A stretch of 64,000 nt of DNA from Hexactinellida sp. DTS-2022 (taxonomy: Eukaryota; Porifera; Hexactinellida). Location: assembly GCA_028753945.1 (NCBI GenBank), contig JAPNXP010000018.1, positions 992,001 to 1,056,000 of the forward strand. The letters are read 5' to 3'. Positions 1-64,000 of this stretch are shown here, piece after piece; position 1 is the stretch's first letter, and each line of letters opens with the position of its first letter. Both the position numbers and the translations under genes were made by a program. Under the pieces are notes generated by a model, which worked only from the letters and a program-made list of their open reading frames with translations, did not search any database and was not told where the DNA came from.

Positions 1-56
1 AAGATTGAGAAGGAATCGATTCGCAGTAAATTAACCCAATTAGTTATACGACAAAC

Positions 57-3000
57 CTGATGCAGGGCAACATAGTTTCTCTGAACTGATTCTCTACCAG
101 ATGGTAGTTGAGAGTTATCATTTTAATTAGAGTAAAGAATAGTCCGTTCGGGGGTGCCTTACTCTCACTGCTCTTCATAACTAGAAACAATAACCTCAAA
201 TCATTACGATATTATTTAAACTAGTGTTATATCAGTTCCACAGAGCAACACAGTTATTAGCCAGTCCCACTATAATCCTATTATTGACACAGCAGAGTCC
301 AGTGATGGGCTGGTCTGGCCCAGAGAGATTATGCGTTCCTCCGAGTCTCACTGCTACCGTGACGTCACTGTTGCGCTCCATTTGTTCCTCGAAGACTAAG
401 GGGAGGATCCGTATAACGCCCCCCTTCATGGCAGTGACGAGAGAGCAGGAGCTGGGCATAAAGTCGAAAGCGGAGAAGTCACAAGCCACCCTGAACAGAA
501 CTGTCGGTTCGAGTTCTATCATCTCGCTGCTCAGCCGCCACACTTCGGCGTCGATGTCGAACTTCCAAAGCAGCACGTAGCTCTCCGTCTCCTCCTTAGA
601 GGCCACTACGTCATCTCTCACGAACACCAGTCGCTCTATGGTACTGTGGTGGAACTTGCTGCCGGCTAGCTGCACTGAGAAGGGGGGCCCTGTCTTGCGG
701 GACCGCTTCTCCTTAGAGAGATTGCTCCTGTCGACCTCCCAGGCCCTCACCCCGTGTTCGTAGCCCGTCAGCAGCCAGTCCCCCCGCGGGGAGAACGCTA
801 TGGCTCTCAGCTCGCCGGATATCTTCAGCTGGAGCAGGAATCTGTCCTGCACGCGTTTGAACCGCCCCCTGTCGGTCCGCATGTCGCTCAGCCTGAGGTA
901 TCCGTCCCCCGCGATGCTGGCCACCCAGCTGTTCTCCGCTGGGTGCGCCAGCAGCTGCGCCACGGGCCCCTCGTGCACGGGCATGGGGGGACCGCACTGG
1001 AAGTCCGCTAGGCTCACGGGGTACAGCTGGCCCAGGGAGCTCCCGAGCAGGACCAGCCCGCTGCACTCCGTAACGCAGAGGAACGTGTCGCCAGCTGTCT
1101 CGTACTCGGCGTACAGCTCTCGGGCTACGGGGTCTATGACGAGGAGCTTATTCGCGGCTACGCAGAGCAGGTGGGGCGGGGCGGAGGTGCACATGTGGAT
1201 CCCGTGTCTGGGGGGCAGCTCTAGCTCGGGGTCAGCTGGCCCCAACTGGTAGACACCCTGGATAGGGAACTGGGAAGAGGACTTCCTGGAAGGCGCCTGT
1301 TTTGTACGACTCATGACCAAGAAATGAAATATTAACAGAAAGCGATGAGTGTAGAGTATATTTCGTATTCAGATGTTCCGGTTTCCCAATAAATCCATTA
1401 AAATTAAATTAAATCAATTAAATTACTATTCAACAACGTGCCTGTTAGAGATAGATTGACTGCATAGTCCAAATGGTCCTTGCAGATTAGCTCCATCATA
1501 ATCTCGTATATCGACTTCACGGTGGGAGAGAGCTCAGTCGGATTACAAAGCTATAACAAGAACTTTATAAATACAAATGCTATAGCAATCGATAGATAAT
1601 ACACACGTACAACTTTGCACCGATTGATACATTCCTTTGTTGCAGTCAGAATGTTAGTTATGAAGTCCTGAGAGACGAACAGAACGTCTACAGTCACATT
1701 CCTGACGGTCTCCCTTCTGGGCCGGTACCCGCCGCTGGGCGTGGTGTTAGCCTTCTTCTGCATGCCGGTGGAGTCGAAGAGAGCCTTGTAATACTCCTCC
1801 AACTCAGTCTTGCCCTTAGTCCTGAAGTTTTGAATCTCCTCTCTGAGTACAAGCATTAGTGCGTGTGTAAAATCAACAGACTAGCATAGTTAATAAACAT
1901 ACTCGGCATATTTGTGTAGGTAGTCATGGAAGAGAGATTTGATCTGTTTAGTCGCAGTTGGATAATCTTGAATCATTTCGTACTCAACGAGCTTGAGTCC
2001 CAACCGTGTTGCCCTAATAAATAGTTATAATACAGACAAGAGAAGTATAGTATTAGCTTATCATAATACAGTCAGGTCTACTTAAGGTGAACAATTTTTT
2101 GTCAGCTTAATATGAAAAACTTTTACTATGAACAAGCCCTATGGTCCTAATTTAACAGTTTGTTTGTAATAAGTTGAGTTCGCTTATTATGAAGTCTCTC
2201 TATTATGAACACATTTTTGGTCCCTTGAATGTTCATATTAAAATAACCTGACTGTATAGTATAATACTACTTACTTGTCATAGAGGTCAGACAGTTTGGA
2301 CAGGTACTCATCAATATCTGTATCCTTGTTGATGTCTTTCAGCTTTTCTCTTACGTGTGTCTAAATATGAAATATGTGTAATAACATAGTTTGGTAACAT
2401 AATTTGGTATTGGCTCTCTCACTTACCTTAATTATTTTATCAAATACTGCAGCGACAAATGCAGCTGTTACTTGTTCTGGATTATCGAATGTTTCGATAA
2501 TTATTTTTTGAGTCTAAAATAAACAACTTGGGTTACAAAACAGTCAAATTACTATTTATAATAAAGCCTAATTCGAGATTCTCTATCCAACTGTCTTACG
2601 CTTAATTAATAAATATTAAATAAATCTCAAAAAGTAAACATTTCTAAAATGCTACGGCTAGTACACAATGAGTACAGCTAGCTGATTCTGCTACCAATTT
2701 AACAAACATTTGTTGTACTGATTGGAATGTGTTTGAAAGAATCATAAATTAGAATACAATCAATGAAAGCTTAGCGTAGATGGCTGGATTACTCATATTC
2801 TGATTAAATTAGAAATGAATATCTAGCCCTAGCCGTGGAGAGTAACCCTGTAGCTTATCATTGACTGACAGAATCGCTAATTCTACTTTTTTTACAAGCT
2901 ATCTCTTCCACAGCCTCCTGGCTCTCTGTCAGGGGCGGTTCCTTCTTTTCGGACAAAAGTTCCTCGCTCGGTCTCCTGTGTGAGAGAGGCCGCTTTACCT

Positions 3001-6000
3001 GTGGACAGGGCTCGCTGCCCTCTCGAGGCGCGGGGCTGTGGGAAGGCAGGTCGGACGCATCGACTGAGCTGGGCTCGTCAACAGCTGGCTCCGGAGATCT
3101 GGAGGTAGCAGCGAGCTCCTTGTGGACAGTACAGTTGAAGATTCGAGTTTTCAGAGACGAGTAGAAGTTTCCCACGTCCCTCTTCTCGCCCTGGACCAGC
3201 ACAACGCGAATGCCCTCCTCCCGGAGATTAGCCGACAGCTTAACTGAGTTGGGGTTGGAGAGCTCGCAGAGCATCTCAGACCAGACGGGACTATTCAGCA
3301 GCACTAGTTGGTTGCCGTAGGCGCGGCATATTATCCGAGACTTGTGGTCCTCCTCAATGTCCTGATTCAGATGCAGCATGTTCCTGCCCTTGTTGTGCCA
3401 GGTCTTATTGCTGGAGTCGAACACGTACAGCTTGCAGGACATCTCCACGAGCACCTTCTCCCCCTCCTCCCCATTGAACACCTTCTGCACGGGCAGGGAG
3501 CTGATGAGAGGCTTGTTGCTCTCGCTGGGTATGAGCCCCTCCTGGAGGGTGGCCTTGGCGTCCTGACTTGAGGGCTGACTAGCATCCGACTCGTGAATGA
3601 CAACTCTACTCTCGATCTTCTGGCCGAACACGTAGAGCTTAGGCTCGGTCTGCGTTTGAGGTTCTTCGGTAGTGTTTAGCAGCGGGACCTTAGTGTCTGC
3701 CAGAGGCATACTGGGAACCTCTTTCGTATTAGCTGCCGGGTCAGTCGCGGACTGATCGCCTAGGATCGGAAATGTCTCAGAAGCACTCGTGGCATCAAGT
3801 TTCAGGAAGGAGAATGCCTGACTTTCGTTGTTAATCGCTTTGCTATTAGTCGAGTTAGCGCCAGAGTATAGAGTGCCAGTCGGTTTTATGGCTGAAGCTT
3901 TGAAGTTGAAAAAATTATGTTTTGTCAAGTTAGGTGCATCTGGAGACTCGTGCTTTGGGGAGGTAGACATGTATTTAAGCTACGATATAACTCTATAGTT
4001 TGAAAGAGTATAAACATTATTAACTGAGTATTGGGTTGAAGTCGGATAATCATTCAAAATAAATGCATAACACAACTGGCCAATAGTTTTGAATGCTACA
4101 TATTCTTATCTGCAACTTTGTACTAAATTCGAGGCTACCTGTCTCAATATATAGCGTAGAACATTGCAAATCTTTTCATAATGCATTTTTACCATTTTAT
4201 GTATTCTCAATCTAGAATTGATTTTAATAACATCTCATTTTCACAATTACACCATCATTAAATTATTCCTATCTAAAAGAGGCAATTCCACCACTATCAA
4301 TACATACATTCTACATTGAATATCAAATAATATTACCGACCACTACAGAACAGAACAAAACACAATATTCTACTATATATTGACACAGGTAAGGAAGTAT
4401 ATTTGAGATTTAAGACAAACTGTCTACATAGCAGTAAATAGCTCGGGCCATGCATATAGCACTAAATATATCAAGCACAGGTAAGGCGCCGGATGCTATC
4501 CCGGTATTCAACAATGTTGCCTGTCGCCATATACAGTTAGTAAGTAGAATTTGAGTGTTTAAAGTTGAACCAACCTTATGACACAGCTGTGTGACCTGGT
4601 TGAAGATGGTTATCTTAGTTTTGGGATCAATCTAATGAGCAAATAATGAGTGTCAATCGAAGGTATTACTAACTAGTAATTGACATATTTCTACTGATTA
4701 TTATTAAACGCAAATAAAACTGCAATGCAAATATTATATATTAATTTTGGGTCAACTTGTTAAAAGAACAAAACTCCCTTCTACACATAGTTCATTAATG
4801 CAGTAGTAACTATGTAAAAGCTTGCGGGATGCTGTAACATAATACCAGCCTTATCAACTCAGTATCTATAACTATGTATAAATTCTGCATATTAGTTGTT
4901 CAGCTAATAAAATGAGTAATAAAAAGATTAGCATTGAGGACAAGCGATAATCTCTATTTGTAGTTATTTCCATTTAATATTTTATAAATTTCAATAATGT
5001 ATGCCCGGTGTGTGTATATACGTGTCTATTTCAGGACAATAGGCTAATAATTCCCGAGATTATAAGCTCAAATTAACATTATTTACAAGGTATAATGCTA
5101 GTTTGAAATATATTAATTATACTTAAAAGTATTTCACTGATAGCAGACCTACCTTCGTAGCTTCATTTATAAAGTCTGTTATGCAAGTTTCATAACTCTA
5201 AAAGGAGAAATGTATGTTACGTAGGAAATAAAATCAATATAATTAAGAATAATATATGCATATGAAAATAAAATTATGAGATAAACACATAAATTAAGAA
5301 GCACTGTCTACTTGTGTATTACTTAATGTAACTTGAAGCAATAACATATATATTTGTGGACAAATCAAGAACAAAGTATATAAACACAATTGTCTAACTG
5401 TATTCATAATTTGCTAGCATTTGCATTTAATATGTCCTCCAGAAGAAATGTATTGTTGAAAGTTATAATCTTGGGAGATTCCGGGGTGGGAAAGACCTCG
5501 CTTATGAACCAGTACGTGAAGAAGAAGTTTACAACAAAGTATAAAGCCACGATAGGAGCCGACTTCCTAAACAAAGAAGTGGTTATAGATAACCGCATAG
5601 TGACCCTTCAGATCTGGGACACGGCTGGACAGGAGCGCTTCCAGTCGCTGGGCGTGGCTTTCTATCGCGGAGCCGATTGCTGCATACTCGTGTATGACGT
5701 CACACTACCAAGCTCATTTAAGAATCTCGAATCTTGGAGAGATGACTTTTTGATTCAGGCCAGCCCCAGGTACCCAGAAAAGCTCCCATTCGCGGTGCTG
5801 GGAAACAAAGTAGACCTGGAAAACCGAGGCGTGACAGCCAGACGGGCGCAAGCGTGGTGTGACTCTAAAAACAACACACCCTACTTCGAGACCAGCGCGA
5901 AAGAAGGAATAAATGTGGAACAAGCTTTCGAAGCTATCGCGCGAAACGCGTTAGAACAAGAGGAGCCGAACGGAGGAATCGTTGTAGAGTCAAACGTTGA

Positions 6001-9000
6001 GCTTAAGCAAGCCAAGACTAAGTCGGGGTGCTGTTCATAATACCTACTTTAATTTAAGAATGGTAATACTATATCCTACGTCTGATAGAGAGAACAGAGG
6101 CACCCGCATGTAATTGGAAATGTTATGTACCTAGTAAGATCTTACAGTGCTATGAAATACTATTTGACAAATATTTTAAATCAACATAATTTAACTTACA
6201 ATCAGTATTACGTATTGATGAGTTAATTATAGAGGTATGAACCTTAAGTTCCAGAGATGCTTTGGGAAAGCTAAAATTTAGCAAATATGGTCTTAGGAAA
6301 CAATAATTAATTAATTAATTTAGTCAATCCAATTACAGCTAATGTACTTGAAGTGCTCAATGATTTGTACGTTCTACATTTCTGTACAAGTAATATAAAC
6401 AAAGTATCCTCCCACTTGATAAATAATGCATATCTACAGACAAATATCTTGGCCAACTTACGTATTAAGCAGTGACCCTACACTGGAGAAAATCGATCTT
6501 TCATTTCAATATTAACTATAATTCAACAAAACTGATAATTACACGTAGTACATTTGTAATTAACTAGTAGGTTCGATTGATTGCGGATTGATTGTAGTTG
6601 AATGGTGAAAACTTCAAACAGAACAGTTCGACGGGAGATTGAATATAGGTGGCGTTGTAGAATTCCTTCCTGTGCATTCCATACCGACACCCCAGTAACG
6701 GAATTAACGGCAGCATCAGTAGAATGAGCAACGCTAGTTTCACTATTAGACTTCTCCATTTTAGGTGATTCATCCCGTTTATTGTAGACAAGTAGCAGGG
6801 CATCTCTGTGTGGTGAGGAATCCTGTTCCCATCAACTAGCGACGTCAACTCATTATCGGATTGGGGGGCAGAGCACGCAAATTTAAACAAAATAAACGTT
6901 ATAACCACACACAGGACTGTTCGAGTCATATATCCTGAAACTATTCCGGTCCAATACCCGAATGGTTTGTCCGTCAAAAAGTAGGCAAGAAGAATAGCCA
7001 ATGGAAAACTGACACAGAAAAACAATAGGGTGAATAGACCATTTATTTGCTGTTTCCTTAACCCATTTAAGACCGCCTGGAATAGTATTAACAGCCCCTC
7101 AAAGGGATGATAAGCTGCCAGCAGAAACAGTATGTTTGACAGACCCGATGATACTCTGTCGTCAGATGAGAATACCTTTCCCCAAATCTGGTTGCCACCT
7201 GCCAGCAGCACTGATTGAGAGAGAGTTAGGAGAACAGTCACACACAAACTGCCGCAAATTATCTTATTTATAGTGTTCCTCTGGTGATAAATTCCCAGCT
7301 TGGAGATACGAATGGAAGTCGCCAGTGAAAGAGACATGCAGCTGATCGTAATGACAGAATTGATAGAAATAGCAACTACGTGAATACCAATGTCTACCAC
7401 AGGTTGATACGATATCACTCCTAGGATGAAGGCTCCAGAATGTATACTAACTATCTCCAACTGATTCACCAGTAACAACGGCATTCCATAGCAAGTGTAC
7501 TCAAACCAGCGCTGCCAAGCTTCTAGCGTTAGCCCGCACCAGATCCGCTTCCATAGCTTTTTAGCACTGCGTAGGTAGATACAGTGTGCAGTAGCAATAA
7601 AGTAGAAAGCCACAACCGGTCCCAATGCGAATGCAATCACACCAATGTTAGTGAAATAAGCGAGTGGGTATATAACAGCGATTTCTAGCAGGTTAGCGAA
7701 CAGGAATATGAAGAGAGAAGGCAGCATCACTTCCTGCAGCTGTAGCGTCTTAACAACAGCTGTTGACATGCAGAGGGCAGGCAGGATGGCAGTGTACACC
7801 AGCACGTACTGTCCCGCGATTGCTGCTACCTCTGTCGGCTGTCTCAACAGGACGAGGATGTTCTCCGTGTTCAGCCATACAAACGCAATGGGGAACATGA
7901 AGAATGTGTTAACAAGGAAACTGCGCTGCAGCAACAGACCAGTGTACTTGTTTCTGCCAATAACGTTACTCCTGCTGAACAGCCTGTCCACAGCTGAGGT
8001 GAGGGTTATGAGAGGGTAATATCCGGTTATGTTAATGAAGGCCTGAGACAGAGCTACTGCGGCTAGAGATGTGCTCTGATCCGCTACCTGCCCTGCGAAT
8101 ATTAACGGTATTATCCCAATTGTCTCTGTACACAGGGCTGTGATGTATATGGGAGCAGACAGCCGGAAAAACACGCATATTTCGTTCAAGAGTGGCATAG
8201 CAATAGTACGATGATCACTTTATAATAGTATCCACTCAATTGATCATTCTATTCAATGCAAAGACAGGAATTTATCTTAGTTATTAAACGCATAATATTG
8301 CCTAGGAGAGATTCTTATACTTATTAAACGCATAATATTGCCTAGGAGAGATTCTTATACTTAGTCTAGTGTTATAAGCTGTACAATACACACAGCCATA
8401 CGACTTGAAGCCTGCCATCCAGTTAAGAAGCAACATCAAGCACATAGTCAATAGAAAGTAGGTAATTAGAATAGACTAATTATGAATATAAAGATAACAG
8501 ATTACATAGTAACTGAATACCTTCTGGAATGGAGCGAGGCTCTGTCCACACTCACGCATGCGCGCAGTGTTATTCTGTCCGTGAGCGCGAGAAAACTCCT
8601 GCAATAGGCGTCTCTCAGTCTCTCGCGATTTCGCTACAAAGTAGAGCTATTATAGAACTCAATACTAGGATTAACTGAGAGGGTTTACCTTCGATCCTAC
8701 ACCTCACTTCAGCGTACCTAGTGAGTGGGATATAGAGTATCAATCGATTGAAATAATGAATAAATGGATTAATTAAAACAGCGTTTACTTATCAGGAAGA
8801 TCAGTAGCGAATGAACTCAGAATGTGCACCACTTTCGCTGCCTCGAACACCTAATAATTATAAGAGATTAAACGGAGCCGCGCCGATAACAAAGAAGAGT
8901 ATAATTGCCTGCGCACTGTTCGATACTGCGAAAAGTTTGGTTTCATTCTCCTCATTCCTTTGGAAAATGTTGAAATACTTGATCAGCTGCAGAGCTTCTT

Positions 9001-10490
9001 CTGTTCTGTACTTTTTCCTATTCGCGGTTTCCAGCTGATCTCCCAGGTGAACAACCTTGGCAGCCATGGTTCGAACCTTTAACTCGAGGTGTTCGTGAGT
9101 GCGAAAAGTATCCTAGAACACGAGTATACAATGATTACAAATTAAAAATATTAAATATATATACGTATATATCAGTTAGCCATAGAAGACCTGGAATTCG
9201 ACTCTCTGTTGTTTCAGGTTATCTTCATGCTCCTTAGCAATGATGTAACACTGCTTCTCTACCTTATCCACTTTCTTCTGATTTTTATTTTTCAGCTGAT
9301 TCAATACGTCGATGTTCTCTTGGAATGATTTCAACAGGGCCTGTATGAATACGTCATCAGCCATTATTCAATACCAAACAAGGACAAACTCACATCAGGG
9401 CTAAATTCTTCAGGTTTTTTTAGAGGTCCGAGGTTAACGTTAATATCCACTCTGGCCAACCTCTCCACGTATTCCTTATCATCGAAGTCTCCCTAAACAC
9501 AGCTGATAAAATCTAGCTGTTTCGTGTTCATATACTAAACTGAATTGATACAAAATCCGTAGTGTATTTATTTATCTAGTAGTAATTGGATGGATAAATA
9601 TGAAAAAAATTAGGAAGTTAGAAATGATTTAGAATTCTAAAGTGGTTTATTAGGGAAGGTGGCTCATCAAAGAAATGTTCAATATCTTCGATTTCCATCA
9701 CACCAGCCTTCCTCAGTCCCTCAACGAATCTCAGTTTCTGCTTGACAGCCCATGGTTTGGTTGCAGACTTCATCTGGTAGGGAGTTACACCCACATAGAC
9801 ACTCGATTTAAGCTGTGCAAACGATTCAAGCAGTTTCCTATCGCTGATCCATATTTCTGCTGTCCCATTGTGTCCGCCGTCTAGCCAGTAGAACTCCCTG
9901 AGTCTGGATAGGAAGAGAGCTATTCTCTCGTCTTGAGGAGCTGTGCTAATCTCGTATATCATTTGGTTTAACACGATACAGCCCTTACTGAACCCAACAA
10001 CAGATATCTCTTCAATGCCCCCTGGGATTTGTTGTTCCTTGCATAGTCTGTCGAAACAGACGGATAGAGAAGCAAGGCTTTTGGGGAGAGAAGAATAAGC
10101 CGGATCCCCGTGGTCATTCGTCCTGTCAACCAGAGCGTCGTAGCAAGCATAGGTGCTCAAGTGCAAACGGGAAGGCTTGCAGAGACATATGACACGATCC
10201 GGAAATCTGTTGGCTAATACACTGAGTGTGTTCTCATAAGACCAGGTGGAGAACTCGTGGGACTCGGAAGCTTTCATGGCAACCTCAGTGTCCTGACAAT
10301 CCCCGGGAAAGAAGAACAGCAGCTTTTTCAGGAAGGACCAGCCTGTTTGCACTACTTTACTGTGGACTATTACCTACAATAAAATCAAAACTCCACTACC
10401 TACAAAGCTAGGATTATCGGTGACGTAACAAGGATATTACAATAATGTTCTCACCTCGAAATCTTTCAATGCGATTGTTGCTGTTGCCAT
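57..10490 (-). CDS. EXOC5: Exocyst complex component 5 (Sec10), 3'-truncated by window edge
   Basis: Sec10 is a subunit of the octameric exocyst, which tethers secretory vesicles to the plasma membrane. Coding exons read on the minus strand: 10455-10490 (ATG, tentative), 9394-9492, 9191-9340, 8927-9112, 8789-8850, 8689-8717 (29-nt microexon), 8521-8633, 5153-5197, 4575-4631, 2427-2513, 2275-2360, 1903-2013, 1614-1842, 1442-1550 and 57-180. All junction phases agree. The translated blocks follow the animal Sec10 order: EYVERL near the N terminus, [36 protein letters not shown] and [11 protein letters not shown]. About the last third of the protein lies beyond base 1. The donor at 1441/1440 is GC rather than GT. 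The introns hold LRWD1-like, RanBP3, Rab7, MATE and C2orf69-like genes. The family call is firm; the first exon is less certain because C2orf69 also needs it. Confidence 0.88.
232..1320 (-). CDS. LRWD1/ORCA-like WD40 protein without the LRR half
   Basis: This single-exon ORF of 362 aa begins at the ATG at 1320; an alternative ATG two codons in gives MSRTKQ. It reads as a series of WD40 blades, with motifs such as LSDM, GVRAWEV, VLLWKF and a terminal CVALWN. Segment order and several blocks (GDTFLCV, the [10 protein letters not shown] stretch, [11 protein letters not shown]) resemble the C-terminal WD domain of LRWD1/ORCA, which stabilises the origin recognition complex on chromatin. The leucine-rich-repeat half of that family is absent. 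The gene lies wholly inside an EXOC5 intron (181-1441) on the same strand. Its stop codon is about 50 bp from the EXOC5 acceptor. A generic WD40 protein is the alternative reading. Confidence 0.6.
   Translation of the reverse strand: MVMSRTKQAPSRKSSSQFPIQGVYQLGPADPELELPPRHGIHMCTSAPPHLLCVAANKLLVIDPVARELYAEYETAGDTFLCVTECSGLVLLGSSLGQLYPVSLADFQCGPPMPVHEGPVAQLLAHPAENSWVASIAGDGYLRLSDMRTDRGRFKRVQDRFLLQLKISGELRAIAFSPRGDWLLTGYEHGVRAWEVDRSNLSKEKRSRKTGPPFSVQLAGSKFHHSTIERLVFVRDDVVASKEETESYVLLWKFDIDAEVWRLSSEMIELEPTVLFRVACDFSAFDFMPSSCSLVTAMKGGVIRILPLVFEEQMERNSDVTVAVRLGGTHNLSGPDQPITGLCCVNNRIIVGLANNCVALWN
2069..2254. mobile_element. MITE family A, copy in EXOC5 intron
   Basis: This copy has cagtcaggtctacttaagg at the left and aataacctgactg at the right, with TA flanks. 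The interior shares tatgaacaagccctatggtcc and cttattatgaagtctctct-type blocks with the copies at 50813 and 56171. It lies between two EXOC5 exons. Confidence 0.85.
2858..3970 (-). CDS. RANBP3: Ran-binding protein 3, intronless
   Basis: This 370-aa single-exon protein has a Ran-binding domain at about residues 168-285, recognisable from [19 protein letters not shown], then [17 protein letters not shown], then [19 protein letters not shown]. The domain is most like RanBP3, the CRM1 export cofactor that binds RanGTP in the nucleus. The N-terminal 160 residues are Ser/Thr-rich and low in complexity. The C terminus is acidic/basic ([15 protein letters not shown], then ACKKSRIS), which could carry nuclear localisation. 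It lies in the EXOC5 intron between exons 4575-4631 and 2427-2513, on the host strand. Lack of introns inside a heavily split host suggests either retroposition or a lineage-wide habit of intronless genes. Confidence 0.85.
   Translation of the reverse strand: MSTSPKHESPDAPNLTKHNFFNFKASAIKPTGTLYSGANSTNSKAINNESQAFSFLKLDATSASETFPILGDQSATDPAANTKEVPSMPLADTKVPLLNTTEEPQTQTEPKLYVFGQKIESRVVIHESDASQPSSQDAKATLQEGLIPSESNKPLISSLPVQKVFNGEEGEKVLVEMSCKLYVFDSSNKTWHNKGRNMLHLNQDIEEDHKSRIICRAYGNQLVLLNSPVWSEMLCELSNPNSVKLSANLREEGIRVVLVQGEKRDVGNFYSSLKTRIFNCTVHKELAATSRSPEPAVDEPSSVDASDLPSHSPAPREGSEPCPQVKRPLSHRRPSEELLSEKKEPPLTESQEAVEEIACKKSRISDSVSQ
5432..6040 (+). CDS. RAB7: Rab7-type small GTPase
   Basis: This encodes late-endosome/lysosome Rab7, a membrane-traffic switch. 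The start chosen is ATG 5432 ([14 protein letters not shown]), which matches the Rab7 N terminus; an upstream in-frame ATG at 5390 would add 14 unrelated residues. All G motifs are intact: GDSGVGKT (P-loop), KATIGADF (switch I), WDTAGQERF (G3/switch II), GNKVD (G4) and ETSAK (G5). The AFYRGADCC and FLIQASPR segments are Rab7 signatures. The protein ends CCS, so it carries a dicysteine for geranylgeranylation. It is intronless and lies on the plus strand inside the 3.3-kb EXOC5 intron (5198-8520), antisense to the host and beside the MATE gene. Confidence 0.95.
6564..8198 (-). CDS. MATE-family (SLC47-like) multidrug/cation antiporter
   Basis: This is a 544-aa single-exon membrane protein with about 12-13 hydrophobic segments, from residues 10-35 through about 500. 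The opening stretch ([20 protein letters not shown], then a [13 protein letters not shown] segment) has the layout of the MATE/SLC47 fold, in which two six-helix bundles export organic cations in exchange for protons or sodium. Further matches are the loop around [18 protein letters not shown] and the [22 protein letters not shown] repeat half. A long C-terminal tail precedes a final hydrophobic helix, as in animal SLC47 proteins. It lies in the same EXOC5 intron as Rab7, on the host strand. Substrate and exact subfamily cannot be read from the sequence. Confidence 0.8.
   Translation of the reverse strand: MPLLNEICVFFRLSAPIYITALCTETIGIIPLIFAGQVADQSTSLAAVALSQAFINITGYYPLITLTSAVDRLFSRSNVIGRNKYTGLLLQRSFLVNTFFMFPIAFVWLNTENILVLLRQPTEVAAIAGQYVLVYTAILPALCMSTAVVKTLQLQEVMLPSLFIFLFANLLEIAVIYPLAYFTNIGVIAFALGPVVAFYFIATAHCIYLRSAKKLWKRIWCGLTLEAWQRWFEYTCYGMPLLLVNQLEIVSIHSGAFILGVISYQPVVDIGIHVVAISINSVITISCMSLSLATSIRISKLGIYHQRNTINKIICGSLCVTVLLTLSQSVLLAGGNQIWGKVFSSDDRVSSGLSNILFLLAAYHPFEGLLILFQAVLNGLRKQQINGLFTLLFFCVSFPLAILLAYFLTDKPFGYWTGIVSGYMTRTVLCVVITFILFKFACSAPQSDNELTSLVDGNRIPHHTEMPCYLSTINGMNHLKWRSLIVKLALLILLMLPLIPLLGCRYGMHRKEFYNATYIQSPVELFCLKFSPFNYNQSAINRTY
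8281..8360. repeat. Perfect 40-bp tandem duplication
   Basis: A 40-base unit beginning ttattaaacgcataatattg occurs twice head to tail, at 8281-8320 and 8321-8360, with no mismatch. It lies about 80 bp upstream of the MATE start codon, inside the EXOC5 intron. Confidence 0.95.
9618..10373 (-). CDS. C2ORF69: C2orf69 homologue (main exon)
   Basis: The exon 9618-10373 starts after an acceptor and reads [12 protein letters not shown], then [10 protein letters not shown], and ends NHFRILNHF followed by a stop. Conserved family blocks are the FFPGD motif, a [16 protein letters not shown] segment, the nucleophile-elbow-like [25 protein letters not shown] and the terminal [11 protein letters not shown]2orf69 in humans is a mitochondrial alpha/beta-hydrolase-like protein whose loss causes a multisystem disease. 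No ATG precedes FFPGD within the exon. The only phase-0 ATG exon seen upstream is 10455-10490, which also fits EXOC5. The gene is thus nested in EXOC5 intron 1 and may be an alternative splice product from the same first exon. Confidence 0.85.
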   Translation of the reverse strand, partial: VIVHSKVVQTGWSFLKKLLFFFPGDCQDTEVAMKASESHEFSTWSYENTLSVLANRFPDRVICLCKPSRLHLSTYACYDALVDRTNDHGDPAYSSLPKSLASLSVCFDRLCKEQQIPGGIEEISVVGFSKGCIVLNQMIYEISTAPQDERIALFLSRLREFYWLDGGHNGTAEIWISDRKLLESFAQLKSSVYVGVTPYQMKSATKPWAVKQKLRFVEGLRKAGVMEIEDIEHFFDEPPSLINHFRILNHF

Positions 10491-10700
10491 CACTCTATCC
10501 AACTAAAGCTACGGGAAAATTAAAGGTATTTGTAAAGATAAAGTAAACAAACAAGAATAACACATTGCTCGTATATAAATAATATAGATTTCATACAAGC
10601 ATGAAACGTAACAATATATATACAGCATATCAAGGAGATATGAGGCCGGCGTTTCTCGCAGCTAAATCTGCTCTGATCAACAAGGATCTTATCCCAAGAA

Positions 10701-13643
10701 TTAAAACTTCCAAACGGTTACATTCCTATCAGCAGATGCAGTAACCACGACCTGCATATCTAGGTTAACAGATATAGCAGTGATCGCTGACTGGTGTGCG
10801 TCTCTCTTCGTGAGTGTGTGCGTGGCGCTGAGAGAGAGGAGAGAGAGCGTGCCACTGGCCCCGCCACACAAAATGAACTCTCCGTTCCACCACATGGAGG
10901 TGCAGTGCTCCCCTGGGGTCCGGGTGGCCAACACCGGGAGACCTTCCGTAACCGAGTACACGTGCACCATCCCGTCCTCGGAGCAGACAGCGAGGGCCTT
11001 GCTGTCGGGACTGAACAGACAGGAGCAGACAGACCTGTCAGACACTTTCTTCTCGGCTATCTTCTCCATGGACTGCAGCTCCCACAGACTGATGCTCCCA
11101 TCCGCACACCCGGACACAACCAGGGTCCCCGCGGCGTCTACGTGCACGCTGGTCAGCTCGCAGTCGTGGTCCAGGTCCCCGAGCATCTGAGGGGGGCAGA
11201 TCGGCCCCGCCCCCTTGCTGGGCGTGTAATGCCACACCTGCGATACAACAACATTAAGCTAGCACGCATAGTGTATACAGTAGGTACCTTTACAGAGGTG
11301 TCCCAGGAGCCAGTGGCGAGGATGTTGCTGCTCCAGGAGAGACAGGTGACCGAGCTGTCGTGTGCCCGCATGCTGTGCACTACGTTAGCGTACTCCACCG
11401 AGTAGAAGTACAGGTTGTTGTCCCAGCAGCCGACCAGCACCGTGTCCTCGTTGGGCATGACCAGACAGGAGGAGAGCGCCATGCTCGAGAGCGCCGCGCT
11501 GCGGGTCTGCTGCTGGCTCGTGAGCGAGAACAGACGCAGGGTGTCTTTGGAGACAGACACGATTGAGTTCTGCTTGGGGAGAGTGCATAGCGCGGTCATG
11601 CTCTCCTTGTGCAGTTTGTATGAAATCTCGAATGTGAGTTGAGAGAGCCCCTCCCAGTCGGAGGGGGGCAGGGGGGGCGGGGGAGGAGAGGGCAGGGCAG
11701 AGTTGTTCTTAGAAGGAGATGCCTTGGGTGCCTGAAAGTATGAGTTAGTAGATAGCTTGCATACGTGAGGCTCAATGAACAGCTGAGTGGGGGTTTGTCC
11801 GAACTCCATAATCTGAATTTTTAGCGAGTTCTGCTTGATGGGGTCGCTGACCGGATCGACATCAACTGCCCCCTCGTAAGTGATGTAATGGAAGAGATTG
11901 TCAGCCCTCACGGCCTCCTCGCCCCGCTGCTTGCACCCGAACACGAGGTCTATCCACTGGTGCAGCCGTCCGGCCACGTGCTCGCTCTCCAGCGCCTCGC
12001 GCAGCCGAGCCGTGAACTCCCGCGCGTCCCTGGCCCAGGGCGGCAGCTGCACGTCGCTGACCTTAGTCCCCGAGTCCCTAACGCCCAGCTCCAGCTGAGC
12101 CTCGTTAAGCAGGAACTCCCCGGGGGGCACGTAGAACTCGGGGATGAGCTCCCTCACGTCTGAGGGGCCAGTCAGGGCGTGCTGCCACGTCTCGGCAATG
12201 CTGTGGAACATCCTGTTAGCGTAATCGAACCTGCCGCCCTAAGGAATTGAGTATAAGTCAGTACTGTATGTATTGTGTACCAAGCAGTATAGCTACCTGC
12301 AGACAGAGGAGGTACTCCGGGGCTATTCGCACCAGGAAGTGTAGGACGTAGGCCGGAGCGCTGTAGTGGGTCCCGTAGAGGTACTTGGGAGAGGGCATCT
12401 CTTTGTAGCGCTGCTTAACCATGGATAGCTTCTCGTGATTCAAGGCTCCGATTGGCTTTGATAGATCTCTGTAGACAGAGGGGTCTTTCAGGTCCAGCTG
12501 TTTTCCGCTGTAGTTGGTGATCACCCAAGGGAGCACCGGGTACTGCGTGATGTCATTGAAGCTCCGGTCCGCCATGAAGTTGAGGAACATGAGATACTCA
12601 AAGTTGGACAGCTCCTTACAGTGCCACTTGTTCGTCATATCTGAGAGGGTGGGTAGGGCCTCCAGCTGTGTGTCCGCTTGCTCTAGAATGAGTTTGTAGA
12701 GGTGGTCCCGGGATAGGTTAGTTTCCAGCGCCATAAACAGACTCGTGTCTACAGATAACAAGTGTCAACAGAGCCCAATATCAACTGTAGTATATAGGCA
12801 CCTTTCTTCGTGAATAGCTCTATTCCCACGTGCGTGAGGAGGTACCTACGCTTCACCACGAGTCTCAGCTCGGACAGCTTGACGCACATGACAGGCTCCG
12901 CGTATATGTTGTTGAGAGGTTGGAAGTAGAGACAGCTGTTGGTGAGAGCCACCCGGCCCGGGTTCTCCAGCATGGGACTCACGTGCAGCCCCGCCTTCTC
13001 GTAGACAATCTTCTCGAAGAGGTCCGAGAGCCACATGCTCTGGAAACGAATGTGGTCAAACTGCTCGTGAGTCAGTCTCAGCGTCTCTTGTATCCTCTTT
13101 TCTAACAGAGCAGATAAGAATAGCTATTTATACCCGAGAGGGAGTACCTTGTGGATAGTGCCATATTGAGTAGAGTCTGTGTATCTTTGGCAGCACAGCT
13201 GTTATGTCCTGGTAGAGCAGCTGGAAGAGGTACCCCTCCTGTTTCTTTACCAGCTCGTACGGGCCTATGTTGTTCCCCTCCAGCAGCAGCAGCTTCTCCG
13301 AGGCGCGCACGTACACGCAGGGCTGCGCGCTGCCCCTAAGAGCGCGTCCGTTCCACTGGGAGAGCGTGTCGCAGAACCGGTAGGGGATCTTGATGAGCGG
13401 AGAGAGCGAGTCCTGTGGGACAAACAGGACCGTCTCCGAGCAGAGCTTGAGGCGGCCCAGCTGCTTGTGCTTAAGCATCTCCTCCTCGGTGCGCGCCTCG
13501 GGGTAGTAAATAACCGCGAAATCCTCGAAATATACCTCTCCGAAGTTGAGGTGAATGAGAGAGAAGCGGTCCGTGTTGGAGGTGAGGACCGAGTTGAACT
13601 GGAGAGGGGTGTAGTTGTGTTGGAGGAAGTGCAGCCAGTCCAT
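10701..13643 (-). CDS. NSMAF: FAN: neutral sphingomyelinase activation-associated factor (BEACH-WD40)
   Basis: Exons 13148-13643, 12802-13101, 12297-12748, 11288-12238 and 10701-11237 join in frame to 911 aa, close to the human 917. The order is a GRAM/PH-like N terminus (FSLIHLNFGEVYFEDFAV); then the BEACH domain with ADRSFNDITQYPVLPWVI, DLSKPIGALN, a YGTHYSAPAYVLHFLVRIAP segment, ALESEHVAGRLHQWIDLVFG and FGQTPTQLF; then about five WD40 repeats ending VTVWKF. In mammals FAN couples the p55 TNF receptor to neutral sphingomyelinase and affects lysosome size. Introns are only 46, 53, 58 and 50 nt. A proline/serine insert (SPPPPPLPPS region) separates BEACH from the WD domain. The assignment is firm. 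Confidence 0.95.
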
Positions 13644-13838
13644 AGTTAAACTAACTCAGCAAGAAACAACCAGATCAGCAGAATCACATATTTGTATAGA
13701 ATTAACCAAATACAAAGCAGTGAGAATACGTACTAGATACAACATATGGAAATGCGCTCTAACCAATAGGCTGTATCTCAAACTGATACCATTATATTGC
13801 ACTGGCACAGACACAGGTAAGTGAGTAATCTGAATATA

Positions 13839-15770
13839 TTAATGGCAGTGGCTGGTGTGAGATATGAGGCTGGACTCATCTTGGAACATCTTATCGCATA
13901 CAGCACACGTGTGTACCTGTCTCAGCTCTTGAATAATATCACTCTCGGTTCCCCCTAGCTTCTCAGTCCACACGTGAGTCACGCTCTGAGTAACACCCCG
14001 CGTGTCCTCACCGGAGCGGGCGCGCGAGAGAGCCGTCAGCAGCTGGCCACACCTGCCCCGGGACTTGGGACGGGACTTCTCCTCTGCGAGGTCTCCGGCT
14101 GAGAGAGAGCCCTGCCGAGAGAGAGCCAGCTGCGAGTACCTCTCGCGGAGGGCGCACAGGTCCCGCATGTGCCAGAGGGGCGTGGGAGAGACCAGCTCGC
14201 TTCTGCTGTCGCTGCTGAGCGCGGAGGCGAGGCTGCGCTGTCTCAGCTCAGAGTTCTGCTCCTCTATCAGGAGTATCCTGATGCTGTTGGCAGATATCAG
14301 GTCCTGCGTGTCACAGCTGTCACAGCCGCCAGTCGGCTCCGAGAAGCGAGTTAGGAGTCTGCAGCGCTCCTCTGCCGCCTCCAGCTTAGCACTGGCGCTG
14401 CTGAGCCGGTCTCCGAGCCTCTCTGTCAGCTCTGTGTGGGAGCCCGCACTCTCCTGCAAGCTGAGAACAGAGCTTATCTGCTCTGCTAGCTCCAGTCTCA
14501 GCTCGCTTATCTGAGAAAGCTTGCTAGCCAGCTCGCTGTCCAGCTGCTCTCGCTCCCTCGCGGTTTCTGACAACTGCTCCTGGGAGCGGGTTAGCTCCTC
14601 CTCCATCCCCAGCACCTGCTCCAGCAGAGACTCGCACTTTGCTTGCAGCCTAGCTTCGTGTTGTCGCAGAGAGCTCACCTGCACCTCCAGCTTCCGCACG
14701 GCTACGCCCCTGGCCTCCAGACTCTCTCTCGCGCTCTCGCGCTGCTGCTCGCTCTCCCGCAGGCCCCGCTCCAGCCCCAGAGCCCGCTCTGAGCTGGCAC
14801 TACCCTTTCTCGTTACCCGATTTAGCTCCGCCTCCGTCTCTCTCGCTCTCCCCTCGGCCGCCACCAGGGTGGCAGAGCCAGCTGAGAGGTCCTGACGCAG
14901 GGTGCTCAGGTCATGCTGCAGCTGGTCCCCTCTGGTCCTCTCGTGCTCCCGCTCGACTGAGAGGGCGTGTCTCTCCCTGGCTCTCTCCTCGCGCTCCCGC
15001 TCCAGCTCCTCTCCCACGCGATCAGCTGACCGCGCTGCCTCCCCCCTGGCAGCCAACAGCTGGGTCTGCAGCTCTCTCGCTTCGGAGGACTTGGCAGAGA
15101 GACGACTGCTCAGCTCTCTCACGTTCCTCTCCTGCTCACTGGCTCTCTTCTGCAGCGACAGCAGGTGGCTGGAGAACGCCACCACGTCCTCCTCCATGGG
15201 TCCCGCCCACTTGTGTGGGGGCAACAGCTCGGGGGAGTCCAGGTCCAGAGAGCAGAGGACGCTCCGCTCGACCCTGCTCTCCCCGCCCAGCGGCTGCAGC
15301 CCCTCTGCGAAGAGACACGCCACGTGCACAAGCACGTGCTGCAGCTCCAGACAGCTCACACAGTCAGTGAACGCAGTCTCGAATGTCTGGGAGCCAATGG
15401 AGCGACCCTGGCGAGGCGAGCTGTCGGGGAGCGGGTAAGGGGGCGGGTTGTCCGGGGGGGCTGCCGTCGTGAGCAGCTGAGACAGCTTCTTGGTGGCAGA
15501 GAGGAGAGAGAGGGGCGGGGACTGACAGCCTAGAATGCAGACACTGCACTGGATCAGGTACTGCAGTCGGTCGATAGTGAGCTCCAATAACCCTACGTAG
15601 TCACTGTCAGCGTCAGGCGACAGGTCTCGGGCCAGTTTAGAGGGGCATAGCCTGGAGGGACATTGGTATATATTGGGAGCCGTCCCCCTGGCGGTGTGAC
15701 TCAGCTTGGGCAGGAGTTCCTGCAGAGCAGAGAGGTCAGACCGGAGCGACTTCAGCTTAGCATCAGACAT
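13839..15770 (-). CDS. CCDC157: CCDC157-like coiled-coil protein with C-terminal zinc finger
   Basis: This is a 643-aa single-exon protein. The N-terminal region (LRSDLSALQELLPKLSHTAR, then LLELTIDRLQYLIQ) and a SQTFETAFTDCVSCLELQHV block match vertebrate CCDC157, which is linked to sperm and Golgi function in mammals. Residues about 190-490 are a long Glu/Arg/Ser-rich coiled coil. The C terminus carries CAVCDKMF, then SLISHTSHCH, a plausible C2H2 zinc finger. Strong compositional bias (Ser, Arg, Leu, Glu) makes the antisense strand also open for long stretches; those antisense ORFs are not genes. It lies 200 bp upstream of NSMAF on the same strand. The role in this organism is unknown. Confidence 0.7.
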   Translation of the reverse strand: MSDAKLKSLRSDLSALQELLPKLSHTARGTAPNIYQCPSRLCPSKLARDLSPDADSDYVGLLELTIDRLQYLIQCSVCILGCQSPPLSLLSATKKLSQLLTTAAPPDNPPPYPLPDSSPRQGRSIGSQTFETAFTDCVSCLELQHVLVHVACLFAEGLQPLGGESRVERSVLCSLDLDSPELLPPHKWAGPMEEDVVAFSSHLLSLQKRASEQERNVRELSSRLSAKSSEARELQTQLLAARGEAARSADRVGEELEREREERARERHALSVEREHERTRGDQLQHDLSTLRQDLSAGSATLVAAEGRARETEAELNRVTRKGSASSERALGLERGLRESEQQRESARESLEARGVAVRKLEVQVSSLRQHEARLQAKCESLLEQVLGMEEELTRSQEQLSETAREREQLDSELASKLSQISELRLELAEQISSVLSLQESAGSHTELTERLGDRLSSASAKLEAAEERCRLLTRFSEPTGGCDSCDTQDLISANSIRILLIEEQNSELRQRSLASALSSDSRSELVSPTPLWHMRDLCALRERYSQLALSRQGSLSAGDLAEEKSRPKSRGRCGQLLTALSRARSGEDTRGVTQSVTHVWTEKLGGTESDIIQELRQVHTCAVCDKMFQDESSLISHTSHCH

Positions 15771-15898
15771 TATAATGGCATATTTAACATTAGAGAGCTA
15801 GGTAACAGTCGAATTTCAAAGATGTATTAAAAAATTTTACTGAAATTAAATTAGATGAAATTGATACAACACTATATTATACTCGTACTTGTTTGCAG

Positions 15899-16063
15899 AT
15901 CCCTGTTAGTGGTAAGAAATGCTCTCCATTAAGCACATACAGTGGAGAACTGCCCACAAAAGATACAGTTATGAGTTATCATAAATTCTTCTTTGAAGAC
16001 GAAAAAGACAAGACCCTCCATACAAACTCAGCGTCTATTGTACCAGACCACCATAAAAACTGA
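15899..16063 (+). CDS. Orphan terminal coding exon, function unknown
   Basis: A good acceptor (tttgcag ending at 15898) opens a 54-codon reading frame from IPVSGKK through DTVMSYHKFFFEDEKDK to VPDHHKN and a stop at 16061-16063. The protein has natural composition, unlike the surrounding AT-rich spacer. I found no matching upstream exon; a donor-like site (cacaggtaagtgag, about 13811-13824) lies on the other side of CCDC157, but the reading frame before it has no start. If that were the upstream exon, CCDC157 would be a nested gene. I do not recognise the family. Confidence 0.35.
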   Translation: MPVSGKKCSPLSTYSGELPTKDTVMSYHKFFFEDEKDKTLHTNSASIVPDHHKN

Positions 16064-16166
16064 AACTGTGTTTTAGTTAATTGCTAGTTCTTTATGTTAA
16101 TTAATTATTGCTGTGAAAAGTATATTTTACTTTCCACTGACTTGTGCTGTGCTATTTTTACAATTA

Positions 16167-16349
16167 GAATCGACTCTGCTTAACAGAGTCACCTCGGGAC
16201 CTGGTTGGTTTGACCTGATTAAGCGGAGAAATCTATTAACCAAAAATATTTAAGCCAAAATGTAATTCTGTCCTATAAATCCGGGGAAATTTTGATCCGA
16301 TTAAGTGGTGAAATCTATTAACCGGTGGCTCTATTAATCGGGTCGACTG
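16167..16349. mobile_element. MITE-like element, family C (TA flanks, imperfect TIRs)
   Basis: The left end (gaatcgactctgcttaacag) and the reverse complement of the right end (cagtcgacccgattaatag) are similar, and both sides are flanked by TA. Inside are related direct and inverted segments such as gattaag and aaatctattaacc. There is no coding capacity. The layout is that of a Tc1/mariner or pogo-type non-autonomous element. Confidence 0.6.
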
Positions 16350-16569
16350 TATTATGAATTCATATTAAATAATTAACTAACAATTAATATCCGTATTTTA
16401 GGGTAAATAGGTCGGTATATATATAGCTAACCAAATTTCAGATAATATGTAAACATAAACAAACCAAAATAACAATACTACTAGTCAACATTATAGGGAA
16501 ATTCACTAGATATACAAATATAGACAGATTAAATCTGGATTAGTTAGTAAATAAACTCACTTTTGTTTG

Positions 16570-18432
16570 TCATTTAATCTCAAAGCAAGGAGCCAGCAAC
16601 GACTGATAAATAATATGAAACTCTTCCTTCAAGAATGATCTAACCGCCATTTCAACTGCATTACAATGGCCATAATCGGTAACCATAGATAGAAGGAGAT
16701 ACCCGTCATAAGAAAACCTCGCTGATACAACAGGAAGATCCAAAACAATTAAAACATTATTTGTATCCTTCTGTATTTTACACCATTCAGCGCACGAGTG
16801 GAAATGCTCGTGTCTGGTTGCCCTCTTTATATCGGGAGCTTTAACAGGAGGCAGCAGTGCTCTGTCCTTGTAGTACACAGCTAGAGAGCTGGCGAGGAGA
16901 GTCCTAAGGAGGGTCTGTCTGCTTATAGGGGACAGGGGCGTGGATAGGCTAGGGGTGCTGAGTTCTCGAAATGATATCTGATGGAACCAGTAGTATAGAG
17001 TAGATAGAATGACTGATACTTCGTAGTTAATAAATTCAGTCTCGGAGAATATAACTTGGCAACCGGAAATATGCATTATACTACGAAATATGTTAATCTT
17101 GTCACCTCGCGGCATTTCTTGTACCTGCAAGAGATTGGGAAGCGGGGAATAACCGCACTTAAACAGAACTGGAAACTTGTCTTCTACAATAACATTACAC
17201 AGAGTACTCGCGTCTCTGTCATTCAATTTACCGGATTTCTTGCGTATAATCTCTGTCACTTGATTGACTGGAGCCTGTCCGTCTGTGGGCAACAGAATAA
17301 CAGCATGCCAATAGGCCCTAAGCGCGAGGGAAGCGAGGGCGGCAGCGGGCTGACTGTAGTCCTCGGAATTTGAGGATGGATTGTTGTAGAGACTCATTCT
17401 GTTGGACCAGAATACTCCGATCCTTAGAAGCGACAGGCTAGCGACCCCTGGATAATACGCCTTTATTCTCAACAGCTGGGGAGTCGGAATGTCCCGAGGG
17501 TCTATATTCCGTACGGGGGCGAGATACCTGTTCTTGTTAAACGCATAAGTACTGTCGAATAGACCCTGCATTTCAATAGTGAGCTTGGATTTAATTAAAG
17601 CTACTGTCGCCATCTCGTTGCCCGTGTGATGAGCTAAATAGAATATGAGTTTGTTGAAGAAGTGGCCTCTCCCTTGGCTGGAGAACTGCGTCTTAACTGG
17701 CTCGAGAGCGGTCTTGAGTCTCTGGGGGGTAATGTCGTTCCCCTGGATGACAGCCACGAACGGTATCATCCAGAGCTGACACGCCACTTCTCGGAGAAAG
17801 GCCGGGAGAGAGAAGAACCTGCTCTCCCTGAGAACAGGCTTAGACCTGGTATTGGGACTCCACACAATATCCTCCATTGATAGTACCCCCGTTAGTCCCT
17901 CTGTAAGATAGAAATCTGTGTCCTCTGACAGAACAAACGCTGCCTTGCCTTCCGCTATATAGTACAGAGCAAGAGCAGATATGAAGTCATCAGCCTCTCC
18001 GTCATAACAGAGAGTATCCACCCCACAGAACCTAGCGGCCTCGGATAGCACTTGGTCAGCGCTGCCTGGGATTAAGGAGATGGACTCAGCTCCCTCTATA
18101 ACAGAGACCCACCGTTTCAGCTTACACAGCTTCCGTTCCTTTACAACATCAAGCTTAGCTTCCTCTGTAACCTCTACCGTTAGCAGAATAACCCGCAAGC
18201 GAGGGTACTCCCCCCTTAGAGTCGAGAAGAACTCCACCACCCCCTGATAGAACCCCTCGTACTGCCCCCCACAGGTGGAGTCGAGACCCAGGTGCTCGTA
18301 GAACTTATGCAGCATGTTCGGCGCTTCTATTATTAGCACGCAATCCCCCGACAGATAGGAGTCCAGTTTCTTCATAAACGCGTGATGTCTGGCGTGACGA
18401 GATATGAAGCTACGCAAACCACGAATGCCCAT
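16570..18432 (-). CDS. ASTE1: Asteroid homologue 1, XPG-like nuclease domain protein
   Basis: This is a 620-aa single-exon protein. It opens MGIRGLRSFISRHARHH, the XPG/FEN1-type N-terminal motif. An internal XPG-I-like block carries acidic residues in LCYDGEADDF and LSEDTDFYL, as in the Asteroid family. ASTE1 in vertebrates is a structure-specific nuclease of the shieldin pathway that trims 3' overhangs during double-strand-break repair; Drosophila asteroid acts with EGF signalling. The C-terminal half is helical and shows the family's low conservation, with TRHEHFHSCAEW near residue 535. Length agrees with the family (about 600-680 aa). It lies downstream of a spacer carrying a MITE, on the same strand as its neighbours. 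Confidence 0.85.
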   Translation of the reverse strand: MGIRGLRSFISRHARHHAFMKKLDSYLSGDCVLIIEAPNMLHKFYEHLGLDSTCGGQYEGFYQGVVEFFSTLRGEYPRLRVILLTVEVTEEAKLDVVKERKLCKLKRWVSVIEGAESISLIPGSADQVLSEAARFCGVDTLCYDGEADDFISALALYYIAEGKAAFVLSEDTDFYLTEGLTGVLSMEDIVWSPNTRSKPVLRESRFFSLPAFLREVACQLWMIPFVAVIQGNDITPQRLKTALEPVKTQFSSQGRGHFFNKLIFYLAHHTGNEMATVALIKSKLTIEMQGLFDSTYAFNKNRYLAPVRNIDPRDIPTPQLLRIKAYYPGVASLSLLRIGVFWSNRMSLYNNPSSNSEDYSQPAAALASLALRAYWHAVILLPTDGQAPVNQVTEIIRKKSGKLNDRDASTLCNVIVEDKFPVLFKCGYSPLPNLLQVQEMPRGDKINIFRSIMHISGCQVIFSETEFINYEVSVILSTLYYWFHQISFRELSTPSLSTPLSPISRQTLLRTLLASSLAVYYKDRALLPPVKAPDIKRATRHEHFHSCAEWCKIQKDTNNVLIVLDLPVVSARFSYDGYLLLSMVTDYGHCNAVEMAVRSFLKEEFHIIYQSLLAPCFEIK

Positions 18433-18589
18433 TCTAACCTAATGGCGCTCTGTAGAAGGGGGAATATATTATGGAACTGTGAACGATATTATCTATTAGT
18501 CAGTGGTGCTAGCGTATAGCAAGTCGCATTTTGCTCGAAATGGCTTGTCAAAAGGCGAATTTGCTAACAAAGCCATTGCTATTATATTA

Positions 18590-18810
18590 GGCGGACAATT
18601 TCATGAAATTCATTTACATAATTCAATTACATTTACATAATTCAATTACATGAAATTAATTTACATTAAATTCAATTTCATGAAATCATTTACATGAAAT
18701 TCATTTAGATTAAATTCAAATTTTAGGAAATTCATTTACATAAAATTCAATTTCATGAAATACATTTACATGAAACTCAAAATTTCATGAAATTCAGTTT
18801 CATTTTATTT
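18590..18810. repeat. Degenerate AT-rich short-period repeat
   Basis: Variants of tcatgaaattcatttacat recur head to tail about ten times with substitutions and indels. The half-unit tttcatgaaa is palindromic, so the array can pair with itself. It lies in the spacer between ASTE1 and MORN2. Confidence 0.8.
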
Positions 18811-19005
18811 TGTTAACTTCGAAGGAATATCTTGCTGTTATTATTTGTTTTACTTAATCTTAATAAATTAATATAACTGAGAATAAGGATATAGAGTATA
18901 ATGAAAGTAAGACCTTGTAGTCGCTGATAAGTGTTCGTTGCATATAAGATTCTTCTGATTGTGTGTATCTGTCGATTTGAACAATGTTGTGTCATATTGA
19001 GGTTG

Positions 19006-19431
19006 TTATTTTAACTCGAGTTCCAGAGTCTCTATGGGCTTTGTTCCATTAAAGTCTCCCACCCACCTCAACCCATTCCTATCCGTGAACACGACAGGGC
19101 CGGACACCCTGTCGTTATCAAACCTGCCCTCTATCGTAGTCCCATTCTGCAGCGTGTACACGCCCTCTCCGCAGAACTTGTTGTCCACAAACTCTCCCTG
19201 GTACTCAGCCCCCGACTTGAAAACGGCTTTCCCCCTCCCCTCCATCTTATCCTCCACCCAGGAGCCCTCTAGACTGAACCCAGTGTGTGAGGAGTACAGA
19301 CCTGTCCCCTGTCTGGCCACGGACCTGTCGGCTCGCCTCACGAACTCTCCGTCGTACTGGTCTCCGTTGGGGAAGATGAACGCGGTGCTCTGCACACTCT
19401 CTTCTGGCTTAGATTTTGTGGATTTACTCAT
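19006..19431 (-). CDS. MORN2: MORN repeat-containing protein 2
   Basis: The start is set at ATG 19431 (MSKSTKSKPEES), giving 141 aa. The open frame continues to 19584, but that extension lacks family similarity. At least four MORN units are visible: FPNGDQYDGEF, GFSLEGSWVEDKMEGRGKAV, GAEYQGEFVDNKFCGEG and GTTIEGRFDNDRVSG. They are followed by LRWVGDFNGTKP and an ELELK tail, as in MORN2. In mammals MORN2 acts in LC3-associated phagocytosis and in sperm and piRNA biology. The stop is about 570 bp downstream of ASTE1, and the start lies 170 bp beyond the MCM5 stop on the same strand. Confidence 0.85.
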   Translation of the reverse strand: MSKSTKSKPEESVQSTAFIFPNGDQYDGEFVRRADRSVARQGTGLYSSHTGFSLEGSWVEDKMEGRGKAVFKSGAEYQGEFVDNKFCGEGVYTLQNGTTIEGRFDNDRVSGPVVFTDRNGLRWVGDFNGTKPIETLELELK

Positions 19432-19599
19432 TGCAATAGAGCTAAGTAGAATGACACTATTCAATCCGTCAAAGTACAGTAATCGAACAGTTAATCGCAG
19501 TTCGTATAATCTAGGTTGCACTAAATAATTCCTACTACACCTCTGATAAGCGATAGTTTGCATACCAATCAACACACAGGGCACTAGCCAGTATCTACG

Positions 19600-21801
19600 C
19601 TACTTGACTCTGAACAGAACCTTCCTCTGCATCCTATGCTGCAGCTCTCCGCGCCGCAGCATCACGCCCAGCACAGTCTCTATGGATCTCTCGCTGTACT
19701 TCTGACGCACGAAATCCTGTATTATTCTCTGCTCGGACACCTGGGACCCGATTGGGAACCGACTCTTCAGCTGCGTCTCCACCCTCCGGATCTCCTCCTG
19801 GTCGCTCTCGCTGGAGAACCCCTCCGCCCCCGAGATGGTCCCGCTCGTGGCTGCGTCCAGTGTCGACACCTGGAACAGACGGAGCGCCTCGTCCACATGC
19901 GTCACGGTCGCAAAAGGTAACATGGACATCTTTGCTATCGACTCAGATATGCGTACGATAGCTTCCAGCTGTCTCACAGTTATAGGGATAGCAGAGCGCC
20001 GCTGCGTCTTCCTCTCGTGGTCGCGTGTGCCCCCCCTCAGGGTCACGTACCTGTTCATCAGCTTGTCCCCGCCCTCCTTGGAGAGGCGAGGCCCGCAGCG
20101 GAGGCGCGTGAAAGACACGAACCTCTTGAGCGTCTCCAGCGGGAGCTCCCCCTCCACCGCCTCGTCGGTCATAACTGCATTCAGATGCACCTGCATCACG
20201 TGCTTAGCCATGCGCATGTCCTTCTTCATATCGTGCACGTCCTTCACGATGAATATCATGTCGAACCGCGAGAGGATGGTGGGCATGAAGTCTATGTTGG
20301 CGGCCCCCTTGGTGTCGTCCCACCGTCCGAACACAGAGTTGGCAGCTGCCAGCACCGCGCAGCGGGAGTTCAGCGTGGTGGTGATGCCCGCCTTGGCAAT
20401 AGAGATGGTCTGCTGCTCCATGGCCTCATGAATAGCCACCCGGTCGTCCTCGCGCATCTTGTCGAACTCATCGATGCAGACGATGCCCCCGTCCGCCAGC
20501 ACCATGGCCCCGCCCTCTATCACGAACCCGCGGGAGGTGGGGTCCCGGATGATGGAGGCGGTGAGGCCGGCCGCGCTGCTGCCCTTCCCGCTGGTGTATA
20601 CCGCGATTGGGGACACCTTCTCCACAAACTTGAGCAGCTGGCTCTTGGCGGTCCCCGGGTCCCCTAACAGGAGGACATTAATGTCCCCGCGACGCGTGAG
20701 TCCGTCGGGGAGTCTCTTCCGGGAGCCGGCGAACAGCTGGCAGGCGATGGCCCGCTTGATGTCCGTGCTGCCGAAGATGGAGGGCGCGATGCTGCGCGAG
20801 ACCATGTCGTATATGTCGGCTCGAGCGGAGAGCGCGCGGAACTTCTCCTCCTCCTGCGGCGAGAAGTTGGCGCCCTGCAGGGACAGTCCGGACCCCTGCG
20901 TGTCCACCACGACCCCCACCACGCGGAGATACGGCTTCCGCAGACCCGTGCCCATCTGCTGTCCGCGGGTCGCAGGCCCCGCCAAGCGCCGGATGGAGAA
21001 GATGGCCAGCAGCGTGACCTTGTTCCCCGGGACCACCCGCTCCGTGAGGTACCGGTCGCAGAAGGCCTGCATGTGTCGCGGCATCTCCCCGGTGGGCACC
21101 GCGTCGGGGCTCTCCTGCAGCTTCAGCAGCTGGTAGTCCACGCACTGGCACTTCTCAGGGACGATCAGGAACGGGTCCACGGGGCACTTGTCGCGCCCGG
21201 ACACCGCGTTGGAGGGACAGGTGCGCGGGAGAGTGTACCCCTCCAGGCCCGGCCGCATCGCGATGTTAGGAATAGTGTTGCTGCAACCTCTGCAGCGGAT
21301 GGTTATGCTCGAAGCTTTCGCTTTTATACTCGAGCAGCTGACGATGATGCCGGGCACTCGCACCAGACGTGACATGTGCACGGACTTGAGCTGGCGGATC
21401 TGCAGCGGGTTCGACTGCCAGCTGAGAACCACTTGCACCTGCTCCATCTTGGCCTCCTCGGGGGGTCTCGGGCTGGTCAGCTCGTCCGCCATGTCCGTGG
21501 CAGCTTCTTCGAAGAGAGGGAGATATTCCGCGGGGAGCTTGGTGAGGCTGTCGGCCAGCTGATCGTCAAAGCTGCTCAGATCCTCGATCTCCACGCCCAC
21601 CCAGTACTCCCTGATGGTGTAGCGTCGCTTCAGCTGGTCCCTGTAGGTGTACTGGTTGCTCTCGTCATGGAACTTGCGGAAAAACTCCTTGAACCGCTTC
21701 ACCGCGGCTACTTTGTTGATGTGTCCCTGGTCCAGGGCAGCAGGCTCATCTGTAGTGAACGGGTCGCTGAAGAAAATGCCAAGTTTGTCATATCCAGACA
21801 T
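19600..21801 (-). CDS. MCM5: DNA replication licensing factor MCM5
   Basis: This is a subunit of the MCM2-7 replicative helicase. The start is taken at ATG 21801 ([15 protein letters not shown]), which matches the family N terminus and gives 733 aa; an upstream in-frame extension to 21927 is probably untranslated. Motifs seen are a zinc-binding region with CRGC and later paired cysteines, Walker [13 protein letters not shown], Walker B CIDEFDKM, the [11 protein letters not shown] sensor region and the SRFD arginine finger, followed by the winged-helix C terminus. The gene is intronless and unusually GC-rich for the window, so long antisense ORFs appear on the plus strand; these are shadows. 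Confidence 0.97.
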
Positions 21802-22144
21802 CCTACTACAAAGAGAGGAGTTGAAATATTCCAAGTCATACACCACAAAAATATTATTCGTTGTTGTTTGTTCATAAAGTTTGTTCATAAATAAATTGTA
21901 TAAAGTGCGATATTCTCGAAAATTCATTCAAAAAATTTGGTCCCAATATGGCGAAAAAAACAATAATCTCCTAGGCTACTTTGTATTCGAGTAAGTACGG
22001 GTATTTATAATAATAATAAAAATCATCCTTCAAATCCCTGTAACTAGATTGTAACAATATAAATAAATAAAATAACTTCAAAGGTACGGTGTACAATGTC
22101 TCAATTTATACAGATCTGTAAAAAGCATTCAAAAAGTTTACAAA

Positions 22145-23890
22145 CTATGTATACCAAATTTCTAGCGGTTGTCTCTCCCGCTTCTTGTAATTACGGAACA
22201 AGAACCCCAGCGCCACAACATAGACCCCGAATAGAGCGCACCCAACTAGATACGTGTAGGCTACACTGGTATGCTTACTGCCACACGGGTAGTGGTAGGC
22301 AGCGCAGGTAAAACAGGTGCAGGTGGGACAGGAGCAGGTTGTGGATTGAAGAATCTCGTTTATGATAAACGGAGTAAGAAGTCCTAATCCCCGAATGCAT
22401 TGGAAGAGTCCGTATATAAAGCACTTCATCTCGTGTGGAGACTGTGCGTAGATAAATTCAAACGCTCCTATCACTGCGAGAAACTCAGATATTCCCATTA
22501 GCAAGAACTGGGGAGATTGAACCAGTATCTTGTACGCCAACAAGCTCACCCTATCAATTGGCTGAAAAACTACTGTTGTGTTATGGGATAAATTGAAGGG
22601 TTCGACATATGTACTCACAAACTCAACGATTGTAGCGCAGAATAAACTCGCGAATGCGAATAGTACACCCGTGTAGACTCGCTGTAAAATGCTGGAGAAC
22701 TTCAAACGCTTCTTGACGGGGTTAAACTCGAACACGAGTACTAGAATTATTATGATTAGCGGGTCGATCAGCTGCGGGATTATAGTGGAGTTTTCGAACT
22801 GAGCAAACAAATAAATATTCTGCTCAACATACGCGCCAGTGCTGATGTTAACAACAGCAAAGTATGGGATTAGCGCTAGCAGCAGTGGCATTATTCTGTA
22901 GAATGTCTTAACACTCTCCACAGTCTCAAAAGTACTGCTCAAGTCATCCTTTGCTAAATCCAACAAACTCTGAGAACCCTCAAGATACTGCACACGACGT
23001 GTAATGCTAGTTTGCCGCTTCTTCTGTGAATAATTGTGGAATGCCCGTTTGGTTACATTCCAAATTAGCCCCAGCGGATCTCCAGAAGGATTGTAGGCAA
23101 GCAAGCGTTTGCTGTCGATCAGGTATTTGTATATCACTATGCTAATGAAGATGGAAACCGTTCCAGACAATAATCCGGTTAGTAGGATTGCAACGGCATT
23201 CACATTATTCGACACATCAATCTTGTACAGGTTGATTCCCTGTAAATCGGTGAACCCTACGTAGTAGCCGTAGCTCACAAAGCCACCTGCGTTGAGAGCT
23301 CCGAAGAACCAGGTGAAGTAGGACTTGAGGCTCTGCTCGCTGGCGCCCTCCATCTGGTCCACGCCAAACGGAAGCAGGAGAGGCAGAAGAGCGGAGAAGC
23401 CAATCACGTAGAAAAGTAGAATGAATGAAAATACAATAACAACACCACTACACTCAGAGGTCTGGTGGTGGGTTGTTAGGAAGAAGAGAATTAGAGCAAT
23501 GGAAGCTATGAACAGAGTAAATAATCCGAAACTGATTATCCTGTGTCTCGAGATGTATCTGTCTGCGAGAATACCGAAAATAGGAGAGAAAACGAAAGCG
23601 AGGGAGTTGAAGGAGTGACCAGAAGAAGGGCCCCGGATACAAGTAAACAAACGGTAACTCCCTATGCTCCCGAAATTATACAAAAACTCAAGAGTCGAAA
23701 AAATGAAAACGCGGACTAGAAAAACGATAAAGAGCACATACAAGACTCCTTTGAATAGACATATTGTGTCGTAAAATGGAAATACCCTGGAGATACCTTT
23801 CGCGATTTTGCTCCTCTCCTTAGTTTTCTGTTTTGTACCAGCACGGCTGTAAGTCGCAGAGCAGATATCAATAGTATTCATCAACTCCAT
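22145..23890 (-). CDS. POT/PTR2-family (SLC15-like) proton-coupled transporter
   Basis: This is a 581-aa single-exon polytopic membrane protein with about 12 hydrophobic spans. The segment HSFNSLAFVFSPIFGILAD followed by RYISRHRIISFG corresponds to the conserved POT region around transmembrane helices 2-3. LPFGVDQMEGASEQSLKSYF followed by WFFGALNAGG is the second PTR2-type signature region (FYxxINxG in most members, here FFGALNAG). The late QSPQFLLMGISEFLAVIGAF and YAQSPHEMKCFIYGLFQ stretches match helices 9-11. SLC15 members import di- and tripeptides, histidine or nitrate with protons; the substrate here is not evident. A cysteine-rich loop (SCPTCTCFTC region) precedes the last helix, which is unusual. 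Confidence 0.8.
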   Translation of the reverse strand: MELMNTIDICSATYSRAGTKQKTKERSKIAKGISRVFPFYDTICLFKGVLYVLFIVFLVRVFIFSTLEFLYNFGSIGSYRLFTCIRGPSSGHSFNSLAFVFSPIFGILADRYISRHRIISFGLFTLFIASIALILFFLTTHHQTSECSGVVIVFSFILLFYVIGFSALLPLLLPFGVDQMEGASEQSLKSYFTWFFGALNAGGFVSYGYYVGFTDLQGINLYKIDVSNNVNAVAILLTGLLSGTVSIFISIVIYKYLIDSKRLLAYNPSGDPLGLIWNVTKRAFHNYSQKKRQTSITRRVQYLEGSQSLLDLAKDDLSSTFETVESVKTFYRIMPLLLALIPYFAVVNISTGAYVEQNIYLFAQFENSTIIPQLIDPLIIIILVLVFEFNPVKKRLKFSSILQRVYTGVLFAFASLFCATIVEFVSTYVEPFNLSHNTTVVFQPIDRVSLLAYKILVQSPQFLLMGISEFLAVIGAFEFIYAQSPHEMKCFIYGLFQCIRGLGLLTPFIINEILQSTTCSCPTCTCFTCAAYHYPCGSKHTSVAYTYLVGCALFGVYVVALGFLFRNYKKRERQPLEIWYT

Positions 23891-24308
23891 CTAGTTCAAA
23901 CTACAGAGTGATTTGAGCCTATCTTATACCTGAAATGTTCTCTGAAATATTGATAATCAACTTTAATTAATTAATAATATTACAATATATTTATTTAATA
24001 TTTTCAGACTGCACTTCATATAGTATCCCGTATTGCTCATGATTCATGAGATGATTTGCAATATGTTGTTATTGACTGAGGCGTGATGAAGATAATAATA
24101 CATTGTTACTTCGCGCCCTGATCGAGGAATTACGGAATGTCAGAAACAATTAAGCATAAATTACCACTAAATTAATTAATTAAATAACTAATATATTAAA
24201 GTAGAATTCTAAAAATATGCGGGTAAATGAATTCCATATTACAAGAAGCAATAGTCAGTATTTCAATGGAAATAATTGAACAGAAGCAAAAAATATTTTA
24301 TTATCGAA
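23891..24308. other. Spacer POT transporter - small ORF
   Basis: AT-rich, divergent-promoter position between a minus and a plus gene. No motif I can support was seen. Confidence 0.5.
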
Positions 24309-24602
24309 ATGGAGAAAGCGAACTCAAGAAATTTAGAAAAAGATGCTTTCACAAAACTGAGAAGAGCTCTGAAAGAGGCATTACTGACCAACCTACTGAC
24401 GAGCAGTGGGGTGGATACCAAGGAGCTAGACAGTAAGCACATGTCTAAGGAAATAACTCAGGAGCTAGCGATGGATTACATAGAGCTGCTGTTGGAAATA
24501 TCAGCCTATGTGGGAATGGACGCGACTGGCCAAGAAGGGGAGAGCTGTAGTGCTGAAAAGGAAATCGTTCCATACTCTAATATGTTCGACAGAGAGGATT
24601 AA
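24309..24602 (+). CDS. Small acidic helical protein, possibly CENP-X-like
   Basis: ATG 24309 gives a 97-aa protein: MEKANSRNLEKDAFTKLR, then a helix through LKEALLTNLLTSS, a second long helix (SKEITQELAMDYIELLLEIS) and a tail EKEIVPYSNMF. The order short helix, long helix, final short helix recalls the histone fold of CENP-X/MHF2 (about 80 aa), but I see no clear residue match. It could equally be an unrelated lineage-specific protein. It stands alone on the plus strand between two minus-strand genes, with AT-rich spacers of over 400 bp on both sides. Confidence 0.45.
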   Translation: MEKANSRNLEKDAFTKLRRALKEALLTNLLTSSGVDTKELDSKHMSKEITQELAMDYIELLLEISAYVGMDATGQEGESCSAEKEIVPYSNMFDRED

Positions 24603-25071
24603 GTACAAGTATAACTACGAATAGGAAATTTGAAGATATTGTAAATTCAACAACGAGCGTTAATGTAAATTTTTGTGACTCATTACCGTATTAGAACATA
24701 GAACATATGTAGATTATGATTATTTCTTCCAGGGTTATGTGGTGATAAATGCAGATAATGAGTAATATATAACAGTATAACAAATTCTAGAATATCTTTA
24801 TTTAATATTCGTATTATTTACAACACCCACTACAAATAGTAAATGTAAGAATTGAGAAGTTCGTCATCAATTAAAATAAATTATATCAAAAATAATCCGA
24901 TTTATTCTTCAATCCAGCTATAAAGCAAAGGTTAAGCCAATTAATTAACAACTAAAATCCTATTTTACTAGTACACAATAAAATGATATAACAATGAACA
25001 ATTAGGCTATCCAATTATTAACATAGATGTACAATCAAGATGGGGATTTACGCATTTCAGAAAGGAGTTCT
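24603..25071. other. Spacer small ORF - ITP3K
   Basis: AT-rich convergent 3' region with several aataaa/tttatt polyadenylation-like hexamers on both strands. No gene seen. Confidence 0.5.
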
Positions 25072-28000
25072 TCAATTTGAAAATACCAAGGATGCTTTCT
25101 TCCCTCTATGCCCATCTGAGGGGATACTCGGGATATGAGCGAATGCTGTATCTCCTAATAGAAGTGCTTGAGTTTTTATGAATATTTCTAACAATTGTTC
25201 GATTCCGAATAAGTAACCATCTTCATAGTTTCCTTGTTTCCACTGTGCTTTGTGATTAATTTTGAATCTCGGAGGAATAGGTGTGGTTTTACCGAAGTCT
25301 ATCATCCACAAGTTAGCTTTCGTATGTTGTGCGTCATTAGAGTGAACGAAGAGTAGCGAAGTCCCAACAAGCTAAATACAGACACCGAATAATCAATACA
25401 CTATCAATGAGCGCCAAATCGACTCATTATGAATTTAGTAATTTTAGTATATAATATATCAGTAGCATGTATGTAAGTACCTGATTCTTTTCAATAAATG
25501 GGGACTCCTCTAATCTAGACAGGAGCTCTTGCAATCTAGCAATATAAATGTCCTACAAGAGAGCATATTAATTAAAAATATTAATCAAATAAAATATGAA
25601 CAGGAGAATGCTCACCAAAATTAATGGATCGAATCTGTTGAATTCTGAGATACATTCAATTATTTTATCTTTATTTTTCAATGTTTTGAAATCTTTAGAA
25701 AGTCCATCAGTGTTCTAAGTAAATAACATCGAAATACGTAAATAGAAGTACGACTCCCATTACAATAGATTTATGATTAACTAGAAATTCCAGACATTAG
25801 AATCCCAGTATTGTCAGAATAAGAATACTCACATTACTTACTTTAATTCCTTCTATTCTGAATCCGAGATCCACAGTAGAAGTCAGAGACTCCCTGAAGG
25901 ACATGTAGCGATACTTTGAGATTGCTGTGAGCTCGTGCTCTTCCGCCGTAGGCGCGTTCGGATCAATTGCACACATTTTATCGTACAAGTCCTACACAAA
26001 CATTATACATATTAATAAATATAAAAAAGGCGATTTCGTCAGCATAGATATCATAAAGTTATTCTAAAATATAAACTAAATTAGTGACTAATGGCTGACC
26101 TTTCGCCATTTAGATTTGTGACGAGAATGTAGAATTTCTTCTTCATTAAATGTCCTAGGAAGGAACCAGTTAATTGGAAGCACGTGACGGCGTAATAACA
26201 ACACTACTTAAATACAGTACTAGCTTACCTCAATCCGATCTTTACGTCCATAAGAGACGGGTTGTCAAAGTCTCTGAGAAGGTCTTGCATTTGAATATAC
26301 TCTAACCAAAAAGCAATAGCTAGATACTTGAACTACGCACCTCAATTTAAATAAAAATGATCAACTAAATATTGACGAATAAGTGGCATAACGGATTGAG
26401 ACAATTTTTGTCTAATTGCACTTAGTTATGGGAGGCAGTATGATGATTAATATTATATGATTAGCTTAACACAATCTGATAGAAATAAGTGTACTGGAAT
26501 AGTGAAATGATATAAACTTACAACTTGGGTGTGTGCGTAATAGTACAAAGTATATTAAGATAGAAAATAAATGTTACAAGACAATTGTTTGTTGCAATAA
26601 TTAACATAGTTTCATAATTGATAATTATTTCCCTATTTAGAATTGCAGTGAGATTTGTAAAGAAAGTTTCGTGGGCAAGAAAAGCAAATTATAAAAAGCA
26701 ACTTTCATAATAAATATTACTACTGCCAAATCTTCAGGAATAATAAATAGATTAATAATCATTGTAGTTTCAGTTTTAATATTGCAATTGTGTACTCGGA
26801 TTTCAATTAATAGAAACGGAAAGCAAGTAAGACTAAGGAAATTATTGAGTGTAATCAGTTTGCAGACTTACCTTCGCCATTAATTGTTTGAATTCCAGAG
26901 TAGTCAGGGACAAACTCCTTAAGACTAGGATCTTCATTTAATTTCTCCAAAGCAATTCTCTCGGGAAGGCAGAGCTTCTTCAGTATAGTCCCAGCCTCTA
27001 CTCCCTGTCGGAAGGAGCCTACAACATAAGTTAGTGGAGATTCACTGTAGAAGAACAGTGCCCGTATTACATTGTTACATTATATGAAAATGTTCTATAA
27101 AAAGAGATTTTAATGAAGAAAATTAGGTAGAAAGTATTTAATTAATAGTTCCGCACTGTTACTAACGGAGCGTACGTATGTATATGTATAGCAAACTATA
27201 ATTAATAACATATAATGAAGTTATTTGGTATGCTACGCTATCCTGTTATACTGGGCAATTAAGTTATAAATACAGATAAATACAAATACAGAAGAACCTC
27301 GTTAGTACGAACACCAGGGGACCATCAAAATGCGATCGCTTTATCCGGAATTCGTATTAACCAACAACATTTGTATAGAAAATATTTTGAAGGGGACTGA
27401 AATAGTGTTTGTATTAACCGGAATTTAACATTATCCGGATTTTTAATTTCATACTAAAGAGGTTCTCCTGTATATTACTGTATAGGACTTGACTGTGGGC
27501 AATACTCGGGCGGGTTAAATAATACTGAGGTAACCAAGCAGCAGTTCCAATTCACAATTTGAATAATATAATAATAAATAAACGGACTTACCATGGTGTC
27601 CAGCCAATTGAATCCAAGGATACTTTTTCTTGTATATTTGAACGAAAGGAGACCACATTATCATTCTACGAACCTTCAGCCACTAAAATAATGAGTGATA
27701 AACTGCTATAATCTGCACAAAGGCATATATTGCCTTCATTTATACTCAACAAAAGAGTGCATAAACCAAATGGTGGTACAAACATATTCGTAGATAAGTT
27801 CAACTACTAAGTTCAGCAATCAATGACGAACTGGAATAACGAATGAGTTTATAATGTTTCTCGGAATTCTCAAAGTTCAGCCTGGAAGTATATAAACCGA
27901 ACTGCAATACAAATCAAACAATATAATGACAATTACATTGCAGTTAGTCCACACATTAAACAACATAATTGCATACAATCAGCGAACCAGCAAACAATCA

Positions 28001-28984
28001 CCTTAAATCGCGCCACTGAAACAACAAAAAATGAAGTTGCTATTTGCAATCGTGGCGTTTAATTTGGCTACCACGACATTCCTGCAACCATTCAGGATTT
28101 AATCAATCAACAAAATAAATATTCTAATTTGAGCCAAATTATGAATATACTTGCTACTCAAGCAATATTCAATAGACCAGAGTATAAAAATTTGCGGACA
28201 AAACTCTGCTGATGCCATTATTTCTACAGAATAGAGAATGTTACATCGTGTCTATGTCTAAATTTAACGAACAACTTCAGTCGAACAATGTCTAGTATTT
28301 GTTGATTATCCTACAAAGTCGCATAATATTACTACTTACGCTTTCTTTGGCTTTCCTAGTGTGTGGTTTTGTGTCCTTCTGCTCGGTCGAAGAGAAGTCC
28401 GAGTTGGAAGCGCTCATGGAGGAGCAGGAGTCGGATATGTTGAAGGGAGAAGCTTCCCGAGAAGTGCTGAGGTCCGAGTTAAAGTCGGAGTCTTCCATCT
28501 GGGTACTGCACAGAGGGTGCTTCACAGGGGGGATACGGAAACCGCACATTATTTGAGACGTAGGACTCAACATACTCTGTGGCAGGTTATTGGTAGGGCA
28601 TTCTCCGAATATATTTTCCAAGCTCTCAGTTAGAGTGTGCACCACGTCAGTCTGTGCTGACAGCTGTACAATGTCTTCCCGGAGAGAGGAGTCTGTCTCG
28701 GAGTTGTTCCGTCCGTCGGTGATGGCAGGCGGCTGCGTCTCCGTCATCGGATCAGCTGGGTCGAGGAGCAGATCCAGAGAGAGATATCCGAAGCCGGGCG
28801 GACACGAGAGCGAGTTCTTGAGGTGTGTGTGGCGGCTGCAGCTGCGGAAGCTGTCAGCTCCCGGAACAGCTGTTGGGTCATTCACACTTCGGACTGGCCT
28901 GTACGGTAATAGAACAGTTTTAGACCGGTTGTATACCACCGTAGAATCATTATTCTTCAGCCTATCAGGGCTTCGTTCTGCCAT
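25072..28984 (-). CDS. ITPK (ITPKA/B/C-like): Inositol-trisphosphate 3-kinase
   Basis: Nine exons join in frame to 543 aa: 28340-28984, 27592-27682, 26872-27018, 26229-26301, 26100-26154, 25842-25991, 25616-25714, 25481-25552 and 25072-25371. Exon 1 is a Ser-rich, non-conserved N terminus of 215 aa. From exon 2 the kinase domain follows [43 protein letters not shown] (the PxxxDxKxG catalytic signature), LGFRIEGIK, and [14 protein letters not shown] with the metal-binding Asp, then [15 protein letters not shown]. It phosphorylates Ins(1,4,5)P3 to InsP4, shaping calcium signalling. The intron between exons 2 and 3 carries a family D MITE. The family call is secure; the specific vertebrate paralogue cannot be assigned. 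Confidence 0.93.
27289..27470. mobile_element. MITE-like element, family D (intronic)
   Basis: The ends cagaagaacctcgttagta and tactaaagaggttctcctg are inverted repeats of each other with mismatches, flanked by TA on both sides. Internal ccggaatt and ccggattt motifs recur. It lies inside an ITP3K intron. A related left end occurs at 54054. Confidence 0.65.
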
Positions 28985-29741
28985 CAGAATAGTGAGTCAG
29001 TTGATTGAGTCGGTTTATATAATGCAGATATAAGGGTTCAATAGTGAATGATGATAGGTCGTAACATTAAAACTGGATATATACTAGCTAGGGGGGAATC
29101 ATCTGAAATACGAGACTATTATTGGTTTATATACTAAAAAATATGTTTACTTTAATTTCAGAATTTATAACATACATTTAGGTGAAAGCAATGATCCCCT
29201 ACAAATTACTATAATCGTTATTATAAAGGGCTTAGTTATTTATCAGCCAAGACATTTTCAATATGAAAACCTGGTTCGCAAAGGAGAATTTATTACGTAT
29301 GTAAAAATCACATTGCCTGTGCCTGAATTACATTAGAGAGCCTGTTGGCCGATTTATTATAAGTAATTCCTCCAATAAAGATAAGCTATATATTAGATTG
29401 TATACTCGAGGCGATTTTCCAATTTGGATTTATTCCTTTGCTGGTTCTTACGCAGCCCAGTTTAAATTAGTTTACTCAATAATTGCTTGAAAAACTGCAT
29501 TTAAAAAACTTTTACTTAACTCAGACTGTCAATCTATTTTAGTGATAACTAATAGATAAATACAGAGTATTACAACATACTAATATCTCGCAGTAAAGCT
29601 AATACAAAACATACATCAATATATAGAAATTAGGTAACAATTTCTTGCTAGCTAAACATGCTACGATAATAAAATACATATACTACTAATTGTCCAAAAT
29701 CCGAAATGCGTATGGAAAGATTAACTCGTATCTCCTCTGCT
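28985..29741. other. Spacer ITP3K - ependymin-related A
   Basis: AT-rich, no coding exon found. The 5' UTR/promoter of ITP3K would lie at its left end. Confidence 0.5.
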
Positions 29742-32225
29742 CTAAATATACCAACATTCCTGTGGAAATGCGGGGAAGTCACCAAAGTTAGGTTCCCAGT
29801 TGAAGAAACTAAATAAAATAAATAACAATTACATCAAGTAGACCTAAGTTGATTAATTCATTGAATAATAGCCATTAATTATTAGAGATATCTTATATGT
29901 AGACCGTCTAGAAATAGACCAGGTTTTATTCCCTATACATTAGTATTACCCATAAAAAGCAGGGCAAGTGGTCTACAGAATTTATAGACGGTCTACAAAT
30001 TTTTGGCTTATTTGTATGGGCTTTTATAGACCGTCTATTTCTAGACGGTCTACATATAAGGATGCTCTAATTATTATTTCAGTCAAGTTTGCTTACTGTG
30101 AACAATCTTTGTCTGCTTAATTAAAATGAAAAACTTTTATTCTTAACAAGCCCTATGGTCCCAATTTAACAACTTACATACGTAAGGTTTGTATTAATTA
30201 AGCAGCTGAGTATTTAGAAGTATCTCTATATGAATACAATTTTTCTTCCCTTGAGTTCAAAATAAAAACCTGACAGTAATTCAAAAATTATTCACATTTG
30301 AATTAGTATTCAGAATCAAATAAGCCAACTAGTCAGTGAATATTCAACCATGGTGCTGATCAAATAAGGACTCGTAGGCTGCGGATAATTAAAAAATATT
30401 GACCCAAAATTTTTGTGATCGACTAAGAATATCGCCAATCGCTATATAGGCAAATTCCTAACTGGAAGAGAAAACATGCGGCATTGGCAATGACAAGAGG
30501 TTTAAAATATAGTTACATACTTGAATTCTTCAACAATCTCAAGTCTATGGTAACGATCCCTCCTTATATCCGTCACCTTTACCGGATAACACTTTATCGA
30601 AGATACTGTCATAATAATAAATCTTTCCTCTAGATACATAATAAAATAAAATAAATAGATATGCAAATCAATGTTAAACTAACAACCAAATATCAAAAAC
30701 TGGAAACAACACTTACCTCAGGTAAATATATTTTTGATAAAACCGAACTTCAAATAAAATATTCGGAACAAACAAAGTTATTACATTAAAGTATTTTATC
30801 GTAAACAGCAGGGTCTTTAAATTTGTACAAATTACACAGGAACTGAATTTTTTCTATTTTTGTACTTATTGGATAATTGAGATCAGTTACCAGTTGTAAA
30901 GGAATATCTGCAAATCTTTGCCAAAAGTCCGTCGTCGTGTTTTGGATACTTCGATCCGAGGTATATATTCCCTTGACAAGTGAAAATGTTAGGAACACCC
31001 GGTTTAATATAGGCATCCGATTCATGCATCTCAAATTTGTGACAATGAGCGGTACCATCTGCGGTTTTATACCAGTCAAATCTTGTTCTTGCAGTGATCT
31101 AGACAAATGTATTGTAATGTATGTAGTGGTTATTATATATACAATTTAATTTCTGTATTAAAATATTATATATTTAGAACGTACTTTGAGTGTTACATTT
31201 CCATTTACAACCATCTTGTAATCGTCGAAAAAGTAAAAAGCTCTAAACTTGTTGGTGGTGTAAGTGCCAGGACCAGTGTGTCGGTAAATGTCTCCTATAT
31301 TGACCCTCCTGTGTGTTGAATCTTCAAAGTAGTCTTCCCCATCAACTCGCTCTCGCCGCTCAGGATCATGCTACATGTAAATATATTGTTAATAACGGTC
31401 AATGGGTGAATCATGGAATATCTGGTCAGGGTATATACTAATGTATTTCAAATGGAGTACACTCATATCTCTCAGATACGGTCACCACCCTCAACCGGAC
31501 ACCTTTATTGGTGCAAGCGAAGCTAAATATGTATATATTATAACATTTAACCAATAATGTAGTATTATGACAAAATTCTATAACAAATTCATATCTTAAA
31601 TATTCCACAACCAGTTAAAAACATCAATTTTTGATTTCTGAATGAATATATAAAATATGGATTAGACACTTTGGGATTGTACATGTACCAGACATTGTAT
31701 TTCTGAGATTCGGGCAAATTCCCAGGTACGGTCCATACGGGCAACCACCGGACAACAGTGCTCGGATAAGGGAGGTTTTAGTGTAAATATATCGTAGATC
31801 AGGGTTTCTCAAACTCCCATATCTCCAATGAGAGCTTGCAATATGACCACACCTAGGCTTGATATAATATTGCAACATTTTCAAAGTATGATGAGAGTAG
31901 CCAGGCCAAAAAATGCTTGAAATATATGATCCGTGGTAATAAATAGTCCGATCGGGACCATTTATTTCGTGACAGGGTGCACTAAGGCAAATTAATAAAT
32001 TAATTCAACAACGTACCCATACATAGCTCCCACGGATTCTAATGTCAGAAACATCTAAAATAATATAGAGATAAACATTTGTATTTCATTAATAATGCGT
32101 TAATTAACAAGTATGTTGTATAACTCACTGCAGGTAGTTTCAACTGTTGGATCAACTAAATGAAGAGAAAAGTCTTTCGCAAAAGCGCTTAGTACAAGCA
32201 AAGAGAATACGATCAATATCTTCAT
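29742..32225 (-). CDS. Ependymin-related secreted protein A
   Basis: Exons 32129-32225, 32017-32054, 31185-31370, 30891-31098, 30521-30605 and 29742-29808 splice in frame to 226 aa. MKILIVFSLLVLSAFAK is a signal peptide. The mature chain shows the ependymin-related pattern: a beta-rich core (FRAFYFFDDYKMVV), CHKFEMHE, NIFTCQGNIYLGSKYP, GLLAKIC, a CYPV motif and a terminal FNWEPNFGDF ending near a last cysteine (PQECWYI). Ependymin-related proteins are secreted, calcium- and lipid-binding proteins with a BPI/LolA-like fold. The longest open frame over the fourth exon is a different, wrong frame. A second homologue (34367-35774) shares the intron phases 1,0,0,1,2. Two mobile elements sit in the last intron. 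Confidence 0.65.
29892..30060. mobile_element. Foldback element with perfect 28-bp terminal inverted repeats
   Basis: The left arm 29892-29919 (cttatatgtagaccgtctag and onward) is the exact reverse complement of the right arm 30033-30060. A third copy of the core, tagacggtctac, lies inside at about 29982-29994. An attagag/ctctaat pair outside both arms suggests that the true ends lie about 10 bp farther out. There is no ORF. It lies in the last intron of ependymin-related gene A. Confidence 0.8.
30080..30276. mobile_element. MITE family A, diverged copy
   Basis: The ends cagtcaagtttgctta and aaaacctgacag match the family A ends with several substitutions. The interior keeps tgaacaa, ctgcttaatt, caagccctatggtccc and tcccttga. 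A 3' TA flank is present; the 5' flank is tt rather than TA. Confidence 0.7.
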
Positions 32226-32924
32226 CCTGTAATAAAATATAATTACTAAGTATTAACGATGGGATTTGAATACTAAATATGTACATCTAATTTCGTAATT
32301 TTCTTTACAATCTGGCTTAAATATTATTTGTTGTTGTATTAAATATTATTTGTTCAAAGACGATTTGCATATAATCAATCACATTGTAAGCAAACTAACT
32401 TGGTAATATCTCTTTATAAAGATCAACACTACACTGCTCAATTGAAAATAAAGAAATACTCCAAGTGCTGGCCAAAGAACTATTATTGCAATTAAGTTAA
32501 GACAAATAGAATGTTTGCAATGAGAAAATAAGCCTACCTGCTTCTAATGAAACTCAACCCGATAAGCTACTAATATCCAACACATCAGTATCAAATACAA
32601 GGTCACTCAAGGTAGACTCATGACTACGCACCTGCAGATAACCTACATACTATAGGGTAATATTCCAATAAATTTGAAATACAAATTAGAGGAATAAGGA
32701 CTAAACACAGATCTTGTGATGGCAAAAGTAATGCTAGACTCCTGATTATAGAACTCATGATTGACCAAGCAAATTGGGCGAATGAACCTCCTTCTTGCAA
32801 TATGGGTGAATTAACTACATAGTACTCTTAAGGATGTATTATACAAGTTGCTGAGAAATATCCTACAAACCAAACAAAGCCTCAAAATATTTAATTAATA
32901 GACAAACATAAAAACAATACATAA

Positions 32925-34004
32925 TCAAGATGAACTAAATGCTTCATATATGTTCTGTGAGAATAGCATCACTTCACGTTTGGTCAGCAACTGGTGCAGC
33001 AGGCTCTCTTGGTCACCAGCGAATAGAACAGGAAAACATTTGGAAATAGAAATAACTAGTCTAGCGAACTGAACGGTAAGTTCCTCGTCTGGATTAATAC
33101 TCTCTGATTGGGTAACTGGACACTGAGCTGCTGTCCATTGGGAAATGTAGAGGAAACATAACTTCACACAGTTGTTAAGCAGTGATAAGAAGTCTTGTTC
33201 TAGAATGTCCCGAGTGGAGTCCAGCAGAAAGCAGAGCTCTCCGTCATCATCGGGGTTATCCGGGGGGAGGAATAGTTCTTGCAATGGCATCACTTCTAAA
33301 TTTCCATCTCGATTTTCAAGGGCACATTGGATTTCGTTTAGTATTTCATCGAATTTCGCGAAACTTATAGCCTGCTTGAGTGAGACTCTACTCAGAACAT
33401 TTCTAACAATTGGTTCTACCACAGCCATCAACTTCCCAGATCCCACCTCAATCAGATAATTGCAGTACTCAATGTATCGCTTCTGCAGTATGTCTCTCTT
33501 ACTTCTATCCCTGCCATTCAACACAGGCGCTTCATTACCATTTGGTCTTAACCCTTCTCCCTGACACATAGACTCTCGGAACATAATGCCTCCAATGATG
33601 TTTAGTTCTACTCTCACAAAAAGGATTAAGCCACTTAGCAGATAAGCTGCGGATATCAATCTACTCAAACTATTGATTTTCAAGTTCTCCCATATCACCA
33701 ATTTATCAGATCCATTCACTTCTTTCAAATGCTTTATTAGGAAATCTACTTCTACCATTTCAAGTAGTTTCTCCCTGAGCGCAGTGCTGAGGCTAAATAT
33801 CGTGTTGTCTGCTGTCTGCAGGTTGCTATGGAAATGATGTTTCTTACGAGCATACTCCAGATCGAGGTCTTCCATCTCCAGGGACACACCCTTTAGTTTT
33901 TGCTTAACATAACTAAAGCACAGATAGCTACCAAGGCCTATTCCTCCAACGAAGAAGAGAGCGGTTATTTTCTTTGGATGTTTCTTGATAAAGTTGATCA
34001 ACAT
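32925..34004 (-). CDS. PEX3: Peroxin-3, peroxisomal membrane biogenesis factor
   Basis: This is a 359-aa single-exon protein. Residues 1-15 are basic (MLINFIKKHPKKI), followed by one hydrophobic span at about 16-35 (LFFVGGIGLGSYLCFSYV), the N-terminal peroxisomal membrane anchor of PEX3. Next come the family blocks KQKLKG, then ARKKHHFHSNLQTADNTIFS, LSRLISAAYLLSGLILFVRV and ELNIIGGIMF. PEX3 is the docking receptor for PEX19 and is needed to insert peroxisomal membrane proteins. Length agrees with animal PEX3 (about 370 aa). The gene lies between two divergent ependymin-related genes; no functional link is evident. Confidence 0.92.
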   Translation of the reverse strand: MLINFIKKHPKKITALFFVGGIGLGSYLCFSYVKQKLKGVSLEMEDLDLEYARKKHHFHSNLQTADNTIFSLSTALREKLLEMVEVDFLIKHLKEVNGSDKLVIWENLKINSLSRLISAAYLLSGLILFVRVELNIIGGIMFRESMCQGEGLRPNGNEAPVLNGRDRSKRDILQKRYIEYCNYLIEVGSGKLMAVVEPIVRNVLSRVSLKQAISFAKFDEILNEIQCALENRDGNLEVMPLQELFLPPDNPDDDGELCFLLDSTRDILEQDFLSLLNNCVKLCFLYISQWTAAQCPVTQSESINPDEELTVQFARLVISISKCFPVLFAGDQESLLHQLLTKREVMLFSQNIYEAFSSS

Positions 34005-34366
34005 TGAATAATTCTAGTATTTTAATTATCAAACTTAGTTTTGATTAATCACATTCAAAACTTTTGAATGAGATTAATTCTCTAGAGTATACTATTATCT
34101 TTCTGGTAATTAAATGGAACTCTATTAGCACGAGTATCAGCAAATACAGTAAAATATTAATGTGTGGGTATTATCGGGTGCGTGACTAAGTGTGGTAACT
34201 TTAGATAGCTAGATCGTATTTCGGACTTATGAGAAGAGTATGCCCAGGAATAATCATAGTGCTCCTGCATAATAATTACAAATATCTTAAATAAATCTAA
34301 CTTCATCTTATAGAGCTAGTGATTCATAAAAGGTACAGAAATACTGAAGCAGGGAAATATTCAGAA

Positions 34367-35774
34367 ATGAGGATTAGTTTCGCGATCACACTACTTCTAG
34401 TTGGGACATGGTGTCTTATAGGAATCCAGCCGCAATGTCAAGGTATATTATTGAAAAAAAATTATAATTGTCTTTAAAATAGATTTACAAGAAATTGTTG
34501 TGACAGAGTATTAATTGTATTTTGTAACTAATGCATTTGTGTTTACAGGAGAAACTGAAATTACGTTCGAGGCGTACTACGTGAGGGTAAGTAACTAAAT
34601 AATTTTACTGTTACTGATTATGTCGAATACCATTAGTAAATTTATAGGCAATTAGGATATTTCTATCCATGATCGTATGTTCCGGGTCCCGATCCTTTTT
34701 CTGATTAATAGAGTCCAATTTACATACGTAATATCCAAATCAATTGCTTCTTAATAAAAAAATAACAGTTATCTGTAATTACAATTATATATTATAACAT
34801 TTGTTCTTGCATAAGACGAGCTCTTGCCTCTTGGGCTCAAAAATAGGAATAAACTTAGTAAATACTGTCAATATCTGCATGGTTGAATTATCAAAGGATC
34901 GTAAAAAGGATCGTGATCGGGATATTAGATAATAATTTCAGCCAGGACCGACCCTTTTTCAGGATCGTATAATGCCTTAATAATTAACAAAGATGTTGCA
35001 AAGTTATAAATTGAAGATTCGTTATTGTTTATATGATTTCAAAAATATTTATTCATTTCCAGATGATCAGAATCGGAGTAGATAATTATGAACGATTTGA
35101 TGAAGGAACGATAGCATATGATGGAATTGGAAAACGAGTAGCATTTAGACTAGATCCGAGATTTCAATCTAGTGAATCTACATTACTGATGGACTTTATA
35201 TGCTACGATCCCACTAGTCGCACTGGGGTGAGTCAACGATATGTCAACCCTGGAACTTAGAGTATTCCTAAAGTTATAACGATTTTTGTTTTAGTACAAG
35301 AATGTTGCAGTTCTACTCAACGGGAAGTGTGAAGAAAGTGTCGGGCATTTTTATGATCTATTAGTTCCAACCGAAGATGACTTCAAAGGGAGTTTTACTG
35401 CCGGAGGGCCAGGTGACCAAATGCCAGAGAGTTTATATTTTGGAGAAAGTAAGTTAGATAACGGACTGCCAAAAAAGTTTATATACATGTTAATGAATGT
35501 ACTATCTCAGGCACTAGAGAAAGAAATGATGTCATCTTGACAACTATCGGTTGTCACCCAATAGAATACGCAATCTCAGATCAGGAACGTAATTTCCATT
35601 CTAGAATTAAGTAAGTTAATAATTTGAATATTAAAAGATGAACAAATAATAAATATTTGTATTTTGTCTAGTTTCTACAACCATACAGCTAGACTACCCA
35701 CTGATGCTTTCAAAATTAGTTGCGGAGGACAACGGGATGTCGAGTGTGCTACTTTTCCTTCTTCCCATTTATAA
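34367..35774 (+). CDS. Ependymin-related secreted protein B
   Basis: Six exons (34367-34442, 34549-34586, 35063-35227, 35295-35448, 35511-35610, 35672-35774) join in frame to 211 aa. The signal peptide is MRISFAITLLLVGTWCL. The middle exons give YERFDEGTIAYDGIGKRVAF, then GKCEESVGHFYDLLVP, DQMPESLYFG, NDVILTTIGCHPIE and LPTDAFKISC. That is the ependymin-related arrangement of beta strands and cysteines, including a C-x-P-I site equal to CYPV in gene A. Intron phases (1,0,0,1,2) and the 38-nt second exon are the same as in gene A, so the two are probably ancient duplicates. The overall pair identity is low. Confidence 0.6.
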
Positions 35775-36944
35775 TACAAATCAGATATCTATAGTGATAA
35801 CTTATAGTATGTATATAGGAAAGGATGATCATAGCGATAGTTGTAGTGAATGGGATGTACTGTATTATAGTCTGTATATCTAGATTGTAAAAGTAGATTT
35901 GTTGTTAATTATTCAATTTCGTTTACGTGCAGGGGCGTAGCCAGTGGGCCTGCCGGTGGGCCCAAACTAAATTCCAACAGGCCCAACTGGGCCTGCGCGC
36001 ATTTTCAGAATTCATTCTTCTAAAAATGCGACAACATTTAATAAGATGGAACTGGACTAATTACAAATGGTAAAGTTGTATTGAACTATTAGTAAATATA
36101 AGCTGCTCGTGTGACTGATTTAGGTGATAGCTAGTGACCGACTTAACAGTAATACTAGTATTGTTTTATTTATATAGCCCTGTCCAGTGGCGTAGCCAGC
36201 CTCGGGCAAACTTTCACTTTTTTCCCGGCAATATTTTATCAGTGGGGTTTTACGCACATTTGGCCGAAAACTTAAATACATATTGCCCGGGCACAGAAAA
36301 AAGTTACCCGGGCTTCTGGCTACGCTAATGACCCAGTCATAGCTATATATAAGGACAGAACAAAAACTTGTTAAGAAAAACTAGTGATGATAAATTGATA
36401 ACTCCAATTGAATGCTATAGGAGCAGGAATGGAAAAAGCAAATTGCAATTTATTAATGTATTTGTTATATTTAACAATTTTTAAACACTCTTTAAATCGT
36501 GTTTAAACTAAGTATACGAAATCAGGAAGTGATAAAGTAATATATAAGCCCTTTGGCAAAACCGCAGGTCCTATGAAGGCCCAGTCAGCAAATCCTGTCT
36601 ACGGTATTATACTATTATAATTAATAAACAAATAAATTAATACACGTATACGTAAATATATTCTGTAACCTACAGAATATATTTTTTGCCAGAGCACATA
36701 AATACATACTATTGCCATGACTAGTGCTTTAATCCAGGGTTAATTAATATTGATCTCAAATTTTAGTATACCAATATTTTGGTTTATACTACTTCTATGA
36801 GGATTGATGTACCTGACCTCCCTTGGGTAAATATACTGACAACACATTATTAGTAGCATTTACTGACTGAATTACAATCTAGAAAGAAAAGAGCAATAAA
36901 TTCATAATATTACAACAATGGTTGAGCTATTATCCACTTGAACT
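35775..36944. other. Repeat-bearing spacer ependymin-related B - MCFD2
   Basis: Holds the gcgtagccag-type ends at 35930 and 36185-36330 and a ggcccagtcag-like remnant near 36580. No gene seen. It looks like decayed transposon territory. Confidence 0.5.
36185..36330. mobile_element. Short inverted-repeat element with gcgtagccag ends
   Basis: The left end cagtggcgtagccag pairs with the right end ctggctacgctaatg. A second copy of the start motif (caggggcgtagccagtgggc) begins at 35930, heading a region with repeated gggccc segments. This end sequence is common in hAT-like and related non-autonomous elements. No transposase is present. Confidence 0.5.
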
Positions 36945-37412
36945 TTACACTTCTCTGCCCTGAGAAACCAGAAACTCTTTATAGTCTATGTATCCGTCTC
37001 CGTCGTTATCGTCTTCCTTCAGTATAGCATCCACAATATTGGCAATATCGGCATCGCTCATAGTCCCGTCAGAGGAATCTTCGTGATGCAGCATTGCCTT
37101 AGCGAGCTCGAGTCCATCCAGCTTATGGTTGAAATCCAGGTCGTGCACTTTGAAGTAGTGGAAGTAAACTTTCTCGTTCTCTGCCAGGTCATCGTCTTCG
37201 ATATCGATAAAGTCACGAGCGTGCTCAAGGATATGTCTGCGAGGGAATACGTTTGAATTGCATGCAAGTAATACTAAATTGCTACACAATTGTAATACTC
37301 ACTCTTTATCCTGGATCTGCTCCGGTTTGTGGAAGAAGTTATCTCTGTGCGAGCAGACAGATTGAGAACATAAGAGGAGGACAAGTAAACAAATCGAAAT
37401 ATGTGGAGACAT
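36945..37412 (-). CDS. MCFD2: MCFD2-like EF-hand cargo receptor subunit
   Basis: Two exons (37303-37412 and 36945-37236) join through a split Glu codon to 133 aa. The signal peptide is MSPHISICLLVLLLCSQSVC. The remainder follows MCFD2: HILEHARDFID, the YFHYFKVHDLDFN stretch with LDGLELAKAM (first EF-hand), and DDNDGDGYIDYKEF (second EF-hand with canonical DxDGDG loop residues). In mammals MCFD2 binds calcium and forms with LMAN1/ERGIC-53 an ER-to-Golgi cargo receptor for coagulation factors V and VIII and other glycoproteins. The C terminus has no membrane anchor, consistent with a soluble luminal partner. Confidence 0.88.
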
Positions 37413-37762
37413 ACTACCCTGTGTGTAATAAATATTGTCTAATTTTGAAAGTAATGAGACTTGACAAATTAATTGATTCTCAAATTAGCAATCAAATCAC
37501 ATTACGTATATCTAATTAATTAATTAATTAATCAAATTTAAGTCACTAACTAATGGAACAAATTAATGATTAGGTAGCCAGCAGATATAAAGTGAAGGAC
37601 AACAATATCTATACGTCTCTAGTACCTTAGAAATACACCACCAGGTATTTATAAGAATTTAGAATAACAAAATAACATTGGAAGCATTTATTATTAAGAA
37701 ATTTCTAATAGTACAGGCTTGCGTTCATGCAAAATATATTATTTTAAGAACAGCTGATCCTG

Positions 37763-40700
37763 ATGTTAATAAAAGAATACCGAATTTTGCTACCCTTGAA
37801 TGTGGAGGAGTTCCGCATCGGATTACTGTACATGCTACTCAAGAAGAGCCGCATGGAGTCGCATGGAGACGGCAACGGTATAGAGATATTGAAGAATGAG
37901 CCCTACAGCGGGGAGGAAGGGACAGGACAGTACACACTCAAAATCCTACACGTGGGGAGCCACATTCCAAAGTGGTTCATGGATATGGCGCCTGAGGACG
38001 CATTCAAACTACAGGAGGAATCTTGGAACCTGTATCCATACGTACACACAATATCTACGTCTCCATTCACGGACAAATACAGACTAGAGCTGAAGAGCAA
38101 GTTCGTTCAGGACAAAGGAAAATCTGAGAACATTTTTAACCTCACGCCTTCTGAGCTGAGATCGAGACAAGTGGTGTACTTAGACATCACCAACACAGCA
38201 GGAGATGAGGTCAAACCTGGGGAAGACCCAAGTGTGTTTAGGTCCCAGAAAACTGGTCGAGGGCCTCTCACATCAAATTGGATGGACCAGCCAGATATTC
38301 CTGTGATGTGTTGCTACAAGCTTGCAAAGGTAACTAATGTATTTATGTTTGAATTAACTAACTGGGAATAATGCCTAAGAACTCAGTCTAACTATGATTC
38401 AGAAATCTCAAAAGTGTTCTTGTATTCATATACTATAATTGAATTGAGTTTATAAATAATTAGAGCGTTCACAGGTATAGCTAGCTATGCGTGTTTAGGT
38501 GGAGTTAAGGTACTGGGGCCTGCAGAGCCGGGCAGAACAGCTGATCCACGAGATGGGGATACAGAAGACATTCAGACAGGTGCATAGACAGGTCTGGTGC
38601 TGGATAGACGAGTGGTTCGACCTGAAGATATCTGACATCAGGCGGCTGGAGGAAGAAACAGCTGGTTTACTGACGAAATTGATGAGCGGGGAATTGGATT
38701 CAATGCCTAGCATTACCTTGCAGCCAGTCGGAGCGAATGGAAGTGCGACAGAGCAGGCACACTCAGTAACACTTGTATCTTCCACAGAACCTGTGAGTAT
38801 TCAGTGCAGAGTATGTACTTATAATACTTTAGTGTTTAGTGTAGTATTAGCAGCTGTTTACAGGCATTACTTAAACTGTAATAATCTTATTTCCCAACAG
38901 AGATCAAAACCCCGTTCTTCAGTCCGCAGGCATTCCCAGGGCTACATCCTGGAGACTCTACACGACTCTGACGATGAATTCTATGACGCAGTGGACGTAA
39001 CTAAACCGTCTATCAACGTAGAATTAGAGGATAGTTCCCAGCTACACCCAGGTTCCATAGGACTGCTTCGCTTTGAGTCCTCATTCGATCATTCAGATGA
39101 TGACAGTAACCAGGATGCAGAGAGATGGTAAACTTCTTATTACTATTCTAAGTTCTAACAGACCAGCCTAACATATAACTGCCATCTGTTACTGTGTAGG
39201 AGCACAAGATCCGTGTACTGGGACACAGAGCCAGCTCCGGCCGAGTTGGTATTCCACTCGGGACAAGAATTTGTATCTGATCGGGGGAACACCTCCCTCT
39301 TGCTTGTGGTGCACGGGGGGAGCTACCTGGACACGGGAGCAGACGCTAGCATAAAACAGTGCGACTTCAAGATATTCAGCTCTAAGCTGGATGAGCTGAG
39401 ACAGAAACACTTCTATCAAACCCAGCACCAGGTGCTCACCAGGCTGGTGGCGTGTCCCTCTGTGTGCACGAGAGCTCTCGCCTGTTTGGGGGTGCTCAAA
39501 TCGTGTCCTGGAATGTCTCAAAACTCGCTAGGAACTGGACTCAGTTTTCACTTGCAAATGAACTCCACTGACGTAGAAGATAAGCTCTCCAACTTCTCTC
39601 TGGGGGCTATCCCTCTCCTGGTGCGCACTGACAAGAGGTATGGTCAGAGCTAGTATGCATTCACTTTATACTGTAGAGTACAGTGTGTAACTATCGTTAG
39701 GTATGTTGAGCATTTGACAGCTGTCATCAACGTGATGAATAGCACATATGAAGAGTTCATTTCTTCAACGGAGGATTTCAGTGGGCAGATATCCATAGTG
39801 TCAGACTGCATGGGCTCTCTACTGACGTACGACATTCTCACTCAGTTCAGCAGTCACGCGCCTCTCCTGAAGTTCCGACCCCATCAGCTGTTCATGCTCG
39901 GGTCCCCAGTGGGGATGATTCTCGCGCAGGAGAAGCTCATGGGTCCCGGCGAGCAGGAACCACTGGCCGCCCCGGGCTGCGAACATCTGTACAACATATA
40001 CTACGAAGGGGACCCGCTCTCCTTCCGAATAGAGCCGCTCCTCGACCTGCAGACCAGATTCCTATCTCCCGTCAGGATACACAGATACAACAAGTCAGTG
40101 TATTAACTGCATGCAATAAGACTGTGGTAATACTATGTGAATAGACTGCCTTTGGGAGATGGTTCCAGCCTGTTGCTGCAGGACTACCTGAATGAGGAGA
40201 GCGGAGGGAGAGACAAGGGGAGGAGTCAGTCGGTCATGGACACATTCCATACAGCCACTCAGGGAGCTACAGCCGGTAAGATGAACAGACTCATTTCAGT
40301 CAGCAGCTGCGAGGGCCTAATGGCGAGATGGTGGGGGGCGGAGAGGGTGGACTTCGCTGTCCAGTCTCCCAACGCTGTGGGTACGTTAGCAACGGAGAAG
40401 GACGAATGCTATTTGATAATTCTTTTGTTGATTAGGGAAAGAAGGGTTCCAGAACTTCACCGCAGCTCGTATTCTCTACTCGCGCTACTGGGAAGCTAAC
40501 GAGATTCTGTCCTTCATTCTGAGATCTTGTGTTTCCTATTCAGAGCAGAGACAGACCTCTCTGCCTAACATAGCAACCAGCTCCTCTTTCTTCCAGACAT
40601 GCGAGAGAATGGAACTAACCCGATTCAGGTCCACCAGTAGCGACAGCATTAGCGCAAAGAATGTTCTACGGAAGAGGAATAACATAAAGTCTTTCTCTCT

Positions 40701-41568
40701 GACTAAGAACTTCAGAGGTATTGACACGGTTGTCAGAGAGGGCCAAACCCAAATGATACAAGGAAAGTTCTCTTTTGGGAAGCTCGACTTAGCCTCCCTC
40801 TCGCGAGAAAAGATAGAGATATTCTACCAGGACCACATAAAGGGTTGGAGCGTGTTCGACATAGCGACCACAGATACTCACGGGGTACTAAACTACGTGG
40901 TTCCAACAGAGAAGCAGTTCTCAGTGGGTGTGCACGACATCCATATGCTGAGTGGGGACACCAGTACCGTGGTGCAGCTAGCAGTGCTGCCTGCCAGCCA
41001 GACGGTAGACGCCGTTGTGTTCAGCATAGACGGGTCCTTCTACAGAGACTTCTCTGTCAAGGGGAACAAGTCAAAGGTCAGGACTGGCAGTGTAGAGATT
41101 ATAGAGTCAGTTATTATACACTAAATCCTATATCTGTTTGTTTAACTATAATCTTATGTTAGGTTTTGGAAGAATCTTGGGTATCTCGTCTTCTACATGA
41201 CAGCGCGACCAGACATGCAGAAGAACGACATTATGCATTGGTTCGACAAGAAGAACTTCCCCTCGGGTCTCACCTACTTCAATGAGGGAGTTAAAACAGA
41301 CCCCCAGACACACAAGTCGGCGTACATCCGCCACCTGATCCAAGACCTGGGTGTCAGGGTGTGTGCCGCGTACGGGTCCCCTAAGGAGGTGCAGATATAC
41401 AGAGACGCTGGGGTCCAGCAGAGCTGCATATACTCGGTCAGTAAGAAGAGTAAAGCGTCAGACACCAACCATCCCATCGGAGAGTCCTTCCTGACCCACA
41501 TTCAGGAGCTCAGCACTAAACCACCTCCGCTGGCTAAAACATCCGTCCTGCTAGCCACTCACAAATAA
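37763..41568 (+). CDS. PITPNM: Membrane-associated phosphatidylinositol transfer protein (PITPNM/RdgB)
   Basis: Exons 37763-38329, 38499-38792, 38901-39127, 39200-39637, 39701-40093, 40145-40380, 40436-41105 and 41163-41568 join in frame to 1076 aa. Residues 1-250 are the PITP domain (MLIKEYRILLPLNVEEF, then VGSHIPKWF and KTGRGPLTSNW). Next comes an acidic stretch with EFYDAVD, a FFAT-like VAP-binding motif. The DDHD domain follows (SDCMGSLLTYD, LGSPVGM, RIEPLL, PLGDGSSLLL). The C-terminal LNS2 domain carries VVFSIDGSF, YMTARPDMQKN and YGSPKEV. These proteins exchange phosphatidylinositol and phosphatidic acid at ER-plasma membrane contacts to sustain PIP2 signalling. It is shorter than vertebrate PITPNM1 (about 1240 aa), mainly in the linker regions. 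The start codon is the family methionine. Confidence 0.95.
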
Positions 41569-41977
41569 ACGAGTCGTTTGTCTGTTTTTATATGTACATA
41601 TTCTGGTGAAATGTAACTGCTGCTATTAAGTTAAGTTAATCTGAAAGGATTCTACAATAGATGATCTATTTTAAAACAACTGACCTAACTTCCATATTTG
41701 GGCATTCGGTGATTGAGTTGGAATTATGAATCGCTTGCAATCAAATTCTCCAAAACAGTAGTGAGCTAATTACTTTCATAAGGGAATAAAATCTTAGAAA
41801 TCAATAATGTTCTAAATAAATTATTTCAGAGGTAGCACTATCTCGTGGTGAATAATACAGAGTAATCAATTATAATTTGCTGATGGTAGTATCTAACAAA
41901 TTCCCAATGGATGGTTGATACTATTTTCGCCGATACTATAAATAGGATCGCATACTACGATATAAAATTCTGACTAA
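41569..41977. other. Spacer PITPNM - NHL protein
   Basis: AT-rich. No RING or B-box coding exon is visible ahead of the NHL gene. Confidence 0.5.
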
Positions 41978-43204
41978 ATGATGGACTCCGAGCATATTTT
42001 TAATGAGACCGAAGAGCAAATAGAACTCGAGTTCACGAAACTTATTCAGGTTATCCTTATACGGAAAGAGAACCTCTTAAACGAGTTGGACAAGTTCAAG
42101 AAGGAGTTCAACAAGAAGAAGAGTAGGATAGAAGATAAGCGCGCTCAGCTTAAGTCTAGTCGGCCCAGAGATGACGCAGAGCTCGATAACGAGATAGGGG
42201 ATATTGTGAATAAGTTCAATCACGAGCTGGAGAGGAAGTTGGCCACGCTAGCAGAGGAGGAGTCACAGCTCGGCTGCAGCATCCAGTTCAACTTGGAGGT
42301 TAAGCTCCTGGAGCACCAGCTGAGTAACATAGGAATAATATCATTTCAAGCTGCCCACTCAGAGCCCGAGATAGTCACGCCCCTGGAGAGCAACCCCCTC
42401 TACATGACGGCCGACAAGAAGGAGAAGAGAGTCTACCTCATAACAGGGCACAACGAGGGAATTGTTCTAGACAAGGGTATGCAGGTTTTGAGCGTTACCA
42501 CTCTCCCTAAGCCACCGCCGAGCATAAAGGCTAGGAACTGGGGAGGCATAGCCTGCAACAAGGAGTACATCTACCTGAGCTTATCGAATGAGAACCAAAT
42601 CGCGGTTTACGACAAGAAATGGAAATACAGTCACTGTTTCGGCGAGTACGGAGGGGGCCCCAACCAGCTGTCCAGTCCCCAGGGCGTCTGCTGCTGCGGC
42701 GGAAAGCTGTACGTGTGCGAGGTGCAGAACTCCCGCGTGCAGATATTCAAACACGAAAAGTACGTAGGGTACCTGGGACAGGCCTACTCCATGCTGGGAC
42801 GGGTGTTCCATCCGATCGACATTTGTGCTAACCACGACAGCGAGATATTCATCCTGCACAAGGGCAATCCCTGCGTCAACATGTACGACGCTAAGGGCAG
42901 TCTCATCAGGGAGTTCGGTTCGTTTCTGAGCGGGATGGATGCAGAATTCCTGGGGGGCCTTTGCGTAACCCAGGAGGATCAAATTGTAATAAGCAGCTGG
43001 AGTAGGAATCGAGTCTATATCTACAACCAAAGAGGCTACGCGTGCGTTATATTAGGCGGGAGTGGGAAGGACTCCAGCCAGCCGGGAATGTTCAATCCCC
43101 CCATAGGCGTGTGTCTGACCCCACAGGGGCTCGTAGCTGTTTCTGACCACAATAATTCCAGAATCCAAACATTCGACCCCGACAGAGTACTCTCTATCTT
43201 CTAA
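41978..43204 (+). CDS. Coiled-coil NHL-repeat protein (TRIM-NHL-like without RING/B-box)
   Basis: This is a 408-aa single-exon protein. Residues about 12-110 form a charged coiled coil (LIRKENLLNELDKFKKEF). Residues about 155-405 form an NHL beta-propeller with repeats such as GPNQLSSPQGVCCCGGKLYV, FHPIDICAN, SQPGMFNPPIGVCL and VSDHNNSRIQTFD. Layout equals the coiled coil plus NHL half of TRIM2/3/71-type proteins, but no RING, B-box or filamin domain precedes it, and the upstream 400 bp contain none. TRIM-NHL propellers bind RNA or protein partners. Without the RING it would not act as an E3 ligase alone. The exact orthologue is not assignable. Confidence 0.75.
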   Translation: MMDSEHIFNETEEQIELEFTKLIQVILIRKENLLNELDKFKKEFNKKKSRIEDKRAQLKSSRPRDDAELDNEIGDIVNKFNHELERKLATLAEEESQLGCSIQFNLEVKLLEHQLSNIGIISFQAAHSEPEIVTPLESNPLYMTADKKEKRVYLITGHNEGIVLDKGMQVLSVTTLPKPPPSIKARNWGGIACNKEYIYLSLSNENQIAVYDKKWKYSHCFGEYGGGPNQLSSPQGVCCCGGKLYVCEVQNSRVQIFKHEKYVGYLGQAYSMLGRVFHPIDICANHDSEIFILHKGNPCVNMYDAKGSLIREFGSFLSGMDAEFLGGLCVTQEDQIVISSWSRNRVYIYNQRGYACVILGGSGKDSSQPGMFNPPIGVCLTPQGLVAVSDHNNSRIQTFDPDRVLSIF

Positions 43205-43417
43205 CTACGAATGTTGTAGTGTCGCGTGGTTCGGTTCTAAATGGGTTAATTTTATAGTTTTTACTGAGCCGACTTATAGGGCCAGTTCTAATTTCACTGC
43301 CTTGTTATGGATTAATTTACTAATAAGATAGTGTGTTAATTAATGTATTAAATAACTAATAAAACATGTTACTTCCCCTTATATACGTATACGTAGTTAT
43401 TAACTAATATAGCTGGC

Positions 43418-44449
43418 ATGATGGCTTGTTCTACCACGTACGAGAGTTACGCGCTGAGACTGGAGGACCTGAAGAAACAGATAGAAAAGAACCGGAACAC
43501 GCGGGAAACCTCCACGCACAACGGCAAAGTGCATTCTGTAGCCTGGAACTGCGACGGCAGACGCATAGCCTCCGGGTCTGTGGACAAGAGCGTGAGCGTG
43601 CTCTCTCTGGAGCACGACAAGCTCAGGAGCGAGTCCAACTTCAAGGGACACACGGACAGTGTGGACCAGGTGTGCTGGCACCCCTCGCACCCGGACCAGC
43701 TGGTATCCGCTAGCGTGGACAGGACCGTCAGGATCTGGGACGTGCGCAGCAACAAGTGCAGCCACGTCATCAACACGAAGGGAGACAACCTGAACCTCTG
43801 CTGGAGCCCCGACGGGTCTACCATCGGAGTGGGGAACAAAGACGACCTCATCACTTTCATAGACACCAACTCGTACAAGATAAAGGTGGAGGAGCAGTTC
43901 AAGGTTAGTATCAATACGAATGCTATGCATACTGTACTAACTCCCTATGGCTAGGTGGAAGTGAATGAGATATCCTGGAACAACACGTCCGACATGTTCT
44001 TCCTGACGACCGGACACGGGTGGATCAATGTGCTGAGCTACCCGGAGCTCAAGCAGCTTCACACCATTAACGCGCATCCAGCCAACTGCATATGCATAAA
44101 GTTCGACCCGACAGGCAAGTACTTCGCGACCGGAAGTGCGGACGCGCTTGTGAGTCTGTGGGACCTCTCGGAGCTGGCCTGTGTGCGCACCTTCTCGCGG
44201 CTGGACTGGCCGGTGCGCAGCATTAGCTTCAGCTACGACGGCCAGCTGCTCGCCTCCGCCTCAGAAGACAGCTTTATCGACATAGGGTTTGTGGAGACAG
44301 GCGCCAAGGTGTACTCCGTGCAGTGCACCGACCCCACATTCATAGTGGCCTGGCACCCCAACAAGTACCTGCTGGCCTACGCGTGCGATGAGAAAGATAA
44401 GCACAACAGGGACACGGGGAATATATGGCTATTCGGGGTCAACCCATAG
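43418..44449 (+). CDS. THOC3: THO complex subunit 3 (TEX1)
   Basis: Exons 43418-43903 and 43955-44449 flank a 51-nt intron containing a tactaac branch-site consensus close to its tag end. The product of 326 aa is a seven-bladed WD40 protein. Matches to THOC3 run throughout: GHTDSVDQVCWHPSHPDQL, RTVRIWDVRS, VNEISWNNTSDMFFLT, SYPELKQLHTINAHPANC, ICIKFDPTGKYFATGSADAL, FSRLDWPVRSISFSYDG and PTFIVAWHP. THOC3 belongs to the THO/TREX complex, which couples transcription to mRNA export. The N terminus starts with two Met codons; either could be used. Confidence 0.95.
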
Positions 44450-44643
44450 CTGGACAATTTGCAGTTATTGTTAGTTTTGCAGTTATAACTTAGATTCCGA
44501 TTATAATAAATAAATCAGCTGTTCCCTAGGCATTTCCGCTCAAAGTCGAGGGACTAATTATCCTAATTAATTCGGATGGCACATGCAATATCAATTCTCC
44601 TAACAGCTACAAACTAGAATAGAGCGCGTATAAACACAATTCA

Positions 44644-46497
44644 CTATCTTCTCCAAGACTTCCCAACCGTGCTCTTGCCTGCCAAAAGGTGTTTTGGTCT
44701 CTTAACAACGATCCTTCTGTCCGCCTCACCCGCACAGTGGATGCGTCTCGTTATCCCCTTGATGTTTCTCTTTTCGCGCTTTTTCGCGGTTTTCTTAACC
44801 TGTGGGTTCATGACTCCCTCCTCGTCTCGCGGCATTGATCTGGACCTGGAGCGCGTGGTGCCGACTGAGTGGGACCTGCCAGTGTCCATTGCCTCGCCTC
44901 TACCAGCCAGACTAGAGGCTCTGCGGAGACTCTTGGACCTAGCTCTCCGCAGAATTGTGTCAGGAACCTTGCTCTTGTTGCTGCTCCTGTTGACCCGTCT
45001 CTGCTGGATAATGATCTTCCTCTTATCGCGAATCTTATCAGCTAGTCGGTGGTTCTCTCGGTTGGCGTCGCCCTCCATGTCCGACTCGGACTCGTAGAAC
45101 CCGGCTTGCTCCCTCAGGCCCTCCTCCCGCTCCAGGGCCTCCAGCTGCTGCAGAATATCTGGGTCCACAAAGTCGAACACGTTGTGTCCGTTCCACACCT
45201 CTGGGATGAAGTCGTACTTCTCCTCCTCCCGGTCCAGCAGCCAGTGCTGCCGCAGGTCGCACGCGTACTCCTCTCTCTGCTCCTGCTCGATCTCCTTAAG
45301 CAGCTTCTTCTTGGGGCGTACCTCCCCGTCCTTCCCACGGGCCCGCCGGTCCAACACGCTCTGTGGGACGCACGGCGGTCTCTCTTTGTCGTCGCGCTTC
45401 TGCGGCATCGCCACGTACAGCCGGTTGAGGATGTCCCCCGCCCGCTTCCCCTGCAGCTTGTAGTCGATCCGCTCGGCGAGCAGCTGGTCGCAGATCTCCT
45501 TGCGCACCTCCATCACGCCCTCGTCTGTGAGCGTGCTCATGGGGATCAGCGTCAGCCCCTCCCCTCTCAGCGTCTCCAGCACCTGCTGCTTGTCGGCCGG
45601 GAGGTCCTCGGGCCGCAGCACGTCCATCTTGTTGAGACAGATGATGAGGGGCTTCCCTTTGAACACGGGCTGTATGTTCCGAAACAGCTGCAGCTGCTGA
45701 TCCATGGTCTTCCCGCACTGCTCCGAGATGTCCATCATGTACAGGATGCCGGCCCTCAGGTGCACCAGGGCGGTTATCGCCTGCATCTCAATAGTGGATC
45801 TCTGGTCCAGAGGCTGGTCTAACAAACCGGGCGTGTCTATGACCTGCCAGCGGAGATACTCGTAGTCCATGTGTCCCACGAAGAGGGACTTCGTTGTGAA
45901 CGCGTACGGTTGCACGTCAACATTCGCGCGCGTGACTTTATTGATAAAGGAGCTCTTGCCGACATTCGGGAATCCTGATATGATTATGGTGCGCGTGTTG
46001 GGGTCTATGGAGGGGAGTCGGGAGAGATGCTGGCGCACCTGCTCCAGGTACTCCAGACTCTTGCCCTGTCTCTTCATGAGTGTGCACATGCGGCCCAGCG
46101 CGGCGATCTTCAGCTGCTTGCACCGGTACAGCGAGTCGGCGTACTTGAGCAGGCGGGTGTAGTCGCGCCCTAGGTTGTCCACTAGGTGCTTAGCCTTGTT
46201 GAGCTGTCCCAGCGCGATCTTGTAGTGGTCCCGGTCATACAGCACGTTCATGAGGTCAGAGTAGAACGGGTGCACCGCGTCCAGCTTGGGGAAATCGTCC
46301 ACGATCTGTTGAAGCTTGTCGTGAAAGTTCTGCTGAGTGTATTTAACCTTGCGCATGTAGAAAGTGCGGATGCGAGACATCTTGTAGTGTCTGTGTACCA
46401 CTGTGGGGGTCTTGCGGTGAGTCTTAGAGAGAATAATGTCTATGAACTCCTTCGCGTTTGGGACGATTGGCAACTGTTTGAAGTTGTACTGCGTCAT
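44644..46497 (-). CDS. GTPBP4: Nucleolar GTPase NOG1 (GTPBP4)
   Basis: The start is chosen at ATG 46497 (MTQYNFKQLPIVPNAKEF), which matches the family N terminus, giving 617 aa. Motifs are GFPNVGKSSF (P-loop), YAFTTKSLFVGHM (switch I), DTPGLLDQP (G3) and LNKMD (G4). The helical N-terminal domain (KVKYTQQNFHDKLQQIV, then HPFYSDLMNVLYDRDHYK) and the basic C-terminal tail (RRASSLAG, then KKTAKKREKRNIKG) are as in NOG1. It works in 60S pre-ribosome maturation in the nucleolus and at the polypeptide-exit tunnel. The gene is intronless, convergent with THOC3 (195 bp between stops) and 170 bp downstream of EPRS on the same strand. Confidence 0.95.
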   Translation of the reverse strand: MTQYNFKQLPIVPNAKEFIDIILSKTHRKTPTVVHRHYKMSRIRTFYMRKVKYTQQNFHDKLQQIVDDFPKLDAVHPFYSDLMNVLYDRDHYKIALGQLNKAKHLVDNLGRDYTRLLKYADSLYRCKQLKIAALGRMCTLMKRQGKSLEYLEQVRQHLSRLPSIDPNTRTIIISGFPNVGKSSFINKVTRANVDVQPYAFTTKSLFVGHMDYEYLRWQVIDTPGLLDQPLDQRSTIEMQAITALVHLRAGILYMMDISEQCGKTMDQQLQLFRNIQPVFKGKPLIICLNKMDVLRPEDLPADKQQVLETLRGEGLTLIPMSTLTDEGVMEVRKEICDQLLAERIDYKLQGKRAGDILNRLYVAMPQKRDDKERPPCVPQSVLDRRARGKDGEVRPKKKLLKEIEQEQREEYACDLRQHWLLDREEEKYDFIPEVWNGHNVFDFVDPDILQQLEALEREEGLREQAGFYESESDMEGDANRENHRLADKIRDKRKIIIQQRRVNRSSNKSKVPDTILRRARSKSLRRASSLAGRGEAMDTGRSHSVGTTRSRSRSMPRDEEGVMNPQVKKTAKKREKRNIKGITRRIHCAGEADRRIVVKRPKHLLAGKSTVGKSWRR

Positions 46498-46670
46498 TGT
46501 TTGTTCTATAAAACAAATAAAAACAAATTTCACTCACAACAAACATTGCTGTTTCTATCAATGAGAACTGAAGTACGATTTGATATATAGAAGTTATATA
46601 ACTCAATCTAAGTGGTCTAATAGTCTAGAAAATATATCTAATTCCAAGTAGGAAATTGCCGAAGGTGAGT

Positions 46671-49600
46671 CTAATAGCTCCTTCCGAATAGAGTGTAAGA
46701 TTTCGCAGGTTTCCCACACTTGGGATGAATGCAGGTTAGTTCTGCCGCGTTACCAGGTTGGTAGAATGGAATGCAGAGAGCCTTAGCCCCCATAGCCGGA
46801 GCCCCGGGCTCAACTTCCCCACTCGTAGAATCCGTTTTTATCTTGTCCTCACACGGCGTCTCTCCGCAGAAGGGGACCATAAGCATGTTCTTCTGGTCCA
46901 ATAGAGGCAGGAATTCCGCCCAGTCCTGTATCACCTTGAGATGGTCCCTCTGCTGCTTAAGAGCAGCTCGATACAACTGCTCCTGGATTTCTTTCAGCAG
47001 TTTCTTAACAGTGTCCACTGCGCTGTCAATGCTGCATGAAACCTTCCCGACAGAAATATCCACTCGCGGCACCAGCACAACTTGGTTGGTCCTGATCTCC
47101 TCCGGACCGATATCCACCCTGAGAGGGACGCCCTTCATCTCCCAATGGTTGAACTTCCACCCGGGACTGTAGTGCTCCCTCAGGTCTGCTCGGCACCTCA
47201 CGCCGGCGGCCCTCATCAGCGCCACGAACCTCTCGCAGTACTCGGGGAGCAGCTGACTGCTCTCACTCGTCACCCCGCAGGGGATAACGATAGCCTGCAC
47301 GTCCGCCACCTCTGGCGGCAGCACCAGGCCCTTGTTGTCTCCGTGCACCATCACCAGAATGCCGATGCTACGCGTGGTCACGCCCCAGGAGTTCTGATAC
47401 ACAAACGACCGATTCTTCGGGTCGGCCGGGTCCTGGAATCCTATGTCGAACATCTTCGCAAAGTTCTGTCCGAGGTGGTGCGAAGTGGCGCCCTGAATCC
47501 CTCTGCCACTCGCGGCAATGAACGCTTCTGTGGTTGTGGTGTAGTCCCCGCCCGCGAACTTCTCCTTCTCTGTTTTTCTGCCCAGAATGACAGGAATAGC
47601 CATCAGGTCCTCGAAAATACGTCGGTACAGATCAAGTATCTCCAGTACCTAATTCAGAACATTAACACGAGCCACTGTACCTGTATATACGACCCTGTCA
47701 CGAGCGACTGACTTGCTATAAAACTACTTATCTATACTGTAATATTACAATACTTTTTACCTACGATAAGCGACCACTAATTATTTCCGAACACTTTTGG
47801 GGAACACCGGCTGGTCGTAACGACAGGTATTTGCTGTATAATTTCACTGTATCTATAGTTACGTACCTCTTTCTCGGCCTCCTCCAGGGTGGCGAAGGCG
47901 CTGTGTCCCTCCTGCCACAAGAACTCCCTGGTTCTCAAGAAGGGCTGCGGCTTCTTGAACTCCCACCTGACCACGTTGTTCCACTGGTTGAGTCTCAGAG
48001 GCAGATCTCTGTGCGACTGTACCCAGCGCGCATACGCGGGGTACATGGCCGTCTCGGAGGTGGGGCGGATGGCAATCGGGATCTCCAGCTCGGAGCTGCC
48101 AGACCGCGTCACCCACGCAACTTCCGGGGCGAAGTCTGCTATGTGCGATTTCTCTGTCTCCAACGCGGCTTTTGACACGAACATCGGAAAGTAGACATTC
48201 TCAACACCAGACTTCTTAATTTCCGCGTCAAAGAACGCCTTGATGCGCTCCCAAATGCTGTACGACCAGGGCCTCAGTATGTAGCAGCCACTGACGTCAT
48301 AATACTCTATCATCTCCGCCTTCTTTATAACCTCTATGTACCAGTCGCTGAAGTTATCCTCTTTGCGGACATCGATACCCAGCTTCGTTATTTTCTTAAC
48401 GCCAGAGCCTAAACACAGGATAATACTACTGTCCACAAATGAGATTATATATTTGTACCTTTAGGCTCAGAAGACGCCTGTTTGGGTGCCTTGGGTGCTT
48501 GCGAGGGTTTCTGCGCTTTCTTAGCGGATTCCTTGCTGCCTGCCTGTTGATCTAGCTGCTGAAAGAATTATATTAAGTTAACTCAACCATTGCATGAGTT
48601 TAGCAAACTTACTTTCTTTGTCTTTGCCTCCTTAACCTTCTCCTCCGCAGTCTCCTCCTCCCCTGTGTGTCCGCTGGGAATCGAGAACAGGACACACGGA
48701 CTCCACTTGGAGGTGTGTGTGTCCAGCTGCCGAGGCTGGTCGCAGATGTAGAACCCCTTCCTCTGGAGCTGGATGATCTCCCCCTGTTTGAGACCGCACA
48801 GGTTAGGATCCCCCAGTGCCTCCTCCTCGAACCGAGTCTCAGAATTTATGAAATCCTTAAAATCGTCCTCACCCTCGATGGAAGCTTTGGAAATCAGATA
48901 ATCAAACCTGACCAGTACAGTGGGCACGCAGGGCGCCGCTTCCCAGCTGGCTAGCCACGTGAGGGCGGGTCTTCCCCTGTAGTTGCTGTCCTCTGGTTGC
49001 AGCCGCAGCTCCACCGAGGTGACCTCCCCAGCTGATCTCTGCACCCCCGTCACCTCGGCCACGCCCCAGTTAATCAGCACCACGCGCCCCCCCTCTGTCA
49101 TCGCAGCGGCGTCCGACTGCTCAATGAGGATGTCCCGACAGTACCAGATGGGCTTTGTCCCGACTGACTGGTTCTTAGGGTGCTTAGGCGCCTGTCCCTC
49201 CTTCTCCTCTGCGTTAGCCACACGGACACTAACCACACCCTGCTTAACCAGGGCAGTCATCCTGGGGACCACAGGGTCGAGGATCTTCCTATTGAACGCC
49301 CAGATCTTGTCCCACTCCATGTGCACGTTTGACTTGGAGGAGCCCTGCGCCACGATGAACTGTCTCAGTCCCTCTAGCGTCAGCCCGCGGCGCAGCACGC
49401 CTCGCACTGTGGGCATCCGCGGGTCGTCCCACCCGTCGACCAGGCCCTGCTCCACGAACCACGCGAGCTTCCGCTTGGAGAGCAGCGTGTGTTGCAGGGC
49501 CAGGCGGCTGTACTCGTACAGGAGTGGGAACTGCACCGCGGGGTCTGCGGGGGCGGGGGTCCCCAGACTGAGTCTCGCTAAGAACCAGTAGTACTGCGCG

Positions 49601-50778
49601 TCTCTGTCGTGGTACTCGGTGGTGCGCAGCGCGTGCGTCACGCCCTCCAGGCTGTCTACGACGGGACACGCGAAGTCGTAGGTGGGGTACACCTTGTACT
49701 TGGTGCCCGTCCTGACGTGAGGCTCGGACTTGCATCTGAAGATGGTGGGGTCCCTCAGGGCCCCGTTAGGTGACGTCATGTCTATCTTTGCTCTGAGGGA
49801 GCAGAGCTTCCCGCGCTCGCTGCCGGCCCGCATCTCCTCCCACAGAGACAGGGTCTGTTCCAGACTGCTATCGCGGTTCTTGGAGCTCTTCATCTGGAGT
49901 CGCTCCTCCTTCTGAGTCTCGGGGTCGGTGTCGTCAGCGTACGCGTCCCCCTGTCTGATCAGCTGCTCCGCCAGGCGTATCAGCTGATCGAAGTAGTCCG
50001 AGGTGTGCGAGTACTGGTCCGCCCGCACGCCCAGGAGCTCCAGGTCCGAGAGGATCTCCCGCTCGAAATGCTCCTCCTCCTTGGCAGGGTTGGTGTCATC
50101 GAAACGCATCACGAGGCGCCCCTTGAACGCCTGCTGGTAGTGCTGGTTGAGCAGCGCCGCCTTGGCGTGCCCCACGTGCAGATACCCGCTGGCCTCCGGC
50201 GGGAATCGGACCACTACCTTCCCCTCCTCCGCTCCGGGCAGTTTTACGAATTTACCCACATCAGCTGTCTTAGTCTTCTTCCCGGGCTTAGCGACGAAGT
50301 ATTTCTGCACGGATTGGAAAGGGGCGGTCTGCTCCAGCTGCTGCAGCCACTGGGACAGCCGCGAATATCCGCTCAGGTCCGGACAGTGCCCTTTCACAGC
50401 TGTGTACATTGCTACGTCAGCGAGGGTAGGCCCATCCGAGCATACCAAATACTGACTCCGTGACAACACCCCCTCCAAGTAAGCCATTCCGTCAGGCGAG
50501 TAGTACTTCTGGCCAAGCTGACTGTATTCCAGCCAGTGATCTATCTGCGTAGCGACCAGAGGCCCTCTCGAGCCGTACAGGCCGGCCTCGGGAGAGATAC
50601 GAGCGAGGTAGCGGGCGATGGAGTAATTGGAACTGAAACTAATGCCAGACTCAGTGGTGAGAAGTGTCGCCTTCCCCTCCTCCACCTGTACAGCCACTCT
50701 GCTCTGTACCAGCTGTGCTGTGACGAGAGAGAGGACAGGAGGCTGGTCTGTGTTTATTGTTAGTCTCAAGTGCTGCAT
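46671..50778 (-). CDS. EPRS1: Bifunctional glutamyl/prolyl-tRNA synthetase lacking WHEP domains
   Basis: Exons 48613-50778, 48459-48558, 47867-48408 and 46671-47648 join in frame to 1261 aa from ATG 50778. The order is a GST-like N terminus ([27 protein letters not shown]); class I GluRS with [10 protein letters not shown] (HIGH type) and [10 protein letters not shown] (KMSKS type); a linker; and class II ProRS with [38 protein letters not shown] and [11 protein letters not shown], ending in a zinc-site region with CIHPKCGKP and LFGRSY. The linker exon encodes only about 33 residues rich in Lys, Ala, Pro and Gln. No WHEP helix-turn-helix is visible there, whereas human EPRS has three and about 250 more residues. 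Confidence 0.95.
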
Positions 50779-50812
50779 GCTGTGCAATAGTACAGTATTG
50801 GTAAATAAAGTA

Positions 50813-51005
50813 CAGTCAGGTTCTTTTATTATGAACATTCAAGGGACCAAAAATTGTGTTCATAATAGAGAGACTTCATAATAAGCGAACTCAACTTAAT
50901 ACAAACCCTATGTAAGTTGTTTAATTGGGGCCATAGGCTTGTTCATAATAAAAAATCTTCATATTAAGCAGACGAAATCTTGTTCATAATAAGCAGACCT
51001 GACTG
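50813..51005. mobile_element. MITE family A, complete copy
   Basis: Terminal inverted repeats cagtcaggttcttttattatg and cataataagcagacctgactg (20 or so bases each) are flanked by TA on both sides. The interior is palindrome-like with gttcataat and attatgaac segments and no ORF. It begins 34 bp upstream of the EPRS start codon and could affect that promoter. Confidence 0.85.
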
Positions 51006-51500
51006 TATTTGGTGCATGTCATTTTGTTTAGATCGTAATAGTGTACCAATTGTAAATGACTAATTAGCTCCCAAGGGTCGGTATAAGCAGATTATGAATT
51101 ACATTGCATTGTATCGCAAATTGTCAATGCTGATGGGTAAAGCGGTAGTCGTGTACGAACGAAACTGAAGGAATAATAGAGGAAGCTGCACATTTAGAAT
51201 TTATAGTTTTATTTGTCAAAATAATTAGTTCTGCACTTGTCGGAATGGGATTTCTAGGAGTGCACTCGTCAGAATCAGATTTCCAGAGGTCACAATAATG
51301 CTGACAATAAAAATCCGATGATGACAACTGCAAAACTGTAAAACCCGATTAAAACAAGTGTAGAAGTCTAAAAATTCGATTTTAACAGTAGCAGAACTAA
51401 AACATGTGTAGGCACCCTATAATAAGCTTTAATTAATACAATATGTCACAATGGGACAATGTACAGAACTTTGAAAGAGAAATATATACAGAGTAAAATA
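51006..51500. other. Spacer between EPRS-side MITE and SH2-array gene
   Basis: AT-rich. Contains short related segments (agaatcagatttcc, aaaaatccgatgatg, aaaacccgatta, aaaattcgatttt). No gene seen. Confidence 0.4.
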
Positions 51501-54011
51501 CTATAATATACAAGAAGAATGATCAAAAGCAGATTTATCATAGAAAGATAGCAAGAAGGGTAGGTCCGTATCAACAACACAGCAACACTGTGCTAGCAGC
51601 GCTGTTAGACTTAAATAGATAAAAGCGTCCCTCTTAAAACCACAGGTTCCCGATTTGGATTGGTAGATTTCAAACTGCGCTACACTCATTGGGTTATTCT
51701 CATCATCCCGCACTAGCAGAAGAGGGCATTCTCTGTTGCCGGGAGAGAGAACTACCATGAAGGATCTGTATTCTCGTGATAATACCATCGACTTGGCTTT
51801 GGATATATCAGAACAGCTCCAAAAATCGGGATTTTCCATCATTTTAATGGCCAGCTGCTGCATAGAGTCAAAGGATTGCTTTAGAGTCCTCAGAGTCCGC
51901 TGAGACTGTCTCGACACCAAATTTAATTTTCCAGATTTCCTTCCTACGTTACTACGAGTAAAATTTTCTTCTGGACAAGAATCATTTTTAATTTGAGATT
52001 TTGCTGTCATATTTTTAATATCAATTGGAGTAAACTTCGGGACAGATAGTTGAAACGGAAGGAGAGAACATTCATTGCGACAGAGAAATGCTATTAACAG
52101 AGGGAGGGATGGGAACCAGATTGTGCGTTGGAATATGCAATATTCAGAGTTACTTCTAATAATATCAAAATACTGAATTTGAGATTCTCTGGTTTGATAT
52201 TTGAACATTAGTTTATACTTCTTTTCGTATTCAACTACGGTGAATGTTTTTATCGGCTGAACCATTAATTTAGAAAAAATGAAGTCCGGATTGGTATTAG
52301 GAATGTACCACGATTGTGGGTGTAGAGATAGATCTCTTGCTATGTACACTTCTTCTACCATGCTTGAAATTAGATCCATGCTATTAACTGTGTCATTCAC
52401 TGGGAGATTGGAGGAGGTAGGCATCTTCAAGTGGCAAGATATATCTTCTGTTTGCCAACAGCAATAATGCGAAATGAGAGACGCGAGAGAAGCAAATCGA
52501 TGCTTACTATGAATCAATCCAAAACCGTTTTCAAACACGGATATTTCGAACGAGTAAACTTGCCGACCTAACTGTGGATCAACCGCAACCCTTACGTATA
52601 ACTTAATAAAATCGTTATGCAAGTTTTCGTATATGATGAAAGATCCAACTTCACTCCTAAGGTCACTCTCGTCAAACTCATTCCGAGTCAACCAGCATTC
52701 AGGGTAGTATTCGAGAATTCGAATAATGTACAGTTCCTGCAGAGTAATAGTAATACTGTTGGGTAAGTCGATGCTGGGAACGAGCTCCGTGAGACAGGGG
52801 CTCTCCAGGAGCACTGGGAGGTCGTCTGTTAAGTTGAAGGCGTAGAAAGCCACTAGCGAGACTAGAGATGGAAATGTCTTATCGGATTCGTGCAAAAAGA
52901 ACATATCTTTTTCCCGATTGATTGGGTAAACGTATAAACTTGGATTATCTGGGCTCCCGCTCCAGAAGAATATATCCAGAGAAGGTTCTTCCTCCTTGTC
53001 TTTCAAGTAATTAGGCGCTATTACAAAGTTCCCAACTTTCTCTTCTCCGAAATGAAACATTTCCCAAACACTCGTTAAGAAATACGGCTTTAGCCAAGCC
53101 TCAGGGTTGATAGCTAGCTTGGATTCCACAACTTCCTGAGTCAAACTAACTATTGTTTCTAATGGGTTACCTTTGAACGGAAAGCTGAGTTCTGAAACAA
53201 CATTTTTTGAGTAGAGAGTATCACTTTCTGTTACTTTCGAAATTTGTGAAATTGGACAAACACTTAGGTCACCCGTGGGCGTGGTTTCCACTGGGCTTAG
53301 AAAAGCCGCACATAAGGTAGCACCATGCGAATACTTACCCTTAAAATAATCCGGTATCGAGAAATTAACTGGACTAGGTGGTTCATTTGCAACCGAGAAT
53401 GCGTCTATTCCATGCATGTCCTGTGAACCAATTGATTGCTGGGCGAGAGCGTGTAGGGAATCGGAAACGCTTTTGTTTTCACTTGGGTAACGCTTTATCT
53501 TGTCTTTCTTTTTACGTATTGATACAAGCCTTTTTATTGGAGTTGAATTTTGATCTTGAATTTCAGGAAAAGGAAGATACTCCGTCATGTCTTCAATATT
53601 TTCCATACTATCTTCAATTCCTGGCTCCAAATTTAATTCTGCTTTTTGAGAACGAGAACCCATTTTCTTCAGCGAAAATATTACAGCTTCTAGTGTCGCC
53701 ATAATAGCTAATTTGTGTAGCTTTAGTGTTTCGGAGGTGAGCCCTGCCTTTTGCAGCTCTTCTTCCCATTTGCAGAATTGTAAATGGAACCTTTCTGTGA
53801 CAGGAATCTTAGTTGAGTGCATTATCCTTTTACACATAACAGTCATTGAGTTGAGAGCGTCGTGTCCGTCCTCTGCATCCACACCGTACAGCTCTGCTGT
53901 GCTTTCCCATAATTCCGCCCGGTCCAACTTCTCCACCCATTTCCAAAATGGATGCTTGCGCCTTCTGAGATACCGCACTGGTGCAATGATTCTCTTGAGT
54001 GTGTTGTCCAT
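51501..54011 (-). CDS. Protein with four tandem RIN-like SH2 folds, none with the FLVR arginine
   Basis: This is an 836-aa single-exon protein. Residues 1-120 are helical (WKWVEKLDRAELWES, then KWEEELQKAG) and 120-290 are low-complexity. Four related units follow at about 302-405, 437-531, 565-658 and 728-826. Each begins with P-x-x-W or N-P-D-F-W, has a central F-hydrophobic-hydrophobic strand (VGNFVIAP, VGSFIIYE, IKTFTVVE, YRSFMVVL), and ends with a block like FPSLVSLVAFY followed by DDLPVLLESP. The end block resembles the SH2 domain of RIN-family Rab5 exchange factors. At the phosphotyrosine-binding FLVR position the Arg is replaced by Ala, Tyr, Val and Val. No VPS9 or Ras-association domain is present. 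The SH2 reading is inferred from pattern; the protein is otherwise unrecognised. Confidence 0.6.
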   Translation of the reverse strand: MDNTLKRIIAPVRYLRRRKHPFWKWVEKLDRAELWESTAELYGVDAEDGHDALNSMTVMCKRIMHSTKIPVTERFHLQFCKWEEELQKAGLTSETLKLHKLAIMATLEAVIFSLKKMGSRSQKAELNLEPGIEDSMENIEDMTEYLPFPEIQDQNSTPIKRLVSIRKKKDKIKRYPSENKSVSDSLHALAQQSIGSQDMHGIDAFSVANEPPSPVNFSIPDYFKGKYSHGATLCAAFLSPVETTPTGDLSVCPISQISKVTESDTLYSKNVVSELSFPFKGNPLETIVSLTQEVVESKLAINPEAWLKPYFLTSVWEMFHFGEEKVGNFVIAPNYLKDKEEEPSLDIFFWSGSPDNPSLYVYPINREKDMFFLHESDKTFPSLVSLVAFYAFNLTDDLPVLLESPCLTELVPSIDLPNSITITLQELYIIRILEYYPECWLTRNEFDESDLRSEVGSFIIYENLHNDFIKLYVRVAVDPQLGRQVYSFEISVFENGFGLIHSKHRFASLASLISHYCCWQTEDISCHLKMPTSSNLPVNDTVNSMDLISSMVEEVYIARDLSLHPQSWYIPNTNPDFIFSKLMVQPIKTFTVVEYEKKYKLMFKYQTRESQIQYFDIIRSNSEYCIFQRTIWFPSLPLLIAFLCRNECSLLPFQLSVPKFTPIDIKNMTAKSQIKNDSCPEENFTRSNVGRKSGKLNLVSRQSQRTLRTLKQSFDSMQQLAIKMMENPDFWSCSDISKAKSMVLSREYRSFMVVLSPGNRECPLLLVRDDENNPMSVAQFEIYQSKSGTCGFKRDAFIYLSLTALLAQCCCVVDTDLPFLLSFYDKSAFDHSSCIL

Positions 54012-54053
54012 TCAAAATGCTATGCGGGACTAATATATGCAAGCTAGTATATA

Positions 54054-54200
54054 CAGTAGAACATCGTTAGTACGAACATGGTTAATAAGGATTTCCGGAT
54101 AAGACGAACAAACAGTTCCACAAAATCAGGTCCCTAGAATGGCTATTCAATGGGTATTACTCCGATTCATACGAACTCCGAATAAAGAGAACAAATTTTT
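54054..54200. mobile_element. Fragment of MITE family D
   Basis: After a TA, the sequence cagtagaacatcgttagta and the following gaacatgg resemble the left end of the element at 27289. A matching inner segment with ccggataa follows. No clean right end is visible, so it is probably truncated or diverged. It lies just upstream of the SH2-array gene. Confidence 0.45.
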
Positions 54201-54386
54201 ACGTATAACGGATAAATTATTTCTATTTATGGAGATACGTCTAACTCCCAATTTTTTTAAATAAACGCATATGCACAGACAGGACCGGAATCCCTTGATC
54301 AATATAATACGTACGACTATTTTCAAACAATAAAATAACAAACGTTCACAAATTGTTCCTAATTTGGATGAGTTCTCAAATACCTA

Positions 54387-57065
54387 TCAAGAGTGTTGAA
54401 GGCAATTCTGTCCGTTGAAATGTTTCCCAACTGATCCGACAATACGAGACTTGCAGAAGTAACAGAGATGTGCGTTACACGACCAACAACGCACGTGGTT
54501 GTTGTTACCAATCTTAGCGTTCTTCTGACCACAAGAGGCACAGTTCAAATGGTTGGCCCCACCCTGTCTCTGGACTGCATTCTGCATTTGGTTGAAACGC
54601 TACAAAGTAAATATAAATACGTACGGATAAAGGAATAGAACATTTCGCTGCTTGTAAACTCACCTCTGGCACCACATTATCGTAACGATAAAAAGGTTCT
54701 CTTGCATTCCCTGGCACTTGAAATAGCTGACATTTCCCTCCATTGAAGTGTTCGTATCCTCCTGAAGAGCCACACAAGTAGCAGAAAGATGCCCCACACT
54801 GGTTACACGTCACCTTGTTACACCTATCAGGAAAATTATAAACTATTTTTTAAATATATTGTATTATACAATTATTTCAGCTTACCCTTCAAATTTATGA
54901 ATATGTATTTTACAATTCGGACAGACTTGAGATGTTGTTTTAAGAAAAGTTTCGGATTTTTTAATTTCTCTCAATTTGCCTGTTTTTTCTATAAATTCTT
55001 CTTTAGTAATTTTAGATTTCTGCAATTTATTAATTTCATTCTGAATAACTTGCTCTCCATCCAGACACTTGCCCTATTATTTAATTAGAACAGTTAGATT
55101 ATCATATAGTAATATGTAGTAACCTGCGTCATTACAATCAACAAACGTACCATATGCCAGGAGCTGTGGCAATCAGAGCAAAACACAAAGTAGCAGTCAG
55201 CACAGATAGCTTGTTTCTGTTTATAGTCGCACTCCGCTGGGTACTGACACCGGGGACAGTACACCATATCTTCCATCATGTCGAGAGTCCTCTAAGGAGA
55301 GAAGATATCAACCTGGCACATGTACAGAAATAAATTCGTGAGAGAACTCACTTCTAAAAGAAGTCTCTCCCAACGTTCAAACTCCTCGGGCCCTACGGCC
55401 TCTGCTACAATTTTCGGATGAATTAGCACATCACAGGACTTAGTGGGACATCTAGTGACAGGTAGACACAAGATAAATTCTAGTTCCTAACTCACAAAAT
55501 ATAAACTAACTTTAGATTCTGAACAGTGCCCTCTTTAACATGCATCTCGCAGTATCCATTAAGACACTCCTTGCAGTACATATGGGAACAGCCGTACAGT
55601 CTGTAGAACTCGCTTCCCTTCTTAGATTCGTAGCATATATCACAGAGCAGCTCTGATTCTAAGAACCTGGTTTCCTCCATCTCTTTTTCGTGCTGTATCA
55701 ACATAGGGATAACCAGATCGATAGATTTGAGGTCCCGCACTATGCGCGTGTCTGTGCTCGGATAGGTGTATTTCAGTGAAGTCAGCTCGAGCTCATTCTT
55801 ATCAGCTGTCAACACTGGCAGCATGCTGTTGCTCAGCCAGTCCAGCCAGGAGAAGAGAACTCCTAGAAAATACATACTTATATCAAATGCCACTGGAAGA
55901 TGGCAAAACTGGTAATATGCAACGAAGAAAAATTACTAAAAGAAAAGATTGAACAAATGTTTACGCATCGACAACGAAATCTTTGCGGATGCGCAAAGAA
56001 AAGTTTGCGAATTGGCGATGAAATCTTTGGGGATGCGAAAGAAAAGTTTGCACTACACCATTGACTTAATCTTATAGTATACTTGTATACTCCTTTTCTT
56101 TTCTTTTAAGTACAAAATTGTAAGCGCATTGATACATTTATATAATGCGCAAACAAATGTATTATTATTACAGTCAGGTCTGCTTATTATGAACAAGATT
56201 TCGTCTGCTTAATATGAAGATTTTTTATTATGAACAAATCCTACGGTCCAAATTTAATAACTTACATAGGGTTTGTATTAAGTTGAGTTCGCTTATTATG
56301 AAGTCTCTCTAATATAAACACAATTTTTGGTCCCTTGAATGTTCATAATAAAATAACCTGACTGTATTATTATTTCTTCAATAATTTCCGGTGGATTGGA
56401 TAAAAGCTGGGGTTCCATGCTGTACTAAAAGGTGAAATATATACCATAGCTAACTAATTAAGTTATAATAAACAACTTAATTTAACAAGTTTGTCTACAA
56501 TTGATAACTGCGAAAACCTAGCAAATAAAATAATTAAACTCGCCTACTCCTGGTGTCCAGAGGGCATCCAGCTCTGAGAATATCTCGTGGTAGTGCGAGT
56601 CGTCCATCCAGTCGCAGCTGATCTGGTAGCTGGGCGGGGAGTAGGAGGGGTAGTCGGAGGGGAGCAGCAGGTCGATGCGGACGCTGGAGAGAGACGAGAA
56701 TCGGTGCTCCGAGATAACAAAGTCAGGAGCAGCCGCACCCCCGGTACCGGGCTGTTCTTGGTTGAAGTAGAAGAACGCTTTGAAGGAGACAGCCGAGTCA
56801 AAGTTGACAGGGAGCTTAACCTAAGCAAACCAGGCTCATTATAAAGAAATAGTAACATACATCATTATACAACTTACGTACTTGTAATCTTTTCAGGTTC
56901 AGAGAGTTGGGACCCTCTGCGGGTGCTATTTCAGTAATGTCATTCTCGTAAATTGATTTCAGAGTTGCGATCTATAAGAATAAAGTTGTTAGTAGGGTGT
57001 TAAAAGAATATGTGTCGTATTATACATACCTCCTCCTCTTGCTCCTGGATTGTCTCTATGTCCAT
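54387..57065 (-). CDS. RNF14: RWD-RBR E3 ubiquitin ligase, RNF14-like
   Basis: Nine exons (57030-57065, 56882-56971, 56544-56820, 55511-55862, 55352-55451, 55151-55291, 54886-55073, 54664-54823, 54387-54599) join in frame to 518 aa. The RWD domain spans about 13-140 (IATLKSIYEND, then LLLPSDYPSYSPPSYQI). RING1 starts LLCDICYESKKGSEFY, then GCSHMYCKECL. The in-between-RING carries MVYCPRCQYP, then CADCYFVFCSDC. RING2 has VCPNCKIHIHKFEG and GCNKVTCNQCGASFCYLC, where the Cys after KVT is the likely catalytic residue. An extra C-terminal Cys cluster (LNCASCGQKNAK, then RCWSCNAHLCYFC and KHFNGQNC) lies beyond the human RNF14 layout. The third intron begins with GC rather than GT, and a MITE sits in it. 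RNF14 acts in ribosome-stall and crosslink quality control. Confidence 0.9.
56171..56364. mobile_element. MITE family A, complete copy in RNF14 intron
   Basis: The ends cagtcaggtctgcttattat and aataaaataacctgactg are inverted repeats flanked by TA. It is very similar in sequence to the copy at 50813 but in opposite orientation. The high match between the two copies suggests recent activity. Confidence 0.88.
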
Positions 57066-57810
57066 CTCTTATTCAATATGGAAGCTGAATGAAACAACAT
57101 GTATAATATGCGTTCTATTAGAATAGTCTAATTATAGTATATGCCCTGTTTCTAAAATTAGATTGGCATAGCATGAAGCCTTAAACAGACATTACGTACC
57201 GTTAATGACAACAAGTTGTCATAGGGTAATATAGTTCTACATCAACAATCCACTAATATAATAACTGTTAATTAAATTTAGAAGTTTCAGTTGTTATTTA
57301 TACACAGGGAGAAATGTACATATCCCGTTTTAGATTGTGTACTACCCTCAGCAATTTTAATATTACTGACAACGCTAAATTTGCCTACTGATGACTACTA
57401 TAACACTGGTAATTGTGAACGGTCAGTCATTATAATATTTCGTTAATTGCATCATAACCCCAAATACTATACAATATAAAATAGCTATGATACACTGCAG
57501 TTTAATAATTGTTTACTGGCGTGTTTTGATGTTCTAATATGTAGATTCTATTAACAATCAAAACAAATTTGCAAAATAATTTTGTAGTCCATGGCTTATA
57601 CGTACACATGTTAGTTACTTTACTCAGTTATTCTTGTGTTTTCAACTTTTCATTAATTAATTAATTAAGATCTACTCATCAGCCCAGCACATCTTCCAAT
57701 GGAAGGATAATAATAATTGAATAAAGTCATATATTCTCCAAACAGAATGAAATTCAGGGGAGAATCACACATATTAATAAACATAACTCAAATGAATTAG
57801 TTACAAACAC
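57066..57810. other. Spacer RNF14 - GOLGA1
   Basis: AT-rich, no exon recognised on either strand. Confidence 0.5.
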
Positions 57811-60723
57811 TTATAATTCTTTTGACTCTGGTACAACACTCCTGAATTTGGGAGGCGCCTTGAGGCCAAACCAAGACTCTCTGTAGTTCCAGAACTGATT
57901 GATTGAGGCCTGCTCTTTCGACGAGACTCTCAGTACAGTGAACAGTGCCTTATGCAGCTGTTTGGCTTCCATGGGTGGGGAGCACATGTACTGTAGCATT
58001 ATGTTCCTTAGGTATTGGAAGTTAATCTCGTCGATGGGAGATTGGAGGCTGAGGTCCATCAGGTCATGTTCGTTATGTGTCAGAAGAGGAAGGCTGAGCA
58101 TGGAAGTGGATTTCATAACATGCACCGGCTGTGAATAGGTATCTCTATTGTGCTGTATGGCATTAGCAATCTGAACAGGGTCAACTGGGAGAATAGGGGT
58201 TGTGTCTAACGAGCCATTGCTCTCTGGACAAGTCGCCAGCTGCTGATCCTGGGTTATAATCTCAGACTGGTTTGATTGCATTTTGAGTTCACGTGACATC
58301 ACTTTCTTCAGGTCATTCTGTCTCTGCTGGAGCTGTTTAACTTCAAGTGACTTCTTCTGGAGTTTCTCTTGATACTCGCTATTCTCTTGCTCCAGTACAA
58401 CCAGCTTGTTTCTCAAACCACTCATTTCTTCTCCCAGCCGCAACACCCCTTCCAGTCTCGCTTCCAGTCCAACCAAGTTAGAGTCTACCCCGCTAAGCCT
58501 CGCACTCACTCCCTCCCACATTCCATCAACCCCCTCCTGTAGTGCAGCTCGTAGGGACACCAGCTTTTCTGACAGCCTCTGTATCTGCTGCTCCGATGCG
58601 ATATTCCTTTGCGCTAACTCCTCGCACTGATCAACAGCTGATGCTAGCTCACGCTGAGCTCCTGTCAACTGAGTCTGTAGAGAGTTCCTCTCCTGCAGGA
58701 CGTTCTTAAGATTATCGTTCTTGTGCTCGATCAGCTGCTTAGCAGTACTGAGCTCTATAAGAGCATCCTCTCTAACAGAGATTGCCTGACTCATTATCTG
58801 CTCTGAGTGGGTCAGCTGATTCCCGAGTCTCTCTATTTCAGCTTGCGAGCTCTCCTGCAGCTGTCTGCTCTCCCCCTGCTGCTGTCCCAGCTGCTGAGTC
58901 AGCTGTTGGGACCTGTCGGAGCCGGACACTATGGTCTGGTCTAGAATCTTGATCTGGCTATTCAGTCCGTCCACCGACTGGAAGAGCTCCACCCTCTCCA
59001 GCTCCTGCTGCTGTCGGCAGAGACTCAGCTGGGTCTGCAGCTCCACTTGTCTCTCCTGAGACTCCTTCTTGCAGGCGGACAGATCCTTGTTCAGGAGCTC
59101 GACTGTCATATCGAGTCGCTCTATCTCCCTCCTGCTCTTGTCCAGTGCGCCGGTCGCCTCTTCGAACTCAGCCTTCCAACCCTCCTCAGCTGATTTGTGC
59201 GCCTTCATTCGCTTCTCCAGCTCGAGGCACTTCTGCTGCAGCTCCGCTCTCTCGTGCTTAGCCTTAATAACCTGGTCCTCCATGGACTTCCTCTCCTTCT
59301 CCACCTTACCCAGTTCTTGCTTGTACTTCTGGTTAGCTGTCAGACTGCTGGAGGTCACCGCTGAGAGCTGCTCCTGCGTGTCGCTTGCCTGTTTCTTCAG
59401 CTCTGAGTTCTGATCGATGAGTCGCTGCTTCTCCTCGTCGTGCAGCGAATAAATAGCTTCCACTTCGTGTGACTTCTCCAGCTTTACTTGGTCAATCAGC
59501 GCTCTCAGCTCGTCTACAGCAGACTTCTCTTTTGAGAGACTCCCCTTCAGCTCTTGTACGTTCCTATCGCTATCTCTCTGCAGTTTGGATATCAGCAGCG
59601 CCTGTCGCTCGCTCTCCCCACTCAGTCGCACTATCTCCTCTTCCTTGGCTAGCAGCAGCTGTTTCGCTTCGCTCAGAGACTTCTCGCCGGCTGTCTGTTC
59701 CTGCCCGCTCCGCTGCTGGCTCCGCTTCAGCTCGCCCCTAGCCTTGCTAGCCTCCTTCTCCAGAGCAGATATCTGCGTGTCCCGCTCCCGAGTTGCCGCC
59801 TCTCTCTCCTGCTCAAGCTTCAGGACAGCAGTCCTATACCCACTCAGTTCTGTCTCTAGGGAGCGTATGCTATCCCCCAGCTGCTGGCTAGTGTCCGCGT
59901 GCGCTCTCTTGCTCTCAGTACCCCGCTGGAGTAACAAGGCGTGCTCCCGTCTGAGGTCGTCTCTCTCGGCCGTGATCTGGCCCAGCAGCAGCTGGAACTT
60001 CTGTTCGGACTCGTCTGTTGAGTTATGCATTACGTCACGCATTGCAGATATCTCCTTCGCTTGTTTAGAATTTTCCTCTTTTAGCTGCGCTATCTTATCA
60101 ACTTGGTTCTCCAAATCGTAGCATTTCTGTTTCAGAGCATTAGCCTCGTCCCTGGTTCCCTGGCGGTCTCCCTCTAGTTGCTTCATATTCCCAGTGGCCA
60201 GTTCAGCTTCCTTCTTCAGTCTATCAATGTCCATCGCATGTTGCACTGCACTCATGTCGATTTCCTTCTGCAGTTCCTGCCCGTCCTTATTCAGCTCGTG
60301 TATCACTAGCTTGGATTTGTCCAGCAGCTTGCCTTTCCTGCCAATCTCCTCGCTCAGCTTGCCGTGTTGCTCTTGGAGCCTCAGCTCGCAGATCCGCTTC
60401 ACCTCTCTGCTCTCAGCCTTGAACTTGTCCTGCTGCTGCTCCAGCAGGTCTGCCATTCGGTTCTTCAGCTTAACCTGCTCCTCCAAGCGAGACTCCAGCT
60501 CCTGGATCTCCCGGGACTTTCGGGTTCGGGTCTTTCCCCTGCTCGCCTCTGAGTCGGAGGCCTCGCTCAGCTCTGCGAGGGAGGGGGCCTTCTCGCTGGA
60601 GACGGAGTCCTTGTCAGAGGTGTCAGCTTGCGCCTGGGGGGACCGCGTGAGGTACTCGGAGACAGATTTCTTCAGACTATCCTTGTCCACGCTGTTCCAC
60701 TGCTCTTTCACTTTTTGCAGCAT
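57811..60723 (-). CDS. GOLGA1: Golgin-97-like GRIP-domain golgin
   Basis: This is a 970-aa single-exon protein. Residues about 55-880 are an almost unbroken coiled coil rich in Gln, Glu, Lys, Leu and Ser. The C terminus is a GRIP domain: EINFQYLRNIMLQYMCSP, EAKQLHKALFTVLRVSS and NYRESWFGLKAPPKFRSVVP. The final SWFG-x-KxxPK segment and a preceding QQRQNDLKKVMSRELKMQ match golgin-97 best among the GRIP golgins. The domain docks on ARL1-GTP at the trans-Golgi, and the coiled coil tethers endosome-derived vesicles. The start at MLQKVKEQWNSVDKD fits the short N-terminal tip that captures vesicles in this family. The reverse strand has open shadow frames that are not genes. Confidence 0.8.
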   Translation of the reverse strand: MLQKVKEQWNSVDKDSLKKSVSEYLTRSPQAQADTSDKDSVSSEKAPSLAELSEASDSEASRGKTRTRKSREIQELESRLEEQVKLKNRMADLLEQQQDKFKAESREVKRICELRLQEQHGKLSEEIGRKGKLLDKSKLVIHELNKDGQELQKEIDMSAVQHAMDIDRLKKEAELATGNMKQLEGDRQGTRDEANALKQKCYDLENQVDKIAQLKEENSKQAKEISAMRDVMHNSTDESEQKFQLLLGQITAERDDLRREHALLLQRGTESKRAHADTSQQLGDSIRSLETELSGYRTAVLKLEQEREAATRERDTQISALEKEASKARGELKRSQQRSGQEQTAGEKSLSEAKQLLLAKEEEIVRLSGESERQALLISKLQRDSDRNVQELKGSLSKEKSAVDELRALIDQVKLEKSHEVEAIYSLHDEEKQRLIDQNSELKKQASDTQEQLSAVTSSSLTANQKYKQELGKVEKERKSMEDQVIKAKHERAELQQKCLELEKRMKAHKSAEEGWKAEFEEATGALDKSRREIERLDMTVELLNKDLSACKKESQERQVELQTQLSLCRQQQELERVELFQSVDGLNSQIKILDQTIVSGSDRSQQLTQQLGQQQGESRQLQESSQAEIERLGNQLTHSEQIMSQAISVREDALIELSTAKQLIEHKNDNLKNVLQERNSLQTQLTGAQRELASAVDQCEELAQRNIASEQQIQRLSEKLVSLRAALQEGVDGMWEGVSARLSGVDSNLVGLEARLEGVLRLGEEMSGLRNKLVVLEQENSEYQEKLQKKSLEVKQLQQRQNDLKKVMSRELKMQSNQSEIITQDQQLATCPESNGSLDTTPILPVDPVQIANAIQHNRDTYSQPVHVMKSTSMLSLPLLTHNEHDLMDLSLQSPIDEINFQYLRNIMLQYMCSPPMEAKQLHKALFTVLRVSSKEQASINQFWNYRESWFGLKAPPKFRSVVPESKEL

Positions 60724-60775
60724 TCAGCAGCTAATTATTGTATACAGATATACATAAATAAATGTTGGTAAATTA

Positions 60776-61125
60776 CAGTCAACTCCCGTTTATAACGAAG
60801 TGCTCGGACCTTAGTTTAATTTAGTTATATTATAAAGCGGAGTTTGTTATAACCGGAGTTCGAGATTAAAAGAGTTCATTACAAGTTGAATTTCGTTGTA
60901 TTTTACCGGAGTTCATTATAAACGGTAAGCAGAATTTGTTATAACCGGAGTAAATCAATAGCTCAGAGGCTATATGGGATTTAAATGACTTCGTTATTAG
61001 CGGAATTTCGTTATAACCGAAGTTCTAATAATGTAATAAGATAGAAAGATTTCCGGACCATTGAATGACTTCGTTATTAGCAGGTACTTCGTTATATCCA
61101 ACTTGGTTATAACGGGAGTTGACTG
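60776..61125. mobile_element. MITE family B, about 350 bp
   Basis: The left end cagtcaactcccgtttataa and the right end ttataacgggagttgactg form inverted repeats flanked by TA. Inside, segments such as gttataaccggagtt and acttcgttattagc recur in both orientations, so the single strand can fold repeatedly. No transposase frame is present. Confidence 0.85.
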
Positions 61126-61912
61126 TATATAGTATACTACTAATTGATCAAATCTGGCTATTTGTAAATATTATACATTATTTTGGTGTACTTAGGATAA
61201 AGACAGGTCAGCAACTTAATTTAACTAATAAAGTTGAAGCATAGCAGTTTAGACTCAATTGGTGTCAGCAAATAATTTGTAGAGCTACAGAAAATACTTT
61301 GCTATTGAATGGATTAATTAGGAACACACTTACGGACAATGTATTATACAGCCATTTGTAAATACGCTCCTAGTCTGATGCAATTTACTACGCCTAAATC
61401 ACAAATGAGTGTTACGGTATAGCAGAGGATTCCAAATCTTCGCGCTCCTAATTAAAAATTTCCAATAAATAATGCTCCAAAAGGAGCGTCTCGCGCTACT
61501 GGATAATTCCAAATTGCAGAACTTAAAGTTAAAGGAATTATATTGCATTATTTCGCCGACTTAAAGGGAACATAGTTTTTGGTTGCACTTATAACTGCCA
61601 AATTAGAATCTTAAACATTAGTCATTAATTAAATGTGTTGAAGGTTCATTTTATGCAAATGTTAACGGTATGTTCGGCCCGTGGGACATAAGTGGTCCCG
61701 TTAAAAGAAACGCTGCAGGAGACAGGTTGAGAACCAAGAACAACTGACGTCCTGATTTAATAAATAAAATATATAAAATTTATTGCTATGTAATCAACTA
61801 CTCAACATGATCATATGTATTATTTGTGAATTCTCTATTGTTCAGTGCTGTTGGTGATTTGAGCTGCTAATTAACAAATCTATAATAAGACATCTGCTGA
61901 GATCTGTACCCA
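61126..61912. other. Spacer GOLGA1 side - CEBPZ-like 3' end
   Basis: AT-rich, no exon recognised. The family B element lies just to its left. Confidence 0.45.
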
Positions 61913-63154
61913 TCAATTCTTCAGAGACTTGTACTGTTTCTGTTTCCTAAAAGTGCTTTTTGTGTTCTTCTTCTTCTTCAAGGGAATGTGCTTTGGTGAA
62001 GATTTTGTCTTTTTGTTAACAATGTTTTTAATCCCAAAACGCTTCCGTTTGTTGGTCCTCTTGCTATCGTTACCTTCTTCTGTGATCCCCTCCTCAATCA
62101 AGTGAGAGAACTAAAGAAACAGCATAATTAAACAGTAGAGTAGATGGATTAATTGCTCTGTTTAACACGTATTTCTTATTACCCAAAGTGTGCTATTAAT
62201 AAATAAAGTGCACAACCTACCTCATCTGCAGCTGCAAAGAGACTCGTGTCAACTTCACCATATTCTGGTTGCCTAGAAGAATCAATGTGTAATTAGATTG
62301 AATATTGTTCTTTTCTACTTTCCTAATGTTAGTTGTTAAATTGCTACATCGAATCACATAATCACTAACTTGGCCTCATCACTACGAGTTTCTCGTATAA
62401 GCATCCTTTCGTAACTCTCCTTGTTGAATGTTACATCAGTGAGCTCTTCCCCTGAACTGCCAAAGTCGGAGCCATCGATATCTTGAGGGAATTAGTTCAT
62501 TACTTTGATAAATAATAAATTGAATACGTCATGGGAATACTACTAAATTCAAGTTTCTAATTAGTGAGTTTGATTGATTTACTATCGGGTTTCGGAACAG
62601 AACTTAATTGCTAGTTTAAAATCTAACTTTAAGATGAACCACATTCTGTACTTAATATCTTAACAATCGACCCAAATGGTCAATCTATATAATTAATTTG
62701 TTTATTTGTTTGGCGGATCTGGATTGTACCGAAGAACATATAGAACAGGTAAGCATGAATATAATATTCTAGCTGGTATCGAAGGGTTCATTCAATACGC
62801 AACAGCAGGCTAGTAAATAACAAATTTGTAGCAAACAGGTGTTATATGTTTCCTGTAAATCAAGCTGTTGCTGTTGATATGTTACATTTTTTCAGCTATA
62901 TTCTGGTAACCATACAATGCTCGTGAGCGATTAAACATATGGAGACAAGCTAAGAATCCTAGAATTTAATTTAATTAATCTGAAAACATAATGAATATAA
63001 CAGAACCCATTTAATTAATGAAACTAAGTAGAAGAGAGCGAATTAAGATTAATTATACAATTTGCACCTACCAAAGTCTTCAATATCCGAGTTGCTAGAA
63101 GCACTCGACTCCGATTGTTCAGTTTTCCTCTTCTTTGTTTTTTTCTTCAAATCT
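61913..63154 (-). CDS. CEBPZ: CEBPZ/Noc1-like protein, 3' exons only
   Basis: Exons 63072-63154, 62370-62481, 62221-62272 and 61913-62110 join in frame. They encode a lysine-rich segment (DLKKKTKKRKTEQSES), an acidic stretch (SDIEDF, GSDFGSSGEELTD), then TSLFAAADEFSHLIEEG and a very basic tail (KRKRFGIKNI, then PLKKKKNTKSTFRKQ). The order acidic region, LFAxAxEFxxLIEE box and basic tail fits the C terminus of CEBPZ, the animal Noc1 that works in early 60S ribosome assembly. The large HEAT/CBF domain should lie upstream, at coordinates above 63154. Only the P450 gene on the other strand occupies that space, so the rest lies beyond the window. The call rests on a low-complexity end and is moderate. 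Confidence 0.55.
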
Positions 63155-63489
63155 CTAAAATAAATAACAAACAAATATTGTGAGATAGAAATATAACACA
63201 ATATGGTTTGTAAATTAAATTTTGTTCTAATTTAAGATCTAAGACAAGAGTTCATCACTTTACGTAACATCTAAAATCACATTAATTAAACGATGATAAT
63301 TATCTCTTGAGTTAAAGCTACGTTGCAGTTTACCTCAATGGAAATATATAAAATGGCATAACTCTTCAACAGAGACATGCTTATTATTAGAACCCATTAG
63401 CCATTGAATCGACCTTCGCTCTAGTACCCGATATATGATCTTCATGCAAAATTAAATGTAAATATTAGAATCCCCTTATTTTAGGAAAA

Positions 63490-64000
63490 ATGATAGAAAC
63501 ATTATCAAAAGCACTACTCCAGTACACAAACTTGTACTCGCTGTGTCTTACTCTCATTATACTATTCGCGCTCTACTTGCTCGTCAAGGTGTACCGCTAT
63601 GCCAAACTCTACAGTTATGTCAGATGGAAACTGCCGGGACCCAAGCTGGACCATCCAATTCTTGGTATACGAATTCAGAAACTGACGGGCAAAACGTTTC
63701 GAGAGTTTGAAGACAAATTGAAGGATTACCCCCGGTTCTGCCGGATGGTAATCGGTCCCATATTGATGATTTACGTGACCGGGCCCGAGGTGGCACAAAT
63801 CATATTCAACCAAGCAGACTCAAAGAATCAAACTTTTAACTACATGATGGAGCCATGGTTGGGGAAAGGGCTTGTGCTGAGTAATGGGGCATATTGGAAG
63901 AGGAACAGGAAACTTCTCACTCCAACTTTTCACTACAAAAGCTTAAAAATCTTTGTTAAAATAATCAACAAGTCCTGCGATAGGTTAACGCAGATTATCA
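63490..64000 (+). CDS. Cytochrome P450, CYP4-like, 5' part (cut by window end)
   Basis: An open frame runs from ATG 63490 to the last base with no stop, giving 170 residues. There is an N-terminal anchor (about residues 15-35, LCLTLIILFALYLLVKVY), the proline hinge KLPGPK, and the CYP4-type helix C region EPWLGKGLVLSNGAYWKRNR followed by KLLTPTFHY. The haem-binding cysteine and the I-helix are beyond the window. CYP4 enzymes are microsomal monooxygenases, often omega-hydroxylases of fatty acids. An acceptor-like ttttag sits just before the ATG (63480-63484), so a 5' UTR intron or trans-spliced leader is possible. It lies antisense and immediately 5' of the known CEBPZ-like exons. Confidence 0.85.
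   Translation, partial: MIETLSKALLQYTNLYSLCLTLIILFALYLLVKVYRYAKLYSYVRWKLPGPKLDHPILGIRIQKLTGKTFREFEDKLKDYPRFCRMVIGPILMIYVTGPEVAQIIFNQADSKNQTFNYMMEPWLGKGLVLSNGAYWKRNRKLLTPTFHYKSLKIFVKIINKSCDRLTQII

Follow-up and report, generated by a model that had tools for sequence, protein, structure and literature searches.

A 64,000-nt stretch of the genome of the glass sponge Hexactinellida sp. DTS-2022 (the window; C10:992001-1056000, where C10 is contig 10 of the 18 that make up the 112.4-Mb genome) raises the question of whether a single EXOC5 gene can carry several unrelated protein-coding genes in its introns, and how the products of such a locus would be kept apart. The original prediction for this DNA was of fifteen EXOC5 exons between positions 57 and 10490, with five other genes nested among them. 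At the level of the sequence we could demonstrate an EXOC5 exon chain with intact phases, intact nested open reading frames (ORFs), four of six nested genes found once in the genome, and an orientation of four nests on the strand of the host and two antisense to it. We conclude that this is very probably one real EXOC5 gene, 12.6 kb long and with 21 exons, in which six unrelated genes fill the five large introns, within a compact, intron-poor genome of animal type.

The EXOC5 exon chain

All fifteen of the predicted exons were found on the minus strand with consistent phases, each boundary being fixed by a splice signal together with the reading frame, and when spliced they encode 507 residues in a single frame that matches the Sec10 profiles. 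The exons in the window are listed below in the order of transcription; a slash marks the splice junction.

10455..10490, minus strand: EXOC5 exon 1, with the start codon (ATG...GAG/GTGAGA); 12 residues; in phase 0 with both exon 2 and the C2orf69 exon
9394..9492, minus strand: EXOC5 exon 2, from splice signal and frame
9191..9340, minus strand: EXOC5 exon 3, from splice signal and frame
8927..9112, minus strand: EXOC5 exon 4, from splice signal and frame
8789..8850, minus strand: EXOC5 exon 5, from splice signal and frame
8689..8717, minus strand: EXOC5 exon 6, from splice signal and frame
8521..8633, minus strand: EXOC5 exon 7, from splice signal and frame
5153..5197, minus strand: EXOC5 exon 8, from splice signal and frame
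4575..4631, minus strand: EXOC5 exon 9, from splice signal and frame
2427..2513, minus strand: EXOC5 exon 10, from splice signal and frame
2275..2360, minus strand: EXOC5 exon 11, from splice signal and frame
1903..2013, minus strand: EXOC5 exon 12, from splice signal and frame
1614..1842, minus strand: EXOC5 exon 13, from splice signal and frame
1442..1550, minus strand: EXOC5 exon 14, with a GC donor (CAG/GCACGT)
57..180, minus strand: EXOC5 exon 15, from splice signal and frame

Thirteen of the 14 introns in the window are GT-AG, the exception being intron 14 with GC-AG; both of the GT donors near the GC donor of exon 14 lead to in-frame stops. The four introns that had been predicted to hold genes in the window (181-1441, 2514-4574, 5198-8520 and 9493-10454) have the same coordinates in our chain. 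The 507-residue product matched Pfam Sec10_HB (E = 1e-37, 130.5 bits) and Sec10_N (1.1e-15), and PDB chain 5h11_A aligned colinearly with its residues 196-507 (1.5e-41), spanning three of these four introns. The PDB entry carries the label 'Uncharacterized protein', and we take the chain to be zebrafish Sec10. The fourth gene-bearing intron in the window is intron 1, and the exon that bounds it, exon 1, falls outside any profile (Pfam matching begins at residue 44). Exon 1 presumably belongs to EXOC5, an assignment that draws partly on the human N-terminus and partly on the absence of another start.

A donor follows exon 15, and the gene therefore continues past the left edge of the window; a genome search placed the remaining Sec10 matches directly to the left of it. 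Exons 16-21 lie there (C10:989921-990925), which completes a gene of 20 introns and 710 residues at C10:989921-1002490. The complete product matched Sec10_HB at 1.7e-93 (314.7 bits, with the best stretch reaching to residue 704) and Sec10_N at 1.9e-15 from residue 44, placing it in the Sec10 family over its full length, with both the N-terminal and the helical-bundle domains. With EXOC5 as the query, a scan of viral contigs returned no relative.

The rival here is an assembly that interleaved two loci, or a series of EXOC5 exons that in fact belong to separate genes, and the original prediction had itself named such a join as something that would refute it. We consider this extremely improbable and rejected an assembly artefact: the 21 exons keep phase across all five gene-bearing interruptions, Sec10 homology runs over four of them, the whole locus lies on one 3.3-Mb contig, and a genome search with the C-terminal exons, which a divergent copy could escape, gave no second EXOC5 match. 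Nothing that we found spoke in favour of interleaving.

The genes inside the introns

The gene-bearing introns of EXOC5 are introns 1 (962 nt), 7 (3323 nt), 9 (2061 nt), 14 (1261 nt) and 15 (1131 nt). Every EXOC5 intron longer than 600 nt (five of five) thus contains a gene, and no nested gene was identified in the remaining 15, which measure 52-521 nt. The nested genes are as follows.

9618..10373, minus strand: C2orf69 coding exon with stop; EXOC5 intron 1 (9493-10454); Pfam C2orf69 1.2e-52
6564..8198, minus strand: MATE transporter, uninterrupted ORF; EXOC5 intron 7 (5198-8520); Pfam MatE 1.4e-20, PDB MATE1 1.3e-39
5432..6040, plus strand (antisense): Rab7, uninterrupted ORF; EXOC5 intron 7; PDB Rab-7 1.4e-95
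2858..3970, minus strand: RanBP3-like, uninterrupted ORF; EXOC5 intron 9 (2514-4574); Pfam Ran_BP1 3.5e-9, PDB RanBP3 7e-20
232..1314, minus strand: WD40 protein, LRWD1-like (weak), uninterrupted ORF; EXOC5 intron 14 (181-1441)
C10:991358-992008, plus strand (antisense): SWSAP1-like ORF of 216 aa, its last 8 bases being window positions 1..8; EXOC5 intron 15

The locus proved larger than had been claimed, with one EXOC5 gene that holds five unrelated genes in the window and a sixth beyond its edge. Uninterrupted ORFs had been described for four of the five genes in the window, three on the host strand and Rab7 antisense, and this description stood; the SWSAP1-like gene is the second antisense nest. 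Coding sequence of the six nested genes amounts to about 5.85 kb, compared with 2.13 kb for EXOC5 itself. Five complete ORFs lie within single introns (two in intron 7 and one each in introns 9, 14 and 15), and the sixth nest, C2orf69 in intron 1, appears to be without a start of its own.

Pfam and PDB matches bore out four of the five identities proposed for the window, namely Rab7 (assigned by Pfam to the Ras family), MATE, RanBP3 and C2orf69, the last of which belongs to PF10561 with 179.5 bits against a cut-off of 25. The fifth label, LRWD1, is weak. In Pfam this WD40 protein matched LRWD1 (5.5e-5) and THOC3 (8.6e-6), both below cut-off (22.7 bits against 30.7 for LRWD1), and in PDB LRWD1 (5.6e-4) ranked second, a WD40 chain named PkwA scoring 1.7e-5. 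The SWSAP1-like ORF was 33% identical to human SWSAP1 over 130 aa (E = 2e-8) in a single comparison against a presumed human SWSAP1 sequence; its only Pfam match was AAA at 0.1, and PDB gave nothing better than 0.84.

In the genome search, C2orf69 and the RanBP3-like, LRWD1-like and SWSAP1-like genes were each found once. Because these are the only copies found, the four are probably working genes, and with four of six nests found just once, dead retrocopies are an unlikely explanation of the nested set. Rab7 has a paralogue on the same contig (C10:1255380-1255994, 76% identical and also uninterrupted), and MatE is a large family in this genome (81 matching stretches), so a recent duplication of the nested Rab7 and MATE genes is possible. 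With C2orf69 as the query, a scan of genome contigs gave no relative. One match to C2orf69 on a viral contig (L001) covered 25 residues of a phage-like contig, the rest of the frame being unrelated by eye, and was taken as chance.

Repeats also occur within the introns, among them one short element in a small intron.

2064..2257, no strand: short terminal-inverted-repeat element (MITE-like) with TA flanks; EXOC5 intron 11 (261 nt)

This is one of four copies in the window of a repeat of ~200 bp (the others at 30070-30281, 50803-51009 and 56161-56375). The copies are 74-94% alike, and three of the four have CAGTCAGG/CCTGACTG ends and TA flanks, the fourth being more decayed. We counted at least 41 matches in the genome, with 40 of 2153 candidates scored, and we take the element to be a MITE of the Tc1/mariner type. 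A second inverted-repeat element, with ends CAGTGGAAGCCGCTTAATCGG, lies beside the SWSAP1-like gene in intron 15 (positions 5137-5315 of L004, the genomic stretch that takes in the part of EXOC5 left of the window). Additionally, a 40-bp unit is duplicated in tandem within intron 7 at window positions 8281-8363, with 2.1 exact copies (100% identity) that lie ~80 nt ahead of the MATE start.

On both sides EXOC5 is flanked by genes on its own strand. The upstream neighbour, ~210 bp away at window positions 10701-13643, is a gene that we take to be NSMAF/FAN-like. Downstream lies an uninterrupted gene of the iron-hydrogenase family (L004 2400-3821), presumably CIAO3-like, whose ATG is 115-155 bp past the EXOC5 stop. 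Positions 13839-60723 of the window hold many long uninterrupted genes, including Pfam matches to a POT transporter, Peroxin-3, NOG1, and GRIP-domain and NHL-repeat proteins, as well as MCM-like and glutaminyl-tRNA-synthetase-like genes recognized by eye. The style of the genome is intron-poor, with scattered intron-rich genes. No Rfam match reached the gathering threshold, and no tRNA was found.

The start of C2orf69

C2orf69, an alpha/beta-hydrolase-like mitochondrial protein, is probably not a self-contained single-exon gene at this locus. Its open frame starts at an AG acceptor (10374/10373). The first ATG in this frame, at 10277, lies inside the conserved domain, and none precedes the conserved FFFPGD segment. 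The residues that precede this ATG add 15.7 bits to the family match (63.6 vs 47.9); the stretch is therefore very likely translated and would need a start from an upstream exon. EXOC5 likewise reaches its second exon without a start: there is no Met in residues 2-110, an in-frame TAG abuts exon 2, and the one ATG in the interval from the C2orf69 stop to exon 2 reads into that TAG. The EXOC5 start should therefore lie upstream of C2orf69.

The donor of exon 1 is in phase with both EXOC5 exon 2 and the C2orf69 exon. Phase alone is weak evidence for a shared start exon, because 46 other routes also keep the frame among the 47 frame-compatible ATG exons that we enumerated for C2orf69. By splice score, the route from exon 1 (9.7) tied for best with one that starts inside the coding sequence of the neighbouring NSMAF-like gene, and the best route starting between that gene and EXOC5 scored 6.3. 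The C2orf69 acceptor scored 4.3, lower than 13 of the 14 EXOC5 acceptors (2.3-10.2) on which the acceptor matrix had been trained; when these were left out one at a time, which changes the matrix slightly, their scores ranged between -6.5 and 7.2, and 4.3 sits close to the middle of that range. A stronger AG (8.4) lies 26 nt upstream of the C2orf69 acceptor, at 10399, and is out of frame. The argument for a shared start would thus be that two ORFs lack a start, that a single start exon is available, and that its phase matches. On these grounds we lean toward the reading that a single coding start exon serves EXOC5 and C2orf69 alike, with the choice between an 81-nt and a 962-nt splice picking the product. 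Among the papers listed in a literature search, none treated EXOC5 and C2orf69 together.

Two other readings of the C2orf69 start have to be weighed. The gene could have its own intronic promoter and nothing in common with EXOC5; translation would then begin with ATG 10277 or, ahead of the PGD motif, with CTG or GTG as a non-AUG start codon. CTG and GTG codons do occur in the leader frame, and an untranslated first exon could be joined through the strong out-of-frame acceptor at 10399. However, a start at 10277 gives up ~16 bits of the family match, the FFFPGD segment included, and leaves the open frame next to the acceptor unexplained, and we regard an independent start as a doubtful, if serious, alternative. 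The other reading, which we rate as unlikely and a little below the previous one, is that the same-strand nests are expressed in an operon-like way by spliced-leader trans-splicing off the host pre-mRNA. A leader would be joined to an acceptor just 5' of each nested ATG, and C2orf69 would be capped by the leader, which would perhaps also supply its AUG. In a variant, the leader would give an AUG to EXOC5 exon 2 as well, so that exon 1 would be unneeded by EXOC5 and C2orf69 would be an upstream neighbour and not a nest.

Leader trans-splicing does occur in glass sponges and ctenophores, according to excerpts of three papers (PMC10282587, PMC8527503, PMC7986045). Acceptor positions lend it some weight: at 13 of 20 hand-chosen gene starts across the window, no more than 20 nt separated the best acceptor-like AG from the ATG, against 5.9 (sd 2.0) expected from dinucleotide shuffles of the 80-nt upstream stretch. 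This excess appeared in all nine of the settings used (the smallest being 14 vs 10.2, sd 2.1), and the AG lies 9 nt upstream of the ATG in the RanBP3-like gene and 18 nt upstream in EXOC5. Gene by gene, however, just two of the 20 starts fell below 0.05 (mononucleotide shuffles), two others (the LRWD1-like gene and a 28-kb ORF) offer no AG that could be scored in the 80 nt upstream, and a purine-rich start context could account for part of the enrichment. Nor was a leader gene identified with the sole leader sought, that of Hormiphora, which gave no match in the genome as two overlapping 31-base parts when 3 mismatches at most were allowed; the control for this search, a repeat pattern, gave 123 matches. 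This makes Hormiphora an improbable source of the DNA. Hexactinellids and ctenophores had yielded no reports of operons, according to PMC7986045.

Proposed working of the locus and its known counterparts

The original prediction assumed that the same-strand nests bring complete poly(A) signals into the host transcript, which goes beyond what is found. AATAAA stands close to the stop in one of the four, C2orf69 (46 nt past the stop), and was not found within 200 nt of the stop of the MATE, RanBP3-like or LRWD1-like genes. The LRWD1-like stop sits 51 nt before the next EXOC5 exon, exon 15, and the only ATTAAA within 200 nt of that stop falls inside this exon. We dropped poly(A) signals as an argument: of 20 hand-chosen stops, some of which are unchecked ORF ends, six have AATAAA or ATTAAA no more than 200 nt away.

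In the arrangement that we propose, the EXOC5 pre-mRNA would be transcribed straight through the nests and each gene-bearing intron excised whole, intronic poly(A) signals being disregarded as long as the EXOC5 intron gets spliced. The five nests besides C2orf69 would be separate transcription units, with their own promoters or with spliced-leader acceptors. For C2orf69 itself we propose, with moderate confidence, a role as an alternative last exon and not an independent gene. From exon 1, splicing would either remove 81 nt and join the C2orf69 exon, behind whose stop an AATAAA stands, or remove 962 nt and join EXOC5 exon 2, and one start exon would thereby serve two unrelated proteins. Expression of all seven genes at the locus is something we infer from their DNA.

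Nesting of this kind is familiar in other animal genomes. Excerpts of PMC10282587 put nested genes typically at 5-10% of genes; several genomes have almost none, and the glass sponge Aphrocallistes vastus has 12.4%. They add that such counts depend on the annotation method and that ~10% nested exonic bases seems normal over several phyla. The same excerpts describe the A. vastus genome as having 80 Mb, 19,578 genes, 12,409 single-exon transcripts, 2,432 nested genes, short introns and leader trans-splicing. In its single-exon genes, short introns and nests it is alike in style to the window and fits well; its genome is 80 Mb vs 112 Mb for the genome studied here, and EXOC5 goes unmentioned in the main text of that paper. 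Oopsacas minuta has 1.59 introns per gene (PMC10280926, in excerpt). For the ctenophore Hormiphora californensis, 2,357 nested genes in 1,654 hosts are given in excerpts of PMC8527503, which show unrelated intronic genes on the same strand and antisense and several per host, as in EXOC5. A figure legend there counts four nests in one host, compared with six in the 12.6-kb host described here. For Drosophila the count is 1,651 nested genes distributed over 865 hosts, with 727 of the nests on the same strand, and host transcripts there ignore intronic poly(A) signals unless the donor is deleted (excerpts of PMC3890989). The xl6-nop5 pair described in those excerpts resembles the EXOC5 nests in having a same-strand nest in a spliced intron whose poly(A) signal the host ignores; that case was shown by experiment, whereas the EXOC5 locus is known from sequence alone.

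Counterparts also exist for the proposed start. Among human pairs with a shared first exon, 24 of which are given in excerpts of PMC2568002, CPNE1/RBM12 is similar to EXOC5/C2orf69 in that unrelated proteins have one start region; the shared exon of CPNE1/RBM12 is untranslated, whereas that of EXOC5/C2orf69 would be coding and contain the start codon. At the cholinergic locus, VAChT lies in the first intron of ChAT as C2orf69 lies in EXOC5 intron 1 (PMC3053374, in excerpt). In H13/Mcts2, too, one gene is nested in an intron of another, and the conflict is over intronic polyadenylation; unlike EXOC5, this is an imprinted mammalian pair with a single nest (excerpts of PMC13309782). With many nests described in Drosophila, in a ctenophore (four in one host) and in a glass sponge, in the excerpts cited above, the word 'remarkable', which had been applied to five nests in one host, is too strong for the kind of arrangement. 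Our literature search did not find a published maximum of nests per host. The locus is an unusually dense instance of an arrangement already described, in nested genes, same-strand nests and shared first exons alike, and the shared coding start exon would be its less usual part.

With nested coding sequence that outweighs that of the host, the locus offers a strong natural test case for the way in which splicing, promoters and the choice of poly(A) site separate seven genes in 12.6 kb. It also carries a risk of misannotation, since a gene finder that forbids nesting could shorten or lose C2orf69. Should EXOC5 and C2orf69 indeed share their start exon, two unrelated housekeeping proteins would depend on a single promoter and start codon, which would couple their levels, and the host would combine a two-product start with five more nests.
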